A stretch of DNA of 64,000 nt. Source: Tolypothrix sp. PCC 7910. Lineage in GTDB: Bacteria; Cyanobacteriota; Cyanobacteriia; Cyanobacteriales; Nostocaceae. Where the stretch lies: the NCBI RefSeq assembly GCF_011769525.1, contig NZ_CP050440.1, positions 2,047,501 to 2,111,500 of the forward strand, in the 5' to 3' direction. The first letter of the stretch is position 1, and each line of letters begins with the position of its first letter. Under the pieces are notes generated by a model, which did not search any database, had not been told where the DNA came from, and worked only from the letters and a program-made list of their open reading frames with translations. This document shows, piece by piece, positions 1-64,000 of this stretch. The position numbers were made by a program, and so were the translations under genes.

Positions 1-40
1 GTGCCTAGGTATCCACCATCAGCCCTTATTAGCTTGACCA
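1..40 (-). rRNA. 23S rRNA, 5' end only (partial)
   Basis: Read on the minus strand, the first 40 bases match the conserved start of cyanobacterial 23S rRNA (GGTCAAGCTAATAAGGGCTG, then GGTGGATACCTAGGCAC). The rest of the gene lies to the left of the window. It is the last visible gene of the operon 16S-tRNA-Ile-tRNA-Ala-23S. Confidence 0.85.
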
Positions 41-306
41 CAATACAATTGGTTTTCCAACTTGCATCCACCTACACTTTTCATGTCTGTGTCTGCCTGC
101 TTTATTTCGCGTTACTATGCAGTTTTCAAGGTTCTGGCTGGTACAATCCCAGCAGTTTGACTCTTGAACAAGTCAATTGCTGAACTCACCCACAATCTCT
201 TATCTTACCACATTCTCTGCTTTTGGCACAAAAACAATCCTATCACTTTAAGCTACTTTTCGCCTATGATACATTCACTTTTGCTACTGTCACAATTGAG
301 AACATG
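41..306 (-). other. Internal transcribed spacer between tRNA-Ala and 23S, with boxA
   Basis: This is the distal part of the 16S-23S spacer. On the minus strand, positions 123-134 read GAACCTTGAAAA followed by CTGCATAG, the conserved antitermination boxA of cyanobacterial spacers. The same boxA core occurs in the leader in front of 16S (2249-2260). No protein gene is credible here. Confidence 0.8.
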
Positions 307-379
307 TGGAGGTTAGCGGACTCGAACCGCTGACATCCTGCTTGCAAAGCAGGCGCTCTACCAACTGAGCTAAACCCCC
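307..379 (-). tRNA. tRNA-Ala (TGC anticodon)
   Basis: A 73-nt cloverleaf can be drawn on the minus strand. The acceptor arms are GGGGGTT and AACCTCC with discriminator A, the anticodon loop is CTTTGCAAA with TGC, and the T arm carries GGTTCGAGTCC. CCA is not encoded. It sits in the 16S-23S spacer downstream of tRNA-Ile, the usual arrangement, and is processed from the rRNA precursor. Confidence 0.95.
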
Positions 380-466
380 ATCCACAAGGCAAAAGTTAAA
401 AGTTAAAAGTCAAAAGAATTAATACTTTCTTTTTACTTTTTACTTTGCTCTTTTTACTTGTTCAGG

Positions 467-540
<74 letters not shown>

Positions 541-553
541 AAAAGAACCTCTT

Positions 554-568
554 TATAGTTTGAAAGCC
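554..568 (-). other. 3' half of the 16S processing stem
   Basis: The 15 bases at 554-568 are the exact reverse complement of 2231-2245, in the leader on the other side of 16S. In the precursor RNA the two stretches can form a perfect 15-bp helix enclosing the whole 16S. Such stems are normally cut by RNase III. Pairing is seen in sequence; the processing role is inferred. Confidence 0.65.
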
Positions 569-587
569 TAATACTTTTCCTGCGACC

Positions 588-653
588 GACCTAGGAATGA
601 CCATCTTTGTATCTACATAACTATTTGTCACAGATATCAAAGTTGGGTAGGTC
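588..653 (-). other. D1-D1' helix of the 16S-23S spacer
   Basis: Immediately 3' of 16S the transcript begins with GACCTACC and ends this domain with CCTAGGTC. The arms 648-653 and 588-593 pair as GACCTA/TAGGTC and close a long stem-loop. This corresponds to the D1-D1' helix used in cyanobacterial taxonomy. Only the basal arm was checked by eye; the inner folding was not computed. Confidence 0.65.
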
Positions 654-659
654 TCCCTA

Positions 660-2145
<1,486 letters not shown>

Positions 2146-2304
2146 TGTAAAAGTTTGTTTAGCTCTTAAAAGACTGATTTATACCTCAGTCCGGTAATTC
2201 TCTTTACTTGACGCAGGTCTATGTTATACTGGCTTTCAAACTATATTATTTTCAAGGTTCGGTGTCCCTACCAGCGCCGCTTTTCGCGCTCCGCTCTCAG
2301 GCAC
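2146..2304 (-). promoter_or_regulatory. 16S leader with boxA and 5' half of processing stem
   Basis: Transcribed leader between the promoter and 16S. On the minus strand 2249-2260 reads GAACCTTGAAAA, identical to the boxA core in the spacer at 123-134, so antitermination likely starts here. Bases 2231-2245 are the 5' partner of the 15-bp processing stem with 554-568. Confidence 0.7.
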
Positions 2305-2339
2305 TTATCTAATATATCGAGCCAAACTTGAGTTGTCAA
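2305..2339 (-). promoter_or_regulatory. rRNA operon promoter
   Basis: On the minus strand a perfect -35 box TTGACA (2334-2339) is followed after exactly 17 bases by TATATT (2311-2316). This is a near-consensus housekeeping promoter, as expected for an rRNA operon. The start of transcription should lie near 2304. The divergent nadC begins about 110 bp to the right. Confidence 0.8.
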
Positions 2340-2450
2340 CTTTTTTTGGGGAAATTTTTGAATCTTTTTTCTTCGGCTTTTGTAACTCCTCCCCAGTCAG
2401 CCTTTTCCCCTATACTATTCCTCGATGTTTCATAACAATCAATCAACTCT

Positions 2451-3320
2451 GTGAGCAATTTCGGTATCTTACCCCCTTGGCTTGTCCTTGACCCCCTGTT
2501 GCATAGCTGGTTGTTGGAAGATATTGGTCGGGGCGATCGCACAACCAACAGCCTACTAGTTAAAGATGTCAAGCCAGGAACAGCTAAGTGGGTAGCAAAA
2601 GCTCCCGGAATTATTGCTGGGTTACCTGTTGCGGGTAGGGTATTTCAGCTTGTAAATGAGAAAGTTAGCTTTGTGTCAATGACAGATGAAGGTGCATGGT
2701 GCGAGGCTGGACAATTAGTAGCAAAAATTCATGGGCCTTTAGATGCGCTGTTGATGGGGGAAAGAGTTGCTCTTAACTTAGCTATGCGTTTAAGCGGTAT
2801 TGCAACTCTTACTAATAAATATGTAGAGCAAATTGCGGATTTACCTGCTCAGTTGGTGGATACGCGCAAAACTATACCAGGACTGAGGTTGTTAGAAAAA
2901 TATGCAACATCTGTGGGAGGAGCGATTAATCATCGCATGGGGTTGGATGATGCGGTGATGATTAAGGATAATCACATTGCGGCAGCTGGAGGAATTGGCG
3001 AAGCTATTACCCGTATCCGTTCTCATATTCCTTATCCACTAACGATAGAGGTAGAGACAGAAAGCTTAGAGCAGGTGAAAGAAGCTTTGGAGCATCAAGC
3101 CGACATTATTATGTTAGATAATATGTCTTTGGATATAATGTCTGATGCGGTGCAATTGATTCGCCAAAAGTATAGCCATATCAAAATTGAAGCTTCCGGT
3201 AATGTGACTTTGGATACGATTCGTGCTGTAGCACAGACTGGTGTGGATTATATTTCTAGTAGCGCACCGATTACGCAGTCGAAGTGGTTGGATTTGAGTA
3301 TGAAGATTCCGCTTCAGTGA
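2451..3320 (+). CDS. nadC: Nicotinate-nucleotide pyrophosphorylase (quinolinate phosphoribosyltransferase)
   Basis: Converts quinolinate and PRPP to nicotinate mononucleotide, CO2 and pyrophosphate in de novo NAD synthesis (cytosol). The 289-residue product has the usual length. The N-terminal lid domain carries LLEDIGRGDRTT (residues 21-32). The catalytic barrel carries VDTRKTIPGLR (136-146), GGAINHRMGL, and the late motifs IMLDNMS and IEASGNVT, all typical of NadC. The frame begins with GTG at 2451 and the first residues fit the family start; no strong ribosome site is visible. It stands alone and is divergent from the rRNA operon, followed by a hairpin that may terminate it. Confidence 0.95.
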   Translation: MSNFGILPPWLVLDPLLHSWLLEDIGRGDRTTNSLLVKDVKPGTAKWVAKAPGIIAGLPVAGRVFQLVNEKVSFVSMTDEGAWCEAGQLVAKIHGPLDALLMGERVALNLAMRLSGIATLTNKYVEQIADLPAQLVDTRKTIPGLRLLEKYATSVGGAINHRMGLDDAVMIKDNHIAAAGGIGEAITRIRSHIPYPLTIEVETESLEQVKEALEHQADIIMLDNMSLDIMSDAVQLIRQKYSHIKIEASGNVTLDTIRAVAQTGVDYISSSAPITQSKWLDLSMKIPLQ

Positions 3321-3376
3321 TGAGGCTGATTATCTTAGTTGAAATTAATGTTTTGTCGTATTGGAAATGAGAAAAG

Positions 3377-3424
3377 CTCAAAATTTTAGGTAGATAATTT
3401 ACCGGCAAGATTTTGAGTTTTATA
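3377..3424 (+). terminator. Possible terminator of nadC
   Basis: CTCAAAAT (3377-3384) pairs perfectly with ATTTTGAG (3410-3417) and is followed by TTTTATATT. The stem is AT-rich and the loop long (25 nt), so intrinsic termination is plausible but weak. It lies 57 bp after the nadC stop codon. Confidence 0.45.
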
Positions 3425-3427
3425 TTC

Positions 3428-3546
3428 TAGTGGTCTGTCCTATAAGTTCTGATGGTTAAAAAACAAACCGCAAAGGCGCGAAGTACACAAAGGAAGAGAA
3501 ATGAACAATGAGTTCACCTAGCAAAATTAATGGGACAGGCCACTAG
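3428..3546. repeat. MITE-like element with 14-bp terminal inverted repeats
   Basis: A 119-bp segment bounded by CTAGTGGTCTGTCC on the left and GGACAGGCCACTAG on the right (13 of 14 positions complementary). The inside carries the phrase AACCGCAAAGGCGCGAAG, similar to dispersed repeat text near 51827 (AACCGCAGAGGACACGGAGG). No coding capacity. Structure fits a non-autonomous miniature element; target-site duplication is not obvious. Confidence 0.6.
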
Positions 3547-3724
3547 GAATTTGTGAGAATTTTCAGTGATCTTTAGATGACTTTTGCTATGATACTAGGA
3601 ATTTATTCTTAGTCGGCTATAGGTTTAGCGTTAAGTTTACACCTATTTGCCTTGCCCTACATCTGGCGATATAATTTTGTACCGCATCTGAAAGAGAAAC
3701 GCTATATTTTTTATTTGGAACTTT

Positions 3725-4705
3725 CTAAAGCCAACTTTGGCGTTTAGCATAAATAATACTGCTAATCACAATTAATACCATCACACAAATCAGAAGAGGA
3801 TAAGCCCAAGGTTGCTTTAATTCAGGCATATATTCAAAGTTCATACCATAGAAACCAGTAATGAAGGTTAGAGGTAAAAATACTGTGGAAAGGATAGTCA
3901 GGCGGTTAATTCTTTGACTCGTTTTGCTAGCGGTATTATCACGTTGAATTTCGAGTAATTCTGACATCCATATTCTCAACGCTTGGTATTCTTGCCAAAG
4001 TTTATCTACTTGATGAGCTAATTCTTGATGAAATAGTTCTTTTACTGGCGGACTTAACCATTGAAAATCTTCATAATCTATCATAGCTAACAGAGACTTA
4101 ATGCTTTGAAAATTACGCCTACCGCAGCGAGTAGATTGCCTCATTGTCGCAATTTTTTGGTAGGTTGACTCATCGCCAGAATTCTCCAAAACTGCATCTT
4201 CTAAATCATCAAGCTGTCTAGAAATATAGTCAAATACAGTATAGTAATTATTTAAGATATCTCTATAAATAAGATATATAAGGTAGTCTACATTATGAAG
4301 TTGTAGATTTATAATTCCTTTTTGAATATTATTATTTAAAATAGTTAAAATTCTGATTTCAGTAGTTTCAAATGTTAGAATAAAGTTACTGCCAACTATA
4401 ATGCTGCCACGCACTATCTCAAACTCGCGATTTTTTATTTGATTAGTCATAATTTCATAGTTATCAAATAAAGAATCCTCTATATCTTCATCAATACCTA
4501 GAGGAAAATGGTTGAAAACCATGTCAACACGAGATGGCTGAAGTCCGAAGTGGTTGATAATTTTGGCAATAGCAGTGCGATCGCGGAAGCGAATACAACG
4601 CAACCAGACATTGTCAGAGCTACTAATCCTCTCCAGTATGGCATTGACATCGTCACTGGTGAATACTTCCAGATGATTCTGAGAAAAGCTGAGCAGAATT
4701 AGCAT
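3725..4705 (-). CDS. corA: CorA-family magnesium/divalent metal transporter
   Basis: Inner-membrane channel-type transporter for Mg2+ (or Co2+, Zn2+). The 326-residue protein has the long soluble N-terminal domain of the family and two C-terminal membrane helices. The signature YGMN at about residues 286-289 lies at the end of the first helix, followed by an acidic loop with MPE. The second helix (LLICVMVLIVISSIIYA) ends near the C-terminus with basic residues. Length and architecture are complete. ATG at 4705 is preceded by AGGA seven bases upstream on its own strand. The leader just upstream can form two hairpins (4724-4788). Substrate cannot be told from sequence. Confidence 0.9.
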   Translation of the reverse strand: MLILLSFSQNHLEVFTSDDVNAILERISSSDNVWLRCIRFRDRTAIAKIINHFGLQPSRVDMVFNHFPLGIDEDIEDSLFDNYEIMTNQIKNREFEIVRGSIIVGSNFILTFETTEIRILTILNNNIQKGIINLQLHNVDYLIYLIYRDILNNYYTVFDYISRQLDDLEDAVLENSGDESTYQKIATMRQSTRCGRRNFQSIKSLLAMIDYEDFQWLSPPVKELFHQELAHQVDKLWQEYQALRIWMSELLEIQRDNTASKTSQRINRLTILSTVFLPLTFITGFYGMNFEYMPELKQPWAYPLLICVMVLIVISSIIYAKRQSWL

Positions 4706-4723
4706 ATCGCAATCCTAATTGAG

Positions 4724-4788
4724 CCGTGAACAACACGGTTACTGGCAATCATACCTTGAGAGACGAACTGTCCGCTCGTTGCCAGTAA
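4724..4788 (-). promoter_or_regulatory. Two-hairpin 5' leader upstream of corA
   Basis: On the coding strand TTACTGGCAA (4788-4779) pairs perfectly with TTGCCAGTAA (4748-4739) across a 30-nt loop. Directly next to it CCGTG-TTGTT-CACGG (4738-4724) forms a 5-bp stem with 5-nt loop. The second hairpin ends 18 bases before the corA start codon, close to the ribosome site. This could be a metal-responsive leader or simply a stable 5' UTR. It does not resemble the long conserved M-box. Confidence 0.45.
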
Positions 4789-5056
4789 TACAAACTGCTG
4801 CAAGCAAAAGCTGTTTGAACTTTGTATGCAAGTATACATTGCTCAATCAAAATGGCGATCGCATCTTCTTTATTGGATAGAGAAAGCAAGCGAACAGAGG
4901 AAGAAACTTACAGAAAGCTCTTCTTGTGAGCCTCCGTTTTGCTTCCCCCTCTGCTCGGCGTAACTTAAAAGTGCTGAATCTTTAGTAAAAAATAGTATTT
5001 AGTGTCTAGTCCTTATTCTCTAAGCCTTTTTCATCCCTTTACTCAGTTCATAATGG
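4789..5056. other. Intergenic space between corA and the repeat protein
   Basis: About 270 bp. It lies upstream of corA and downstream of the stop of the 5057-7048 gene. One near-HIP1 site (ggcgatcgcatc) is seen; no reading frame, tRNA or clear terminator was recognised. Confidence 0.5.
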
Positions 5057-7048
5057 TTACTTCTTCTCAACCCTAGTCCATTGCATCTGAGGAGATTCAA
5101 CTGGAGCAGTAGAAACTGGAAGGATCACGTCGTTTTTCTTAGGTACTTGAACTCTTGTTCCAGGTACTACCACCTTACCATTAACGATGCTGTTTCCTCC
5201 GAGGGTTGTTCCTCTTGTGGTGTAACCTGTTGCTAGAGCAGGCAAAATGGTATTCCCTTGTTTGTTGACAACTTCTTTGACAACCATCAACTCAGCAGGA
5301 GAAACCTCGCGAGCTTTACCAACCAAAGGCTGGGATAAGTCGCTATCTACTACACCAATCAGGCGGTTCTGGTAAGTGAAGGCAAAACCAAGCTGTTGTA
5401 CTGAAGCAAGAGCCATTCCTTTTTCCTGTGCAATCCTTTTTGCTTCTTCCTCTAAGTTGAAGTTCTTGTCTTGTTCCTCAGCCTGAAGCAAGTTGCGAAT
5501 CTCTTCAAACGCTTTTTGCGGTTCGCGATCGGCTGCTAGTTGTTCAGCTTTGTCAAAAGTTTGAGGAGATATAGAATTTCTCACCAAGAGGATCTTGTCG
5601 GGTGTACTCTCTACCTCAACTGCATTAACAACTAACTGTTCCACAACCTGCGATTTTTCCCCTACCCAACGTTCAGATTGGAGGCGATATGCTTCAGGAT
5701 TTGCATTAGGAGGAGTTAGTCCAGCCTTTCTTACCTCTTGGGCAGTGGGATTAGCTCCGATGAGAGTCACAAGGTATTTAGTAACTTTAACGACGTTAGA
5801 AGAGGCACTAGCTTGTTTAATCCCACAAGGAGTTCCTACAAAGTCAAAGTTAACAACCCCTCTTACGCCCCATTCGGAGTATTGGTTAGAGCCAACGGTA
5901 TAGTCTCCAACTAAGGCGGCTCCAGATGCACAAGATAGGGCTACAGACATACCACCGGAAATTCTTGCGGCTTGACCTTGTGCTGTCTTTGCAAAAGAGT
6001 ACAACCGTTGGGCTGCTTCTGCTTGAGCAAATACAGACACTTTTTGTCCCACAGGGCGCTGAACTCCTCCAATGATTCCTAAGTTGCCAAAGGCAGTTTG
6101 AGAAACTTCATCTCCACCTGTGTTGCCAACACCTACGACGTTGCTATAAACACCGACATAGCTGTTGTGACGAAGAGAATCACCAGGCGCGTTTAATACA
6201 ACTCCAGCCGTTACGCCTCCTGCCCCAATTGCATTAGATGGAGCCGCAGGATTGTATGTAGCTTGTCCAAAGAGGAACGTATTTTTAGCCAAACGATGGC
6301 TAACAGTGCCTTCAACTCCAGCTGTGGGGAAGGTACCACCTCCTGCAAACACAGAACCAGAAATGTCTGTATGACCAACTTTTACCCTTCTAGCACCAGC
6401 AAGTGGCATAGAAGAAATAGGAACAAGGTTGCCAACTACTTTGCTTTTCTTTTCCGGTTCTGGTTGAGAATCGGCAATAGGTTGGGGATTTGGTTGGGTA
6501 CTGGGACTAGATTGAGGGTTTGGTTGGGGTTGAGAATTGGCATTACCTGGAGGGTTGTTTTGAGGATTGGAATTTGGTTGGGGATTATTAGAATTAGGTT
6601 GCTGATTAGGATTAGGATTGGGATTTGGTTGGGGGTTAGGATTTGATTCGGGATTGGGTTGTGGGTTGGGATTTGGTTGTGGATTTGATTCAGGGTTCGG
6701 TTGTGGGTTGGGATTTGGCTGTGGGTTGGGATTTGGTTGTGGGTTGGGGTTTGGTTTGGGTTGTGATTCTGGATTAGGTTGTGGTTTGGGTTGTGATTCT
6801 GGATTAGGTTGTGGTTTGGGTTGTGATTCTGGATTAGGTTGCGGTTTGGGTTGTGGGTTTGGTTTGGGTTGTGATTCTGGATTGGGTTGCGGTTTGGGTT
6901 GGGGATTAGGTTTGGGATGTGATTCTGGATTGGGTTGTGGCTTATGCTGGGGATTAGGTTTTGGCAAACAAGGTTCTACTGCTAATGCAGATTGCGTCAC
7001 CAAGAGCAACAACAGATGAGATAACGCAACAGAAACTCTATTAATCAT
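5057..7048 (-). CDS. Secreted protein with Pro/Asn/Gln repeat stalk and possible outer-membrane-type region
   Basis: Family not recognised. The chosen start at 7048 is 15 codons inside the longest frame because GAGGAGG lies just upstream on the coding strand and the sequence that follows is a clean signal peptide (MINRVSVALSHLLLLL, cleavage after AQSALA-like residues near 23). Residues about 24-208 are a low-complexity stalk of NPQP, PKPQPNPES and NPNPQ units. Residues about 220-430 are rich in Gly and alternating hydrophobic positions (SVFAGGGTFPTAG, TAGVVLNAPG), resembling a small beta-barrel or beta-sandwich. The last 230 residues contain a charged helical stretch and a Val/Pro-rich end. 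Total 663 residues. The stalk suggests a cell-surface or wall-spanning role. The opposite strand is also open through the repeat, but only as a shadow. Confidence 0.75.
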   Translation of the reverse strand: MINRVSVALSHLLLLLVTQSALAVEPCLPKPNPQHKPQPNPESHPKPNPQPKPQPNPESQPKPNPQPKPQPNPESQPKPQPNPESQPKPQPNPESQPKPNPNPQPNPNPQPNPNPQPNPESNPQPNPNPQPNPESNPNPQPNPNPNPNQQPNSNNPQPNSNPQNNPPGNANSQPQPNPQSSPSTQPNPQPIADSQPEPEKKSKVVGNLVPISSMPLAGARRVKVGHTDISGSVFAGGGTFPTAGVEGTVSHRLAKNTFLFGQATYNPAAPSNAIGAGGVTAGVVLNAPGDSLRHNSYVGVYSNVVGVGNTGGDEVSQTAFGNLGIIGGVQRPVGQKVSVFAQAEAAQRLYSFAKTAQGQAARISGGMSVALSCASGAALVGDYTVGSNQYSEWGVRGVVNFDFVGTPCGIKQASASSNVVKVTKYLVTLIGANPTAQEVRKAGLTPPNANPEAYRLQSERWVGEKSQVVEQLVVNAVEVESTPDKILLVRNSISPQTFDKAEQLAADREPQKAFEEIRNLLQAEEQDKNFNLEEEAKRIAQEKGMALASVQQLGFAFTYQNRLIGVVDSDLSQPLVGKAREVSPAELMVVKEVVNKQGNTILPALATGYTTRGTTLGGNSIVNGKVVVPGTRVQVPKKNDVILPVSTAPVESPQMQWTRVEKK
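6600..6985 (-). repeat. In-gene tandem repeat coding the PNPQP/PNPES stalk
   Basis: Nested tandem repeats inside the secreted-protein gene. The clearest unit is 30 bp (coding for NPESQPKPQP); 6781-6810 and 6811-6840 are identical, with near copies on both sides. Shorter 12- and 18-bp units code NPNPQP. Copy number is likely to vary between strains by slippage. Confidence 0.85.
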
Positions 7049-8457
7049 TGATTTCCTCCTCACGTGTATAGATTTCAAACTCTTCATTCCCAAGAATGAG
7101 AGGGTAAATAAGTATTGAAAACAATCGCACTAATAATGGCGATCGCCCGTCATTAAAAAAATATAGATAGTTAAAAATCTCAAGAGAGCAAACTATGGGC
7201 AAGTTGTCTCTTGCCAATGGCAATATATGCATAGATGATGCATCCCAGAATTATAAAGTTGAAAAAATCCTAGTTTGTCTCAGTCAACTAGTCCTGAATA
7301 TGCCAAAACTTAATAGAGAACTTAATTGAAGATATACAAGCAATCTTTGCCAATTCCGTAAGTTTTTGCGAGATATTTCTCAAAAAAACTCTTGATTAGT
7401 CGATGTGAGATATAACTTATTTTGATAAGGTATCTTTTCATATTTCATCTCAAGAGCTGATACCTGTATTCAAAATAAGTATCTCTGTCAAACAACGAAG
7501 CAATATTTTACTTAGCTCTAGGAATGCAAGTTTTAAGATATTGACTGATGATAAAAAGAGAAAATTGATTGCAGGCAGATGATTAATCAGCCTTGGCAAT
7601 TTCAAGAATTGAATGCTGTAAACATTAAAGCTGCAATTTTGCAGTTACAATTCCACCACTTGTCATGGTTGCCTCACAATATTTAGATGCATTTAACCCA
7701 ATTCATCTTTAGAGACTCAAAATCATCAGATAACTTTACTGTACCTGATGTTTTAGTTCTCAATCCTAACTCAAAAATACCTATAGAAGCTGGAAATCCA
7801 AAATAATTAGCACTTTTAATTAATTACAGTCAAAACAGCCTACAAGTCTAGTACAGTAGGAGCTTTAGCAAAAACTGCTGTTTTTAATATCTTACTAGAA
7901 AATCAACCTTCAAATGCTTATTAAATATGCATTTGAAATTTTAAACATTGCTTTTTTGCCTTACAGAAATTTAAGCTGGTTAAAGACTGTAAGTTTTGCA
8001 TATTTTGTCGGATGCACTCAGATAGAAGATTCATCTCTGTTAATAGAAATGCTGTATAAATATCCTTTTACCATATATCAACTAGTTTTTGGATAAATTA
8101 AACACATATTCATCTGTCATACACGGGGTTGACACAATAATAAACATATGCATTAAAATGCTGGATTGGAAATATGAAGTTACCTTTATGAGACTTTATA
8201 GATTCTTAAAAGATATCTCCACTCCTAAAAGTAACTGGTTTGGAGCCTTGGTGATGGTTTATGTAATTAAGTAAAAATAATTACATAATTAATTGCTGTT
8301 ATAGGAATCCGATTTGATTTCTAAAAAAATATGAGTCATGTAGGGTGTGTTGCAGCTTATACTTCATGCATGAAAAGCATTTCTAGGGGTGTGTTAGGCT
8401 GGCGCTAACGTAACCTACAGATGAATAGCAATTACTGAAGCAAAGGTTGCTGTCCAG

Positions 8458-8486
8458 ATCCCCGACTTTTTGAAAAAGTCGGGGAT
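8458..8486. repeat. Dispersed palindrome (ATCCCCGACTTTTT type)
   Basis: A near-perfect 14-bp palindrome: ATCCCCGACTTTTT, one base, then its complement. A diverged relative is present at 12904-12936 between pflB and pflA. These hairpins are dispersed repeats rather than gene-specific terminators, although RNA copies would be very stable. Confidence 0.7.
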
Positions 8487-8919
8487 TTAAATCTCGCTAA
8501 AGTATGTGACATTTGCCCCTACAAATAATTGGTGTTTTACAAACATTTTTTGAATAGGTAATACCAATTTGAAAAAAGCCCACAGCCTAACTCTTGGGTA
8601 TATGTGCAATAATTACTCAATTAAAAATGCTAGTAGCTTTCGGGCATATCTATGTCTGCGAAATTTTGGGAAACTAAAAGGGGCAATGACGAGAGTATCA
8701 CGTTTGGTTGTAATATAGCGAACTACAGAGATAAGCTGATTTTACTGTTTCAAAACTGCGATCGCTCCCAAATTTTACTGAATTTTCTGTATCGAACTAT
8801 ATCACCACGAGTAAAATCGCTAATTTGATGCAGATATACAGAAGTGTGGTTGAGGAATGATGGCGATCGCTTCCCCTTCCGTAGGGTACAGTATATTGAA
8901 CGTAAATCCTATTACAAGG

Positions 8920-8947
8920 GTAGGGGCACAATATTTTGTGCCCCTAC
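8920..8947. terminator. Hairpin downstream of adhE
   Basis: GTAGGGGCACAA-TATT-TTGTGCCCCTAC is a perfect 12-bp stem with a 4-base loop, 33 bp beyond the adhE stop codon. It belongs to a dispersed hairpin family with GTAGGGGCA ends (compare 62417-62441), so it may act as a terminator or RNA stabiliser by position. A T-run after the stem on the adhE strand is not present. Confidence 0.45.
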
Positions 8948-8979
8948 AATGATCTAAACCTGACTATTTTGAATTTTTA

Positions 8980-11679
8980 CTACACCTCTACCTTGTGAAA
9001 TCCGACATCACCATCGAAAAAGTCCGGGGTGCTGTGATAGAGTGCGGCATCGATACGACAACCTTGATAGGCTAGAACATATAATTCTTTCAGGTCGTTC
9101 ATTAGCGGATAGCGAGGGTTTGCGCCTGTGCATTGGTCGTCAAATGCTTGTTCTGCCATTTCTTCCAGCTTGGCATAGAATTCTTGATCCTCATCTCCCA
9201 GCGCTTGTTTAATCGTGGCAGGAATATCAATTTGACGTTTGAGATTCTCAATTTCCCTAATCAACAATTCCACTTTTTCATCGGCTGTATTGCCACCTAA
9301 GCGCAAGTGGTCGGCTATTTGAGCATATCTGTCCTTAGCATTAGGATATTTGTATTGCGGGAATATTGCTTGCTTGAATGGAATATCCGTAGCGTTGTAG
9401 CGGATGACGTGGGAAATCATCAAGGCGTTAGCTAGTCCGTGGGGAACATGGAAGGTGGAACCAAGTTTGTGCGCCATTGAGTGACAAATACCCAAGAAGG
9501 CATTCGCAAAGGCCATACCTGCAATTGTGGCGGCGTAATGTACTTTTTCCCGTGCTTTCGGGTCGTTCGCACCATTTTTATAGGCGCTTGGTAAATATTT
9601 GAACAATAATCTGATTGCTTGTAGTGCCAAACCATCTGTAAATTCGCTTGCCATTACCGATACGTAGGCTTCTAAGGCATGAGTTAACGCATCAATACCA
9701 CCGTATGCCGTTAATTTTTTGGGCATATCTAAGGTCAGTTCCGGGTCTGCGATCGCAATATTCGGAGTCAGGGCATAATCTGCTAAGGGGTATTTCACGC
9801 CTACTCTGTCATCTGTGACTACTGCAAAGGGTGTTACTTCTGAACCAGTACCTGAAGTTGTAGGAATCGCCACCATGATTGCTTTTTGTCCCAAAGGCGG
9901 TAATTCATAAACCCGCTTGCGGATATCCATAAACCGCATCGCCAAGCCTTCAAATTCCACATCGGGATATTCGTACATCAACCACATGACTTTAGCTGCG
10001 TCCATTGGCGAACCGCCACCAATGGCAATAATTACATCCGGTTGATAACTTCTGAGTAAAGCTAATCCCTTATTGACATTCGATAATGTGGGGTCAGGTT
10101 CAACATCGTGAAATACGTCATGTCTCACGCCAATTTCGTCTAACACCTGGGTAACTTTATCGACTATTCCTAAATCAAATAACGGTTTATCTGTAATGAT
10201 AAAGGCGCGTTGTTTACCTACTAAGTCTCGTAAAGCTATAGGTAAACAACCATATTTGAAATAGACTTTAGGTGGAATTCGGAACCACAACATATTTTGT
10301 CGACGTTGCGATACCGTCTTAATATTTACCAAGTGATGCGGTGTGACGTTATCGGAAACTGTATTACCTCCCCAAGTACCACAACCTAAAGTTAAAGATG
10401 GGTCTAGCTTAAAGTTATATAAATCGCCAATTGCGCCTTGAGAAGATGGCGTATTAATCAGGACACGCCCGGTTTTCATTTTATTCTCAAAATAAGCAAT
10501 GTCATCTAAATTTGCAGGGTTTGTATACAGTACTGATGTATGTCCTAGCCCACCAAATTCTATCAATTGTTCGGCTTTATCTACAGCTTCATGGAAAGTC
10601 GAGGCACGATACATAGCCAAGATTGGTGACAATTTTTCATAAGCAAAAGCTTCACTAGATCCCACTGTATCAACTTCACCAATTAAGACTTTATAAATTT
10701 TGGGTGCTTGGAAATAATTATCTTCACCCCAGTCGTCATTTGGAAGAGAAATTCCTGCTAACTTCGCTAAATTCTCTACTGATTGTCCTACAATTGCTGG
10801 GTTTAATCTGCCATCTTTTAAAATTACATTACCCAGCTTTTGTTTTTCCTCATCATTGAGGAAATATGCGCCTCTGCTGATAAATTCTTGTTTGACTTTT
10901 TCGTAAACATCATCAACTACAACAACTGATTGTTCCGAAGCACAAATCATACCGTTGTCGAAGGTTTTACTTAATAAAATTGAACTAACAGCAGTTTGAA
11001 TGTGGGCGCTACTATCAATTACTGCTGGAGTATTCCCAGCACCCACACCTAACGATGGATTACCAGAAGAATAAGCAGCACGCACCATTCCCGGCCCGCC
11101 AGTGGCTAAAATTAATCTAATATCTGGATGTTGCATTAAAGCTTTAGATAAATCTACCGTTGGCTCATCAATCCAACCAATAATATCTTCTGGCGCACCT
11201 GCAGCAATTGCAGCTTTCAGGATAATTTTTGCTGATTCGACAGTGCATTTTTTCGATTTAGGATGGGGCGAAAATATAATGGCGTTACGAGTTTTTAAAG
11301 CAATTAACGCCTTAAAAATTGTTGTCGCAGTTGGGTTAGTTACAGGGACAATTCCAGCAACAATCCCTACAGGTTCAGAAATCTTTTGAATCCCAAATGT
11401 ATGGTCTTCTTCCACAATGCCGCAGGTTTTTTCATGTTTGTATTTGTTGTAGATAAATTCTGAGGCAAAGTGATTTTTAATCACTTTATCTTCTACAATT
11501 CCCATACCTGTTTCTGCAACTGCCATTTTAGCGAGACGAATCCGTTCTGCATTCGCAGCTAAAGCTGCTTTTTTAAAGATTAAATCTACTTGTTCTTGAG
11601 AGTAATTTGCATATTTGGCTTGGGCGGCTTTTACTTTTTGTACAAGTAATTCTAATTCTTCGATATTAGTGATTTTCAT
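8980..11679 (-). CDS. adhE: Bifunctional acetaldehyde-CoA / alcohol dehydrogenase
   Basis: Reduces acetyl-CoA to acetaldehyde and then ethanol, reoxidising two NADH in fermentation. At 899 residues it is full length. Residues 1-440 are the aldehyde dehydrogenase half, with catalytic Cys246 in FDNGMICASEQS and the nucleotide-site region GGPGMVRAAYSSG. A linker follows. Residues 450-899 are the iron-dependent alcohol dehydrogenase half, with AIGGGSPMDAAK, TTSGTGSEVTPFAV and the metal-binding histidines in GICHSMAHKLG and FHVPHGLANA. It is the last gene of the pflB-pflA-adhE series; the gap to pflA is 80 bp, consistent with co-transcription. AdhE enzymes usually form spirosome filaments; this is family knowledge and not visible here. 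Confidence 0.97.
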   Translation of the reverse strand: MKITNIEELELLVQKVKAAQAKYANYSQEQVDLIFKKAALAANAERIRLAKMAVAETGMGIVEDKVIKNHFASEFIYNKYKHEKTCGIVEEDHTFGIQKISEPVGIVAGIVPVTNPTATTIFKALIALKTRNAIIFSPHPKSKKCTVESAKIILKAAIAAGAPEDIIGWIDEPTVDLSKALMQHPDIRLILATGGPGMVRAAYSSGNPSLGVGAGNTPAVIDSSAHIQTAVSSILLSKTFDNGMICASEQSVVVVDDVYEKVKQEFISRGAYFLNDEEKQKLGNVILKDGRLNPAIVGQSVENLAKLAGISLPNDDWGEDNYFQAPKIYKVLIGEVDTVGSSEAFAYEKLSPILAMYRASTFHEAVDKAEQLIEFGGLGHTSVLYTNPANLDDIAYFENKMKTGRVLINTPSSQGAIGDLYNFKLDPSLTLGCGTWGGNTVSDNVTPHHLVNIKTVSQRRQNMLWFRIPPKVYFKYGCLPIALRDLVGKQRAFIITDKPLFDLGIVDKVTQVLDEIGVRHDVFHDVEPDPTLSNVNKGLALLRSYQPDVIIAIGGGSPMDAAKVMWLMYEYPDVEFEGLAMRFMDIRKRVYELPPLGQKAIMVAIPTTSGTGSEVTPFAVVTDDRVGVKYPLADYALTPNIAIADPELTLDMPKKLTAYGGIDALTHALEAYVSVMASEFTDGLALQAIRLLFKYLPSAYKNGANDPKAREKVHYAATIAGMAFANAFLGICHSMAHKLGSTFHVPHGLANALMISHVIRYNATDIPFKQAIFPQYKYPNAKDRYAQIADHLRLGGNTADEKVELLIREIENLKRQIDIPATIKQALGDEDQEFYAKLEEMAEQAFDDQCTGANPRYPLMNDLKELYVLAYQGCRIDAALYHSTPDFFDGDVGFHKVEV

Positions 11680-11759
11680 ATTTCTTCCTTTGGCAGAATT
11701 TTCTACAGAGATTTCACTCGTAAGGTTTCAACTAATCAAACTTCGTTCCAGACAACTAC

Positions 11760-12563
11760 TTAAATCGCAAAAATTTCTCTACTGCGAAATATATCTAATG
11801 CTGCTTGTATTTGTTCTGGAGATGGTGGGGAAGTATTTTTTAAGAGGTATTCGTATCCTAATTCTTGCCATTTATATTCTCCCATTTTATGAAACGGCAA
11901 GACCTCTAATCTTTCAACATTCTTGAAGGGAGCAATAAAATCTGCTAGCCCAGTCATATTTTCTCTATTATCAGTTAGACCTGGAACTAGAACAAATCGC
12001 ATCCAAGTAGGCTTATTAATTTCATTCAGATATTTAGCAAATGCTAAGGTTGGTTCAATGTTACCACCTGTAACTTTAGTGTAAGTTGCTGAGTCAAATG
12101 ATTTCATATCCAGCAAAACTAAATCTACAAATTCTAATACAGATTTAGCTGATGTTAAATTACAAAATCCTGAAGTATTTAAAGCTGTGTGAATACCTAA
12201 TTCTTGGCAACGTTTAAATATTTCTCTGACAAATCCAGCTTGCATCAATGGTTCTCCACCACTGATGGTCACACCTCCATGAGAATATCTCATATAAGAT
12301 GTATATTTCTGAATTTCTATTACTAGTTCGTCAACGCTGACTTGCTTACCATTTTCTAGATAGCGGGAATCAACATTGCTGCAATAAAGGCAGCGCAGAG
12401 GACAACCAGATGTGAAAATTAAGAATCGAATACCAGGCCCGTCAACTGCTGCACAACTTTCTATAGAATGGATGTAGCCGGAAGTAATTATCTCTGGCAA
12501 TCTTTGATTATTTTCTATTGTGTGATTTTCATTTGAACAATTGGGGAATTTGAGATTGTGCAT
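11760..12563 (-). CDS. pflA: Pyruvate formate-lyase activating enzyme (radical SAM)
   Basis: Installs the glycyl radical on pyruvate formate-lyase using S-adenosylmethionine and a [4Fe-4S] cluster. The cluster motif CPLRCLYC (CX3CX2C) lies at residues 54-61, preceded by AAVDGPGIRFLIFTSG. GGVTISGGEP is the SAM-binding GGE stretch, and later motifs VLLDMKS and VLVPGLTDN are typical of PflA. The start was placed at 12563 (267 residues) because AGAAGG precedes it at good spacing; a longer frame reaches 12632 but adds no conserved sequence. It lies between pflB and adhE, all on the minus strand. Confidence 0.95.
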   Translation of the reverse strand: MHNLKFPNCSNENHTIENNQRLPEIITSGYIHSIESCAAVDGPGIRFLIFTSGCPLRCLYCSNVDSRYLENGKQVSVDELVIEIQKYTSYMRYSHGGVTISGGEPLMQAGFVREIFKRCQELGIHTALNTSGFCNLTSAKSVLEFVDLVLLDMKSFDSATYTKVTGGNIEPTLAFAKYLNEINKPTWMRFVLVPGLTDNRENMTGLADFIAPFKNVERLEVLPFHKMGEYKWQELGYEYLLKNTSPPSPEQIQAALDIFRSREIFAI

Positions 12564-13031
12564 AAGTTCTACCTTCTTTAAAATCAGCCATCGACCTGGC
12601 TTTTCACTCTTACTTTGAGTTATAGGTAACAAATGTGAGGAAGTTGTGGGGATATTTTTGTGTCCACAATTAATTTCAGAAAATAAATTTGCTTTTGTAT
12701 GATCCCCATTCGATATGCATCAAAATAGGGAAACTTGAGGTTAAGTATAAGTTAAGGAATCATGATATTTAAATTTTTTGAGTAAGGAAATAAGGGCAGC
12801 AAAATGCATACCACACAAGAGTTTGATAGCATTTGATTTGCACATGAGATATTTTTTAGGGGTAGCAATTTTAAATTTAATGTTGTATGGGATTGCAAAA
12901 AAAATATCCCCGATTTTTCTGAAAAGTTGGGGATATAATTATCTCTTTTTTGTAAGTGTTTAGACGCAACAATACGCTTTTTATCAGAGTAGAATCGCAT
13001 CTAGATAGCTAGTTTTTCAGACTGCTGAACC
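12564..13031 (-). other. Intergenic space between pflB and pflA with a palindromic repeat
   Basis: A 468-bp gap inside an otherwise co-directed module, so pflA may have its own promoter. It holds one recognisable feature, a hairpin at 12904-12936: ATATCCCC and GGGGATAT arms with a partly wobble-paired inner stem, related to the palindrome at 8458-8486. No reading frame in it was credible. Confidence 0.55.
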
Positions 13032-15260
13032 TTAAAATCGTTCGTGGAATGTCCGCTGAATCACATCAAGTTGCTGTTCGCGGGACAATTTAATAAAGTT
13101 CACCGCATAACCAGACACTCGAATAGTTAATTGCGGATATAACTCTGGATGTTCCATAGCATCCATCAACATTTCTCGCTGCAAGACGTTAACGTTGATT
13201 TGATGTCCGCCATCATGGAAGTACCCATCAAGCATTCCTACAAGGTTGCTGATTTGATCGACTTCTAACTTACCTAAAGCAGATGGTACAACCGAGAAGG
13301 TGTTGGAAATACCATCTTGCGCGTATTCATAGGGAAGTTTGGCTACTGATTCTAGAGAAGCTACTGCGCCTTTACTATCACGTCCGTGCATTGGGTTCGC
13401 ACCAGGCGCGAAGGGTTCTCCAGCTTTTCTTCCATCGGGTGTGTTCCCTGTTTTCTTCCCATAGACAACGTTGGAGGTAATCGTCAGTACCGATTGTGTG
13501 GGTGTGGCTTGGCGATAAGTTGGATGTTTACGCAGTTCAGTCATGAATGCGGTAACCAAATCCACGGCTATTTCATCAACTTGATTGTCATTGTTACCAT
13601 ATTTAGGGAAATCGCCAGTAATTTCATAATCGACAGCTAATCCGGTTTCATTCCGCAAAACTTTGACTTTGGCGTATTTGATGGCGGATAACGCATCAGT
13701 TACCACCGATAAACCTGCAATCCCGCAAGCCATTGTGCGTAAAATATCCCTGTCGTGCAAGGCCATTTCAATGCGTTCGTAGCAGTATTTATCGTGCATG
13801 TAATGGATGACATTGAGGGTATTGATATAAGCTTTTGCTAACCACGCCATCATGATTTCTAACTGATCCCACACCTGTTGATAGTCTAGATATTCCGATG
13901 TGATTGGTGCGATCGCAGGTGCAACTTGTTCCCCTGATTTTTCATCCTTACCACCATTGATGGCGTACAGCAAGCACTTAGCCAGATTGACTCGTGCACC
14001 AAAAAACTGCATCTGCTTCCCAACTCTCATCGCGGAGACACAACAGGCGATCGCATAATCATCTCCCCAGTACAGGCGCATTAAATCGTCGTTTTCGTAC
14101 TGGATAGAGCTAGTATCAATTGAAACTTTTGCACAGTAACGTTTAAAGTTATCTGGCAAGCTTTCTGACCATAACACTGTTAAATTTGGTTCTGGTGCAG
14201 CACCTAAATTATACAAAGTATGCAGGATACGGAAACTATTTTTCGTCACCAAAGGCTTGCCATCTTCACTAACACCACCAACACATTCTGTAACCCACGT
14301 GGGATCGCCGGAGAAGAGTTGATTGTAATCCGGTGTCCGCAAAAATCTCACCATTCGTAGTTTCATTACGAAATGATCCATGAGTTCTTGCACTTCGGAT
14401 TCGGTGATTGTCCCTTGTTGTAAGTCTCGCTCAAAGTAGATATCCAAGAACGTTGAAACTCGTCCCAACGACATCGCCGCACCGTTTTGTTCTTTGACAG
14501 CTGCAAGGTAGCCAAAATATAGCCACTGCACAGCTGCTTTTGCTGTAGCTGCGGGTTGACTAATATCAAACCCATAGCTTGCAGCCATTGTCTTCAGTTC
14601 AAACAATGCTTTGATTTGTTCAGAAATTTCCTCACGCTGGCGAATCGTCTCTTCGTTGATCACATCCAACTCTAAAGACTGCAGTTGTGCTTTTTTGTCT
14701 TCAATCAGAGCATCAACGCCATACAAAGCTACTCTTCGATAGTCTCCGACAATTCTGCCCCGTCCGTAAGAATCAGGCAAGCCGGTAATGATCCCATAGT
14801 GACGACATAAGCGCATTTCGCGGGTATAAGCATCAAATACGCCATCGTTATGAGTTTTGCGGTATTTGGTAAATATCTCTGCAGTTTTGGGATTCAGTTC
14901 GTAACCGTAAGCTTTGAGCGCATCTTTAACCACACGAATCCCACCTAACGGCATAATTGCGCGTTTGAGCGGTTTATCGGTTTGTAATCCTACTACTTGT
15001 TCTAGTTCCCGGTTAATATAACCCGGTTGATGGGAGGTAATTGTCGAGACAACCTCTGTATCTGTATCGAGAATCCCCTTTTCGCGTTCAACTGACATTA
15101 ATTCCTTGACTTGATCCCAGAGTTTTTGAGTGGTTGCAGTTGTAGCTGCTAAAAAAGATTCATCACCATTGTAAAGAGTGTAATTGTTTTGGATGAAGTC
15201 GCGGACGTTGATTTCTTCGATCCATTTGCCACTATTAAAGCCTTTCCATTGTGCCAACAT
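13032..15260 (-). CDS. pflB: Formate C-acetyltransferase (pyruvate formate-lyase)
   Basis: Glycyl-radical enzyme that splits pyruvate with CoA into acetyl-CoA and formate under anoxia. The start at 15260 gives 742 residues and aligns with the usual beginning ([20 protein letters not shown]); a GTG at 15329 would add 23 residues of no known pattern. The adjacent active cysteines are in [12 protein letters not shown] (about 406-407), and the radical glycine is in RVSGYAVNF near the C-terminus (about 717). [14 protein letters not shown] and the terminal QRTFHERF are also conserved. Together with PflA and AdhE it forms a mixed-acid/ethanol fermentation route. PflB occurs only in some cyanobacteria. 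Confidence 0.96.
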
Positions 15261-15370
15261 CTTTGAGATGTCCCCCAGTTGATGAAGCTGATAATTGACT
15301 GCGGTATCTTTTGCGGGATAACGTAGCACATTTGACTTTTATATTAACAACACCTTTAGGAAAAAAAGAG

Positions 15371-15503
15371 GGTAAGGGACTTCCAAATAAAAAAATAATT
15401 ATCGCTTTGGCAAGCAGAGGGAGCAGAGGAAGCAGAGGAGGAAGAATACAATTATGGTCTTCGCTCCGAACAATGGATAATTTAATTTCTGGAAGTCCTG
15501 GAA
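15371..15503. repeat. MITE-like element, long copy (AGGGACTTCC ends)
   Basis: Left end GGTAAGGGACTTCCA (15371-15385) and right end TGGAAGTCC (15490-15498) face each other. Just inside are AT-rich arms with ATAATTATC and GGATAATTTAATTTC. The centre is a purine-rich stretch (GCAGAGGGAGCAGAGGAAGC). A second copy with the same ends but a shorter centre lies at 22661-22725. It occupies the divergent gap between pflB and the MoxR operon. Confidence 0.6.
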
Positions 15504-15594
15504 AATTTAGGATTATTTTATTTTTGGAATTCCCCAAAGTTACAGGTGGTAAATGGGTACATTAACTTCATGACATTCTGTGTAATGAAGGAAA

Positions 15595-16557
15595 ATGGAT
15601 AATCCTAACCTACAAACTCATCAATTGCCAAGCCAAGAAATTTATCAAAGAATTTTTAATAATATCCAAAAGGTGATCAAAGGGCAATCAACAGCAATTA
15701 GAAAATTGCTATCAGCCTTTGCTAGTGGTGGACACGTACTGTTAGAAGATTATCCAGGAACAGGCAAAACAACCTTAGCAAAAGCTCTCGCATACTCTGT
15801 AGATGTAACTTTCAAGCGGATTCAATTTACACCAGATTTGTTGCCTTCGGATATTTTAGGCTTATCCATGCTTGATCCCAACGAACGCACCTTTCATTTT
15901 CACGAAGGCCCAATTTTTGCTCATATTGTCTTGGCTGATGAAATTAACCGCGCTTCACCACGTACCCAATCCGCACTACTAGAAGCTATGGCAGAGTTTC
16001 AAGTCAGTATTGATGGGAATTTGCGAAAACTGAAAGACCCATTTTTTGTAATCGCTACTCAAAATCCTGTGGAATCTCGTGGTACTTACCCCCTCCCAGA
16101 AGCGCAAATGGATCGCTTTGCACTGCAGTTTAGTTTGGGTTATATATCCCCAGAAGATGAGGTGAATTTACTTTCTGACCAAATTCAACAACATCCTATC
16201 GATACAATTCAACCTTGTGTTGATTTGCAAGACATTATGACTTTAAAGCAGCAAGTCAAACAAGTCCGTATTTCTCAAGAATTAAAAACCTACCTTGTCG
16301 ATATTGTTAATGCGACTCGCTCGGCTCCAGGGGTGCAATTAGGTGCTAGTCCAAGAGCTTCTATTGCTTTGATGAAAATTGCTCAAGCATTAGCCTTATT
16401 TGATGGCTATGAATTTGTCACACCAGAACATATCCAAGAACTAGCGGTATCTGTAATTGCTCACCGTTTGGTTATGGAACCACAAGCACGTTTTTCTGGG
16501 AGAACCGCCACCAGTGTTGTGGAAGATATTCTCAAATCTGTTACAGTTCCCGTTTGA
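15595..16557 (+). CDS. MoxR-family AAA+ ATPase
   Basis: ATP-driven chaperone-like protein of the MoxR class. The 320 residues contain Walker A DYPGTGKTT (52-60), Walker B IVLADEINRA (111-120), the sensor region ATQNPVESRGTYPLPEAQ, and the C-terminal AAA lid with SPRASIALMKIAQAL. AAGG lies close before the ATG at 15595. It is the first gene of a three-gene series with a DUF58 protein and a transglutaminase-like membrane protein. This combination is widespread and usually linked to maturation or assembly of extracytoplasmic proteins; the specific client is unknown. Confidence 0.93.
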   Translation: MDNPNLQTHQLPSQEIYQRIFNNIQKVIKGQSTAIRKLLSAFASGGHVLLEDYPGTGKTTLAKALAYSVDVTFKRIQFTPDLLPSDILGLSMLDPNERTFHFHEGPIFAHIVLADEINRASPRTQSALLEAMAEFQVSIDGNLRKLKDPFFVIATQNPVESRGTYPLPEAQMDRFALQFSLGYISPEDEVNLLSDQIQQHPIDTIQPCVDLQDIMTLKQQVKQVRISQELKTYLVDIVNATRSAPGVQLGASPRASIALMKIAQALALFDGYEFVTPEHIQELAVSVIAHRLVMEPQARFSGRTATSVVEDILKSVTVPV

Positions 16558-16572
16558 TAGCAACCGTGAAAG

Positions 16573-17922
16573 ATGAAACTTTTTATCTATCGTCTTTTCT
16601 ATTTTAGTTATGGCATCCACCGCAAGTTAATTAGACGAGTTAGCGTTAGTGGAGTGTTGATTTTATTGCTAGCGATCGCATCTGCTGTTACTGGCTCTAG
16701 TAATGAAAGTATGAACTATCAAGTAGTGACTTTCTTATTATCTATTATCACCATTGCTATAGTTTATAGCTTGTTTTTTCGCTATCGCTTTAGTGCTAAT
16801 CGCTATCTACCTAGATTTGCAACTGCAGGTGTAAAACTCAATTACAAAATTGTCATTCATAACAAAAGCGATAAAATTCAACAGGGACTCAAACTATTTG
16901 AAAATTGGGCAGATCCCCGCCCTAATTTTCAAGATTTCCTTGCAACATCAACAACAGTCAAAATTCGTCAGCGGTCTTTAAATCAAGCTTTTGGATATGA
17001 TAGATGGCTGTGGTTAATTGCTCGTCAACAATGCGGTGTAGCTCTACCAATCAAGTTACCAGCCTTAGCACCTCATAGCAAAACAGAAATTATTGGTGAA
17101 ATCATCCCTACTCACAGAGGGATGATGCGACTAACTGGGATGACAGTAGCTAGACCCGATCCTTTTGGTTTATTTAATGCTTGTAAAACTATTTTTTTAC
17201 CCCAATCTTTATTAATTTTACCTAAGTTATATCAGCTGCCACCAATTCAACTTCCTGGCGTAAAAAAACATCAATCTGGTGGTGTAGCTTTAGCTTCTTC
17301 TGTAGGTGATTCAGAAGAATTTAGGTCATTGCGTGATTATCGTCCGGGAGATCCACTGCGAAAAATTCACTGGAAAAGCTGGGCGAAGGTTGGTAAGCCA
17401 ATTGTTAAAGAAGAACAGGATGAGTTTTTTGTCAGACACGCGTTGATTTTAGATACATTTCAAAGCGTGAACTATAGCGAAATTTTAGAATCAGCAATCT
17501 CAATTGCTGCTTCATTAGCCTGTGAAGTACAAACCCAAGAATCGTTATTAGATTTAATGTTTGTCGGTCATGAAGCTTATTGTTTTACCTTTGGTAGAGG
17601 ACTCAGCCATACTGACAAAATGCTAGAAATTTTAGCATCTGTTGTTGCCTGTCAAGATAAATCTTTTGATTCAATTATTCCTGTAGTACTAGAAAAATTA
17701 TCTTTATTGAGTGGCTGTATCTGTATCTTTCTTTGTTGGGATGAAGATAGAAAAAGATTAGTTAATTATCTCAAAACTATGGGTATCCATACTTTAGTTT
17801 TAGTTGTTACCAATCAAGCAGGTGAATTAGATAACTCTGATTTAGCCTCGATGAACGACCAACTAGCAACCTTTCATGTTTTAACTTTGGGCAATATACA
17901 AGAGGAACTAATGCATCTATGA
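16573..17922 (+). CDS. DUF58 domain membrane protein
   Basis: A 449-residue protein with two N-terminal membrane helices (about 22-43 and 52-70), a middle beta-rich region, and the DUF58 signature SEEFRSLRDYRPGDPLRKIH followed by WKSWAK. The C-terminal half has a von Willebrand A-like fold pattern (HALILDTFQS, SIAASLACEV). The gene starts 15 bp after the MoxR gene and ends with a 4-base overlap (ATGA) with the next, so translation is coupled. By family knowledge DUF58 proteins act with MoxR ATPases; the substrate is unknown. Confidence 0.9.
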   Translation: MKLFIYRLFYFSYGIHRKLIRRVSVSGVLILLLAIASAVTGSSNESMNYQVVTFLLSIITIAIVYSLFFRYRFSANRYLPRFATAGVKLNYKIVIHNKSDKIQQGLKLFENWADPRPNFQDFLATSTTVKIRQRSLNQAFGYDRWLWLIARQQCGVALPIKLPALAPHSKTEIIGEIIPTHRGMMRLTGMTVARPDPFGLFNACKTIFLPQSLLILPKLYQLPPIQLPGVKKHQSGGVALASSVGDSEEFRSLRDYRPGDPLRKIHWKSWAKVGKPIVKEEQDEFFVRHALILDTFQSVNYSEILESAISIAASLACEVQTQESLLDLMFVGHEAYCFTFGRGLSHTDKMLEILASVVACQDKSFDSIIPVVLEKLSLLSGCICIFLCWDEDRKRLVNYLKTMGIHTLVLVVTNQAGELDNSDLASMNDQLATFHVLTLGNIQEELMHL

Positions 17923-19922
17923 AAGCGCCAGTACTGCTGTTGAGTGCGGCTTTAATTTTTTGGGGATCGCAGACAGGAATGTGGATTTTTGCTATACCCA
18001 TGTCTGCAATTTTAGCAGGATATCACGTGATCAATTCGCGGTGGGATTTTTCCAATGATGATTTCCAACGCATTGCTAAGTTATGTTTGATGATTTTCCT
18101 GATTGTATTTGGTTCTTTAATTACTACTAACCGTTCCATTTACTTAGCCTACACTCTGTTGCAGTGGTTGCCATTAACATTTTTTCCCTTGCTAGCTGCT
18201 CAAACATATTCGGTAAATGAAAATTTTGATATTAGGACACTTTTTGTATCGCTCAAGAAATTAACACAAGTAGAATCAAAACGCTTCATTATTAACTTAA
18301 ATTATCCCTATTTTGGTATTTGTATTTTATCGGCGGGAGCCGCAAATAGTCAGGAAATTTCTTTTTATATTGGGATGTTTATCCTGATTGGCATTGCTCT
18401 ATGGTTTGTGCGATCGCACCGATTTTCAGTAAGTATCTGGCTAAGTCTAATTTTCCTAGCTGGATCTGTAGGTTTTATCGGACAAATGGGAGTCTATCAA
18501 CTGCAACAGAATTTAGAAAGTGCTGTTGTTTCATGGTTAAGTAATGCTAATAGTATTGGACAATTAATAGACTCAAAAACTAAACAAACGAGTATTGGCG
18601 AAATTGGATTTTTAAAGCAGTCTAATAAAATTATCTTCCGAGTTGCATCTGATAATCTAAAAGTTTCTCCGGGATTGCTTAAAGAAGCAACTTATAATAA
18701 ATATAAATCTGCGGTTTGGATAGCAGCTAATTCTAATTTTACCCCAGTACAATCTGACGTTAGCGGTAAAAATTGGCGTTTAGACAATAAAGCATTCACA
18801 GGCTCAACTCTCACCATTGCTGCTAATCTGAGTAGAGGTAAAGGCTTACTGCGCCTCCCTGAAGGCACATTTGAAATTGACGACTTAGCAGTCAGCCGCA
18901 TGGACAAAAATAAATATGGCACAGTAAAAGTAGAGGGTAAAAATGATGCGATCGCTTACCGAGCTATGTTTAATGATCGCCTTTCTTTAGATAGCCCACC
19001 CACCGTAGATGATTTACAAATAGCTACAACTGAAAAAGAAACAATCAATCAAGTTATTAGTAAACTAAATATTACCGGAAAATCGCCACGACAAATTTTA
19101 CAGCTTGTAGATAGTTTCTTTATCAAGAATTTTCGTTATTCTTTAAAACTCACAGGTAAAAATAATCAACCAACACCTTTATCAGCATTTTTATTAGAAA
19201 CTCACGCTGGACATTGTGAATATTTTGCTACTGCTACTACATTACTTTTACGTGCTGCTGGTATACCAGCTCGTTATGCTGTAGGGTATTCAGTGCGTGA
19301 ATTTAGCCAATTAGAAAAACAATATATAGTACGTAGTCGTCATGCTCATGCTTGGACATTAGCTTATATAGATGGTAAATGGCAAACTTTTGATACAACA
19401 CCTGCTGATTGGGCAAATATAGAAAATGCCAATGCTTCAAAATTAGCATTCATCGCTGATTTATGGTCATTTTTTAGATTTAAGCTTTCAGGCTGGTTAC
19501 GTTCTGAATTAGTTAAAAAGGTATTTACATATGGCTGGTGGCTAATTATGCCATTAATGTTGTTGCGGTTGTGGAAGTTTAATTCTAAAAGTAGCGCACG
19601 TCGTTTATCTAAAAAACAATTAGTTACTGATAAATTAGCTAAATCTAATTTCAATAGAAAGGATTCTGAATTTTATTTAATTGAACAGAAGTTACAAGAG
19701 TTAGGCTTGAACCGTCATCCTTCAGAGTCTTTAAAAACCTGGATTAACAGGTTAAACGAGGAATTATCATCAGCAGATTTAATTGATGATTTGGCATTGA
19801 TCGTGGAATTATATTACCGCGATCGCTTTGATCCACAAGGTATTGAAGAGACTGAAAAAGCTAAATTAAAATCTGCTGTTTCTGTATGGCTAGTTAAACA
19901 TAACCAGGTGAAAAATACATAA
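17919..19922 (+). CDS. Transglutaminase-like membrane protein (TgpA type)
   Basis: A 667-residue protein. The N-terminal 190 residues hold about six hydrophobic helices. A periplasmic transglutaminase-core domain follows with the triad Cys433 (HAGHCEYFATAT), His477 (VRSRHAHAW) and Asp492 (TFDTTP). One more helix lies near 530-545 and a soluble DUF4129-like tail near 580-660. All catalytic residues are present, so it is likely an active peptidase or transamidase. It overlaps the DUF58 gene by 4 bases. Family knowledge places TgpA-type proteins in periplasmic or cell-wall processing. Confidence 0.92.
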   Translation: MKAPVLLLSAALIFWGSQTGMWIFAIPMSAILAGYHVINSRWDFSNDDFQRIAKLCLMIFLIVFGSLITTNRSIYLAYTLLQWLPLTFFPLLAAQTYSVNENFDIRTLFVSLKKLTQVESKRFIINLNYPYFGICILSAGAANSQEISFYIGMFILIGIALWFVRSHRFSVSIWLSLIFLAGSVGFIGQMGVYQLQQNLESAVVSWLSNANSIGQLIDSKTKQTSIGEIGFLKQSNKIIFRVASDNLKVSPGLLKEATYNKYKSAVWIAANSNFTPVQSDVSGKNWRLDNKAFTGSTLTIAANLSRGKGLLRLPEGTFEIDDLAVSRMDKNKYGTVKVEGKNDAIAYRAMFNDRLSLDSPPTVDDLQIATTEKETINQVISKLNITGKSPRQILQLVDSFFIKNFRYSLKLTGKNNQPTPLSAFLLETHAGHCEYFATATTLLLRAAGIPARYAVGYSVREFSQLEKQYIVRSRHAHAWTLAYIDGKWQTFDTTPADWANIENANASKLAFIADLWSFFRFKLSGWLRSELVKKVFTYGWWLIMPLMLLRLWKFNSKSSARRLSKKQLVTDKLAKSNFNRKDSEFYLIEQKLQELGLNRHPSESLKTWINRLNEELSSADLIDDLALIVELYYRDRFDPQGIEETEKAKLKSAVSVWLVKHNQVKNT

Positions 19923-20694
19923 GTACAGTGTTCTGTCTTGAAGGGAGGCGCTTCGCAAACAAGCTGGTAAAGCCTTTGATCGTGGTAGTTACCCAACGGT
20001 TATTTTATGTAGTGATTACTGCGTATTTATTTGGCTTACGCTGCACTTTCGTTGAGCTATTAATTGTGGTATGTGCGTAAGTTATGGGTATTTTGCTCAA
20101 TTATACTGAAGCATATTTATTTTATTATATAAACTTTACTATATATAACCATATTTAGTTGTTACAAAGCCAGTTATATTTTGATTTTTTATCTATTTCC
20201 CATCCAAGAAATTAATTTCATCAATCAAACCTGATTGTTGTGTTTAATGCTTTATCTATTTATTTAAGTATACGAGTTATCCTCAGTATCTTTAAATATT
20301 TCAAATTTTTAATAATGTCAATTCTATAGTACACAAGTATTTATATCACCTAAAATTAACCAAATTAAAATAAACATTTAATCCGAATAATTGCTGATGA
20401 TGTTAGCTTTATTTTTAATATATTATCTCTACAATTGTTTATTTTTTAGGTAAGGTTATAGCAAATATTTGATGGCATTTAATTGATAAATTAATTGATA
20501 ATTTTTCAATCAAAAAGTGCATAACTCACCATTTTTATCACTTTTGCTAGAAAAAGTGTAAAACCTTAGCTTATATAGAATTTTATCAATAGAGATTCCG
20601 GTGGAAGTTTCTATGAGTTTGGAAGAGCGAATCTCTGAATAAAATCTGAGCTTTATCATTAGCTGCTATTTTTCCTCAAAATCACAAAACAAGG
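19923..20694. other. AT-rich intergenic region
   Basis: About 770 bp between co-directed genes. No reading frame or RNA gene was recognised. Near its right end an inverted pair AGAGATTC (20591-20598) and GAATCTCT (20629-20636) encloses a tiny frame, ATG AGT TTG GAA GAG CGA then three codons and a stop, preceded by GGTGGAAG; this could be a leader hairpin for the next gene but is weak. Confidence 0.4.
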
Positions 20695-22551
20695 ATGAAA
20701 CACAAATTAATCAAATTCTGCCTGCATACTGCGATTTCATTGCTATTGAGTTTATCTGGCTTTCTTTATCTGCCTATTTCTGTTTTTACGCCAATAAAGC
20801 TTGCAGAAGCTAACAGCACATTGACCATTCCGCCGAGCGCGCTGGCACCTTGGCCTGTGTTTAAACGTGTAGATGCTCTCAATTCTTCATTTCGCTATGG
20901 TTTAAATACGGTTTACGGCGATTATTGGGAACGTAGCGAAAATCCTTTTTCTATTGGGTATACTGGGCAGTCCCAAGAACTGACCAATACCGCAAATGGT
21001 AACTACGCGGTGTACAACGACCTGGACTTAGGTAGTGGCGTAGAGGCGCTAATGCTACGTATTGCTTTGCCTTCTGGAACAAATAGTGTGGAAGTACGCT
21101 TAGGCTCCGTGAGTGGTCTTTTGGTGGGTAGATGTACTATCAACAGTACTGGTTCTCAGTCAATCTACCGTACTGTTCCTTGTCCCTTAAATAACAGTCT
21201 GGCAAAGGGAAAACAAAACCTTGTCATTAAATTTACAGGGATAAATAGCACTATGCGCTTTAATTGGTTTGCTTTTTGGGCGAAGGATACCGTGCAAAAG
21301 ATTGATGAGATCCAAAAAGTCCAATCGGCTCGTGTCAACCAAGGTGCGCCTGTGATTCCCATTTCTGGTAGACCAATACGTACACAAAACCTACTACCAG
21401 ACAGTTCCCAGAGTCTAGCTAAATCCTATGGGCTGTGGTCTCCTGGCAAAACGTGGGAATGCCCCAAGTGGATGCACGATACTTATTTGACTAAGGGTGA
21501 GGATGGCAAAATCTACCCAACATGGCACCCACCTGTAGATTTCAACCCAGAAACAAATACTTATTGTACCTATGGTCATGAGCATGGCGATGATCCGGCC
21601 AGCTCAGAGGTATTTGATATTGCCGGGATGCCAGCTTTTGGCTATGTTAACGAGCAATTAACAAGCAATAATCCATCTAATCCATCTGTTCATAGACATG
21701 AAGATCACTTTGGGCATAAGGTACTGGTTGCGAATAATTGGCAGATGTACAATGCCAACAACAGCAGTGTGACTAAAACCTGTGATATCAGCTTAAAACT
21801 CCACATGGGTACACATTCACCAGATGCGCTCGTAAATACAGCCCATGAAATGTTTGCGTCTGGTAAATGTGATGGATTTGAACCATTCAAATTACAACAT
21901 TTTGCCTTGTTTGGTGCTGCGGGATCATTTAAAGAAGCGGAAACTTCTTTGTGTAATTTAGCGGTAAATCCTGGTCTTACACCTTCTCCGACAAATCAAC
22001 CCAATGGCGGTGTACATCGCGCCATTCCTACGGCTGACTGTTATCAGCGTGGGACATTAGATCAACAAACGGCAGATGTGAATAAAAGAACTGTTGAATA
22101 TTGGCTGACTAGCTTTGCTGGAAAAAGTTTTTACTTCAATATCACAAATCCTTCCCGTTTTTATGATGCGCTGTCTTCAACAAAAATCAATAGGACGGTA
22201 AATGCTTGTTACAATCCAGCACATCCATTATCTCAAACTCTACTTTGCCAGGAAACATTAGCAGCTGGTAGCACAGTAGAGTGGGACGATCCGCGATCGC
22301 CTTTTCGAGGCACAACCCAGCTCCAAACTCACTTTGCTGGCCTTGCATTTAGCAATTCCGCAAATTCAGTAATCTATACAGATGTTTATGGCAAAAACGC
22401 CAGAATGTCACCTGCTCCAGAGTTGGGTATTACTTTGAAGCAAATTGTTCCTGTACAAGGATTTGACTATAAGGTAGATGGCCAAGCTAGCCTCTTTGCA
22501 GATAGAGACTATTCTGCATTAGGACAAAATGGGGTAAGAGCGCCTAATTAG
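20695..22551 (+). CDS. Secreted protein with CBM6-like domain and His/Cys-rich domain
   Basis: A 618-residue exported protein. Residues 1-40 are a signal peptide (basic KHKLIK, hydrophobic core, cleavage near LAEANS). About 65-195 resemble a family 6 carbohydrate-binding module: YAVYNDLDLGSGVEAL, SVEVRLGSVSG, the GLLVGRCTI strand and the terminal MRFNWFAFW. The remaining 400 residues match no family I recognise but have clustered histidines and acids (YGHEHGDD, HRHEDHFGHK, LKLHMGTHS, NTAHEMF) and conserved-looking cysteines, suggesting metal binding or a secreted enzyme. The ATG at 20695 is preceded by AAGGATG. No partner gene adjoins it. Function is unassigned. Confidence 0.75.
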   Translation: MKHKLIKFCLHTAISLLLSLSGFLYLPISVFTPIKLAEANSTLTIPPSALAPWPVFKRVDALNSSFRYGLNTVYGDYWERSENPFSIGYTGQSQELTNTANGNYAVYNDLDLGSGVEALMLRIALPSGTNSVEVRLGSVSGLLVGRCTINSTGSQSIYRTVPCPLNNSLAKGKQNLVIKFTGINSTMRFNWFAFWAKDTVQKIDEIQKVQSARVNQGAPVIPISGRPIRTQNLLPDSSQSLAKSYGLWSPGKTWECPKWMHDTYLTKGEDGKIYPTWHPPVDFNPETNTYCTYGHEHGDDPASSEVFDIAGMPAFGYVNEQLTSNNPSNPSVHRHEDHFGHKVLVANNWQMYNANNSSVTKTCDISLKLHMGTHSPDALVNTAHEMFASGKCDGFEPFKLQHFALFGAAGSFKEAETSLCNLAVNPGLTPSPTNQPNGGVHRAIPTADCYQRGTLDQQTADVNKRTVEYWLTSFAGKSFYFNITNPSRFYDALSSTKINRTVNACYNPAHPLSQTLLCQETLAAGSTVEWDDPRSPFRGTTQLQTHFAGLAFSNSANSVIYTDVYGKNARMSPAPELGITLKQIVPVQGFDYKVDGQASLFADRDYSALGQNGVRAPN

Positions 22552-22660
22552 GGAAATTGGGGTATGGAGACTGGAAGGGGACATTGCCCTACCATCTCCA
22601 CCCACAAGAGTATAGAGTTTTCCCTAACTTTCAATAAATTTGCACATTATGATGTGTTTT

Positions 22661-22725
22661 AGGGACTTCCAGAAAAATTATCCGATTGACTCAGATAATA
22701 TTTTTCTAGTTGGAAGTCCCTTACC
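22661..22725. repeat. MITE-like element, short copy (AGGGACTTCC ends)
   Basis: AGGGACTTCCA (22661-22671) and TGGAAGTCCCT (22711-22721) are perfect 11-bp terminal inverted repeats; TTACC continues on the right and matches the left end of the copy at 15371. The centre is AT-rich and could fold as a hairpin. It lies between the CBM6-like gene and the convergent DUF928 gene, and may also separate the two transcripts. Confidence 0.65.
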
Positions 22726-22727
22726 TC

Positions 22728-23564
22728 TTACTGCGAGACAATCGGTTGCGTTGCTACGTTACTTAAACCAATGCTGGTGATTAAATTTTGCCATTGGGCT
22801 TGCAGCTTGCTATCGTTAGGATTCTTTTGACGCAATTGTGCCAAAATTGTCACTGTTTCGTACCAAATGCCATTTTGGGCGTAAATCGCTAGCTGCTGTT
22901 GAGGTTTAGCTTTTTCTAATTGTTGAGCGATCGCCTGATTTAAATTCACTCGTTGAATGACTCCTTCAACATAAATCGGCGGCGATTGTTTTTCTGGATC
23001 GCAATAGACACTGAGAAACCAGCGATATTGTTTATTCAATTCCAATGGCGCATCATTTTTTGGTAGAGAAACGCTGATCACTCCAGGTTGATCGGGAAGG
23101 GCGATCGCAGTTTGGTAGATTGGGTTGGAGGCTTCATCTTGTAAAGTAAACACCACTGGATTACTCCAGCTTTTTGGTAACGGTAGATAAAACCAAAAAG
23201 TTGGGCGTGCTGCTGTTGTCAATCCCCAAACATCCTCACTTGAGTCTGCTTTTTTAATAAAGGGTACTAAGGCTGTCAGTTCAGGTTTAAACGCTGGACA
23301 AGTACCACGTTTGGCTCCCCCCAAGACGCGACCACCTGGAGGTGGCTCTGGTGGCGGCGTGGGTACATTAAAGTTAACGGTTGTAATAGTAGTGTTACTT
23401 GACTTTGTATTGATTAGCTGTTTAAAGTTACCTGGGTCTGCGATGATTGATGTCTGTCCCAGCAGTACACTAGTGCAACTAACAGCTAGTGCTAAAGTCA
23501 ATTTCATTGGTGATGAAATGAATTTCATAGGATTTACGGGCAATAAAAAATGAAATTTGGTCAT
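22728..23564 (-). CDS. DUF928 family exported protein
   Basis: A 278-residue protein matching the cyanobacterial DUF928 pattern: GGRVLGGAKRGTC near the domain start, then LTALVP, WGLTTAARPTFWFYLP, VSLPKNDAPLELNKQYRWFL and a helical tail with WYETVTILAQLR. The N-terminus has a signal-peptide-like hydrophobic segment (LTLALAVSCTSVLLG). The start may be 23564 or the internal ATGs at 23528 or 23507; none has a strong ribosome site. DUF928 genes are commonly found beside CHAT and CHASE2 genes in cyanobacteria. It is the last gene of the minus-strand CHAT series. Function unknown. Confidence 0.85.
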   Translation of the reverse strand: MTKFHFLLPVNPMKFISSPMKLTLALAVSCTSVLLGQTSIIADPGNFKQLINTKSSNTTITTVNFNVPTPPPEPPPGGRVLGGAKRGTCPAFKPELTALVPFIKKADSSEDVWGLTTAARPTFWFYLPLPKSWSNPVVFTLQDEASNPIYQTAIALPDQPGVISVSLPKNDAPLELNKQYRWFLSVYCDPEKQSPPIYVEGVIQRVNLNQAIAQQLEKAKPQQQLAIYAQNGIWYETVTILAQLRQKNPNDSKLQAQWQNLITSIGLSNVATQPIVSQ

Positions 23565-23604
23565 GGGTAGGAATAAAGAGAATAAATGCCCTATGCCCCA
23601 TGCC

Positions 23605-25950
23605 CTAAATATTTTCCCGGATTAATTTGGAATTTTGAATTTTAAATTTGGAATTTTGGACGAGTATCACACCAACTGCGCCTACTAATGAGGCAGATGA
23701 GGGTATAAAAGGTACCCAAAAACCCCAAATTAATAGACCAAAGCAGAATAAATACAGTACACCTGAGGCCACGCCAACTGCGATTACTAATGAGGATTGG
23801 GAAGATATTCGCCAAGTTAGCAGTCCGCCAATGAAAGACCAACTCCAAATCCAGAGGATTTCTTGCCAGGGTGACCAAACTTGCAACAAGGGACGATTAT
23901 CTAAGACGGCACTGAGAATTTGGCTCACCATGTGGGCTTGTACTATAACTCCTGCCATTTGGTGGTCTAAGTTATTACCGTAGGGAGTAGCCCAGTAGTC
24001 TGGGAAATCTCCTTTGGCGGAGACACCAATCAGAACAATACGGTCTTTGATGGCTTTGGGGTTGACTTGTCCAGAGATTAATTGCGTCAGGGTTACCTGT
24101 TCCGCTATCTTCTTGGTGGAACGGTAGTTGAGTAATAATTGACCACCGTTAGCATCAATACTTTGATAGCCACTCGCACGGGACGCAAGCCGGGGTAATG
24201 CTGTTTTGCCTAGTTGTAACTGTTTTTGTGGGGTAAAGGTCGGTTGAATTCCTATAGGGAGGAGATAGCGGAATGCCAGTTGGGTGCTGAGTGCATAGTG
24301 TGTAGTACACAATGATGCTGCTTCTGGAGTCATGAATAACAGCTGGCGGCGTACTACCCCATCTTTATCGTGCAGAAAGTCGCTAAATCCTAAGCGTTCT
24401 ACTGGAATTTCTGGTGGTGGGGCAATGCCTTTAGTATTTTCTGTGGTATCACTTCCTTTACAAACTCCTATTAAGTTATCGGTTTGTTGCAGTCGGGAGA
24501 TTAAATCTTTGGGTTCGGCCTGAAAATCACGGTAAATATCTAAACCAATGGCCCGGGGTTGATACTTTTGCAGTGTCAGCAAAAGTTTGTTGAGTGATTT
24601 ATCTGAAAGCGAAGTTCCTTTTAACTCTTCGCGATTTTGGCGTTGAAATGCTAGGTCGCTATCGTCAATTGTGACTAATAGCAACCGCGAATCTGGCCCT
24701 TCATCAGGACGCGATCGCATCATTTGATCGAAGGCTTGAAATTCTAAACCTTGCAATGTTCCCAAAAATCTCAGTCCGCAAACAATCACAGTCATTACCA
24801 CACTGGAGAAGAATGCTACTTGAAATCCTGGTTTTGTTACTAAAGGTAAACTTGGGTTGGCTTTTTTGTAGTTGCGTGTCAAACAATCCCAAGTCATGGG
24901 TGGTTGTGAGGGATTTTGAAAAATCACTGGTAACCAAGTTGCACAGGGGAATCTATCTTCTAGTCCTTGTAGGCGTTCTCTTGCTTGCCTAACTGCTTGA
25001 TATAATAAGTCCCCACCTGCAAAGCTGCCGATTAAATACTTTAAAAACTCTTGCGCTACGCGATCGGGGACAGGTTCTCGCATGACGATCATTTGCGGTA
25101 TTTGCAAATCTGCGAGTTCTGTTGCTAATCCCAATCCATCACAGGAGTTGAAAATTGCTAATTGTAAGCCGCGTTCAATGGCTTTTTTCAGGGCGTACTT
25201 TAATTCCCCAATTGTTAAGCTATCTGTTTTATTTAAATATATTCGCCCAGTCCCATCTTTACCTTGACTGGAACTATGTCCGGCGAAAAATAAAATATCC
25301 CAGTTTTTTTCCCAGAGATGATCGGTTAATTCTTTGCGTTCTGGTTCTACTAACAAGCAAACATCTGCATTTCGACATTGTTGTAGTAGTTCTAAATCAG
25401 CATTAGTATCAATTCCTTCGCTATTACCCACGATCGCCAAAATATTCACCACTTTGTTAGGGGTGCGTGACTTTGGTATGCGTTCATAAGTTGGAGATGA
25501 TAAAGCGATTTCGGCTTTGGGGTAGCGTTCTAGTAAGTCCCAAAGATGCCAAGGTAATCGCTGCAATTGGCTATTTTCTGCTTGCAAAATTACCCGCACT
25601 GAGTCTGTAGGTAAGAGCCTTTCTAGCCATTTTTCCCGAATAGGGCGAAATTCTTCTGCTCGCAGCCAAGTATTGAAGCGTGCCCGTAAAATATGAGATG
25701 TATTCAGGCAGTCTTGTGTCATTGACACATTAGTTATCTGTACTTTATCTGCATCTAAGCGATAACCATTACCTAAGCGACGATAGCTAGTTTGCCAGTG
25801 ACTATAATATAGGGGAATTTCCGGACATGGCGGCAGCTTACCCATGATTTCTGTGGTGGGGCGATCGCATTCTTCGCCAATTTGGAGGGTAACAGCAAAT
25901 CCTTGCTCGAAACTACCGTATGCAAACTTCAGAACCACTAACTTACTCAT
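23605..25950 (-). CDS. CHAT-CHASE2 transmembrane protein
   Basis: A 781-residue fusion of a cytosolic caspase-like CHAT domain and a CHASE2 sensor. The CHAT dyad is His225 (FFAGHSSSQG) and Cys270 (AIFNSCDGLG). A membrane helix at about 376-397 leads to the extracellular CHASE2 domain (about 400-690: LLLVTIDDSDLAF, GLDIYRDF, YWATPYGNN). Three membrane helices end the protein. It therefore looks like a receptor that could couple an outside signal to a protease. The last dozen residues (QNSKFKIQNSKLIREN) are translated from the dispersed AATTTTGAATTTT repeat, so the original C-terminus was probably near residue 765. It lies 40 bp upstream of the DUF928 gene. Confidence 0.88.
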   Translation of the reverse strand: MSKLVVLKFAYGSFEQGFAVTLQIGEECDRPTTEIMGKLPPCPEIPLYYSHWQTSYRRLGNGYRLDADKVQITNVSMTQDCLNTSHILRARFNTWLRAEEFRPIREKWLERLLPTDSVRVILQAENSQLQRLPWHLWDLLERYPKAEIALSSPTYERIPKSRTPNKVVNILAIVGNSEGIDTNADLELLQQCRNADVCLLVEPERKELTDHLWEKNWDILFFAGHSSSQGKDGTGRIYLNKTDSLTIGELKYALKKAIERGLQLAIFNSCDGLGLATELADLQIPQMIVMREPVPDRVAQEFLKYLIGSFAGGDLLYQAVRQARERLQGLEDRFPCATWLPVIFQNPSQPPMTWDCLTRNYKKANPSLPLVTKPGFQVAFFSSVVMTVIVCGLRFLGTLQGLEFQAFDQMMRSRPDEGPDSRLLLVTIDDSDLAFQRQNREELKGTSLSDKSLNKLLLTLQKYQPRAIGLDIYRDFQAEPKDLISRLQQTDNLIGVCKGSDTTENTKGIAPPPEIPVERLGFSDFLHDKDGVVRRQLLFMTPEAASLCTTHYALSTQLAFRYLLPIGIQPTFTPQKQLQLGKTALPRLASRASGYQSIDANGGQLLLNYRSTKKIAEQVTLTQLISGQVNPKAIKDRIVLIGVSAKGDFPDYWATPYGNNLDHQMAGVIVQAHMVSQILSAVLDNRPLLQVWSPWQEILWIWSWSFIGGLLTWRISSQSSLVIAVGVASGVLYLFCFGLLIWGFWVPFIPSSASLVGAVGVILVQNSKFKIQNSKLIRENI

Positions 25951-26081
25951 GACAGTCGCTGCGCTCCAATTGAAAATTCAAAATTCACAATAGTCAGCCT
26001 GGAATTTTGAATCGCCCTGTGTGTTTAAAATATCACATTCCTATTACCAATTACTGACAATAGGAGAAAGTAGCTGCACCT

Positions 26082-27050
26082 TCAGATCACAAACTGTTCT
26101 GTAATACTGATATCATTAAATGCTACTCTGACGCTAAACATTTCTTTGGTAACGCCGCGAAACTGTAACTGAATGTAATTGTCGGCGCTTCTAGCTTGCG
26201 CCTCCAAAAATACTGCGCCCGAATCATCTAAAACTGTAAGTTGTACTCCTGCTGGTAAATAATGTAACTTTCCTGTGGGATGCAATTGCAGGCGAATATG
26301 GGTTTTTTCGTCAGCTTGAGGGCAAAGTTCCACAATCAACATTAGGGGTTTATTGGCAATTTGAATGCCAAAATCCATTAATTTTGCCCGTCTAGTTATT
26401 GTTTCTGGCTGATGCGATGTTTCTTGTTCAAAAGTCTCTGGACTGCGGAACGTGTAAGCTAGTTGAGGTTCTTGAGAATTCCACAAAGCTTCCACAGTTT
26501 GCCAACCAGATTCAAATATACCAGCAAACCACTGACTTAAATTTACTGGCTTGCTGGCTGAAGATAGTTTTAATTGTGCTAAATGTTCAATGAAGGCTTC
26601 AGGGGGTTTTAATTGACTCAAAGGTAGTTCTTCAGTATCTACACTCTGCACAAAACCCAGCAATTTTGCTTCTTGTAGGGATTCATCAATTTGGATAACT
26701 ATATAACCTATGCGTTCTTCCCATGTTTCTGGGGGAACAGTACAAGTATTTTCTAAAGCACCAACAGGGCGACATTCCAAACGACCGAATCCAGGTATAG
26801 TTAAGTCAGCCACATCTGCAAATAGGCGCATTACCGGATTCCAACTATCACTAACACTGATATCGGTTTCAATCTCCATCATTTGCAAATAGTCATTTAC
26901 CACCAACACAGCTAAAGTATTTAGCCTCACTTGTGCTGCTTTTTCAGGAGTTGGTTGTTGGTTGGCAAACTTTTGAGCAGTTGTGCGTGCTGCTTGAGCG
27001 ATCGGCAAGGGTACAGAGAAGTTATCTAAGTGATAGGTGGTGTGAGTCAT
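26082..27050 (-). CDS. DUF1822 family protein
   Basis: About 322 residues. N-terminal pattern MTHTTYHLDNFSVPLPI, then QVRLNTLAVLVVNDYLQMM and the ALENTCTVPPETWEERIGYI stretch are typical of DUF1822, a family nearly confined to cyanobacteria. The C-terminal half (LMLIVELCPQADEKTHIRLQ and LPAGVQLTVLD) fits the beta-rich end of the family. No signal peptide. The start is put at the inner ATG (27050), 12 codons after the first possible one, because conserved sequence begins there. DUF1822 genes habitually neighbour CHAT/CHASE2 genes, as here, but no function is known. Confidence 0.85.
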   Translation of the reverse strand: MTHTTYHLDNFSVPLPIAQAARTTAQKFANQQPTPEKAAQVRLNTLAVLVVNDYLQMMEIETDISVSDSWNPVMRLFADVADLTIPGFGRLECRPVGALENTCTVPPETWEERIGYIVIQIDESLQEAKLLGFVQSVDTEELPLSQLKPPEAFIEHLAQLKLSSASKPVNLSQWFAGIFESGWQTVEALWNSQEPQLAYTFRSPETFEQETSHQPETITRRAKLMDFGIQIANKPLMLIVELCPQADEKTHIRLQLHPTGKLHYLPAGVQLTVLDDSGAVFLEAQARSADNYIQLQFRGVTKEMFSVRVAFNDISITEQFVI

Positions 27051-27086
27051 ATAATTAAGTCCCCAGTGATCAATGCTGCTATACAC

Positions 27087-27441
27087 ATATCAACCGCATT
27101 CACTAAATTTATGCCAAAAAATTGAAATTATTAAATTTTTATGATCAAAACCGAGATTTCATAATTTTGCTAAATTATGAATTAATTATGAATATCAATT
27201 ATGAATAAATTATGAATTCCTACACTCCTTGAAAGCTGCTATTTCCATTTAGTAATGATAATGATACAGGAATCATATTTGATTTCTGCAAAGCTAGTAG
27301 GAAAGAGAAAGATGAGGAGATGAGGGGGATGAGGGAGATGAGGGGAGAAATTACTATTACCAATGACCAATGACCAATGACCAATGACCAATGACCAATG
27401 ACCAATGACCAATGACCAATGACTAATGACCCATTACCTAT
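27087..27441. repeat. Intergenic region with (CCAATGA)n heptamer tandem repeat
   Basis: At 27360-27422 there are nine perfect copies of the 7-bp unit CCAATGA and one degenerate copy to 27429. This is a short tandemly repeated heptamer of the type common in filamentous cyanobacteria. A purine-rich tract (GATGAGGAGATGAGGGGG) precedes it at 27311. It separates the TPR-CHAT gene from the DUF1822 gene by about 390 bp. Confidence 0.85.
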
Positions 27442-30093
27442 TTAAAGCCAATTCCCAATTAATACGTAAGCCGACCAATAGGAAGGTGCTTTGTAGTTGG
27501 GGTGTTGCAATAATTTTAACTGGGCATGGCGGAGAGCTTCGGCTTTGGTGACTTTACTGCTTTGCAGTTGTTGATAGAAATCACCTACAAACATAGCTGT
27601 GGATTCATCGTCAATTTGCCACAAGGATGCTACGGTACTGCGCGCTCCGGCTCTGACTGCGGCTCCAGCTAAACCCAGCGCGGCGCGGTTATCACCGGTG
27701 GCGGTTTGACAAGCACTCAATACTAATAGTTCTACGGGTTCTGGTTTGGTTTCATCGCGATTGCGGAGTAGGCTATCAAATTGCTTCACATTGATGGCAC
27801 CATCAGCCGCTAAGATAAAGGTGTCTTCGACGCGGGAACTAAATTGACCGTGAGTTGCCAAATGTAGGATGTTAAAGGCAACTTGATTAACTTCTTTTGC
27901 TAATGCCTTTTGGGTAAATTTTTCATTTAAGAGATTAGTTGTAGAAACTCCAGCTTTGGCAATTAAATCTACTTCCGATTTAATAGCAGGTAAGGGTGAG
28001 AAGTTGGGGAAATTTGGCGGTGGTTGTGTTAAACCAGCAGTTAAGGCTCGCAATTGCTGTTTTTCTATAGGTTTGGGATCAAGTAATTGTAGACCTACAC
28101 TAAGAGCGATCGCATATTTCTCTATTAAGTATTGTTTACCATCATAGAGAGATGCCATTGGCAAGTTGCGTAATGCACCATCGAGTACAAATACTAGGGT
28201 ATTGACTTTGTTTTCTGGCAATTGTGATTCAATAGGTTTAATTAGCCAGTTATAAACCTGTTTTCCTTGGGTTTTAACGGCGTTGAGCGCAGTAGGATTA
28301 ACCAAATTTCTTCGCAGTTCTGCTAAGACTTTGTTAACTTCCGCTTGGGGAACTCGGGTACTGTAATGCTGTAGTGGTTTTTGGGGAATTTTGACAATTA
28401 CCTGAATTTCTTCTGGAAGAACAATCGGATAAAGAATTGCTGTATTGGGATTATCTTTATCTACTACTCGATCTAAAGCCACACTCTGTCCTAATAGACA
28501 AGCTTCGCGAAAAAAGTTATCTAATTCTGCCAACTGTAAAGCCTCGATGCGCTGGCGTGCTTTATCTAAAATTTTGTCATCAGCCTTTCCCGCTTGGGAT
28601 TGCAGCAACAATTCTACAGACTCTCGATAGACTGGTTCCACACTATCGCGGAAACTAAATTGCACATCCTGATTAATTGCAACCAAGTCCCGGCGCAGAG
28701 AATTGAGAGTTTCCACCGCCCCATCATAAGCCGCGATCGCTTTTGTTAAATCTTTTTGTGCCCAAAAAATTCTGCCTAATTGCCATTCCAAACGATAAGC
28801 TATTTCCGGCGCATTGTTCGTTTGAGCCAAAACTAATGCTTGTTTAGCCAGCTTTTGCGCCTCTGTCCAGCGTTGTTGTTGCTCATATAAGTTAGCTAAA
28901 CTGCCTAAAGCATAAGCCTCTGTTTTTTGATCCCCCAAACTGCGAGATTGTTGAATAGCGGTGGTGAGTTGCAGAGACGCGATTAATCGCGTCTGTACAA
29001 GAGTGCTGAGTTGGGAGTTGGGAGTTGTTAGTTTGTTGAGGCTTTGAGCGAAGTTAATGGCGGCGTAAATACTTGCACGACTGGGAGGGAGTTGTGCAAG
29101 CTGGGATTGAATTGCAGGTAATAGGGTTTCGGCTGTGGAAAGCTGTTTATCTTCGATGAGTAGGCTGAGAAGATTCAGCTGTGCTTGGACTTTGGTTAAA
29201 GGTGAAGGGGATAATTGAACAGCTTGTTGATAATAAGCGATCGCATCTGCTGTTTTCTGCTGTGTGCGGGCGTTGTTCCCTAAACTGAAAAGACTGGCCC
29301 CAATTTCTGCATTTGATTGTAAACTCTGTGCAATTTCTTGACTTTGCTTTAACACCGCTTCCGACTTTTTCCCATCACCTATGGTTAATAGGCTATCGCC
29401 AAGCGATCGCAATCCCACTGCTTTTTCTATCGAGTTGGGTTGTATTTGTAACTTTTGATATGCTTGCTCTAGTATTTCTACAGCCCGTAGATAAGTACCT
29501 TGGCTTCTCCAAGCCTGTGCTTGATTAATCAGCGTTCGCACTACGCCGTTTTCGTTCTTTAGCTGCGTATAAATCTTTGCTGCTTGTTGCCAGGTTGTTA
29601 AAGCCGCCTCCGCCTGTCCTGTGGCTAATTGCAAGCGTCCTTGAATATCTAAAGATTGGGCGAATATTTGCAAACTTTGGCTGTTTTGTTGTCCGTTGAG
29701 CAAATTCAAACTGTCTGTAATTGCCTGTTTTGCTTCCTGCCAAGCACCGAGTTGCTGATAAGCTAGGGAAAGATTACTCAAAGTTGCAGCTTGTTTGATG
29801 CGATCGCCTTGAGTTTGATATTCTTTCACAGCTTGCTGCAATACCTGCACCGCCTCGCTAAACTTTCCTGCATCGTAAAGCAATTTACCCTGTTGCAGTA
29901 GAGAAGTTGCAGCAGCAATTTCCTTGACAATCGGTTGAGATGAAGCAGCAATTCCCGGAAGCACCGCCATCATTGGTGAACTCAAACTGCACAGCAAAGC
30001 CATGAGAAAGTAGGCAAACAGGCGGAAAAATTTGAATTTTCGCCGATTTACTAGGGAATAATTTGCTACAGACAATTGAGTCACTTGCGTCAT
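27442..30093 (-). CDS. Exported TPR-CHAT caspase-like protein
   Basis: An 883-residue protein. A signal peptide or anchor lies at about residues 20-50 (FFRLFAYFLMALLCSLSSPMM). Residues 55-470 are TPR-type helical repeats (KLLYDAGKFSEAVQVLQQAV and similar). The C-terminal 300 residues are a CHAT domain with His748 (LHLATHGQF) and Cys795 (LSACQTATG), and the family end SYWSAYVLIGNWL. Both dyad residues are present. Residues about 354-374 (TPNSQLSTLVQTRLIASLQ) are a read-through of dispersed intergenic repeats, including the 20-bp palindrome at 28975-28994, inserted in frame between TPRs. TPR-CHAT proteins of this type are abundant in filamentous cyanobacteria and are presumed proteases; targets are unknown. 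Confidence 0.9.
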   Translation of the reverse strand: MTQVTQLSVANYSLVNRRKFKFFRLFAYFLMALLCSLSSPMMAVLPGIAASSQPIVKEIAAATSLLQQGKLLYDAGKFSEAVQVLQQAVKEYQTQGDRIKQAATLSNLSLAYQQLGAWQEAKQAITDSLNLLNGQQNSQSLQIFAQSLDIQGRLQLATGQAEAALTTWQQAAKIYTQLKNENGVVRTLINQAQAWRSQGTYLRAVEILEQAYQKLQIQPNSIEKAVGLRSLGDSLLTIGDGKKSEAVLKQSQEIAQSLQSNAEIGASLFSLGNNARTQQKTADAIAYYQQAVQLSPSPLTKVQAQLNLLSLLIEDKQLSTAETLLPAIQSQLAQLPPSRASIYAAINFAQSLNKLTTPNSQLSTLVQTRLIASLQLTTAIQQSRSLGDQKTEAYALGSLANLYEQQQRWTEAQKLAKQALVLAQTNNAPEIAYRLEWQLGRIFWAQKDLTKAIAAYDGAVETLNSLRRDLVAINQDVQFSFRDSVEPVYRESVELLLQSQAGKADDKILDKARQRIEALQLAELDNFFREACLLGQSVALDRVVDKDNPNTAILYPIVLPEEIQVIVKIPQKPLQHYSTRVPQAEVNKVLAELRRNLVNPTALNAVKTQGKQVYNWLIKPIESQLPENKVNTLVFVLDGALRNLPMASLYDGKQYLIEKYAIALSVGLQLLDPKPIEKQQLRALTAGLTQPPPNFPNFSPLPAIKSEVDLIAKAGVSTTNLLNEKFTQKALAKEVNQVAFNILHLATHGQFSSRVEDTFILAADGAINVKQFDSLLRNRDETKPEPVELLVLSACQTATGDNRAALGLAGAAVRAGARSTVASLWQIDDESTAMFVGDFYQQLQSSKVTKAEALRHAQLKLLQHPNYKAPSYWSAYVLIGNWL
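28972..29035. repeat. Dispersed repeat insertion inside the TPR-CHAT gene
   Basis: Contains the palindrome AGACGCGATTAATCGCGTCT (28975-28994) plus the phrase GAGTGCTGAGTTGGGAGTTG, both otherwise found between genes (compare 42391, 47232, 60158 for the palindrome and 36777, 51760 for GTGCTGAGT). Its length and phase keep the reading frame open. Confidence 0.75.
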
Positions 30094-30730
30094 CGGATGA
30101 ATTGTCAGCCTATTTCAGGAGAGTCTGCAATCAAATCCTACAGGAGATAGTGCCATTTTGGTAAGCACCTCATTATGCTCAGTTCTCAGTTGTGCGATCG
30201 TCTCTCGCTTCACCACATAGACACTTCATCCTTGAATCTTACTGATATTATGCTCTCCAGAGCTATAAAATCTTTTGATATGTTGATATTCTTTCTTAGC
30301 TTGAGCAACATTTTGTTTGCCGTTGGCTAATTCTTAGGCGAAATAAATATTAACTTATGTTGTAATTAAAGCTACATTTCTACTATACAAACGCAGAGCA
30401 AACTAAAGATTTTTTATTAGATAAGCATCTAGTAGATATTTTTTTAACAAGCCATATTGCTTTCTTATAGTTAGTGCATAAATCTCTCAAATTCCTGTAT
30501 ATTAGGAGTTTATACAGTTCTATTTAAAAAAATATGTCCAGATATATTAACCAAAACTACATTACCAGCCCAACAGTATTTAATATTTAAACTAATTTGT
30601 AGATTGTAAAAGTAGGACACAATATGGCATTTTAAATAATGAGCTAATTTATTCTACATTTTTAAGTTTTCCTGAGTAAACTTAACTATTTTTTAGCGCT
30701 GTCACAAGGAGTTATAATTTTTTATTAAAG
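30094..30730. other. AT-rich intergenic region
   Basis: About 640 bp upstream of both the TPR-CHAT gene (leftward) and a 66-codon gene (rightward), so it should hold divergent promoters. No reading frame, RNA gene or repeat was recognised. AAGGAG at 30707-30712 is too far from the ATG at 30731 to be a normal ribosome site. Confidence 0.45.
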
Positions 30731-30931
30731 ATGGAACCTGTAAAATTTAGCGAACTTAAGACTAAGGAAATATATACAATTGAGTTTCTCAACGGATACA
30801 AATTAATGGTTAAATTTACAGGTGTCAAAGGTGGGCGTTACTATTTCTCAGATGAAAAATCACAGGAATTTTCTTTTGCTAACAACACGATTGTGCATCT
30901 GCGTTTTTATAAATCTAATGCTGAATGGTAA
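30731..30931 (+). CDS. Small hypothetical protein, 66 residues
   Basis: Not recognised. The product is basic and rich in alternating hydrophobic residues (YTIEFLNGYKLMVKFTG, GGRYYFSDE, IVHLRFYK), which suggests a small beta-barrel, perhaps SH3- or Sm-like. Codon composition looks coding, but there is no ribosome site at normal distance. It lies between two CHAT genes and points the opposite way. A chance frame remains possible. Confidence 0.5.
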   Translation: MEPVKFSELKTKEIYTIEFLNGYKLMVKFTGVKGGRYYFSDEKSQEFSFANNTIVHLRFYKSNAEW

Positions 30932-30965
30932 AGGAATGTAGTTGTATAAAGCATTGACAAAAACA

Positions 30966-31040
30966 TATAGCAATTGTATTTCAGTTGTGAAAAATATCCG
31001 TTGTGGCTGTCAACAGTCAACAGCAAACAGTCAAAAGAGT
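30966..31040. repeat. Dispersed repeat (TTTCAGTTGTGAAAAATAT type)
   Basis: The text TATAGCAATTGTATTTCAGT, GTGAAAAATATCCGTTGTGG and a CAACAGTCAACAG tail recurs with few changes at 56485-56567, over 25 kb away. It sits immediately downstream of the large fusion gene's stop codon. Confidence 0.7.
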
Positions 31041-31071
31041 TCACAGCTGCTAAGTTCATCTTGACAATCAA

Positions 31072-34000
31072 TTACCAAGGATTACCCACCATTGTAAATG
31101 CTGCCCAATAATAAGGATGAGACAGGGATTTATCCGGTTCATCGATACTCTCAGCAGGTAAAGGCAAACTCGCCACAGGTTCTAAACCTTGAATTTGACC
31201 ATTTTTGAGGAAAACTTTGCCTGTAGCCATAGCTACTTGCGCTTGTCTTAAGGCTTCTGCGCGAATAGGTGCGGTTTTCAAACTTTCGTAGAACTTCGTC
31301 ATTAAGGCGGCTGTACCTAAATCGCTGACATACCATAGACTCGCAACACTAGTTTTAACACCTGCTAGTACAGCTAACCCGGCAAACCCAATCTCTGCTT
31401 CTTCGTTTCCTACCGCAGTGCGACAAGCACTTAATACCATCATCTCAACTTGGGGGTCGTTTAAGCGTAATTGCCGGATTTGGTCTAAACGTAATTTATC
31501 TTCCCATAATTGAATATAGGATTTATTCAAGGCTCCTCCCTCAAAATCTGCATGGGTAGCCATGTGAATAATGCCAAATGGTTCTTGACGACGAACTGCT
31601 TTGAGATTAGCTAAAGTTGCTTGTTTATCTAACAATAATTTACCTTGCCATAGTTTCGTCACTAATGTTGATATTTCCACTGGAACTGCTGGCAAAGGTA
31701 TTTGTCCTTGGGTACTTTGGGAAACACCCAAAGCTAAAACTTGGGATTTTTTAATATCTGTATACAGGGTATTAGTTAAACTGAGACTAGGCATTAAGCC
31801 TACACTATATTGTTCTACCAAAAATCTTTTACCATCGTGAAGTGCGGCGATTGGTGTAGAACGTAAGCCAATGTCTGGGAGAAAGACTAAATTGGTGATT
31901 CCTTGTGTTTGTAATTCCGCATTAATTGGGGCAATTATCCAATTATAAAGTTGCTGAGATGGGCGCAAATAAAGATTATTGCTTGGATTAATAATCTCTT
32001 GGCGGAATTGGTTAGCTGCTTTGAGAACTTTGGTTTTTGTGGCTTCAGGAATGCGTTTGCGGATGGGATTACCTTTGCCTGTAATTACTACTATTTCCAG
32101 TTGTTCATTATCTTTTTCGGCTGAAGTATTTAACTGTTTATTAGATGAAGTAGGCGCAATTTCTACAGGTACAAAACTGAGGTAAATAAACGCTGGTTTT
32201 ACACCTGTGGCTTTTTCAATTTGAATGGCTATTTCTTTGGCATCATCGGGTGATTTGAGTGTATTACCACTGACACCTAAACGTTGCTCAAATTCCCCAG
32301 TGAATTTATCTTCAGGAAGTTCTTCTCCAACTTTTTTATCTTCGCCACCATTATTATTTACAGGCTCGTCAACTTTTGTTGGTAGACAATTAAAATTGCA
32401 CACAGGAATATCTGGCTTATTTGTCTGGGTGACGTTGATACCTATCTGTACAGGTGTGGAAGTAGAAACACCATCACTGGCACGAATAGTGAAGGCATTG
32501 AGCAAACCAGTAGTATCTGTTGGGGGCGTGTAAACTAAGTTAGAACCGCTTGATACTGTAGTCACACCAGGAACAACAGCCGCACCATTGACAGTTAAAG
32601 TACCAGAATTGACTGCATCCACGCGAATGGTGGTGTTGTCGTTGTTAGCATCGGTGACTACTGCGCCTAAACTACCAAAATTTACTGCTACCGATTGATT
32701 AGTTTGGGTAGTAGGTAATGTGGTGTTGGCTGTTAATGTCGGGGGACTGTTGACAGAATTAATTGTAATCCCGGCGGGAGTGCCACTAGCTGCGCCGCCG
32801 TTGGGTAATACAGGTGCGCTCAAGCTACCTGCATTAATAATAGAAGTTCCCCCGGCGTTGAGTGCGCCTGCTGTACCGTTAACGCTAGCATTCCCTACGA
32901 TAAATTGCACATTATCAGGGCCGCCATCATGTTGAATTGTGATGTTACCGCCAATAGGTGGTGCAAAGCTAGCACCTCCCTCACCAGTAAAGAAACCATC
33001 AGTGGCGATTGTATCTCCAGTAGCTAGTGTCCCTGTTCCTCGCACCAGTCCATTTGTTAAGACTTGGACATCACCACCAGTAACAGTACCTCCTGGTTCT
33101 GTCGTGGCTTGGCTGTTGATTGTGGTAAAGGTAATTGTGCTACCAAAAGCATTGGTTGTCCTGAGAGTGACGTTTCCACCTGTTGCGATCGCATCACCAT
33201 CGACATTTAATGCAGTAGCTGAGGAATCAATTGCACCAGTCGTAATATTAGCCGCAGCAGTTAAGTTAACTGCACCAGATGTCGCCGTATAATCTCCACT
33301 CGGCCCGGTTTTGGTGACAGATGAGTTAATTGCGCCTGTCGTGATACTACCCGCACTACTAGTTGCTTGAATGTTCCCACCTGTACCTAAGCGAAAACCC
33401 TCAGTAGCTGAAGAATTAATATTCCCTGTATTGATATTACCGACAGCACTCAAATTCACAGTTCCAGCCTGACCTCCAGCCAAGTCACCGATACTGGTGT
33501 CAAGATTTCCCAGGGTGATAGCACCACCACTACTAGTAACAGCAATATTACCTGATGCGCCATAGGCATTACCAGTGGCAATAATATTGCCTGCAGTAAT
33601 GTTACCTGTTGCAGATAAATTCACATTACCGCTAGGAGCAAAGTTACCTGTGGTGTTGAGATTCCCTAGTGATAAACTCGCGCCGGAGATGAAGATATCC
33701 CCTCCAGTAGTATTGATGATGTTGCTGGTATTGGCAAAGGTAACAGCACCGTTTTGCGAAGTTAGCCGGAAACTACCTGCACCACCTAAATTTAGCGTCG
33801 CTACACCAGCCGCAGTAGTTACCCCAGTTGTATTACCTGTAATGGGGTTAATAGTAATATTTCCGGTTGCTTGTAAGTCAATATTGGCACCAGCACCACT
33901 TAACGCACCCCAAGAGATAGTGTTCGCACCATTATCAGCAGATCCAAAAGGAATATTACTCGGTGTACCATCAAAAGTACCACCTGTTGCGGCATCAATA

Positions 34001-36132
34001 ATGGTCAAGGTACTGGGGTCGAGTAACAAAGTTCCCAATGTACCATTAGCAGCAGAAGTATCTACCTGACCATTAAAGGTAAGGAAATTTTTACCTGATA
34101 CTTCCACAAAACCACCATTACCACTATTTGCTCCGCCACCGGCTGTAATTTTCCCGAGGAACTGGGTTGTGTCGTTACCCCAAACAATTACTCGTCCCCC
34201 ATCACCATTGAGGTTACTATCGGCAGCAATTACCGATTTACTATCAACATAAGTGTTAGTAGCAGTTGGTACAGTACCTTGACCTTTATAATCACCACCT
34301 ATTAGGACTGTACCGCCGCCATTATTCCCAGAGGCGTTAATATTGGCATCAACTAAACCGACTTGTTGACCCAAAATATTCACCTTCCCGCCTGTTGCAC
34401 CGGATGCATCAACTTTCCCAGAGACAATGGTTGTACCAGGAGTAGTGGGAATAGTTGTGTTAGACGCGGAAAGTTTTACAGTTCCATCAGGGTTAGCCGT
34501 TACACCTGTGTTCCCAACAGTGAGTAATTCTGGTAAAGAGGGAATTGGGATTGTCCAGTTATTTGGTTGATTACTATTAGCCGCTGAAGGTTGAACTTCT
34601 AGGCTTAACAAATTACCAGGCTGGCTAAGGCGTACCCAATTTTCCCCTGGTACAGATGTAACTAAAATTTGCCCTGCGGGTGCTGTAAGGCTTCCGGTAT
34701 TTACGACCGTTCCACCTAACAGGCTCAAACTTTGTCCATCAGCCACAGCCAAATTACCAGCATTTAATATAGCTCCTGGCTGGCTCATGGTAAAGGCAAA
34801 ACCTGTGGGATTGCCAACTAAAACTGAGTAGTTATTCCCACCACTAGCATTAAACCAACTATTACCAAAAGCAATTCCGTTGGCTGTGGTGGCTGTGAAC
34901 GCACCAGGAACATTTAAGCTAGCATTCGGCCCAAAAACAAATCCGGCGGGATTCATCAGGTAGAGGTTAGCAGTCCCCCCAGTTACCTGAATTAAGCCAT
35001 TGATAATGGAAGCATTACCACCTGTCACCCTACCTAAGATATTTTGCAGATTGGGATTGGCTTGGAAGTTCGCAATTTGTTCTGGTGTTAAACCAAACTG
35101 TTGAAAGCTGTGGAACAGGTTAACACCATTACTCGAAGTCTGACCACCAGTGATATCCAGCCTGTTACCATTAGGGGTTACTATGGTATTTGTACCATCA
35201 TTTGCAGGTATAATTTGTTGAGCTTGAACAGTTGCAGCCGTTAGGGTTGCAACTAAGGGGAGGATTCCTAAGCAAAGCGGTTGAGGTTTGAGTAAGCGCT
35301 TAAGGACTCGAGGGGAATTATTTTCTCTTACCTCCTGCCTTCTGCCTCCTGCCTCCTGCCTCCTGGCCTCTACTTGCTTGTGACGTAAGAAAAAGCGCCC
35401 AGTGGCGAGTTCGACATCGATTTGATATTTGTCAGCTAGCCCTCGCCGTTGCAATGCTTGGGCAATTACCTGTTGAGAACATAACAGCAGTTCTAGCTGG
35501 GCTTGTTTGGTGATATTCCCTGCATGGTGGCGGTAATAGTAGAGTGGCTGCTGAATATGTGCAACTTGGGTGACCTCCGAAAGCCGCAAACATAAATCGT
35601 AGTCTTCCGCGTAATTCGGGGAACCATTGAACCCATCTACTAAGTCATAAATAGAACGACGAATCAGGCGGAATTGAAAAGTCATGAAATCAACTAACAG
35701 TCTTTCTTGAGAGTAGGGAATCAGACTGCGCCGACCATATCTAATCACTTTACTCTTATCGTCAACATCTAGATAATCGGTATATACAAAGCCAATTTCT
35801 GGCTGACGATTAAGGATAGTAACGGTTTTTTCCAAGGCGGTTGGCGCTAAATAGTCGTCACTATCTACCCAACCGATGTAGGTTCCTGTAGTTTGAGCGA
35901 TCGCATCTCGCCGTGCCGCAGTTACTCCCTGATGCGGTGCTGCTATTACCCGCACACGGCTATCTTGCCCCGCATATTTTTGCGCGATCGCTACCGAATT
36001 ATCTGTAGAGCCATCATCCCACACCAGTAACTCAAAATCTCGCCATGTCTGCCTCAGAACGCTGGCGATCGCCTCTCCTAGAAAAAGCTCCCGATTGTAA
36101 TTCGTAATGACAATGGAAATCGGCAGTGACAT
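31072..36132 (-). CDS. Giant fusion: GT2 glycosyltransferase + haemagglutinin-type secretion domain + CHAT protease
   Basis: A continuous 1,686-residue frame. The start at 36132 has GGAG seven bases upstream. Residues 1-240 are a family 2 glycosyltransferase (SIVITNYNRELFLGEAI, VWDDGSTDNS, the DXD-type WVDSDDY, and EDYDLCLRL). Residues about 254-268 (EARRQEAGGRRQEV) are translated from the dispersed GGCAGGAGGCAGG repeat. Then comes a signal-peptide-like segment (LGILPLVATLTAATVQA) and a two-partner secretion passenger domain (NPNLQNILGRV, YLMNPAGFVFGPNASL). A long Gly/Thr/Asn-rich beta-helix stalk follows to about residue 1,230. The C-terminal CHAT domain has His1527 (IIHMATHADF) and Cys1570 (LSACRTAVG). 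No ATG, GTG or TTG occurs in frame between the repeat and the signal segment, so the secreted part has no start of its own. TpsB is encoded divergently at 36475. Either two genes were fused through the repeat, or a lost start codon disabled secretion. Confidence 0.85.
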   Translation of the reverse strand: MSLPISIVITNYNRELFLGEAIASVLRQTWRDFELLVWDDGSTDNSVAIAQKYAGQDSRVRVIAAPHQGVTAARRDAIAQTTGTYIGWVDSDDYLAPTALEKTVTILNRQPEIGFVYTDYLDVDDKSKVIRYGRRSLIPYSQERLLVDFMTFQFRLIRRSIYDLVDGFNGSPNYAEDYDLCLRLSEVTQVAHIQQPLYYYRHHAGNITKQAQLELLLCSQQVIAQALQRRGLADKYQIDVELATGRFFLRHKQVEARRQEAGGRRQEVRENNSPRVLKRLLKPQPLCLGILPLVATLTAATVQAQQIIPANDGTNTIVTPNGNRLDITGGQTSSNGVNLFHSFQQFGLTPEQIANFQANPNLQNILGRVTGGNASIINGLIQVTGGTANLYLMNPAGFVFGPNASLNVPGAFTATTANGIAFGNSWFNASGGNNYSVLVGNPTGFAFTMSQPGAILNAGNLAVADGQSLSLLGGTVVNTGSLTAPAGQILVTSVPGENWVRLSQPGNLLSLEVQPSAANSNQPNNWTIPIPSLPELLTVGNTGVTANPDGTVKLSASNTTIPTTPGTTIVSGKVDASGATGGKVNILGQQVGLVDANINASGNNGGGTVLIGGDYKGQGTVPTATNTYVDSKSVIAADSNLNGDGGRVIVWGNDTTQFLGKITAGGGANSGNGGFVEVSGKNFLTFNGQVDTSAANGTLGTLLLDPSTLTIIDAATGGTFDGTPSNIPFGSADNGANTISWGALSGAGANIDLQATGNITINPITGNTTGVTTAAGVATLNLGGAGSFRLTSQNGAVTFANTSNIINTTGGDIFISGASLSLGNLNTTGNFAPSGNVNLSATGNITAGNIIATGNAYGASGNIAVTSSGGAITLGNLDTSIGDLAGGQAGTVNLSAVGNINTGNINSSATEGFRLGTGGNIQATSSAGSITTGAINSSVTKTGPSGDYTATSGAVNLTAAANITTGAIDSSATALNVDGDAIATGGNVTLRTTNAFGSTITFTTINSQATTEPGGTVTGGDVQVLTNGLVRGTGTLATGDTIATDGFFTGEGGASFAPPIGGNITIQHDGGPDNVQFIVGNASVNGTAGALNAGGTSIINAGSLSAPVLPNGGAASGTPAGITINSVNSPPTLTANTTLPTTQTNQSVAVNFGSLGAVVTDANNDNTTIRVDAVNSGTLTVNGAAVVPGVTTVSSGSNLVYTPPTDTTGLLNAFTIRASDGVSTSTPVQIGINVTQTNKPDIPVCNFNCLPTKVDEPVNNNGGEDKKVGEELPEDKFTGEFEQRLGVSGNTLKSPDDAKEIAIQIEKATGVKPAFIYLSFVPVEIAPTSSNKQLNTSAEKDNEQLEIVVITGKGNPIRKRIPEATKTKVLKAANQFRQEIINPSNNLYLRPSQQLYNWIIAPINAELQTQGITNLVFLPDIGLRSTPIAALHDGKRFLVEQYSVGLMPSLSLTNTLYTDIKKSQVLALGVSQSTQGQIPLPAVPVEISTLVTKLWQGKLLLDKQATLANLKAVRRQEPFGIIHMATHADFEGGALNKSYIQLWEDKLRLDQIRQLRLNDPQVEMMVLSACRTAVGNEEAEIGFAGLAVLAGVKTSVASLWYVSDLGTAALMTKFYESLKTAPIRAEALRQAQVAMATGKVFLKNGQIQGLEPVASLPLPAESIDEPDKSLSHPYYWAAFTMVGNPW
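35331..35372. repeat. GGCAGGAGGCAGG-type repeat at the GT2/haemagglutinin junction
   Basis: Three to four tandem 7-bp GGCAGGA units on the minus strand, the same family as 42311-42335, 48621-48662 and 49101-49163. Inside the fusion gene it codes EARRQEAGGRRQEV. It marks the probable fusion point. Confidence 0.8.
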
Positions 36133-36474
36133 GGAAGTTCTCCAACGCAATTTCTAATCTCTTACCAGCATATTTATCCTATCGGATATCACTGAGAATT
36201 TTGCAGTGTTAAATGTAATTAAATATATTAATTTTTTTGAATATATCTGGCAAAAATATGATATTTAAATATTACTGTGGCTAAAACAATTTTCCGGAAT
36301 CTCAACTAGCCAGGTGTTTAACTAAGTAAACAGTAATTAAGCGTATAGTGCAGTTTCAGCAAGCTCTAGCGCCTTCTTAAGATTTTTTTGAGAAGGCGTT
36401 ATACTGGCAATGAAATTGATAACTTATACCTGATAGCTGAGAACTTTATACATCATACATTTCAGTACAGTGAA
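36133..36474. promoter_or_regulatory. Divergent promoter region of the two-partner secretion pair
   Basis: A 340-bp gap between the fusion gene (left) and the TpsB gene (right), so both are probably controlled from here. CGCCTTCT (36370-36377) and AGAAGGCG (36391-36398) form a perfect 8-bp stem in the TpsB leader. A TTG at 36388 that could lengthen TpsB lies in this hairpin and is not favoured as a start. Confidence 0.5.
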
Positions 36475-38517
36475 ATGAAAAAAGGTATAAAAAATAGTCT
36501 TAATTCTGAAGTTTTAATTCCGCAAAGTACGAAAATATATCAAAAAATTGATGCTTTGGGAAGTCCAAGTAAGAAATCAATAAAATGTCGATATCAACGC
36601 CAGTTTTTAGCTACCGTCCATCAAGCTTTTAACTATATTTTTAATCGGAAATTTTTTATATCTTTCTTGTATCAAAGTTTCGGTTTCAAAAGCAGTTTGT
36701 TCATTCTGCATTTAATTGGAATACTTACCATTACTGGCTTAAAAGCCACAGCAAACCAAAACAGTACTGAGTTAAAAGTACTGAGTGCTGAGTCTCAAAA
36801 TAGTGCTGAGTCGCAAACCAGTGCTGAGTCAAAAGTGCTGAGTTCTGAGTTGCAAAGCAGCGCTGAGTTGAAAGTCCTGAGTCCTGAGTCAAAACCCAAT
36901 TACCAATTACCAATTACCAATTACCAATTACCAATTACCCAATCCCCAACCCCCAGCCCCCAACCACCAGAAACTACCCCGCCTGAATTTACCCCTACAA
37001 CCCCTGAGAAATTTTTCGTCCGCAAAATTAATGTTGTAGATAGCACCGTATTTACGGAACAACAACTAAATCAGGTTGTTCAGCCGTTTGAAGGGCGGGA
37101 ATTAACAGTAGAAGAATTGAGGAAAGCTGCTGATGCTGTAACTCAGCTTTACCTGAACAATAACTATATAAATTCGCGGGCGATTCCCGTGACGCAACAG
37201 CCTGGAAATACAGATGGTGTAGCGGTAATTCGCATTATTGAAGGGCGAGTGTCAGAAATTGAGGTACAAGGAACCAAGCACTTAAATCCTACCTATGTGC
37301 GCGATCGCATTCGCTTAGGCGCAGGGATTCCCTTAAATACAATTAAGCTGGAAGAACAACTCAAGTTACTGCGACTCGATCCGCTATTTAATAATGTAGA
37401 AGCCAGCCTGCGCCCTACGGGAAAAGTGGGTGAAAGTATTCTTATAGTCAGGGTTGATGAAGCAAATCCTTTTGTCAGCAGCTTGAGTATAGATAACTAT
37501 TCACCGCCTAGCATTGGTTCGGAAAGGTTAGGAATCCAACTACTTCACCGCAACTTAACGGGGATAGGAGATGAACTAGCAGGTGCTTACTATCACACCC
37601 TTACAGGCGGTTCTGATCGCTTTGATTTTAGCTATCAAATTCCCCTGAATGCGATGGATGGGAAGTTACGCCTACGAGTTGCACCCAATCGCAACGAAAT
37701 CACCCAGCCACCTTTTGACCAGTTTGGTATCAAAGGTGATCAAGATGTCTATGAAATTAGCTATCGTCAGCCGTTAATGCGATCGCCTAGAGAAGAATTT
37801 GCCTTGTCTTTCGGCTTTACTTATGAAGATGGGCAAACTTTTCTCTTCGATCAACTTCCCACCCCCTTTGGTATCGGCCCTGATGCGAATGGCGTTAGTC
37901 GTACTAGTGTATTTAAGTTTAGCCAAGATTACATCCGACGCGACCCCCAAGGCGCTTGGCTGTTACAATCGCAATTTAGTTTAGGCACTGGTTTATTTGA
38001 TGCCACAATTAATAGTGACCCCATTCCTGATAGTCGCTTTTTCAGTTGGCTAGGTCAAATTCAGCGCGTACAGCAGCTAAATAATGATCACCTGTTAATC
38101 GTCCAAGCAGACTTGCAACTGACACCAGACAGCTTATTACCTTCCCAGCAATTCGTCATTGGCGGCGGACAATCTGTGCGCGGCTATCGGCAAAATGTCC
38201 GTTCTGGCGATAATGGATTCCGTTTTGCAATTGAAGACAGAATCACAGTGCAACGCAATAAAGCTGGATTATCAACTCTACAGGTAATACCATTCGTTGA
38301 TTTAGGCGCTGTTTGGAATCAATCAGATAATCCCAATAAACTATCCAATCAAACATTTTTAGCCAGCGCCGGTTTAGGGCTATTGTGGAATCAAGCCTTG
38401 GGCATTGATAAATTAACCATGCGCCTAGATTACGGCATCCCCTTTGTAGATTTAAGCGATCGCGGTAATAATGCTCAAGATGATGGCTTTTACTTTAGTA
38501 TCCGCTATCAACCTTAG
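36475..38517 (+). CDS. TpsB outer-membrane transporter (ShlB/FhaC/HecB family)
   Basis: The pore that exports haemagglutinin-type passengers across the outer membrane; about 680 residues from the ATG at 36475. A hydrophobic export signal lies at about 60-85 (SLFILHLIGILTITGL), unusually far from the start. Then comes a linker of repeat-derived sequence (SAESQTSAESKVLSSEL, then LPITNYQLPIT), a polypeptide-transport POTRA domain (FFVRKINVVDSTVFTEQQL, VIRIIEGRVSEIEVQG) and a 16-strand-type barrel with the family motif GGGQSVRGYRQN (about 565-575), ending in FYFSIRYQP with a terminal aromatic-rich strand. The partner passenger is the divergent fusion gene. Confidence 0.92.
   Translation: MKKGIKNSLNSEVLIPQSTKIYQKIDALGSPSKKSIKCRYQRQFLATVHQAFNYIFNRKFFISFLYQSFGFKSSLFILHLIGILTITGLKATANQNSTELKVLSAESQNSAESQTSAESKVLSSELQSSAELKVLSPESKPNYQLPITNYQLPITQSPTPSPQPPETTPPEFTPTTPEKFFVRKINVVDSTVFTEQQLNQVVQPFEGRELTVEELRKAADAVTQLYLNNNYINSRAIPVTQQPGNTDGVAVIRIIEGRVSEIEVQGTKHLNPTYVRDRIRLGAGIPLNTIKLEEQLKLLRLDPLFNNVEASLRPTGKVGESILIVRVDEANPFVSSLSIDNYSPPSIGSERLGIQLLHRNLTGIGDELAGAYYHTLTGGSDRFDFSYQIPLNAMDGKLRLRVAPNRNEITQPPFDQFGIKGDQDVYEISYRQPLMRSPREEFALSFGFTYEDGQTFLFDQLPTPFGIGPDANGVSRTSVFKFSQDYIRRDPQGAWLLQSQFSLGTGLFDATINSDPIPDSRFFSWLGQIQRVQQLNNDHLLIVQADLQLTPDSLLPSQQFVIGGGQSVRGYRQNVRSGDNGFRFAIEDRITVQRNKAGLSTLQVIPFVDLGAVWNQSDNPNKLSNQTFLASAGLGLLWNQALGIDKLTMRLDYGIPFVDLSDRGNNAQDDGFYFSIRYQP
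36897..36938. repeat. In-frame (CAATTAC)6 heptamer repeat within tpsB
   Basis: Six copies of CAATTAC, coding NYQLPITNYQLPIT. Just upstream, 36765-36895 is built of AGTGCTGAGT phrases coding the AESQ/SAELKVLS repeats. Both are intergenic repeat types of this genome, here serving as the linker before the POTRA domain. Confidence 0.85.
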
Positions 38518-38593
38518 AAGTCTGGAATCAACAAAGCTGTTGTAGCTTCATCAGTTTCAATCGCCTGTTCTAATCCTGTTTTAGCCATTCAAC

Positions 38594-39175
38594 TTAAACG
38601 TTTGAAAAATCAATATTTTCATAAAGTTCTGCAATTTGAATTTGCAACTCAAAAGTACTCAACGAAAGAGTAACAGTTGGGTCATCGTATTCTGAAAATA
38701 GCCACTGATGAGCGCCTGTTTTAACATGATGCTCAACGTGTATGCGATATTGATCAATCAACAGATATTCTTGAAAGGTAGGAATTTTACGATAAGCAAC
38801 AAATTTCTCGCCACGGTCATAGTTTTGGGTAGATTTAGACAACACTTCAGCGATAAAGCAGGGGTTCACCAGAGTATCTTTGCGTCCAGTTTGAAGTTCT
38901 AAGGGTTTGGGCAGAACCATCGCATCGGGATAAGTATAGAGATTTGCGCCAGGAATCCAGAGCCGCTGATCCAGGATAAATACCCGGTATGGCTTTCCCC
39001 GCAATCCTGCTTTCAGGATAGCCACAAGGTTGCTGGCAATATCATTATGGTCTGGGGTTCCACCCGTCATAGGGGCAATCTCTCCATCGCGATATTCGTT
39101 GCGGATGTCGGAGGCAACTTCAAATTCCAGGTACTCTTCAACGGTGTAGTGTTTTGTCTCAGGTTGAGCAACCAT
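38594..39175 (-). CDS. Uma2-family (DUF820) putative endonuclease
   Basis: A 193-residue protein of the Uma2 family, which has a PD-(D/E)XK nuclease fold and is greatly expanded in cyanobacteria. Visible family motifs are YTVEEYLEFE, NEYRDGEI, YPDAMVLP (the acidic metal position) and CFIAEVLSKST (the E...K part), then YLLIDQYRIHVEHH. It looks intact. Biological targets are unknown, and most members occur as single scattered genes, as here, between TpsB and hisIE. Confidence 0.9.
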   Translation of the reverse strand: MVAQPETKHYTVEEYLEFEVASDIRNEYRDGEIAPMTGGTPDHNDIASNLVAILKAGLRGKPYRVFILDQRLWIPGANLYTYPDAMVLPKPLELQTGRKDTLVNPCFIAEVLSKSTQNYDRGEKFVAYRKIPTFQEYLLIDQYRIHVEHHVKTGAHQWLFSEYDDPTVTLSLSTFELQIQIAELYENIDFSNV

Positions 39176-39222
39176 GTCAGTTATACAAATCCAGGTAGGA
39201 GGTTTTCAACTGCTTTACCCCT

Positions 39223-39873
39223 TCATTTCCGCCGTTCTTGCAACTTCCTATAAACGGCTTTAACATCAACTTTGTGGTGTGCTAAAGCAACCAAAGTATG
39301 ATATATCAAGTCTGCAACTTCACCTGCGATCGCATCGGCATCATCATCTTTAAACGCCATTACTACTTCGGCGGTTTCTTCACCTATTTTTTTCAAAATC
39401 TTGTTATCACCGCCGGCGAATAACTTGCAGGTGTAGGAACTCTCAGTAGGATTATCGCGGCGATCGCAGATTACTTGAAATAATTGTGACAATGTATCCC
39501 CTGGTGGGGCTACTATTTGTCCATCTATTTGATGGAAGCAACTACGCTCTCCTGTATGACAAGCAATATCGCCTATCTGTTCTATACCAATGAGGAGCGC
39601 ATCGCTATCGCAGTCATAACGGATACTTTGCACTTTTTGCAAATGGCCCGAAGTCTCGCCTTTATGCCACAACTCTTGACGCGAACGACTCCAAAACCAA
39701 GTTTCTCCAGTTTCTAAAGTTTTTTGTAAAGACTCCCGATTCATCCACGCCATCATCAAGACTGTACCATCAAGATAATCTTGGACTATTGCTGGTACTA
39801 GACCTTGTTCGTCATAACGGATTTTTTCAACAGGGATGGCGTTGTGTAATGAATGCGGTTCTTTAGAGAACAT
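39223..39873 (-). CDS. hisIE: Bifunctional phosphoribosyl-AMP cyclohydrolase / phosphoribosyl-ATP pyrophosphatase
   Basis: Catalyses the second and third steps of histidine biosynthesis. Residues about 20-120 are the HisI part ([37 protein letters not shown], the metal-site YDCDSDALL and [10 protein letters not shown]). Residues about 130-216 are the HisE part ([15 protein letters not shown] and [14 protein letters not shown]). 216 residues is normal for the fused enzyme. It stands alone, as histidine genes usually do in cyanobacteria. Confidence 0.96.
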
Positions 39874-39974
39874 ACCAGCTAATTTTTTTGCGTGAGAACG
39901 ATTCCTTGATTCACGATACCATTCTCAATAGGTCAACTCGCACGATTTTTTAATAGTCAGCCAGTTATATAATC

Positions 39975-40163
39975 TTAAACTAGAGCATTTTTATCCATAG
40001 CCGATTGCATCTTTACCGCACTCAATGCTACCTTATGCGCTTTTGCGGCTTCACCATACCAGTGAACTGCCGAGTTAAAAGCCGCCCGATAAAGATCCTG
40101 GTATGCCTCAGACAATCGCGAGCGAATTTCTAAAGGCAAATCTTGATTCGACTTGTATAACAT
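39975..40163 (-). CDS. ChaB-like small protein
   Basis: A 62-residue protein resembling ChaB: MLYKSNQDLPLEIRSRL, then EAYQDLYRAAFNSAV, and AHKVALSAVK. The C-terminal lysine-rich tail of classic ChaB is missing and replaced by MQSAMDKNALV. ChaB was named as a regulator of the ChaA cation antiporter, but its role is unproven and no chaA adjoins it. No ribosome site is obvious before the ATG. Confidence 0.75.
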   Translation of the reverse strand: MLYKSNQDLPLEIRSRLSEAYQDLYRAAFNSAVHWYGEAAKAHKVALSAVKMQSAMDKNALV

Positions 40164-40271
40164 ATTGTTATTTTTTTGGTTCTGGTAATTTTATACGATA
40201 GAAGTTCTAACCAGTTTTTAACCCTATCCTAAGATAGAGCTTTTAATTTGCCCCTCACGTAGGAGAAAACC

Positions 40272-41570
40272 TTGGTAAATACGACGATTAAAACCACAAA
40301 ATCACAAGAGATTTTCGCCGCTGCCCAAAATCTCATGCCCGGAGGCGTTAGTTCTCCAGTTCGTGCCTTCAAATCTGTCGGTGGACAGCCAATTGTGTTT
40401 GATCGCGTCAAAGGCGCATACATTTGGGACGTTGATGGTAATCAATACATCGACTATGTAGGTACTTGGGGCCCTGCTATTTGTGGTCATGCTCATCCAG
40501 AAGTAATTGCTGCACTACATGAAGCCTTAGAAAAAGGCACAAGTTTTGGTGCGCCTTCTGCACTGGAAAATGTTTTAGCAGAAATGGTCATTGATGCCGT
40601 TCCCAGCATCGAAATGGTCAGATTTGTGAATTCTGGTACTGAAGCTTGTATGGCTGTTTTGCGGCTGATGCGGGCGTTTACCAATCGGGAAAAAATCATC
40701 AAGTTTGAAGGCTGCTACCACGGACACGCTGATATGTTCCTGGTAAAAGCTGGCTCTGGCGTAGCGACACTCGGCTTACCCGACTCCCCAGGAGTGCCAA
40801 AATCGGCAACGGCTAATACTCTCACGGCTCCTTTTAATGATTTGGAAGCAGTTAAGGCTTTGTTTGAAGAAAACCGTGATGAAATTGCTGGCGTAATTTT
40901 AGAGCCAGTAGTAGGTAATGCTGGGTTTATTACTCCCGATGCAGGATTCTTGGAAGGGTTACGGGAACTTACCCATGAGCATGGCGCATTATTAGTCTTT
41001 GACGAAGTTATGACAGGCTTCCGCATCGCTTATGGTGGCGCGCAACAAAAATTTGGTGTTACCCCCGATTTGACCACCTTGGGTAAAGTCATTGGTGGTG
41101 GTTTACCTGTGGGAGCTTATGGCGGTCGTCGCGATATTATGTCAATGGTTGCCCCTGCTGGCCCTGTATATCAAGCCGGGACACTTTCTGGTAATCCTTT
41201 GGCAATGACAGCAGGGATTAAGACTCTAGAATTGCTGCAAAAACCCGGTACTTATGAGTATCTAGAGCGCATTACCAAAAAGCTAGCAGATGGCTTACTG
41301 CAAATTGCTCAAGAAACTGGTCATGCAGCTTGTGGTGGTCATATCAGCGCTATGTTTGGCTTATTCTTCACCGCTGGCCCAGTCCATAACTACGAAGATG
41401 CGAAAAGTGCGGATACAGCCAAATTTGGACGTTTCCATCGCGGTATGTTAGAGCGTGGTATTTACCTAGCACCATCTCAATTTGAGGCTGGGTTTACTTC
41501 CTTTGCTCACACCGATGAAGATATTGACCAAACTTTAGCGGTAGCAAGAGAAGTACTTTCCAGTTTGTAA
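40272..41570 (+). CDS. hemL: Glutamate-1-semialdehyde 2,1-aminomutase
   Basis: PLP enzyme that turns glutamate-1-semialdehyde into 5-aminolevulinate, the precursor of haem, chlorophyll and bilins. The 432 residues include the PLP lysine Lys272 in [46 protein letters not shown] and FDEVMTGFR. Translation begins with TTG at 40272; AGGAG eight bases before it supports this start, and the first residues fit cyanobacterial HemL. It stands alone. A complex inverted repeat follows the stop codon. Confidence 0.97.
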
Positions 41571-41605
41571 ACAGTGCTGAGTTAGTTAAATACAGCAGAT
41601 TGCAA

Positions 41606-41715
41606 GTTGGTGATGTAGAGATAATTCTACGGGCACGGTGCAGTGCCGTGTCCCTACCCTTGTAACTAATTTAACTGAGGCTGTATCTCTAGTTTTGTTG
41701 CAAATCATCACCAAC
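41606..41715. repeat. Nested inverted repeat downstream of hemL
   Basis: Outer arms GTTGGTGAT (41606-41614) and ATCACCAAC (41707-41715) and inner arms TAGAGATA (41616-41623) and TATCTCTA (41684-41691) enclose a hairpin GGGCACGG / CCGTGTCC (41631-41652). The transcript could fold into one long stem, possibly the 3' end of the hemL mRNA. The inner hairpin is a dispersed GGGCACGG-type repeat. Confidence 0.55.
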
Positions 41716-42041
41716 CTCATCTATTTTTTAGCGGGGGCTGGTGATTTTTTATTAGTATAAAATATAGCATGGACAAAATGTTTATAGTTACGCTTGAGCG
41801 CTGTTTTCACCTGCAATATAACGCACTGTTCTAGATATAAAAACGGTGCTTTGTGCTACACAACAATACACCATACGCAGGAATGGCGTTCTTTAGTCAT
41901 AGCTAATACCATAGCTTACTCAGAGGGAGACAGCTATATAAATTTATACTCTTATATCAGTATATCAATAATTGAGCGGGTGTCTTGAGCTTGGGGAGAA
42001 GTCAAGCTAATGTGATTTTCCCTATGTTCTATAAATGCTTA

Positions 42042-42274
42042 TTGATAAACAACCTTAACTCTTTGGTCACGAATGAGTTAAGGTTCTCTATGGATGAGGT
42101 AGCGTTGATAAACAACCCTAACTCTTTGGTCACCAATGGGTTAAGGTTCTCTATGGATGAGGTAGCGTTGATAAACAACCTTAACTCTTTGGTCACGAAT
42201 GAGTTAAGGTTCTCTATGGATGAGGTAGCGTTGATAAACAACCCTAACTCTTTGGTCACCAATGGGTTAAGGTT
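42042..42274. repeat. 63-bp tandem repeat, 3.7 copies in A-B-A-B order
   Basis: Units begin at 42042, 42105, 42168 and 42231 (period exactly 63 bp). Copies 1 and 3 carry CCTTAACTC...GAGTTAAGG; copies 2 and 4 carry CCCTAACTC...GGGTTAAGG, so the true ancestral duplication is 126 bp. Each unit can form a hairpin with those arms. Because 63 is a multiple of three, both strands stay open (LINNLNSLVTNEL on the plus strand), but there is no ribosome site and no family, so it is not called as a gene. Confidence 0.85.
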
Positions 42275-42310
42275 CAGTTAAAAATTCTTCGTCATGATTT
42301 TGGGGTTGTG

Positions 42311-42503
42311 CAGACGCAGGAGGCAGGAGGCAGGATTAATATTTTCATCCTTGGTGGTGCCAAAAGCTAGCTTGAATGGCTGACTTGTAGAGACGCGATT
42401 CATCGCGTCTGTTATTCCCCCAATCCCCAAAATTCTTGAATTTTGAATTTTGAATTTTGCGGAAAGTTGCGTGCGGGGGTTCCCCCCGTTGAGCAAACTT
42501 TCC
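42311..42503. repeat. Cluster of dispersed repeats
   Basis: Three repeat types in a row: GACGCAGGAGGCAGGAGGCA (42313-42335), the 20-bp palindrome AGACGCGATTCATCGCGTCT (42391-42410), and an inverted repeat with arms GGAAAGTT (42461-42468) and AACTTTCC (42496-42503) around GCGGGGG/CCCCCG. No gene. They fill the gap between the tandem repeat and the hybrid kinase gene's 3' end. Confidence 0.7.
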
Positions 42504-42544
42504 TTGGCGTAGCCTCTCCCTTTGAGAGAAGACGAATTTTGAAT

Positions 42545-45500
42545 TTATTTGTCCCCAATCCCCGCCAAAGAAGCAACAATCAACACCAACTGCCTAGGTT
42601 CAACAGGTTTGCCGATGTGCATTTGAAATCCAGCTGCTAGAGCTTCTGTGCGTTCTGCATCTCCAGCGTAGGCGGTGAGGGCGGCGGCGGGAATTTGTCC
42701 GCCAGCTTCAGGACTTAAGCCTCTTACTTGACGGATTAAATCGTAACCGTCTTGTTCTGGTAAACCAATGTCCGATAACAGGACATCGTAGCTGTTGGGG
42801 TTGGTTATTAAAGCGGATAGGGCTTCATTGGCTGAGGCAACAGCTGTTACTTCTACTCCGTACTGTTGCAGGGTAATGGTAAATAACTGGCGAATATCTG
42901 CTTCATCATCAACAACCAAAACCCTTACACCTGCTAATGATGAAATATTCTCAATGGAGATTTCTGCTTCGTTTGGTAAAGTAGCTAACTGTGTAGCCAC
43001 TGGCTGAGAAATTGCTGGTAACTGCGTTTGCAACGGAAGCCTGACTGTAAAAGTTGCTCCTTGGTTTTCACCGGGACTTTCTGCTTCAATCGTACCACCG
43101 TGGAGTTCTACTAAGTGGCGCACTATAGAAAGCCCTAGCCCTAAACCAGGGTTTGAGCGTTTTCTGCTACCATCAGCTTGCCGGAAGCGCTGGAAAATAT
43201 AGGGGAGAAAGTCGGGTTTAATCCCTGTGCCTGTGTCGCTAATTTGAATTTGAGCGTGTAAATCGGTGTACTCTAGCGTAATATCGATTCTGCCCCCATC
43301 TGGGGTGAATTTAATGGCATTAGAAAGCAAGTTCCACATTACTTGCTGTAAGCGATTGGGATCGCCGTTGATTCTTCTGGCTGCCGAATCTAGCCGCGAT
43401 GCAATTGAGATATTTTTGGCTTCGGCTGAGATGCGAACTACTTCAATAGCGGCTGTAATTATGGGTAAAAGCTCCATTGGCTCGGCATCAAGGCGCAGCA
43501 TCCCGGCGCTGATGCGTGAAATGTCTAACAAATCTCCAATTAGCTTGGCTTGAGCTGTAGCACTGCGTTCAATTGCTTCTAGTCCTTGATTAATAATTTC
43601 TTGCGGGAGATTGGGCCGCTGGAGCATTTGTGCCCATCCCAGTAAGGAATTTAGCGGATTACGCAGTTCGTGGGAAAGAATCGATAAAAACTCATCTTTG
43701 GCGCGGTTAGCTGTCTCTGCCGCAGCCCGGGCTGATTGTTCTTGTGTAAGCAACTGAGTACGTTCTGCTTCTAGTTGCTTTTGTTGGGTGATATCTTCAA
43801 TTACCAGCAAAATCAATTGCATATTCTCAATTTCTCTGATTCGGCGGGCATTTAGCCGCATGATTTTATGCCCGATAGACTCAAAGTTATGCTCAACTTC
43901 CAAATCTTGAAATGGGGTATTGCTGGGGATGACATCTTCTAGGAGCGATCGCAACATTGGAATATTCCATTGTCCATTGCCGAGTTCAAATATCAAATGC
44001 TGTTCTGTTTCTGTGGGCAATACTTGGAATGTTTCGTAGAAAGAGCGATTAGCTCTAATTACCCGTAAGTCTAAATCCAGCACCAAAATCGATTCCCGCA
44101 CTGTATCTACAATTGCTTCGGCGTAATCTCTGGATGCTCTTAGCTGTTCGGTGCTGCGTTTGAGTCCGTCAATGTCAACTAACACCACCACAGCACCGTC
44201 AATTTTATTATCTATTGTGCGATAAGGTCTAATTCGCAAATCATACCAGTGTCCTTCGGAGTCTTGCACTTCCTGGGTTTTAAAGTTGAGCGTGCCAATA
44301 ACTTCTAAAATTTGTTGCTCTAAATCTGAAATATTTAAATTATGATTAATATCACTAAGTGGTCGTCCGATATCCGTGGAAATGAGGTTAAAAATTGTGC
44401 CAGCCACCGGAGTAAACCGCCGAATCCGCAAATCACCACCTAACATGAGGATGGGAATATTAATATTACTGAGTAAGTTTTGTAAATCGTTGGTGACTTG
44501 GGTTGACTCAATATTTCGCCGTTGTAGTTCGTCGTTAATGGTGTTGAGTTCTTCGTTGGTTGCCTGAATTTCTTCTTTAGCAGTTTCTAATTCCTCATTT
44601 GTACTTTGCAACTCTTCGTTGCTAGAGAGAATTTCTTCGTTCGCTGCTCTCAAGTTTTGATTAGTAGCTTGTTGTTCCTCAATAATTGATTGCAAATATT
44701 CTTTAGTAGTTGCTAGCTCTTGTTGAAGTGCGTTAATCTCCTGTTCAGCCGCAGCTTGTTTTCCCCGCCGAGATTTACTACTATCGCTGGCTGATTCCGA
44801 GGAGATAGCTGTTGCCGATGGCATATCTGCAAACAGTACTAAAAAGTAGCTTTCATCTCCACGGGCAGATTTAAACGGCACCACATCAACCTGTACCAGT
44901 CTAACTTGACGGTTCTCAATAATTTGGATACCTTCTTTGCGGACTGAGGTTTGTCGCTGTTTTGCTTGGTGGATGGCGGTGCGTAACTCTAGCCGCAGTT
45001 CTTCTTTTGCCATCTTCAACAAATTAAAGCTGGGCCTACCTGCTGGGGGTTGGAGATAGAAACTAGTCTGCCCGCGAAATTGCACAATCTCTAAATCTTT
45101 GTTAATCACTACACCCACCGGAGCATACTGATTTAACACTATTTGGTCAGCAGTTCGCTGCATTTCTATCTCATCCCAACCATTCTCATTCACTGGTGAG
45201 CGTGGGGTATTGAGTTTGAGAGGATAGTTACTGGCGATCAGATCTATTCCTAACTGAGCCGGAGCCATTTTGCGGCTATAAATTTTGAACTTTCTATCTA
45301 CTAAAGTAAATAAATTAGAAAACTCCCCTACTGTTTCTGAGGTGCCTAACATCAAAAAGCCAGTGGGCCTCAGACCATAATGAAAGATGGGTAGAAGTTT
45401 CTTCTGGATTGGACTTCCCAAATAAATCAGGACATTACGGCAGGTAATCAGATCCAGCTGGGAAAAAGGCGGATCGGCAATCAAGTTTTGCCGAGCGAAG

Positions 45501-46762
45501 ATACATAATTCCCGCACTGGCTTGCTGATTTGATAACCACCTTCTACCTGCACAAAAAAGCGGCGTAGACGTTCTGGCGAAACTTCTGTGACCTGGCTGG
45601 CTTTGTAGAAGCCCATTCTCGCTATTTCAATGACTGCTTCATTGACATCTGTAGCAAAAATTTGGATTGATGTATTAATTACCTGATCAGCCAAAAACTC
45701 TAGCAAGCAAATCGCTAGTGAGTAAGCTTCTTGACCAGTGGAACATCCCGCCACCCAAATGCGGATGGGTGTATCTTGGGTGCGATTTTGGGTGATAACA
45801 GGAAATACTTTGGTTTTTAAGGCTTCAAAAGATTCAGGATCGCGAAAAAAACTGGTGACAGTAATTAGCACATCTTGGTGCAATGCCAGGACTTCTGCCG
45901 GATTTTCCAGAAGATAGCGGACATAATCTTCCAATCTTTCCAGCTTGTACAAAATCATCCGCCGCAGAATGCGCCGCTTGAGCGTATTTTGCTTGTATTG
46001 GTGAAAGTCAACCCCCGTAGCAGATTTGAGCAAGCTAAAAATTGTCGAGACAGCATCGCCGCTTTCTGGGATGACTTCAGTCGTTGCTGCTTGCTGCTGG
46101 CTCTGAATATAGGGATGACGGCTCAACTTTGTCAGTTCCTCAGCAATCTCTCGTGGGGTGAGAACAAAATCTACATTACCCGAAGCCAAAGCAGTACTCG
46201 GCATCCCAGCGACTTTTGCCGAGTCTTGAGTCTGGGCAAAGGTAATACCACCAGCTTCTTTGATATGTTCTAGCCCCCGTGCACCATCGCCATCGCCTCC
46301 CGACAGCACTACACCAATAGCTTTACTTCCCCGTTCCTCTGCTAAGGAAATTAAGAAAGCATCGACTGACATAAACAACCCATAGGTTTTACCCCGGGGA
46401 GCTAAGTTCAGCACTCCCTGAGCAATAGTCATCTTGGCATTAGGCGGAATCACATACACATGATTCGGTTCCACAACCATGCCATTCTGCACTTCCACCA
46501 CAGGCATTTCGGTTGAGCGAGAGAGAATCTCACTTAACAGACTGTTTTGATTGGGACTCAAGTGCTGCACTACCACAAATGCCATCCCAGTATCATTGGG
46601 CAAATGGTTCAGCAATTCTGTGAAAGCTTCTATTCCACCCGCCGAAGCACCCATCCCCACAATCGGAAATAATTCATCTTGATTATTCTCCTGCTCATTA
46701 TTTGAGGATTGAGCAGCTTGGGTATTAGCTGGAGATTTTTTAGCAGACCGCTTAGAGTTCAT
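42545..46762 (-). CDS. CheB/CheR-type hybrid sensor histidine kinase with receiver domain
   Basis: A 1,405-residue signalling protein. Domains in order: CheB-like methylesterase (about 30-215; Ser in MGASAGGIEAF, His in VVVQHLSPN, Asp in SGGDGDGARG), CheR-like methyltransferase (about 245-510; VWVAGCSTGQEAYSLAI, LIYLGSPIQK), a linker PAS region, a long coiled coil (about 675-760; repeated SNEELQSTNEELE), one or two PAS domains, HisKA with His1031 (ILSHELRNP), HATPase (N-box near 1147, GLGLGLSIVRHLV) and a receiver with Asp1331 (LLSDIGLP). All catalytic residues appear present. There is no membrane segment and no chemotaxis operon near, so it is probably a cytosolic two-component sensor with unknown input. 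Confidence 0.93.
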   Translation of the reverse strand: MNSKRSAKKSPANTQAAQSSNNEQENNQDELFPIVGMGASAGGIEAFTELLNHLPNDTGMAFVVVQHLSPNQNSLLSEILSRSTEMPVVEVQNGMVVEPNHVYVIPPNAKMTIAQGVLNLAPRGKTYGLFMSVDAFLISLAEERGSKAIGVVLSGGDGDGARGLEHIKEAGGITFAQTQDSAKVAGMPSTALASGNVDFVLTPREIAEELTKLSRHPYIQSQQQAATTEVIPESGDAVSTIFSLLKSATGVDFHQYKQNTLKRRILRRMILYKLERLEDYVRYLLENPAEVLALHQDVLITVTSFFRDPESFEALKTKVFPVITQNRTQDTPIRIWVAGCSTGQEAYSLAICLLEFLADQVINTSIQIFATDVNEAVIEIARMGFYKASQVTEVSPERLRRFFVQVEGGYQISKPVRELCIFARQNLIADPPFSQLDLITCRNVLIYLGSPIQKKLLPIFHYGLRPTGFLMLGTSETVGEFSNLFTLVDRKFKIYSRKMAPAQLGIDLIASNYPLKLNTPRSPVNENGWDEIEMQRTADQIVLNQYAPVGVVINKDLEIVQFRGQTSFYLQPPAGRPSFNLLKMAKEELRLELRTAIHQAKQRQTSVRKEGIQIIENRQVRLVQVDVVPFKSARGDESYFLVLFADMPSATAISSESASDSSKSRRGKQAAAEQEINALQQELATTKEYLQSIIEEQQATNQNLRAANEEILSSNEELQSTNEELETAKEEIQATNEELNTINDELQRRNIESTQVTNDLQNLLSNINIPILMLGGDLRIRRFTPVAGTIFNLISTDIGRPLSDINHNLNISDLEQQILEVIGTLNFKTQEVQDSEGHWYDLRIRPYRTIDNKIDGAVVVLVDIDGLKRSTEQLRASRDYAEAIVDTVRESILVLDLDLRVIRANRSFYETFQVLPTETEQHLIFELGNGQWNIPMLRSLLEDVIPSNTPFQDLEVEHNFESIGHKIMRLNARRIREIENMQLILLVIEDITQQKQLEAERTQLLTQEQSARAAAETANRAKDEFLSILSHELRNPLNSLLGWAQMLQRPNLPQEIINQGLEAIERSATAQAKLIGDLLDISRISAGMLRLDAEPMELLPIITAAIEVVRISAEAKNISIASRLDSAARRINGDPNRLQQVMWNLLSNAIKFTPDGGRIDITLEYTDLHAQIQISDTGTGIKPDFLPYIFQRFRQADGSRKRSNPGLGLGLSIVRHLVELHGGTIEAESPGENQGATFTVRLPLQTQLPAISQPVATQLATLPNEAEISIENISSLAGVRVLVVDDEADIRQLFTITLQQYGVEVTAVASANEALSALITNPNSYDVLLSDIGLPEQDGYDLIRQVRGLSPEAGGQIPAAALTAYAGDAERTEALAAGFQMHIGKPVEPRQLVLIVASLAGIGDK

Positions 46763-47274
46763 TATGTGAGCAGTGATACGTTGGGATGTTACATAAAGTT
46801 AGTGCTTGCTTGCTCACTTCTCCCACAGGTAGAATGAGCTTCATTCGTGAGCAATCACAACAAAATCTGTTGTTTGCACTTTATCAGAGATGAGTCCAAG
46901 CAGCTAGCCAGTCAGAGTTTGAGCTTACAGGTAATAATCGAGCAATTCGATTTAATTTCTCAAATTATTTGCCTAAGCAGGTAAGTTTTAATAGGGAACA
47001 GCAAATAAATAATCAAACTCTACTGATTTTTTTGAGAAATCAAATATGAGTTGAATAAGTATATAAAATTTTGTTTATCTATATTTAGTAAATACTACTT
47101 GAATCCATAAATTAACTGATTCCCTCGTTAGGCTGAATTTTGCAGCGTTGCAAAGGCGCGATGAAGAGATGCGATGAACAGGCGCGATTAATAGACGCGA
47201 TTAATAGACGCGATGAACAGACGCGATGAACAGACGCGATGAATCGCGTCTCTACAAGATTTATGATGCCTCTG
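46763..47274. repeat. Intergenic region with 13-bp tandem repeat (GACGCGATGAACA type)
   Basis: 47152-47242 contains seven 13-bp units ending in GCGATGA or GCGATTA (for example ACAGACGCGATGA), which run directly into the 20-bp palindrome AGACGCGATGAATCGCGTCT (47232-47251). It looks like one arm of the dispersed palindrome amplified in tandem. The remaining 390 bp, next to the kinase gene start, show no gene; a promoter for the kinase is expected there. Confidence 0.75.
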
Positions 47275-48561
47275 CTAAATTCTTCCCTGATGCTCAGTTT
47301 TAATCCAACGCGATCGCGGTTTTTGGAAACATAACTTAAATGTGGTAACAATCATTGCCGGAATCCAATGCACCATGTAAATTGAACCTTGGATAGTTGC
47401 CCAAAGTAAAGACCATCCTTTTAAATTTTGATATTGATAAATTCCGGCGATGAAAGCCACTGTGAGAATAATGCTGAGTAAGGTTTGTAGTGGTAACAAA
47501 ACAGCGCGATCGCTTTTGATGATTGTCCACAATAAATCAGGAATCAGCCCAATGGGAAGTAGAAATTGCAAGAGAAAAAACAATAGTAAATCAATAGATT
47601 TAGCCCAGCCCAAAGTTAAAATTTGCGGAAAATAATCAAGATAACGCTGATAGCCACCTTCCGCCCAGCGACAATGTTGTGGCCATAAGTTTTGCCAGTT
47701 TGTCACTGCTTCTTCTTGAATAGTGGGAAAGGTAACAAACTCAATTTCTGTACCTGCTAAATACAACTTAAAACAAAGATCCAAATCATCAGTAACAGTG
47801 TCTTCACTCCAACCTTGACACCTTGCGAGTAATTCTCGCCGCACTAACATTCCATTACCCCGCAGTTCCGACATTCCCCCAATAGCAATGCGATGAGTTT
47901 GCAAAAAGCTATCGCAATTCATCTCCATTTGCTGACAACGAGTTAAGAAATTAGTCTCTGCATTCATAATTGCTTTTCGCACCTGTAGCGCACCAACACC
48001 AGGTTTCGCAAATACAGGTACAGTTGCCATGAGAAAATTAGCAGGAAGCAGCGCATCAGCATCGCAAACTAAAATAATTTCTCCTCGCGTCAAAGGAAAA
48101 ACTGCATTTAGCGCCCCCGATTTACCACCTTTTGATTCCCGGTGATGAACTTGTAGCGTCGGGAATTCAGCTTGTAATTGCCGTAAAATCTGGGGTGTAG
48201 CGTCCGTACTACCATCATCTATCACCCAAATATCCAGGCGATCGCGCGGATAATTTAATTCATATAAACTGTAAACTAAATCAGCTAAGACAGCACTTTC
48301 ATTTTTAGCCGGAACCAAAATTGATACCTGCGGTAAATCAGCATCACTTGCAATTACCAAAGGCGCAGGTTTAGCTATCAGCATTCGCAGAGTTTGCACA
48401 GCTAAAATTGCCGTTAAGCCAACCATCAACCATTGTGCTTGTGGTAGCCAATGCAACAAACTTACAAAACCCCACACTAGTAACAATACTAGAGTTGCCT
48501 TTAAACGGCGATCGCGATGAACGCTAATATCTTTCCTGGGCTGATAGATGCTTCTTCCCAC
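47275..48561 (-). CDS. Processive membrane glycosyltransferase, family 2
   Basis: A 428-residue inner-membrane protein. Two N-terminal helices (about 22-60) precede a GT2 domain with VSILVPAKNESAVLADL, VIDDGSTDATP, the DXD motif VCDADALLP, TDDLDLCFKLYLAG and the QxxRW motif of processive enzymes (QHCRWAEGGYQRY). Three or four helices follow (about 300-410). This is the pattern of cellulose/hyaluronan/poly-GlcNAc synthases; substrate and polymer are not predictable here. The C-terminus abuts the repeat region at 47152-47251. Confidence 0.9.
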   Translation of the reverse strand: MGRSIYQPRKDISVHRDRRLKATLVLLLVWGFVSLLHWLPQAQWLMVGLTAILAVQTLRMLIAKPAPLVIASDADLPQVSILVPAKNESAVLADLVYSLYELNYPRDRLDIWVIDDGSTDATPQILRQLQAEFPTLQVHHRESKGGKSGALNAVFPLTRGEIILVCDADALLPANFLMATVPVFAKPGVGALQVRKAIMNAETNFLTRCQQMEMNCDSFLQTHRIAIGGMSELRGNGMLVRRELLARCQGWSEDTVTDDLDLCFKLYLAGTEIEFVTFPTIQEEAVTNWQNLWPQHCRWAEGGYQRYLDYFPQILTLGWAKSIDLLLFFLLQFLLPIGLIPDLLWTIIKSDRAVLLPLQTLLSIILTVAFIAGIYQYQNLKGWSLLWATIQGSIYMVHWIPAMIVTTFKLCFQKPRSRWIKTEHQGRI

Positions 48562-48620
48562 TGTTTAGCAATTCTCCTCAGTTTGGATATATATTATCCT
48601 GACTTTTCCCGTTATCTTTT

Positions 48621-48662
48621 TGTGGAGGCAGGAGGCAGGGGGCAGAGGGCAGGAGGCAGGAG
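48621..48662. repeat. GGCAGGAGGCAGG repeat, left flank of the four-helix-bundle gene
   Basis: Tandem GGAGGCAGG/GGGCAGAGGGC units in plus orientation. The same repeat in opposite orientation lies directly after the gene (49101-49163), so the gene is framed by inverted copies. Confidence 0.8.
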
Positions 48663-48746
48663 TAAATAAAAAAGAGAAGGAAGGAGAAGGATTAAAAATT
48701 ATATAATAAGCATTAACATCAAACTTCTGCCTTCAAACTTCTGTTT

Positions 48747-49097
48747 ATGAGTTATCGAAACCAATTTATTTGGAAGCGTGGAATTCAACTTTCCATTAAT
48801 TGTTATCAGTTAACCGACAACTTCCCTAAATCGGAATTATATGGACTAACAAGCCAGATTAGAAGGGCTTCTGTTTCCGTCCCGTCTAACATTGCTGAGG
48901 GTTACGGAAGAAGATCTCAAAACGAGTATATTCAGTTTCTTCATATAGCATTAGGCTCTCTTAGAGAACTAGATACGCAGCTAATTATAGCTAAAGCCGT
49001 AAAATTAGCTACTCCAGAGTTATTTGACCCAGTTTTAGAAGAAGTAGATAGGATGCAAGGAATTTTAGTCTCTACTATTCAAAAGTTAAAGTCTTGA
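48747..49097 (+). CDS. Four-helix-bundle protein (IVS/23S-rRNA-insertion type)
   Basis: A 116-residue all-helical protein. The family signature is complete: FPKSELYGLTSQIRRASVSV, PSNIAEGYGRRSQNEYIQFL and GSLRELDTQLIIA. Members are encoded in 23S rRNA intervening sequences of some bacteria, near diversity-generating retroelements, and as free genes in many cyanobacteria; the role is unclear, perhaps nucleic-acid binding. The gene is bracketed by inverted GGCAGGAGG repeats, with base composition slightly different from the neighbours, which hints at mobility. ATG at 48747 is the only sensible start. Confidence 0.9.
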   Translation: MSYRNQFIWKRGIQLSINCYQLTDNFPKSELYGLTSQIRRASVSVPSNIAEGYGRRSQNEYIQFLHIALGSLRELDTQLIIAKAVKLATPELFDPVLEEVDRMQGILVSTIQKLKS

Positions 49098-49100
49098 TTT

Positions 49101-49163
49101 CCCCTCCTGCCCCCTACCTCCTCTCTCTGCCTCCTGCCTCCTGCCTCCTGCCCCCTGCCTCCT
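49101..49163. repeat. GGCAGGAGGCAGG repeat, right flank, partly coding
   Basis: Inverted relative to 48621-48662. Its inner part is translated as the last residues of the leftward response regulator (EAGGRRQEAGGRERR), so the regulator's original stop codon was replaced or lost. Confidence 0.8.
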
Positions 49164-49860
49164 TTTGAACCGAAGACGATATTAACCCATGTTCGAGCGC
49201 ATGACGTACTAACTCAGTGCGACTATTTGTCTCAGTCTTCCTGAATAATCTACTCACATACTTTTCAACATTGCGAACGCTAGTGTTGAGGCGAACGGCA
49301 ATTTCTTTATTCATTAAGCCTGCCGCTACTAAATCTAAAATGCTTTGTTCCCGTGGGGTCAAATCAATCTTAATTGACGGATATGATTTAGGATATCCAT
49401 AAGTCTTATCTAAAATTACCCTAATTCTTTCTATTTGACGGGCGATCTCTTCAATTTTGGTAGTACCACCGCTGGTTTTAATAGTACTAGCACGCCGTTC
49501 TAGCAAATTTTCGACAATAGCTACTAACTCATCAGGGTTAAAGGGTTTGGGTAAATAGGCATCACAACCGGCTTGGTATCCGAGAATGCGATCGCAACTC
49601 ATACCTCTAGCAGTCAAAAACACTACTGGTAATGCCTCAAAGCGCGGATCTTCTCGTAATTGCTTCAAAAAATCCATCCCGCTAATCTGCGGCATCATAA
49701 TATCGGAAATTACTAAATCTGGCACGCTGTTTTGCAATAATTGCCATGCATCATTGGCGTTACTAGCTACTTCAACAGTAAAACTACTTTCTTGCAAATA
49801 ATCTTTAACGGCTTCCCGTACACCAGGTTCGTCATCTACTAGTAACAATCTTGCTGACAT
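49114..49860 (-). CDS. NarL/FixJ-type response regulator
   Basis: A 248-residue DNA-binding regulator. The receiver domain (1-120) has LLLVDDEPG, the phospho-acceptor Asp53 (ISDIMMP), VVFLTARG and LPKPFNPDEL. A LuxR-type helix-turn-helix follows (about 170-225; TPREQSILDLVAAGLMNKEI, NVEKYVSRLFRKT). The last 15 residues (KEAGGRRQEAGGRERR) are translated repeat and not part of the domain. No sensor kinase adjoins; the nearest kinase is the CheB/CheR hybrid 2.4 kb away. Target genes are unknown. Confidence 0.92.
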   Translation of the reverse strand: MSARLLLVDDEPGVREAVKDYLQESSFTVEVASNANDAWQLLQNSVPDLVISDIMMPQISGMDFLKQLREDPRFEALPVVFLTARGMSCDRILGYQAGCDAYLPKPFNPDELVAIVENLLERRASTIKTSGGTTKIEEIARQIERIRVILDKTYGYPKSYPSIKIDLTPREQSILDLVAAGLMNKEIAVRLNTSVRNVEKYVSRLFRKTETNSRTELVRHALEHGLISSSVQKEAGGRRQEAGGRERR

Positions 49861-50140
49861 CGTTTCTTCCTTGTCACTGGTTTTTGATAGTTGCGCTGAC
49901 TTACCCTGCCCTACCCCTGTGATTGGTTGAGCGGCTAAGATAGTGCTATTTGTCTAGTTTGTTTCAATTTAGCGAAATTGCCGCACCTAATTAAGTTCGG
50001 TTATCACTATATATTAGTACGGTTATTACACTTTACAAAATAAAGATTATTTGATAATACTGGCAAGTAGAAGACGCAAGGGTGCCGTACCCATACAAAG
50101 GATTTATTTGTTGCAAACATTATTTGAAATGGTATTAGAA

Positions 50141-50329
50141 CTCCCGCGTGAAACTCACACAGTGATGATGATTCCGCAAAATGCTGTATTTAAGCGGGGT
50201 CAACTAGAAGGAGTTTATGTAATTGCTGCTAATCAATATCTCACCACAGTACCAGAAGTCACAAACTATCAAAGTTATGTTGGTACTGCCTCACCTTACA
50301 ACTTCAATCTTTTTTTAAAACAGAGGTAA
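50141..50329 (+). pseudogene. Remnant of an efflux membrane-fusion protein (HlyD/RND adaptor) C-terminus
   Basis: The frame reads ETHTVMMIPQNAVFKRGQLE followed by GVYVIAANQ, a clear match in style to the barrel end of RND/HlyD adaptors (IP-x-A-v-x-RGQLEGVYV). Only about 35 residues are recognisable; upstream sequence is replaced by a dispersed repeat (TTGCAAACATTATTTGAAAT at 50111-50130) and downstream text is unrelated. No start codon or ribosome site. A dead fragment. Confidence 0.6.
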
Positions 50330-50648
50330 ACTTATATTTTTTGAAAGTTCAAATTTGATTTTCCATCTAATACAAATCTAAAACAGAATGAAACAGATGC
50401 ATACAAGTAAAAAATTCTTGTACCATGCTGGCTAAAATACTTTTATTTTGTATAAAAAATGACAGAAATATATTAAAAAATACTAATCAAGAAATTCCAC
50501 ATAATTGCACAAGAGTTATTAGGCAAGATATGCTTAAAAACAATTCAACTACTTTATCAAAAATTAATAGTGAAAATACTTACACATTTTAATAAAGCAA
50601 AGGATATGATTTAATCTATCGGATTAGTCATCGATTAAACATTGGGTA
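50330..50648. other. AT-rich gap
   Basis: About 320 bp after the efflux remnant. Nothing recognised beyond high AT content. Confidence 0.4.
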
Positions 50649-50888
50649 ATGGTGAACGAGCGACATCATTTTACAAGACCAGAACAACAAGAGACAGAAG
50701 TCTGGATAGATTTAATGCGTGAAAGACTGAAATGTCTGCCTAATAAATTATTAGCTGCAGAAATTGAGTATTATTTAAAAACAATCGAAGAAAATTTGCA
50801 TAATGAAAGTCTTATTGATAATTGTCTTTACAACATTCAAATATTACGGCTCCAGAGTAAACATCAACCCTGGACAAAGTTAAATTAG
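50649..50888 (+). CDS. Small hypothetical protein, 79 residues
   Basis: Not recognised. The predicted product is helical and charged (WIDLMRERLKCLPNKLLAAE, IEYYLKTIEENLHNES, NIQILRLQSK). ATG at 50649 has only a weak GGG upstream. Composition and helix pattern favour a real small gene over chance. It converges with the oxidase operon. Confidence 0.5.
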   Translation: MVNERHHFTRPEQQETEVWIDLMRERLKCLPNKLLAAEIEYYLKTIEENLHNESLIDNCLYNIQILRLQSKHQPWTKLN

Positions 50889-51118
50889 CTATCACTGATT
50901 AAGATAACCTGTATTATAGATTTTAGTTACTTAATGTAAAAATGCGAATGTAGTTATTCTATAGCACTATCAATATTAAATTTGTAAGGGTATAACATTG
51001 TTGTACCCTTACTTGTATATCTCACTGATTCTCTACTTGCTATGGTTGAATATGGTTCAACCAGGGAATTCAAGACAAACAGTTTTGTTTCTCAAAAGAA
51101 AGCTCTTTGAATTACAAA

Positions 51119-51721
51119 TTACTGCCAAAGGTAAATCAGAATAAACAACACAATCCAGATCACATCGACAAAGTGCCAGAATAATGAAGTCGCATTCACA
51201 CCAAAGTGACCAGTATCATAATTGCCTGGATTAAAAGAACGTACCAGAATAATCAACTGCAAGATAATTCCGGTTAGCACGTGTAAACCGTGAAAGCCTG
51301 TGAGTAAATAGAACATCCCACCAAAAACGCCAGAAGTAAAACCAAAGGCGAGGCTGTTCCATTCAAGCGCTTGTCCTAATAAAAAGTAGCTACCCATAGC
51401 CATTGTAGCTCCGAGAAACAGACGAAACTTCATTAAATCGTGACGTTGCAGAGCCCGTTCTGCCAGGTAAATCACAAAACTACTGGAAACCAGAATCACT
51501 GTATTGATAGCAGGGTCTTTAATTTCTAACCCAGAAATACCAGCTGGTAACCAATTAGGAGTAGTGATTTTGTAAACAATATATCCAGCAAAAAAGCTCA
51601 AGAAAATAACACTTTCTGATAGCAAGAAGACGATGAAGCCAAACATCTTATTGCCTTCTTCGTCATGGGTATGTTCACCACTTGCGTGATGCGACTCCCC
51701 CGAAGTGAGATAACTGTCCAT
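51119..51721 (-). CDS. ctaE: Haem-copper oxidase subunit III (ARTO-type)
   Basis: A 200-residue membrane protein with five helices and the subunit III pattern (FIVFLLSESVIFLSFFAGYI, FLLGQALEWNSL, LTGFHGLHVLTGI, ATSLFWHFVDVIWIVLF). AAGGAG ten bases before the ATG at 51721 supports the start. It is the last gene of a five-gene oxidase series. A 190-bp gap with repeat text (AACCGCAGAGGACACGGAGG) separates it from ctaD, so an internal promoter or RNA processing is possible. Confidence 0.93.
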   Translation of the reverse strand: MDSYLTSGESHHASGEHTHDEEGNKMFGFIVFLLSESVIFLSFFAGYIVYKITTPNWLPAGISGLEIKDPAINTVILVSSSFVIYLAERALQRHDLMKFRLFLGATMAMGSYFLLGQALEWNSLAFGFTSGVFGGMFYLLTGFHGLHVLTGIILQLIILVRSFNPGNYDTGHFGVNATSLFWHFVDVIWIVLFILIYLWQ

Positions 51722-51910
51722 TGCGAAAATTCTCCTTAACCAAATTCAGTAATGAGTAATGAGTGCTGAGTTCTAAGTGTTAAATACAAACCAAGCAAGT
51801 AGTCAGCACCCTGATTGCAGAGGGGAATAAAGGAACCGCAGAGGACACGGAGGACTCAGAGAAATGAGGCTCTGCGTGACTCAGCGATAACTCTGCGTTT
51901 AGAAATTACT

Positions 51911-53599
51911 TCAGGAATGTGGTTTGTAGGGATGCGACTGATTTTGAATGTTAGCAGTCAATGGTTCAGACTTACCGTAGCCGTAGGGTTCGCTGATGAC
52001 GATGGGGATTTCTTCAAAATTTTCTACTGGTGGTGGTGAAGAAACCAACCATTCCAAGCCAATAGCGCGCCAAGGATTAGCAGGTGCTTTCTGACCATGC
52101 ATCCAGGAAACTACCATATTGAAAATGAAGGGCAAGGTAGACATTCCTAAGAGGAATGAGCCAAGACTAGCAATGATGTTCCAGAATTCATACTCTGGTG
52201 CGTAGGAAGAAATCCGGCGTAACATTCCTTGCAATCCTAATGGGTGCATGGGTAAGAAGTTGAGGTTAGTACCAATGAATGTTAACCAGAAGTGCAATTT
52301 GCCCCAGCCTTCGTAGTACATCCGTCCGGTCATTTTGGGGAACCAGTGGTAGATGGCTGCATATAAGCCCATTGTCACCGTTCCGAAAAGAACATAGTGG
52401 AAGTGACCAACTACGAAATAGGTGTTGTTAACGTGAACATCCACAGGTACGGAGGAAAGCATAATGCCAACGATACCTGCGAAGACGAACATGATCAATG
52501 CACCCAAGGCAAATAGCATGGGTGTAGTTAAGCGTATTTTTCCACCCCAAATTGTTGCTACCCAAGCAAACACCTTAATACCAGTCGGTACAGATACCAA
52601 CATCGTGGTGACCATGAACAGCATCCGCATCCAGGCAGGTGTACCACTGACATATAAATGGTGTACCCAAACGATGGCACTAACTACTGCAATTAAGAGG
52701 GAGGAAATCGCAACTACTTTGTAACCAAACAAAGGTTTGCGGCTATAAACAGGGAAGATTTCGGAGAAGATGCCGAAGATGGGCAGAATGATCACATAAA
52801 CGGCAGGGTGAGAGTAGAACCAGAAGTAGTGCTGGAACATGACTGGGTTCCCGCCTTTGCTGGGGTCAAAAAAGGCTGTGCCAGCAGTAAGGTCTAGTAA
52901 CAACATGACTGCACCAGCTGTCAAGGCAGGTAGACCAAAAAGTTGGATAATTTGGGCGCTAAACACTGCCCAAACAAATAGGGGCATTTTAAAGAAGCCC
53001 ATACCTGGTGCCCGCATCTTGACGATGGTGGTGACAAAGTTAACTGCCCCCATAATTGAGGAGACACCAGATATTGCTACTGCTAATAACCAGACAACTT
53101 GACCATTAATTAAGTGACCTGTGGGGTTTTGCAAGCTAACTGGGGGATAAGCCCACCAACCAGCTTGGGCTGGCCCACCTGGAACAAAGAAGCTGGCCAT
53201 CAAGAGAATCCCGACTACTGGCACCATCCAAAAAGCGACAGCGTTGAGGCGGGGAAATGCCATGTCTCGTGCCCCAATCATCAAGGGCACTAAATAGTTA
53301 GCAAAACCAACTAATGAGGGGAATGTCCACAAAAACAGCATTACTGTGCCGTGCATGGTGAACATACCGTTATAGAAAGTGCGGTCTACTAGGTCTGATT
53401 CGGGTGTAATCAGTTCTCCCCGAATCACCATTGCAAAGATACCGCCGACTAAAAAGAAGATGAATGCTGTAACGAGGTATTGGATACCAATGACCTTGTG
53501 GTCAGTGCTGAAGCTGAAGTATTCTTTCCAATTCCCTGGCGATTCGTGGTGAGGTTCCTCACTAGGGAGATTAACGTTTTTAACAGAGATGTTTGTCAT
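51911..53599 (-). CDS. ctaD: Haem-copper oxidase subunit I (ARTO-type)
   Basis: Catalytic subunit that reduces O2 and pumps protons. About 562 residues, 12 helices. Metal ligands are visible: the low-spin haem His in GMFTMHGTVMLFLW, the CuB His and cross-linked Tyr in YSHPAVYVIILP, the two His of WVHHLYVSG and the haem ligands in VVGHFHYVLFG. HPAVY replaces the HPEVY of classic aa3 enzymes. The start at 53599 has AAGGAAA upstream; a TTG six codons earlier lies in the end of ctaC and is not preferred. Subunit II lacks CuA, so electrons probably come from quinol or a non-standard donor. Confidence 0.95.
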   Translation of the reverse strand: MTNISVKNVNLPSEEPHHESPGNWKEYFSFSTDHKVIGIQYLVTAFIFFLVGGIFAMVIRGELITPESDLVDRTFYNGMFTMHGTVMLFLWTFPSLVGFANYLVPLMIGARDMAFPRLNAVAFWMVPVVGILLMASFFVPGGPAQAGWWAYPPVSLQNPTGHLINGQVVWLLAVAISGVSSIMGAVNFVTTIVKMRAPGMGFFKMPLFVWAVFSAQIIQLFGLPALTAGAVMLLLDLTAGTAFFDPSKGGNPVMFQHYFWFYSHPAVYVIILPIFGIFSEIFPVYSRKPLFGYKVVAISSLLIAVVSAIVWVHHLYVSGTPAWMRMLFMVTTMLVSVPTGIKVFAWVATIWGGKIRLTTPMLFALGALIMFVFAGIVGIMLSSVPVDVHVNNTYFVVGHFHYVLFGTVTMGLYAAIYHWFPKMTGRMYYEGWGKLHFWLTFIGTNLNFLPMHPLGLQGMLRRISSYAPEYEFWNIIASLGSFLLGMSTLPFIFNMVVSWMHGQKAPANPWRAIGLEWLVSSPPPVENFEEIPIVISEPYGYGKSEPLTANIQNQSHPYKPHS

Positions 53600-53613
53600 C
53601 GGTGAGTTTCCTT

Positions 53614-54540
53614 TCAACCAGGATAATTGACTAGAGGTGCTGATTCAGGTGCGACTGTAGCCCATCCGGTTTTGCCTGACTTACTGGTTGCTTGGGCATA
53701 CTCATAAGCTGCTTGATTATGTGCGGGAGTTGGTGTTTGGGTTGCAGCTTGGGCAAGCCATTGGTGGTAAGCTTCGGGAGATTCAACCACTACATTGGCG
53801 TGCATAGTGGCAAAGTATGTACCGCTATATTGAGAGTCGGTCAGTTGGTATTTGCCTGGACGAATGGGGGTGAACTCAAAGTCAATATTGTGGTTGGGAA
53901 TGATGTCTTGCTTCAGTCGAAATGCAGGGATATAGAAGCCATGTAGTACATCTTCAGATTTTAATACCAACCGGACACGGCGATCGCTTGGTAGATGTAG
54001 TTCGGTACTAGTAACATCTCTTTCGGGGTAATGAAATACCCAAGCCCATTGTTTGGCGATCACATCGATGTTTTCTGCTGGTTCAGCTAAAGCCGCAACT
54101 GGTTCATCTTTTGGTGCTGCATAAGCCGATTCCATTCCCATCGGATTATGCAGGTGTACTAATTCCATAGGGCCTTGAATGCCCATTTTTTCGTAAATTT
54201 GGTAGCTGTAAGCTGCAATCCAAAAGACTAGCAAAATAGGGATAGCTGTCCACACAACTTCTAGGGTGATATTTCCCTCAATTGCTGGGCCATCACTATA
54301 ATCGTTCTTGCCAGCACGATGGAAGAGAACAGAATACAACAAAACGCCAGTAACGCCTAGAAAGATAAACGCACCCAGGGTTACTAAAAAGCTAATCAGA
54401 TCATCAATGAGTAGAGATTCAGCCGCCGCCTGTGGAGGAAGCCAAGAATAGGACTGTTTACCTATCCAGAGACTCATAACAGTCACGGCGATCGCACTGA
54501 TTATCAGTGCCACAATATTAAAAATCTTCTGGATTGTCAT
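53614..54540 (-). CDS. ctaC: Oxidase subunit II lacking the CuA centre (ARTO-type)
   Basis: About 308 residues with an N-terminal membrane helix, two further helices (LISFLVTLGAFIFLGVTG and VVWTAIPILLVFWIAAYS) and a periplasmic cupredoxin domain (WAWVFHYPERDV, DVLHGFYIPAFRLKQDIIPN). At the place of the CuA loop (CxExCGxxH) it reads DSQYSGTYFATMHANV with no cysteines, so no dinuclear copper can form. That is the hallmark of the cyanobacterial alternative respiratory terminal oxidase. The start is put at 54540; an ATG nine codons earlier (54567) would add MPNDQLPLT, which is translated CCAATGACC-type repeat. Confidence 0.92.
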   Translation of the reverse strand: MTIQKIFNIVALIISAIAVTVMSLWIGKQSYSWLPPQAAAESLLIDDLISFLVTLGAFIFLGVTGVLLYSVLFHRAGKNDYSDGPAIEGNITLEVVWTAIPILLVFWIAAYSYQIYEKMGIQGPMELVHLHNPMGMESAYAAPKDEPVAALAEPAENIDVIAKQWAWVFHYPERDVTSTELHLPSDRRVRLVLKSEDVLHGFYIPAFRLKQDIIPNHNIDFEFTPIRPGKYQLTDSQYSGTYFATMHANVVVESPEAYHQWLAQAATQTPTPAHNQAAYEYAQATSKSGKTGWATVAPESAPLVNYPG

Positions 54541-54636
54541 AGTCAGTGGTAATTGGTCATTGGGCATGGGGGATTGGTATCAGTCATGAGTCATTGCACA
54601 AATGACAAGGGACAAATGACAAATGACTAATACTGA

Positions 54637-55242
54637 TTAATTGAACATAGTGTTGAGGTCTTTGCCCAATCGCAGCAAACTATCTGCGGTGTTATGGACA
54701 CCAAATTCAGCAGCTAATTGTGCGCCTAAAGTACCGTGGAGGTACATGATAAACATGACTGTCACACCTGCAATTAGGTAGCGCCATTGCACTTGTTTTT
54801 CTTCATCGCGGCGAGTAACAAAGCGCTGATATCCTCTCCAGACAGTCATGCCGATGATGATGGTTAATAACAGTACTCCACCAACACCATGCCAAATCAT
54901 TGTATCCATTGCTTGGAATCCCCAAGCACTTTTGATATCGGCTGGTGGTTGTGCCAACAGCATCTCATAAAAGCCAGCGGCAACTGTAAAACAGGTAATT
55001 ACTGAAGAACCTACCATGTTGTACCAGCCAACATCAAATAAGTTCTCACGTTCTACAGAAATTGCGAAAAATTTGAACACCCATTTTTGGAAGGGGAACA
55101 ACGCCCCAACAATATCAAAGGTAATGCCAATGATGAATAGTCCTAGGGTGAGATGGACTAAGTTAGGGTGAAGAGGAATGCTGTAAGGTAAGCCGTTTGG
55201 GCCTAGCTGGTCGCTTAATTGGTTAATTAGTTCTGTGTTCAT
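54637..55242 (-). CDS. DUF2231 membrane protein (second of pair)
   Basis: A 201-residue protein with four membrane helices. The DUF2231 pattern is clear: IPLHPNLVHLTLGLFIIGI, a YNMVGSSVITCFTVAAGFYE stretch, MIWHGVGGVLLLTI, and a last helix YLIAGVTVMFIMYLHGTLGA. Conserved histidines could bind haem, which would fit a role in electron transfer or oxidase assembly. The ATG overlaps the stop of the preceding gene (ATGA). It lies 97 bp upstream of ctaC. Confidence 0.85.
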   Translation of the reverse strand: MNTELINQLSDQLGPNGLPYSIPLHPNLVHLTLGLFIIGITFDIVGALFPFQKWVFKFFAISVERENLFDVGWYNMVGSSVITCFTVAAGFYEMLLAQPPADIKSAWGFQAMDTMIWHGVGGVLLLTIIIGMTVWRGYQRFVTRRDEEKQVQWRYLIAGVTVMFIMYLHGTLGAQLAAEFGVHNTADSLLRLGKDLNTMFN

Positions 55243-55739
55243 GGCAAGATACCATCCTTGAGTGCTTCAACAACTGGTACTGTGTGCAATCCATATACCC
55301 AAACCAGTTCATCACCTAGGTATACTTGCAAGCCAACTATTGCTGTCAAAATTAGCCCGGCTCCCAGATAATAAAAAGTAATTCTCTGGGGGTCACGGGC
55401 ACGAATTACATAACGCCAAGCTGTAATTGCTGCAATAATTCCTGATAGTGACCAGCCAATGAGTGTATGTACATTCAACACAGATCTAGCTACTTCGTAA
55501 GGTTTTGCTAAACCTGCTTCAAATTGACCAAAAATGATAGCGACAAAGATGGAAATTGTTGCAATGAGCATATTCCACCAGCTTACCTCAAATAGCCGAA
55601 AGTTGCGGGTAAAATAGCCAATTACATCACAACAAAAGGCAAACAACACCATTGCAATTACGAAGTGAACAACAATGGGATGAATTGTATCTGGATAGGG
55701 TAGATTGTGGTCGTTCAAATTTGTGAGATAATCAAACAC
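55239..55739 (-). CDS. DUF2231 membrane protein (first of pair)
   Basis: A 166-residue paralogue of the next gene: TIHPIVVHFVIAMVLFAFCC, WWNMLIATISIFVAIIFGQF, LNVHTLIGWSLSGIIAAITA. Four helices. Translation starts with GTG at 55739; AGGAG eight bases upstream supports it. It opens the oxidase operon. Similar pairs precede the heterocyst ARTO (cox3-type) operon in other Nostocales, which supports the ARTO assignment; that comparison is from memory. Confidence 0.85.
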   Translation of the reverse strand: MFDYLTNLNDHNLPYPDTIHPIVVHFVIAMVLFAFCCDVIGYFTRNFRLFEVSWWNMLIATISIFVAIIFGQFEAGLAKPYEVARSVLNVHTLIGWSLSGIIAAITAWRYVIRARDPQRITFYYLGAGLILTAIVGLQVYLGDELVWVYGLHTVPVVEALKDGILP

Positions 55740-57333
55740 GGTATTCTCCTAGGCATATCGGCTTTACCTCAAACAAACTTCTTTAATTGACACCCAAGAA
55801 ATTTCACCAAACATTATCTACCCATTACCGGAATATAGAATTACATATAACTGGGGCGATATCCGGTTGTTTAAATATCAAGGTTGTGGTAGACAATTTA
55901 AGCGATTTGGGTGCAATTACAAGTTCAGAAGTTTAGTTTTTACTCATTGATTCATCATGGCATCTTGAGATAACGGCTCTTAATGGTTTACAAAAAAATT
56001 GCCGTTTGCTCTTTGCTTTCTTAAACCTATCTTTTAGCTTAAGGATTTTTTTAGTAGTTGTCAAAAGAGTCAAAATAAAAAAGTTCGGAGTAGTTTTTTT
56101 AGCAAAAAAGTGTTTTTTGAAAGGTAACTAATTTAGCAGCTTAAAAAAACGTAAATGTAACAAACATCTTTTTGGTTATTTAGCTGACAATTTCCTAATA
56201 TTAATTTGTGATTTTAACTACTAACTATTATTTATTCAGTTATTTATTTAAATTAATTCGCTGCAGTTAATAAAAAATATATGCTCAATATCACTATAGT
56301 AAAATCTATCGAATTACTGATTCTTTTGGTGTGAATGCCGTAAATATAAGACTGAGCCAAAAATTCTGCTAATTTTTTCAGCAATCTGTAGAGGCATAAT
56401 ATATCCTGCAATAGGATTATTTAGCAATAAATCCTGAAAATAAGGAGTGATACAAAAGTGCGATCGCACCTGATGCGACAATGGTATAGCAATACTATTT
56501 CAGTTGTGAAAAATATTGGTTTTGGTTGTTGACTGTTGACTGCCAAAGGTTAACAGTCAACAGTCCCCACGAGTAATTATGCAATTTAGATGTGCGTTAG
56601 CTTAGTAATATGCTGAGAGTTATTAAGCTAGCTGCGTTACGCTTACACTTACCCTGCAAGGAATTAAGAAAATATTCACCCATACACTCCGGTTTGAAAA
56701 GAGCGATCGCTTTTCCTAAAGGTTGATTATTTTGAGCAACGAAAATTCAGCCAACCAGACTACAGCAATGCGATTGGGCAAAGTTTACGACTAATGTGAA
56801 TTGAAAGGATAAATTTTACACTAAAAAGTCAAAAAAACTAATTTATCTCTAAGTAACAAATAATTTCTCTGCTACGTATAAAAATACTCACCACAATATT
56901 GAGCGATTATTTTACAATCTGTAATATTTTGCTAATTACCTTAAAAATAAACAATTTCAGCAATTGCAGCCTAGGTAAAAACGCAATTTTTACTTTACAA
57001 AACTCAACAATTGTGGAGTTAATTACTAATTACGAATTATGTTGAAATTGATCCCCCTTTATTTTTAATTCAATATCCAATGGCTGGAATTCACATAGAT
57101 ATCAATACCACAAGAGATAGCATTTTAAACACAGAATTTGGTTAACGGATAATGGTGAACAGTTAAGGTATCTAAGCTTTTTCTTATCCATTACCCATTC
57201 CCCATTACCCCTTATCCCCAGAGGGGGCCCGAATTCTCCAAAACCGCGAGTCCCCAGACATCGCCCCATTATTTGATTTTTATCTCCCATAGGGGATTAA
57301 ACCACACTAAAATTATTTGCATACCAAGCAGCG
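55740..57333. other. 1.6-kb gap between the oxidase operon and cas6
   Basis: AT-rich DNA holding the divergent promoters of the oxidase operon and cas6. A dispersed repeat lies at 56485-56567. Several short runs of CCCCATTACCCC-type text occur at 57190-57225. HIP1-type sites at 56459 and 56703. No CRISPR-like regularly spaced repeats were seen and no reading frame is credible. Confidence 0.5.
56485..56567. repeat. Dispersed repeat, second copy
   Basis: Matches 30966-31040: TATAGCAATACTATTTCAGT, GTGAAAAATATTGG and the GACTGTTGACTG / CAGTCAACAGTC inverted tail. The tail can form a hairpin. Confidence 0.7.
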
Positions 57334-58476
57334 ATGGCAAGAGCAGCAATATCTACCACTCGCAAAGCCAAGTCTAAACCTGTGTCTACGTCCTCTCTTC
57401 CTAGGTGGGCTGATGATACAGAATTGTTAGGATTGGTGTTTGACCTTGAGGCTATTAGTTCTACTTCTCTATATTCGCAGTACACAATTGGGCTTCATGC
57501 TTGGTTTCTTGACCAAGTACGACAATTCAATCCAGAACTTTCGGCTTATCTCCATGATGGCGAATCGGAAAAGCCTTTCAATATATCGGCGCTGGAAGGT
57601 CAACTTGTTCCTACTGGTAGACAACTGCAACTAGAAGCAAAGCAGATTTACCATTGGCACGTTAATGCCCTATCTCCCAGAGTGGCGCAATTTCTGCGTG
57701 AATGGTTAACCCAACTGCCACAAACATTAGCTTTAAGAGATGCACCCTTGCAAATCAAACAGGTGAGTATTGCTCATCCACCCACAACCTACGCACAATT
57801 GTTGCAGTCATCTGTTGAGAAACAAACTAACGTCAGTCTCAGCTTTGTTTCACCTACTAGCTTTCGCCGCAAAGGTCATCATTTCCCCCTTCCTGTGCCT
57901 GTAAATCTCTTCCACAGCTATTTACGACGTTGGAATGACTTTTCAGGGATTCCCATAGAAACAGAAGCTTTCCTCGATTGGATAGACGAAGGGGTGATTA
58001 TCCACCAGCATCGCTTGGAATCAGTAAAAGTTGCGGCTGGTAAACGCGGTTCTGTGACTGGCTTCACAGGGGCTATTTCCTGCGGGTTGAGTAAAGCTGC
58101 TTTAGCTAATACAGAATTTACCCGCTTATTTTATGCCTTAGTCCGACTTGCACCTTACTGCGGTACAGGACACAAAACAACTTTTGGACTTGGGCAAACG
58201 CGCTTAGATTGGTTGGAACCGGAACCAGCTACACCTACGCAGTTATTTACAAATCTTTTGGGGGAAAGGATTACAGAATTGACAGAATTATTCACCGCCC
58301 AAAGGAAACGCACAGGAGGCGATCGCACTGATAAAATTGCTGCAACCTGGGCCACAATTTTGGCACGGCGAGAAATGGGAGAATCTTTGCAAGTGATAGC
58401 CGAAGATTTAGAGATGCCCTATACTACCGTGAAAACTTACGTCAAGTTGGCGCGGAGAGCGTTAAAGCAGGAGTAG
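57334..58476 (+). CDS. cas6: Cas6-type CRISPR RNA endoribonuclease with C-terminal helix-turn-helix
   Basis: A 380-residue RAMP-type protein. The N-terminal ferredoxin-like half has the conserved His45 in TIGLHAWFLDQV, a candidate catalytic residue. The second half carries TGFTGAISCGLS and the glycine-rich loop GTGHKTTFGLGQTRL (277-291) typical of Cas6. After a proline linker, residues about 320-380 form an extra domain ending in a sigma-region-4-like helix-turn-helix (ESLQVIAEDLEMPYTTVKTY). No other cas gene and no CRISPR array lies in this window, so either it serves a distant array or it has another RNA or DNA role. Start ATG 57334 has a poor ribosome site. Confidence 0.85.
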   Translation: MARAAISTTRKAKSKPVSTSSLPRWADDTELLGLVFDLEAISSTSLYSQYTIGLHAWFLDQVRQFNPELSAYLHDGESEKPFNISALEGQLVPTGRQLQLEAKQIYHWHVNALSPRVAQFLREWLTQLPQTLALRDAPLQIKQVSIAHPPTTYAQLLQSSVEKQTNVSLSFVSPTSFRRKGHHFPLPVPVNLFHSYLRRWNDFSGIPIETEAFLDWIDEGVIIHQHRLESVKVAAGKRGSVTGFTGAISCGLSKAALANTEFTRLFYALVRLAPYCGTGHKTTFGLGQTRLDWLEPEPATPTQLFTNLLGERITELTELFTAQRKRTGGDRTDKIAATWATILARREMGESLQVIAEDLEMPYTTVKTYVKLARRALKQE

Positions 58477-58731
58477 GGATTGGGGATTGGGGACTAGGGA
58501 CTGGGGACTAGGGGATGAGGTGGGATAGGCTTTGGTGATACATTATAAAGAAAAATATATAAGTATAAATACAATATAAGATGTATATTTTATGTCAGTT
58601 TGAGTTGCAAAACTTTAAGATTCAAAAAGCAAATATTGGCTAAAAGTCTACAATCTAGATGGTAGCTTCCTTAAAAGATATGTGTAACACTAAGGAGCTA
58701 CTTCAAGCTAATTTTAAACGGAGGTCAGGCA

Positions 58732-60099
58732 ATGGCTATCGCCACCATTAATCCTGCCACTGGGGAGACACTCAAGGCCTTTGAGGCGCTGAATGATACG
58801 GAAATTGCTGCAAAGCTAGATTTAGCAGGTCAGGCTTTTGAGCATTACCGCAAAACTAGTTTTAGAGAGCGATCGCAATGGCTGATCAAAGCTGCTGAGA
58901 TTTTAGAACAAGAGAAGGCAGAATTTGGCAAGTTAATGACCCTGGAAATGGGTAAGCCTTTAAAAGCTGCGATCTCAGAAACAGAAAAATGTGCGGCTGT
59001 CTGTCGCTACTATGCAGAAAATGCGGCTGATTTCTTGGCTGATGTTTCTGTAAAAACCGATGCCAGTCATAGTTTTGTGCGTTACCAGCCATTAGGTGTA
59101 ATTCTCGCCGTGATGCCGTGGAATTTCCCTTTCTGGCAAGTATTTCGCTTTGCTGCGCCAGCACTCATGGCGGGAAATGTTGGTTTACTTAAACACGCCT
59201 CTAATGTACCGCAATGCGCCTTGGCAATTGAAGATATTATTCGCCGCGCTGGGTTTCCTGAAGGTGCTTTTCAAACATTATTAATCGGTGCAGCCAAAGT
59301 AGCCGATTTGATGGCTGATGATCGCGTCAAAGCTGCTACTTTAACCGGAAGCGAACCTGCTGGTGCATCCTTAGCAGCTGCGGCGGGCAAACAAATTAAA
59401 AAAACAGTCCTAGAATTGGGTGGAAGCGATCCATTCATCGTGTTAGAGAGTGCTGATATAGAGACAGCAGTTGTCACAGCTACTACAGCACGAATGTTAA
59501 ATAGCGGGCAATCATGTATAGCAGCGAAACGTTTCATTGTAGCAGAAGCGATCGCTGATAAATTTGAAAAACTGTTGTTAGATAAATTTCTGGCTTTAAA
59601 AGTTGGCGATCCCATGCAACTAGACACCGACTTAGGCCCATTGGCAACTCCTGATATTCTCGAGGAATTAGACCAACAAGTACAAGTTGCTGTTAAAAGT
59701 GGCGGTAAAGTCCTCACAGGCGGACAACTTTTAGCTGATCGCCCTGGTAACTTTTATCCGCCAACCATCATCACAGATATTCCCCAAGATAGTGCGATCG
59801 CCCAAGAAGAATTTTTTGGGCCAGTAGCCTTATTATTCCGTGTTCCCGATATTGACGCAGCCATTAAACTTGCGAACGACACACCCTTTGGCTTGGGTGC
59901 AAGTGCTTGGACAACCAACGACCAAGAACGCGATCGCTTAGTTACAGAAATTGACGCTGGCGCAGTATTTATTAACGGAATGGTGAAATCCGACCCCCGC
60001 TTACCTTTCGGCGGTATCAAACGTTCTGGATATGGCAGAGAATTGAGCATTCAGGGAATACATGAGTTTGTCAATGTTAAAACTGTGTGGGTTAAATAA
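58732..60099 (+). CDS. gabD: Succinate-semialdehyde dehydrogenase
   Basis: Oxidises succinic semialdehyde to succinate with NAD(P)+. The 455 residues show the aldehyde dehydrogenase fold: MPWNFPFWQVFRF, the general base Glu228 in VLELGGSDPF and catalytic Cys262 in LNSGQSCIAAKRF, ending with NGMVKSDPRLPFGGIKRSGY. GGAGG precedes the ATG at 58732. It lies just upstream of a 2-oxoglutarate decarboxylase gene. Together they form the cyanobacterial bypass that closes the TCA cycle between 2-oxoglutarate and succinate, as described for Synechococcus PCC 7002. Confidence 0.94.
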   Translation: MAIATINPATGETLKAFEALNDTEIAAKLDLAGQAFEHYRKTSFRERSQWLIKAAEILEQEKAEFGKLMTLEMGKPLKAAISETEKCAAVCRYYAENAADFLADVSVKTDASHSFVRYQPLGVILAVMPWNFPFWQVFRFAAPALMAGNVGLLKHASNVPQCALAIEDIIRRAGFPEGAFQTLLIGAAKVADLMADDRVKAATLTGSEPAGASLAAAAGKQIKKTVLELGGSDPFIVLESADIETAVVTATTARMLNSGQSCIAAKRFIVAEAIADKFEKLLLDKFLALKVGDPMQLDTDLGPLATPDILEELDQQVQVAVKSGGKVLTGGQLLADRPGNFYPPTIITDIPQDSAIAQEEFFGPVALLFRVPDIDAAIKLANDTPFGLGASAWTTNDQERDRLVTEIDAGAVFINGMVKSDPRLPFGGIKRSGYGRELSIQGIHEFVNVKTVWVK

Positions 60100-60310
60100 G
60101 AGTCAACGGTCAACGGTCAAGGGTCAAAGGTAAAAGGTTAAGGATCAAGGTTTGTAGAGACGCGATTAATCGCGTCTTTAGTCTAGGCTCAAGGGTTACA
60201 AATTATTTCCCCTTCCCCTTTCCCCCTTCCCCATTACCCCTAATCCCCACTCCCTGCGGTCGTGGGGGCCCCGAGTTCCCCAGTCCCCAATCCCTAATGA
60301 GGAAACAAAT
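60100..60310. repeat. Intergenic repeats between the TCA-bypass genes
   Basis: 211 bp made mostly of repeats: GTCAACGGTCAACGGTCAAG phrases, the 20-bp palindrome AGACGCGATTAATCGCGTCT (60158-60177) and CCCCTTCCCC-type runs. No promoter was identified; the two genes may or may not share a transcript. Confidence 0.65.
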
Positions 60311-61954
60311 ATGAATACAGCAGAGTTATTAGTAAAGTGTTTAGAAAATGAAGGTGTAGAATATCTTTTTGGACTTCCTGGTGAAGAAAACCTCCATGTT
60401 TTAGAGGCGTTAAAAACATCTTCTATTAAATTTATTACTACCCGTCACGAACAGGGTGCAGCATTCATGGCGGATGTCTATGGACGCTTGACGGGTAAAG
60501 CTGGGGTTTGTCTTTCTACCCTTGGCCCTGGGGCGACAAATTTAATGACAGGGGTAGCTGATGCTAACCTTGATGGTGCGCCATTAGTAGCAATTACTGG
60601 GCAAGTGGGAACAGATAGAATGCATATCGAATCCCATCAATATTTAGATTTGGTGGCAATGTTTGCGCCAGTTACTAAGTGGAATAAGCAAATTGTTCGC
60701 CCTAGTATTACACCCGAAGTTGTGCGGAAAGCCTTTAAGCGATCACAATCGGAAAAACCAGGCGCAGTACATATTGATTTACCAGAAAATATTGCTGCTA
60801 TGCCTGTAGAAGGCAAACCTCTGCGTAAAGATAAAATTGAAAAAACCTATGCATCTTTTGCTAGTATTCGCGCCGCTGCTGCGGCAATTTCCCAAGCAGT
60901 AAACCCATTAATATTAGTAGGTAATGGAGCAATTCGCGCCCAAGCGAGTGATGCAGTCACCCAATTTGCTACCCAACTAAATATTCCCGTTGCTAATACT
61001 TTTATGGGTAAAGGCGTGATTCCTTATACTCATAACTTAGCCTTGTGGTCAGTGGGATTACAGCAACGTGACTTTATTACCTGCGGCTTTGATAACACCG
61101 ATTTAGTAATTGCTATTGGCTACGATTTAATCGAATTTTCACCAAAAAAATGGAATCCCGACGGACAAATTCCTGTTATTCATATTGCCCTCAGTTCCGC
61201 AGAAATTGATAGCAGTTATATTCCCCAGGCAGAAGTAATTGGTGATATTTCTGATTCTCTGGTTGAAATTTTAAAGTTAGCCGATAGACAAAATAAACCC
61301 AATCCTTACGCTATCAGCTTAAAACCAAATATTCGTGCCGACTACGAAGAACACGCCCATGATGATGGCTTTCCTATCAAACCGCAAAAATTAATTTATG
61401 ACTTGCGGCAAGTGATGGGCCCTGATGATATTGTCATCTCGGATGTTGGGGCACATAAAATGTGGATTGCCCGCCATTATCATTGTCATAGCCCCAATAC
61501 TTGCATTATTTCCAACGGCTTTGCAGCAATGGGAATTGCCATACCCGGTGCTTTAGCAGCAAAACTCGTTCATCCCAACCGCAAAGTAGTGGCTGCAACT
61601 GGCGATGGTGGCTTTATGATGAATTGCCAGGAATTAGAAACAGCCTTGCGCGTCGGTACTCCCTTCGTCACCTTAATATTTAATGATGGTGGCTATGGGT
61701 TAATTGAGTGGAAGCAAGAAAATCATTTTGGCCCAGGACAATCAGCTTTTATCCGCTTTGGTAATCCTGATTTTGTCAAATTAGCCGAAAGCATGGGTCT
61801 AAAAGGTTACAGAGTTGAAGCTGCTACAGATTTAATTCCTGTCCTCAAAGAAGCTTTAGCCCAAGATGTACCCGCAGTTATCGATTGTCCTGTAGACTAT
61901 CGTGAAAATCGCCGCTTCACCCAAAAAGCCGGCGAGTTAAGCTGCAAGTTGTAG
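60311..61954 (+). CDS. 2-Oxoglutarate decarboxylase (thiamine-diphosphate, acetolactate-synthase-like)
   Basis: ThDP enzyme that decarboxylates 2-oxoglutarate to succinic semialdehyde. The 547-residue protein has the catalytic Glu47 (TTRHEQGAAFMADV), the PYR-domain run LSTLGPGATNLMTGVADAN, a middle domain (NPLILVGNGAIRA) and the ThDP motif VAATGDGGFMMN with FNDGGYG. It is easily mistaken for an acetolactate synthase large subunit. Placement directly after succinate-semialdehyde dehydrogenase on the same strand and the characteristic C-terminus (VDYRENRRFTQKAGEL) argue for the bypass enzyme. ATG 60311 follows AATGAGGAAACAAAT. Confidence 0.88.
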   Translation: MNTAELLVKCLENEGVEYLFGLPGEENLHVLEALKTSSIKFITTRHEQGAAFMADVYGRLTGKAGVCLSTLGPGATNLMTGVADANLDGAPLVAITGQVGTDRMHIESHQYLDLVAMFAPVTKWNKQIVRPSITPEVVRKAFKRSQSEKPGAVHIDLPENIAAMPVEGKPLRKDKIEKTYASFASIRAAAAAISQAVNPLILVGNGAIRAQASDAVTQFATQLNIPVANTFMGKGVIPYTHNLALWSVGLQQRDFITCGFDNTDLVIAIGYDLIEFSPKKWNPDGQIPVIHIALSSAEIDSSYIPQAEVIGDISDSLVEILKLADRQNKPNPYAISLKPNIRADYEEHAHDDGFPIKPQKLIYDLRQVMGPDDIVISDVGAHKMWIARHYHCHSPNTCIISNGFAAMGIAIPGALAAKLVHPNRKVVAATGDGGFMMNCQELETALRVGTPFVTLIFNDGGYGLIEWKQENHFGPGQSAFIRFGNPDFVKLAESMGLKGYRVEAATDLIPVLKEALAQDVPAVIDCPVDYRENRRFTQKAGELSCKL

Positions 61955-62482
61955 TCAGCTGGTGCATATCTAAATTGCACATTTTCTTGTTTGGATAGTT
62001 TCAATCTAGTAGGGTGCGTTAAGGCTTCGGCCTAACGCGCCACCAACAATTATCAAAGTAATAAACATTAGGGTAGACACTAGTTATCATCAGAGTTGAA
62101 ACAAAAAATCTTGTAGTCCCACCCTAAACATTTTCCAGACTATTACTCATAAATCAATACGCTTGGGTTAAGCTCATTAGCGATTGATTTATCACTTATT
62201 AAAAAAGCCAGCAGACTTGGGAGATTCTCCACCAAACCCCCGATTGGGTGACGGTTGCGTCCCCCAAACCCCCTCCAAAATTATTCTTCTGTTTTTTTGT
62301 TGAGTAACTAGTTTTTTGGTTTTTTTATCAATTAATTTTCTTAACTGAACTGTATTTACTCATAAATAAAGTAGCATCCAAACTTATACTAATTGGAAAA
62401 AATAATGTGACAGATTGTAGGGGCAAGGCATTGCCTTGCCCTCTAAAATATTGATGTGTTGCAAACATTATTTGAATTGGTA
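61955..62482. repeat. Intergenic region with several dispersed hairpins
   Basis: Contains GCGTTAAGGC-TTCG-GCCTAACGC (62016-62038; UUCG loop, could terminate the previous gene), a CCCCCAAACCCCC stretch near 62236-62276, the hairpin GGGCAAGGC-ATT-GCCTTGCCC (62421-62441) and the repeat GTTGCAAACATTATTTGAAT at 62458-62477, also present at 50110-50129. No gene. Confidence 0.65.
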
Positions 62483-62680
62483 TTAGGACTGAGATTCTAA
62501 TACTCGTGCAGCCTCATCTAGCCGATCATTATCTTCTCCTAGCTGTTCACAAGCACCTATACTCACCCAGCTGCTTGAACCATCTTGCCAGTGTTCTTTT
62601 TTCCAAATGGGTGTAGGGTTGCGTGCTTCATGCAGAATGAGATTTTGTTCACTAGACTGATTCTCAGGCACTCTCTCCAT
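62483..62680 (-). CDS. Hypothetical small protein
   Basis: About 65 residues from the ATG at 62680 (a TTG at 62716 could lengthen it to 77). Not recognised. The sequence has NPTPIWKKEHWQDGSSSW and a charged tail (EDNDRLDEAARVLES). Its stop codon falls in a dispersed repeat. A real small gene is possible, but a chance frame cannot be excluded. Confidence 0.35.
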   Translation of the reverse strand: MERVPENQSSEQNLILHEARNPTPIWKKEHWQDGSSSWVSIGACEQLGEDNDRLDEAARVLESQS

Positions 62681-62810
62681 TTTTTGACTGGCGACAATGT
62701 TATTTCTACGTTTCAAAAATTAAAAACCCGTTAGTAGCTAAGTCTAAGAAATATTTTAAGTTACTAGCGAGGTTTCACATTCTTTAGTCAGGCAGATTTT
62801 GAATTACTAA

Positions 62811-64000
62811 TTATGGGACTTGCCAAATCCTGATTTTGCCATCAGAACTACCACTAGCAAGGGTGCGGTTATCTGGACTAAAACTAATTGATATAGCTTC
62901 TCCTGTGTCTTTTAGAACTCGAATTAACTCTCTTGTATGTAAATTAAATATTCTAATAGTGCCGTCTAGACTACCACTAGCTAAATATTGGCTATCAGGA
63001 CTAATGGCAACAGAAGCAACTAAACGAGAATGACCTTCTAAAGCACGGATTAACTCTCCTGTGCGTAGATTCCATATTTGAACGGCAACACCTGCGGTGT
63101 CTACACCACCTATAGTTAATGGACCTCTAGTAGTAACCATAAATTGTCCATCATGACTGAGGGCAACAGTATCAGTATCGCCGTAAGAACCTGAAAACTT
63201 AAGGGTGCGGATTAATTTTTCTGCTCTTATATCCCATAGGTCAAGTTTGTCTGAACCTCTAACTGCAAGTATTGATCCATCACCAGTAATAGACATGGAA
63301 GTAGCATGATATTGCAACTCTCCAGATAATTTTTGCTTTTGTTCTCCTGTCCTTAGGTTCCAAAGTTGGACTGTATATTGAGACGAAAGTCCCGTAGCTA
63401 GAGTTTGACCATCAGGAGTAATAACAACTCTGTTACCTGCACCAGAAATGCGGTATAGGGATTCGTTCATTTCTAAATCCCATACCCCTATCATTGTGTT
63501 GTTATGTTGATCAGTAGTTATACCCGCAGCTAGTGTTTTTCCATCTGCACTTAGAGCAACTGAGTTAACCAGATTTTTGTCAGCAATACTTCTTAATATT
63601 TCCCCAGTTTCTAAATTCCAAATTTGAATGCCGTTACCACTAGTTACTAACGTTTTTCTATCTGGGTTAAAAACAATAGACAGAACTGGATTATTACTGC
63701 TGATAGTACGAATAAGTTGTGCATTTTTCCAGTTTTGGTTAGTTTCAGATTTTGCCGCACTAGTTTGCTTTGGCGTTGCGGGTTTAGGTTTTATTGTTGT
63801 AGGTGAAGTATTTGGGTTTCTACGAGCAACAGCAGAGGAATTACCAAAATATATCTTTCCCGTTTTCTGTTGATATCTGAGGATGGTATCAACATTGTGT
63901 TGTTCAATCTGTGTCAACAAATTAGCTGGAAATTGTTGTGGCTGATAACGTGCATTATACCAAGGTTGACTTTTGAAGTAATTTTGTAATGCAGGTGTAA
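62811..64000 (-). CDS. WD40-repeat protein with YARHG-like domain, partial
   Basis: The reading frame is open to the right edge, so the N-terminus is outside the window. At the edge it reads ALQNYFKSQPWYNARYQPQQ and IEQHNVDTILRYQ, resembling a YARHG domain. A Pro/Thr/Lys-rich linker follows, then six to seven WD40 blades (GNGIQIWNLETGEILRSI, NTMIGVWDLE, TVQLWNLRTGEQ, DKLDLWDIRAE, VAVQIWNLRTGEL, GTIRIFNLHTREL, GKIRIWQVP). The propeller probably binds other proteins. In cyanobacteria such proteins are often fused to protein kinase domains, which could lie upstream of the window. Confidence 0.88.
   Translation of the reverse strand, partial: TPALQNYFKSQPWYNARYQPQQFPANLLTQIEQHNVDTILRYQQKTGKIYFGNSSAVARRNPNTSPTTIKPKPATPKQTSAAKSETNQNWKNAQLIRTISSNNPVLSIVFNPDRKTLVTSGNGIQIWNLETGEILRSIADKNLVNSVALSADGKTLAAGITTDQHNNTMIGVWDLEMNESLYRISGAGNRVVITPDGQTLATGLSSQYTVQLWNLRTGEQKQKLSGELQYHATSMSITGDGSILAVRGSDKLDLWDIRAEKLIRTLKFSGSYGDTDTVALSHDGQFMVTTRGPLTIGGVDTAGVAVQIWNLRTGELIRALEGHSRLVASVAISPDSQYLASGSLDGTIRIFNLHTRELIRVLKDTGEAISISFSPDNRTLASGSSDGKIRIWQVP

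Follow-up and report, generated by a model that had tools for sequence, protein, structure and literature searches.

Can a gene in which a secretion signal lies behind a complete cytosolic-type enzyme encode a genuine protein, and if so, how might its product reach the cell surface? The question is raised by a gene in a stretch of 64,000 nucleotides from the cyanobacterium Tolypothrix sp. PCC 7910 (hereafter the window), in which a GT2 glycosyltransferase, a two-partner secretion (TPS) passenger and a caspase-like CHAT domain share one reading frame. A preliminary description of the window offered two readings of this gene: either recombination at a repeat had created a new composite protein, or the passenger had lost its start codon and its secretion was broken. 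Our analysis favors the reading that it encodes a conserved composite precursor, which would be inserted N-in/C-out and cut by signal peptidase I, with the passenger being exported via the partner transporter TpsB; we place the probability of this reading at roughly 0.64.

Domain architecture of the composite gene

The gene is a stop-free frame of 1,686 codons on the minus strand, which runs from an ATG at 36132 to a stop at 31072-31074, with a TTG at 36150 as a further in-frame candidate start upstream. Both the uninterrupted frame of this length and the presence of the three domains in it had been noted in the preliminary description and are borne out here, the latter by matches to the Pfam models Glycos_transf_2, TPS and CHAT that all lie above cut-off (Table 1). 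The Gly/Asn/Thr-rich stretch of the passenger matches no Pfam family at E 0.01. When the window protein and two other fused proteins were scanned against NCBIfam, the matches listed comprised part models only, none of which extends across the junction.

The TPS domain follows directly upon the predicted cleavage site and thus stands near the mature N-terminus, as in the TpsA proteins of type Vb secretion, and the divergent neighbor, with its POTRA and ShlB barrel domains, is predicted to be the cognate TpsB. A passage in PMC5422565 describes TPS passengers as having an N-terminal signal peptide; that of the composite gene is internal, being located behind the GT2 domain. The C-terminal domain shows a CHAT fold with a His/Cys dyad in sequence and model, and is therefore predicted to be a protease.

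Table 1. Coordinates of the parts of the composite gene and of its divergent neighbor in the window
Feature	Position	Strand	Evidence or remark
GT2 glycosyltransferase domain, residues 1-252, with DDGSTD, DSDD and EDYD motifs	35377..36132	-	PF00535, 1.2e-33 (residues 6-162)
Hypervariable linker, residues 253-275, mainly GGCAGGA-type heptamers	35308..35376	-	Array at 35329-35365
Internal signal peptide, about residues 276-304; predicted signal peptidase site VQA/QQ after residue 304	35221..35307	-	Charge, hydrophobicity, A-x-A motif
TPS (two-partner secretion) domain, start of the predicted mature passenger	34591..35220	-	PF05860, 1e-41 (residues 306-514); strand-rich in model
Gly/Asn/Thr-rich passenger stretch	31966..34590	-	Translation
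CHAT caspase-like protease domain (predicted), His1527 and Cys1570 (counted from the ATG)	31081..31965	-	PF12770, 6.5e-72 (residues 1390-1684)
TpsB outer-membrane transporter (ShlB/POTRA_2; predicted), divergent neighbor	36388..38517	+	PF03865, 1.7e-31; PF08479, 9.5e-15

Distribution of the fused architecture

Among the best 80 of 268 loci, the GT2 and TPS domains are fused at 60, while 19 carry the GT2 only and one is without a readable frame. In 49 of these 60 fused copies the frame continues to a complete CHAT end and in one it is cut within CHAT by the end of the locus; seven further GT2-TPS frames are cut by contig ends and three end early (L140, L189 and L215). Where a TPS domain follows a GT2 domain as its neighbor in the best 80 loci, the two are in frame in 60 cases and out of frame in one (L193), which lies on a MAG contig with a coverage of 4.1 and in which the CHAT is split too. 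The preliminary description had proposed a comparison with relatives carrying separate GT2 and TPS-CHAT genes; this split form, a free GT2 beside a separate TPS-CHAT, was sought at the 19 free-GT2 loci, and only the frame-broken MAG copy at L193 was recovered.

Across 39 genomes of relatives, the fused frame is present in G001-G008, G016, G024 and G033, with the copy of G006 being ended by a contig end, and those of G007 and G024 by a TAA and a break, respectively, both further on in the passenger. The TAA in G007 (Nostoc carneum NIES-2107, loci L140 and L038) is in frame after the GT2-TPS part and closes a frame of 688 aa, so that this copy is interrupted. Calothrix brevissima NIES-22 and Nostoc sp. 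106C are examples of strains in which the gene is intact. A search of 388 genomes of the order with the GT2 query gave matches in 76 genomes at E <= 1e-70, from which matches in frames of at least 595 aa and some free ones were followed up. With the window and the loci of its relatives counted, this set holds 52 loci with GT2 and TPS in one stop-free frame, the openness of which is a selection effect because matches in long frames were chosen. Of the 388 genomes, at least 40 contain such loci, a lower bound since only the stronger matches were taken, and the loci belong to six family codes (f1, f3, f12, f15, f20 and f33).

After merging, the succession of GT2, internal signal peptide and TPS in one stop-free frame is found at 90 distinct loci, 60 from the best 80 of 268 loci and 30 from the genome sets (L160 and L163, which have identical GT2s, are both counted). 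Fused copies are seen in Nostoc, Calothrix, Tolypothrix, Anabaena, Desmonostoc, Plectonema, Leptolyngbya, Stenomitos, Phormidium, Coleofasciculus and Xenococcaceae, and of 386 genomes sampled across the phylum, 23 have the GT2, whether fused or free, at E <= 1e-75, all of them from the window's own order or class. The recurrence of the same uninterrupted frame in other assemblies rules against an assembly error, and specifically against a sequencing indel at the repeat, which had been named beforehand as a possible undoing of the observation. Taken together, these sequences support a genuine composite protein that is not a one-off but is encoded in many filamentous cyanobacteria.

Some relatives of the GT2 are found in other settings. 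At L212, L123 and L136 they lie within other large frames (1216, 1565 and 568 aa) without a TPS match. On a plasmid of Calothrix brevissima NIES-22 (L205), a free GT2 of 256 aa stands under a feature called 'filamentous hemagglutinin outer membrane protein', a name possibly carried over from the fused form. Identical or near-identical copies of a GT2 relative (L198, L201 and L203) occur in MAGs labelled Gemmatimonadetes, Acidobacteriota and Caldilineae, which may reflect either contamination or mobility.

The TpsB gene of the window points away from the composite gene, and a TpsB-like frame is similarly present upstream on the opposite strand at 37 of the 60 fused loci from the best 80 of 268; it was not found at 23 of the 60, some of which are on short contigs. 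The composite gene is also adjoined by a TPR-CHAT gene (27442-30093, minus strand), making two CHAT proteins neighbors in the window. A TPR-CHAT neighbor (match >400 aa) was seen at 3 of the same 60 fused loci, of which 44 extend beyond 3.5 kb on the downstream side, and it was accordingly rejected as a conserved part of the system. Elsewhere in the window, 42545-46762 (minus strand) encodes a 1405-aa protein with a CheB-CheR-PAS-histidine kinase-receiver architecture.

Conserved residues, selection and predicted structures

The DxD residues D90, D92 and D93 of the GT2 domain are retained in 78 of 78 fused copies, D177 in 76 (Glu in 2), D39 in 76 (one Ile, one gap) and D40 in 77 (one gap). These conserved motifs, which we take to be the nucleotide-binding Asp pair, the DxD and the general-base Asp, are those expected of a GT2 enzyme with the GT-A fold, and the fused copies are predicted to be such enzymes. 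The His and Cys of the CHAT domain are present in all 68 fused and all 25 unfused copies. In eight groups of close relatives, dN/dS was estimated by NG86 separately for the GT2, linker, signal and TPS regions. It amounts to 0.06-0.29 in GT2 and 0.05-0.19 in TPS; in the signal region it ranges from 0 to 0.45 in seven groups and is 0.8 in one with almost no changes; for the linker, six groups give 0.04-0.45, a group with 17 codons gives 0.71, and the value of the remaining group is undefined. Most of these eight groups show purifying selection in the GT2, signal and TPS regions.

An AlphaFold2 model of the N-terminal part, with 52 of 57 N-terminal rows as alignment, has a mean pLDDT of 73.5 and a pTM of 0.48. 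Its GT2 domain (residues 1-251) is mostly at pLDDT 74-96, with a dip around 131-150, and is followed by a low-confidence linker and signal and then by the strand-rich TPS domain. The closest structure to the modelled GT2 in Foldseek is the K4 chondroitin polymerase (2z86; E 6.3e-17, 28-30% identity); the sequence profile agrees with this, and its matches include a putative GT2 named GalT1 (5hea). The model of the CHAT region, with 35 of 51 C-terminal rows as alignment, has a mean pLDDT of 78.7 and a pTM of 0.81, and recovers Csx29/TPR-CHAT (E 1.3e-12, 11-14% identity) and separase (E 2.0e-9, 9-13%) in Foldseek; by sequence, the CHAT has no relative among solved structures at E 0.1.

The heptamer repeat and the linker

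The GT2 end abuts the junction array, which consists of heptamers of the GGCAGGA type that we take to be short tandemly repeated repetitive sequences, and such arrays are present elsewhere in the window. This is the observation that speaks for a recent repeat-mediated fusion, or for a broken gene private to this genome. With up to 2 mismatches allowed, a 16-mer of the junction array matches the window 13 times (overlaps counted), in four arrays, where shuffles lead one to expect 0.05. The repeat had been said to lie between genes in its other occurrences, which holds for the arrays at 42317-42332 and 48622-48665, both outside the listed window frames of at least 120 aa, but not for the array at 49128-49164, which sits within a response-regulator-like frame. 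That frame (49114-49860, minus strand; family read from the sequence) ends in the heptamer-encoded residues KEAGGRRQEAGGRERR, and is a second case of the repeat being read as protein.

In the window's genus, the linkers of G000 and G002 contain five heptamer matches each and that of G004 eight, all in frame. The linker of G003 carries a different repeat with two heptamer matches, and G005 and G006 have one match each, all again fused in frame, while those of G007 and G001 have zero matches and yet join GT2 and TPS in frame. G007, which is from the window's own genus, has GT2 and TPS domains 96% identical to those of the window and is fused without the repeat. The linker of G004 exceeds that of G002 by 42 bases, and its frame is kept because these extra bases equal six heptamers. 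Over 87 loci the linker measures from 5 to 189 residues, with 41 different lengths, and stops interrupt its other two reading frames in 80 and 75 of the 87. As frame 0 of the linker is open through the selection of loci, the fairer count is that of the GT2/TPS neighbors in the best 80 of 268 loci given above.

Given a repeat-free fused relative with such similar domains, the heptamer repeat, as judged from the linkers, was inserted into a linker that also occurs repeat-free, and is not the cause of the fusion. A recent repeat-mediated fusion is rejected in view of the widespread fused loci and the repeat-free fused relatives in the same genus; likewise, a broken gene private to this genome is contradicted by the same architecture at 90 loci and by selection that, in most groups tested, is purifying for the GT2, signal and TPS regions, and we regard either event as extremely improbable. 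Thus, the first of the two original readings is supported in that the composite is genuine, but its origin in the repeat is not upheld by the 90 fused loci or by G007 and G001, which are repeat-free yet fused.

The buried signal peptide

The segment VLKRLLKPQPLCLGILPLVATLTAATVQA/QQ, at about residues 276-304 of the window protein, resembles a Sec signal peptide, which agrees with the earlier placement of a signal-peptide-like segment behind the GT2 domain at about residue 290. It had also been stated correctly that no ATG, GTG or TTG occurs in frame between the fusion point and this segment; none lies between the GT2 core and the segment, and the last one upstream is a TTG inside the GT2 domain. 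We scored signals by simple criteria (charge, hydrophobicity and the A-x-A motif), taking the stretch of highest hydrophobicity in the region from the GT2 core to a point 60 residues into the TPS match, and leaving out three of the 90 loci (L142, L215 and G123b) in which the GT2 end motif was not found. All 87 scored loci possess a hydrophobic core and a signal-peptidase-like site between GT2 and TPS, and a net positive charge precedes the core in 82 and is absent in 5. A hydrophobic core combined with the strict motif [AV]xA[QE] is found in 83% of the buried signals, as against 1.5% of shuffled regions and 32% of GT2 cores. The site criterion alone is passed by 79% of GT2 cores in its permissive and by 48% in its strict form (buried signals, strict: 83%); the motif by itself being weak evidence, the case rests on the motif together with hydrophobicity and fixed position.

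As internal hydrophobic segments can serve as anchors, and the signal is such a segment, it might also remain uncut, in which case the GT2 would stay covalently attached and the passenger would span the distance from the cytosol to the cell surface or stay in the periplasm. What argues against such a signal-anchor is the A-x-A-Q motif right before the TPS domain, with the above excess of strict motif plus hydrophobic core over shuffled regions and GT2 cores, as well as the order of signal, A-x-A and TPS, which resembles that of unfused relatives with N-terminal signals. An uncut anchor hence appears distinctly improbable, and a precursor cut at this site remains the preferred reading.

The start codons bear on a further alternative, in which the ribosome also starts in the linker or late GT2 to give an ordinary secreted TPS-CHAT, with the full-length chain being a cytosolic by-product or regulator. 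At least one in-frame ATG, GTG or TTG is present between the GT2 core and the signal core at 66 of the 87 loci, and a shorter second product is consequently possible there. However, the remaining 21 loci, the window among them, have none, and in the 52 loci for which in-frame start positions were compiled, these do not fall at a shared place (for 12 loci the rarer start codons were compiled as well). Moreover, a separate start needs no in-frame linker, yet among the best 80 of 268 loci the frame is kept in 60 of the 61 cases in which GT2 and TPS adjoin. We therefore consider two products improbable, and favor a single cut precursor. Nor do relatives share a conserved passenger start, as might be expected had a normal start been lost only in this assembly, a possibility raised at the outset.

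In the window's own genome the TPS domain has 32 matches, nine of which, at about 8.00-8.04 Mb of contig C1, form a passenger cluster. Among the 30 TPS loci read from these matches, a domain-sized extension is seen only in the fusion gene, with 312 residues before the TPS match as compared to 25 to 93 in the other 29. This genome also has one unfused TPS-CHAT gene (L249). The 25 unfused TPS-CHATs have ordinary N-terminal signals, preceded by a visible Met in 24 of them, L263_4 being the exception. In light of these ordinary N-terminal signals, the buried signal looks like a stable state and not like decay. The second of the original readings, namely that the passenger lost its start and that its secretion is broken, is likewise at odds with signal features kept in 87 of 87 loci and with the purifying selection that most of the eight groups show on GT2, signal and TPS.

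History of the fusion

Label changes between fused and unfused copies were counted on quick trees with long branches and a small hand-picked set of unfused controls. The CHAT tree (68 fused, 25 unfused) has 10 such changes, at least 4 of them forced by starred branches; the TPS tree (68 fused, 25 unfused) has 13, with at least 6 forced; and the GT2 tree (78 fused, 19 free) has 4, with at least 3 forced. A single origin of the fusion was rejected on account of the several changes on all three trees. On the passenger side, fused and unfused copies are intermixed in both the CHAT and TPS trees, so that as far as these sequences go the GT2 module has a history of repeated gain, loss or transfer. 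On the GT2 tree, the domains of the fused genes are close to one family, and all but three of the 19 free GT2s form two groups, with 5 and 11 members; the three are L193, with its broken frame, and L188 and L217, which are at contig ends.

A proposed precursor split between compartments

A single frame, its conservation, the catalytic residues, the signal features and the missing separate canonical start in many copies are what is observed. From these we infer the insertion, cleavage, export and all enzyme activities of a composite precursor in the following form. The whole chain would be translated as a single polypeptide from the GT2 start, with the GT2 domain folding in the cytosol. The buried signal peptide would then enter the Sec machinery N-in/C-out and signal peptidase I would cut after the A-x-A motif, such that the GT2 would remain cytosolic, with the former signal sequence tethering it to the inner membrane. 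The released TPS passenger would be exported by TpsB, and the caspase-like CHAT domain would thereby reach the surface or the medium. The part of PMC8844934 dealing with the membrane anti-sigma factors RsiV and RsiP describes their cutting by signal peptidase I at the outer side, and presumes that the cytoplasmic remnant of RsiV is degraded afterwards; a stable GT2 remnant is thus not a given.

The substrate of the GT2 is the least certain part of this explanation. Modification of the nascent passenger in cis is our tentative choice, at somewhat less than even odds, over a role in building a surface glycan made in step with the passenger. A bolder version, which we find doubtful as a whole, is that signal peptidase I splits a polyprotein into equal amounts of a tethered GT2 and a secreted adhesin-like caspase-fold protease, the GT2 glycosylating its own passenger as this threads into Sec. 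HMW1C, the adhesin glycosyltransferase discussed below, belongs to the GT41 family, and the enzyme of the composite gene is a GT2 by Pfam. The density of N-X-S/T is not higher in fused passengers (2.30 per 100 aa in 50 fused versus 2.66 in 25 unfused, p 0.25), and the ratio of observed to expected is lower in them (1.16 versus 1.27 in the same numbers of passengers, p 0.008). Hence, passenger N-glycosylation visible as sequon enrichment was rejected, and given this and the difference in enzyme family, the sugar may be passed to Ser/Thr, to a glycan or to another acceptor.

If the GT2 acted on a surface or lipid-linked glycan and not on the passenger, the fusion would couple the amounts of a glycan enzyme and a surface protease and give the enzyme a membrane anchor, all of which is compatible with the composite precursor. 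The closest solved relatives, which are polysaccharide-type GT2s such as the K4 chondroitin polymerase, and the fused passengers without N-X-S/T enrichment are consistent with this role; on the other hand, GalT1 is also among the matches, so that the family does not fix the acceptor, and some GT2 enzymes act on adhesin glycans. We consider action on a glycan rather unlikely, and retain modification in cis as the working choice for the precursor.

Implications and comparison with known systems

In several cyanobacterial families, then, a signal lies behind a complete cytosolic enzyme and is kept there under selection. If the proposed precursor is confirmed, it would provide a natural system for studying how an internal signal peptide is recognized and how signal peptidase processes a composite precursor in bacteria. 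It would also be a case in which the 'third partner' idea of the HMW1 system is realized by gene fusion, and would supply a secreted CHAT protease at the cyanobacterial surface. Annotation pipelines could file such genes by their GT2, adhesin or CHAT part alone. No description of the GT2-signal-TPS-CHAT architecture was found in the open-access literature, as judged by the titles listed, and a compartment-splitting, self-modifying polyprotein, if confirmed, would be a new category.

The nearest functional parallel is the HMW1A/HMW1B/HMW1C system of Haemophilus influenzae, for which passages in PMC3983070 and PMC5422565 describe a TPS passenger that is served by both a TpsB pore and a cytosolic glycosyltransferase dedicated to it. 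A TPS passenger, a predicted TpsB and a putative glycosyltransferase are combined here too, though the likeness would be functional only. In the HMW1 system the transferase is a separate gene, belongs to another GT family and acts on Asn sites, whereas here a GT2 precedes a buried signal peptide in the same chain, and CHAT forms the end of the passenger. RsiV and RsiP, as presented in a part of PMC8844934, are comparable as membrane proteins with a cytoplasmic and an outer part and a signal peptidase cut on the outer side, which is predicted in our case. They differ in being regulatory and in their triggered cutting, in an outer part that is not a TPS passenger, and in a cytoplasmic part that is presumed to be degraded (same part of PMC8844934).

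Closer to home, the unfused cyanobacterial TPS-CHATs share the TPS and CHAT domains and the His/Cys pair with the fused gene, and differ in their N-terminal signal peptide and the absence of GT2. The extensions in the extended signal peptides of TpsA proteins and autotransporters are short. They are characterized in a passage of PMC5422565 as semi-conserved N-terminal extensions before the signal core. These are peptide extensions, whereas in the fused gene a whole enzyme precedes the signal core. Finally, the C-terminal domain appears from its model to share the CHAT/caspase-clan fold with the Craspase TPR-CHAT (Csx29) and separase; unlike these proteins, which act inside cells, the CHAT domain described here is carried on a passenger that is predicted to be exported.
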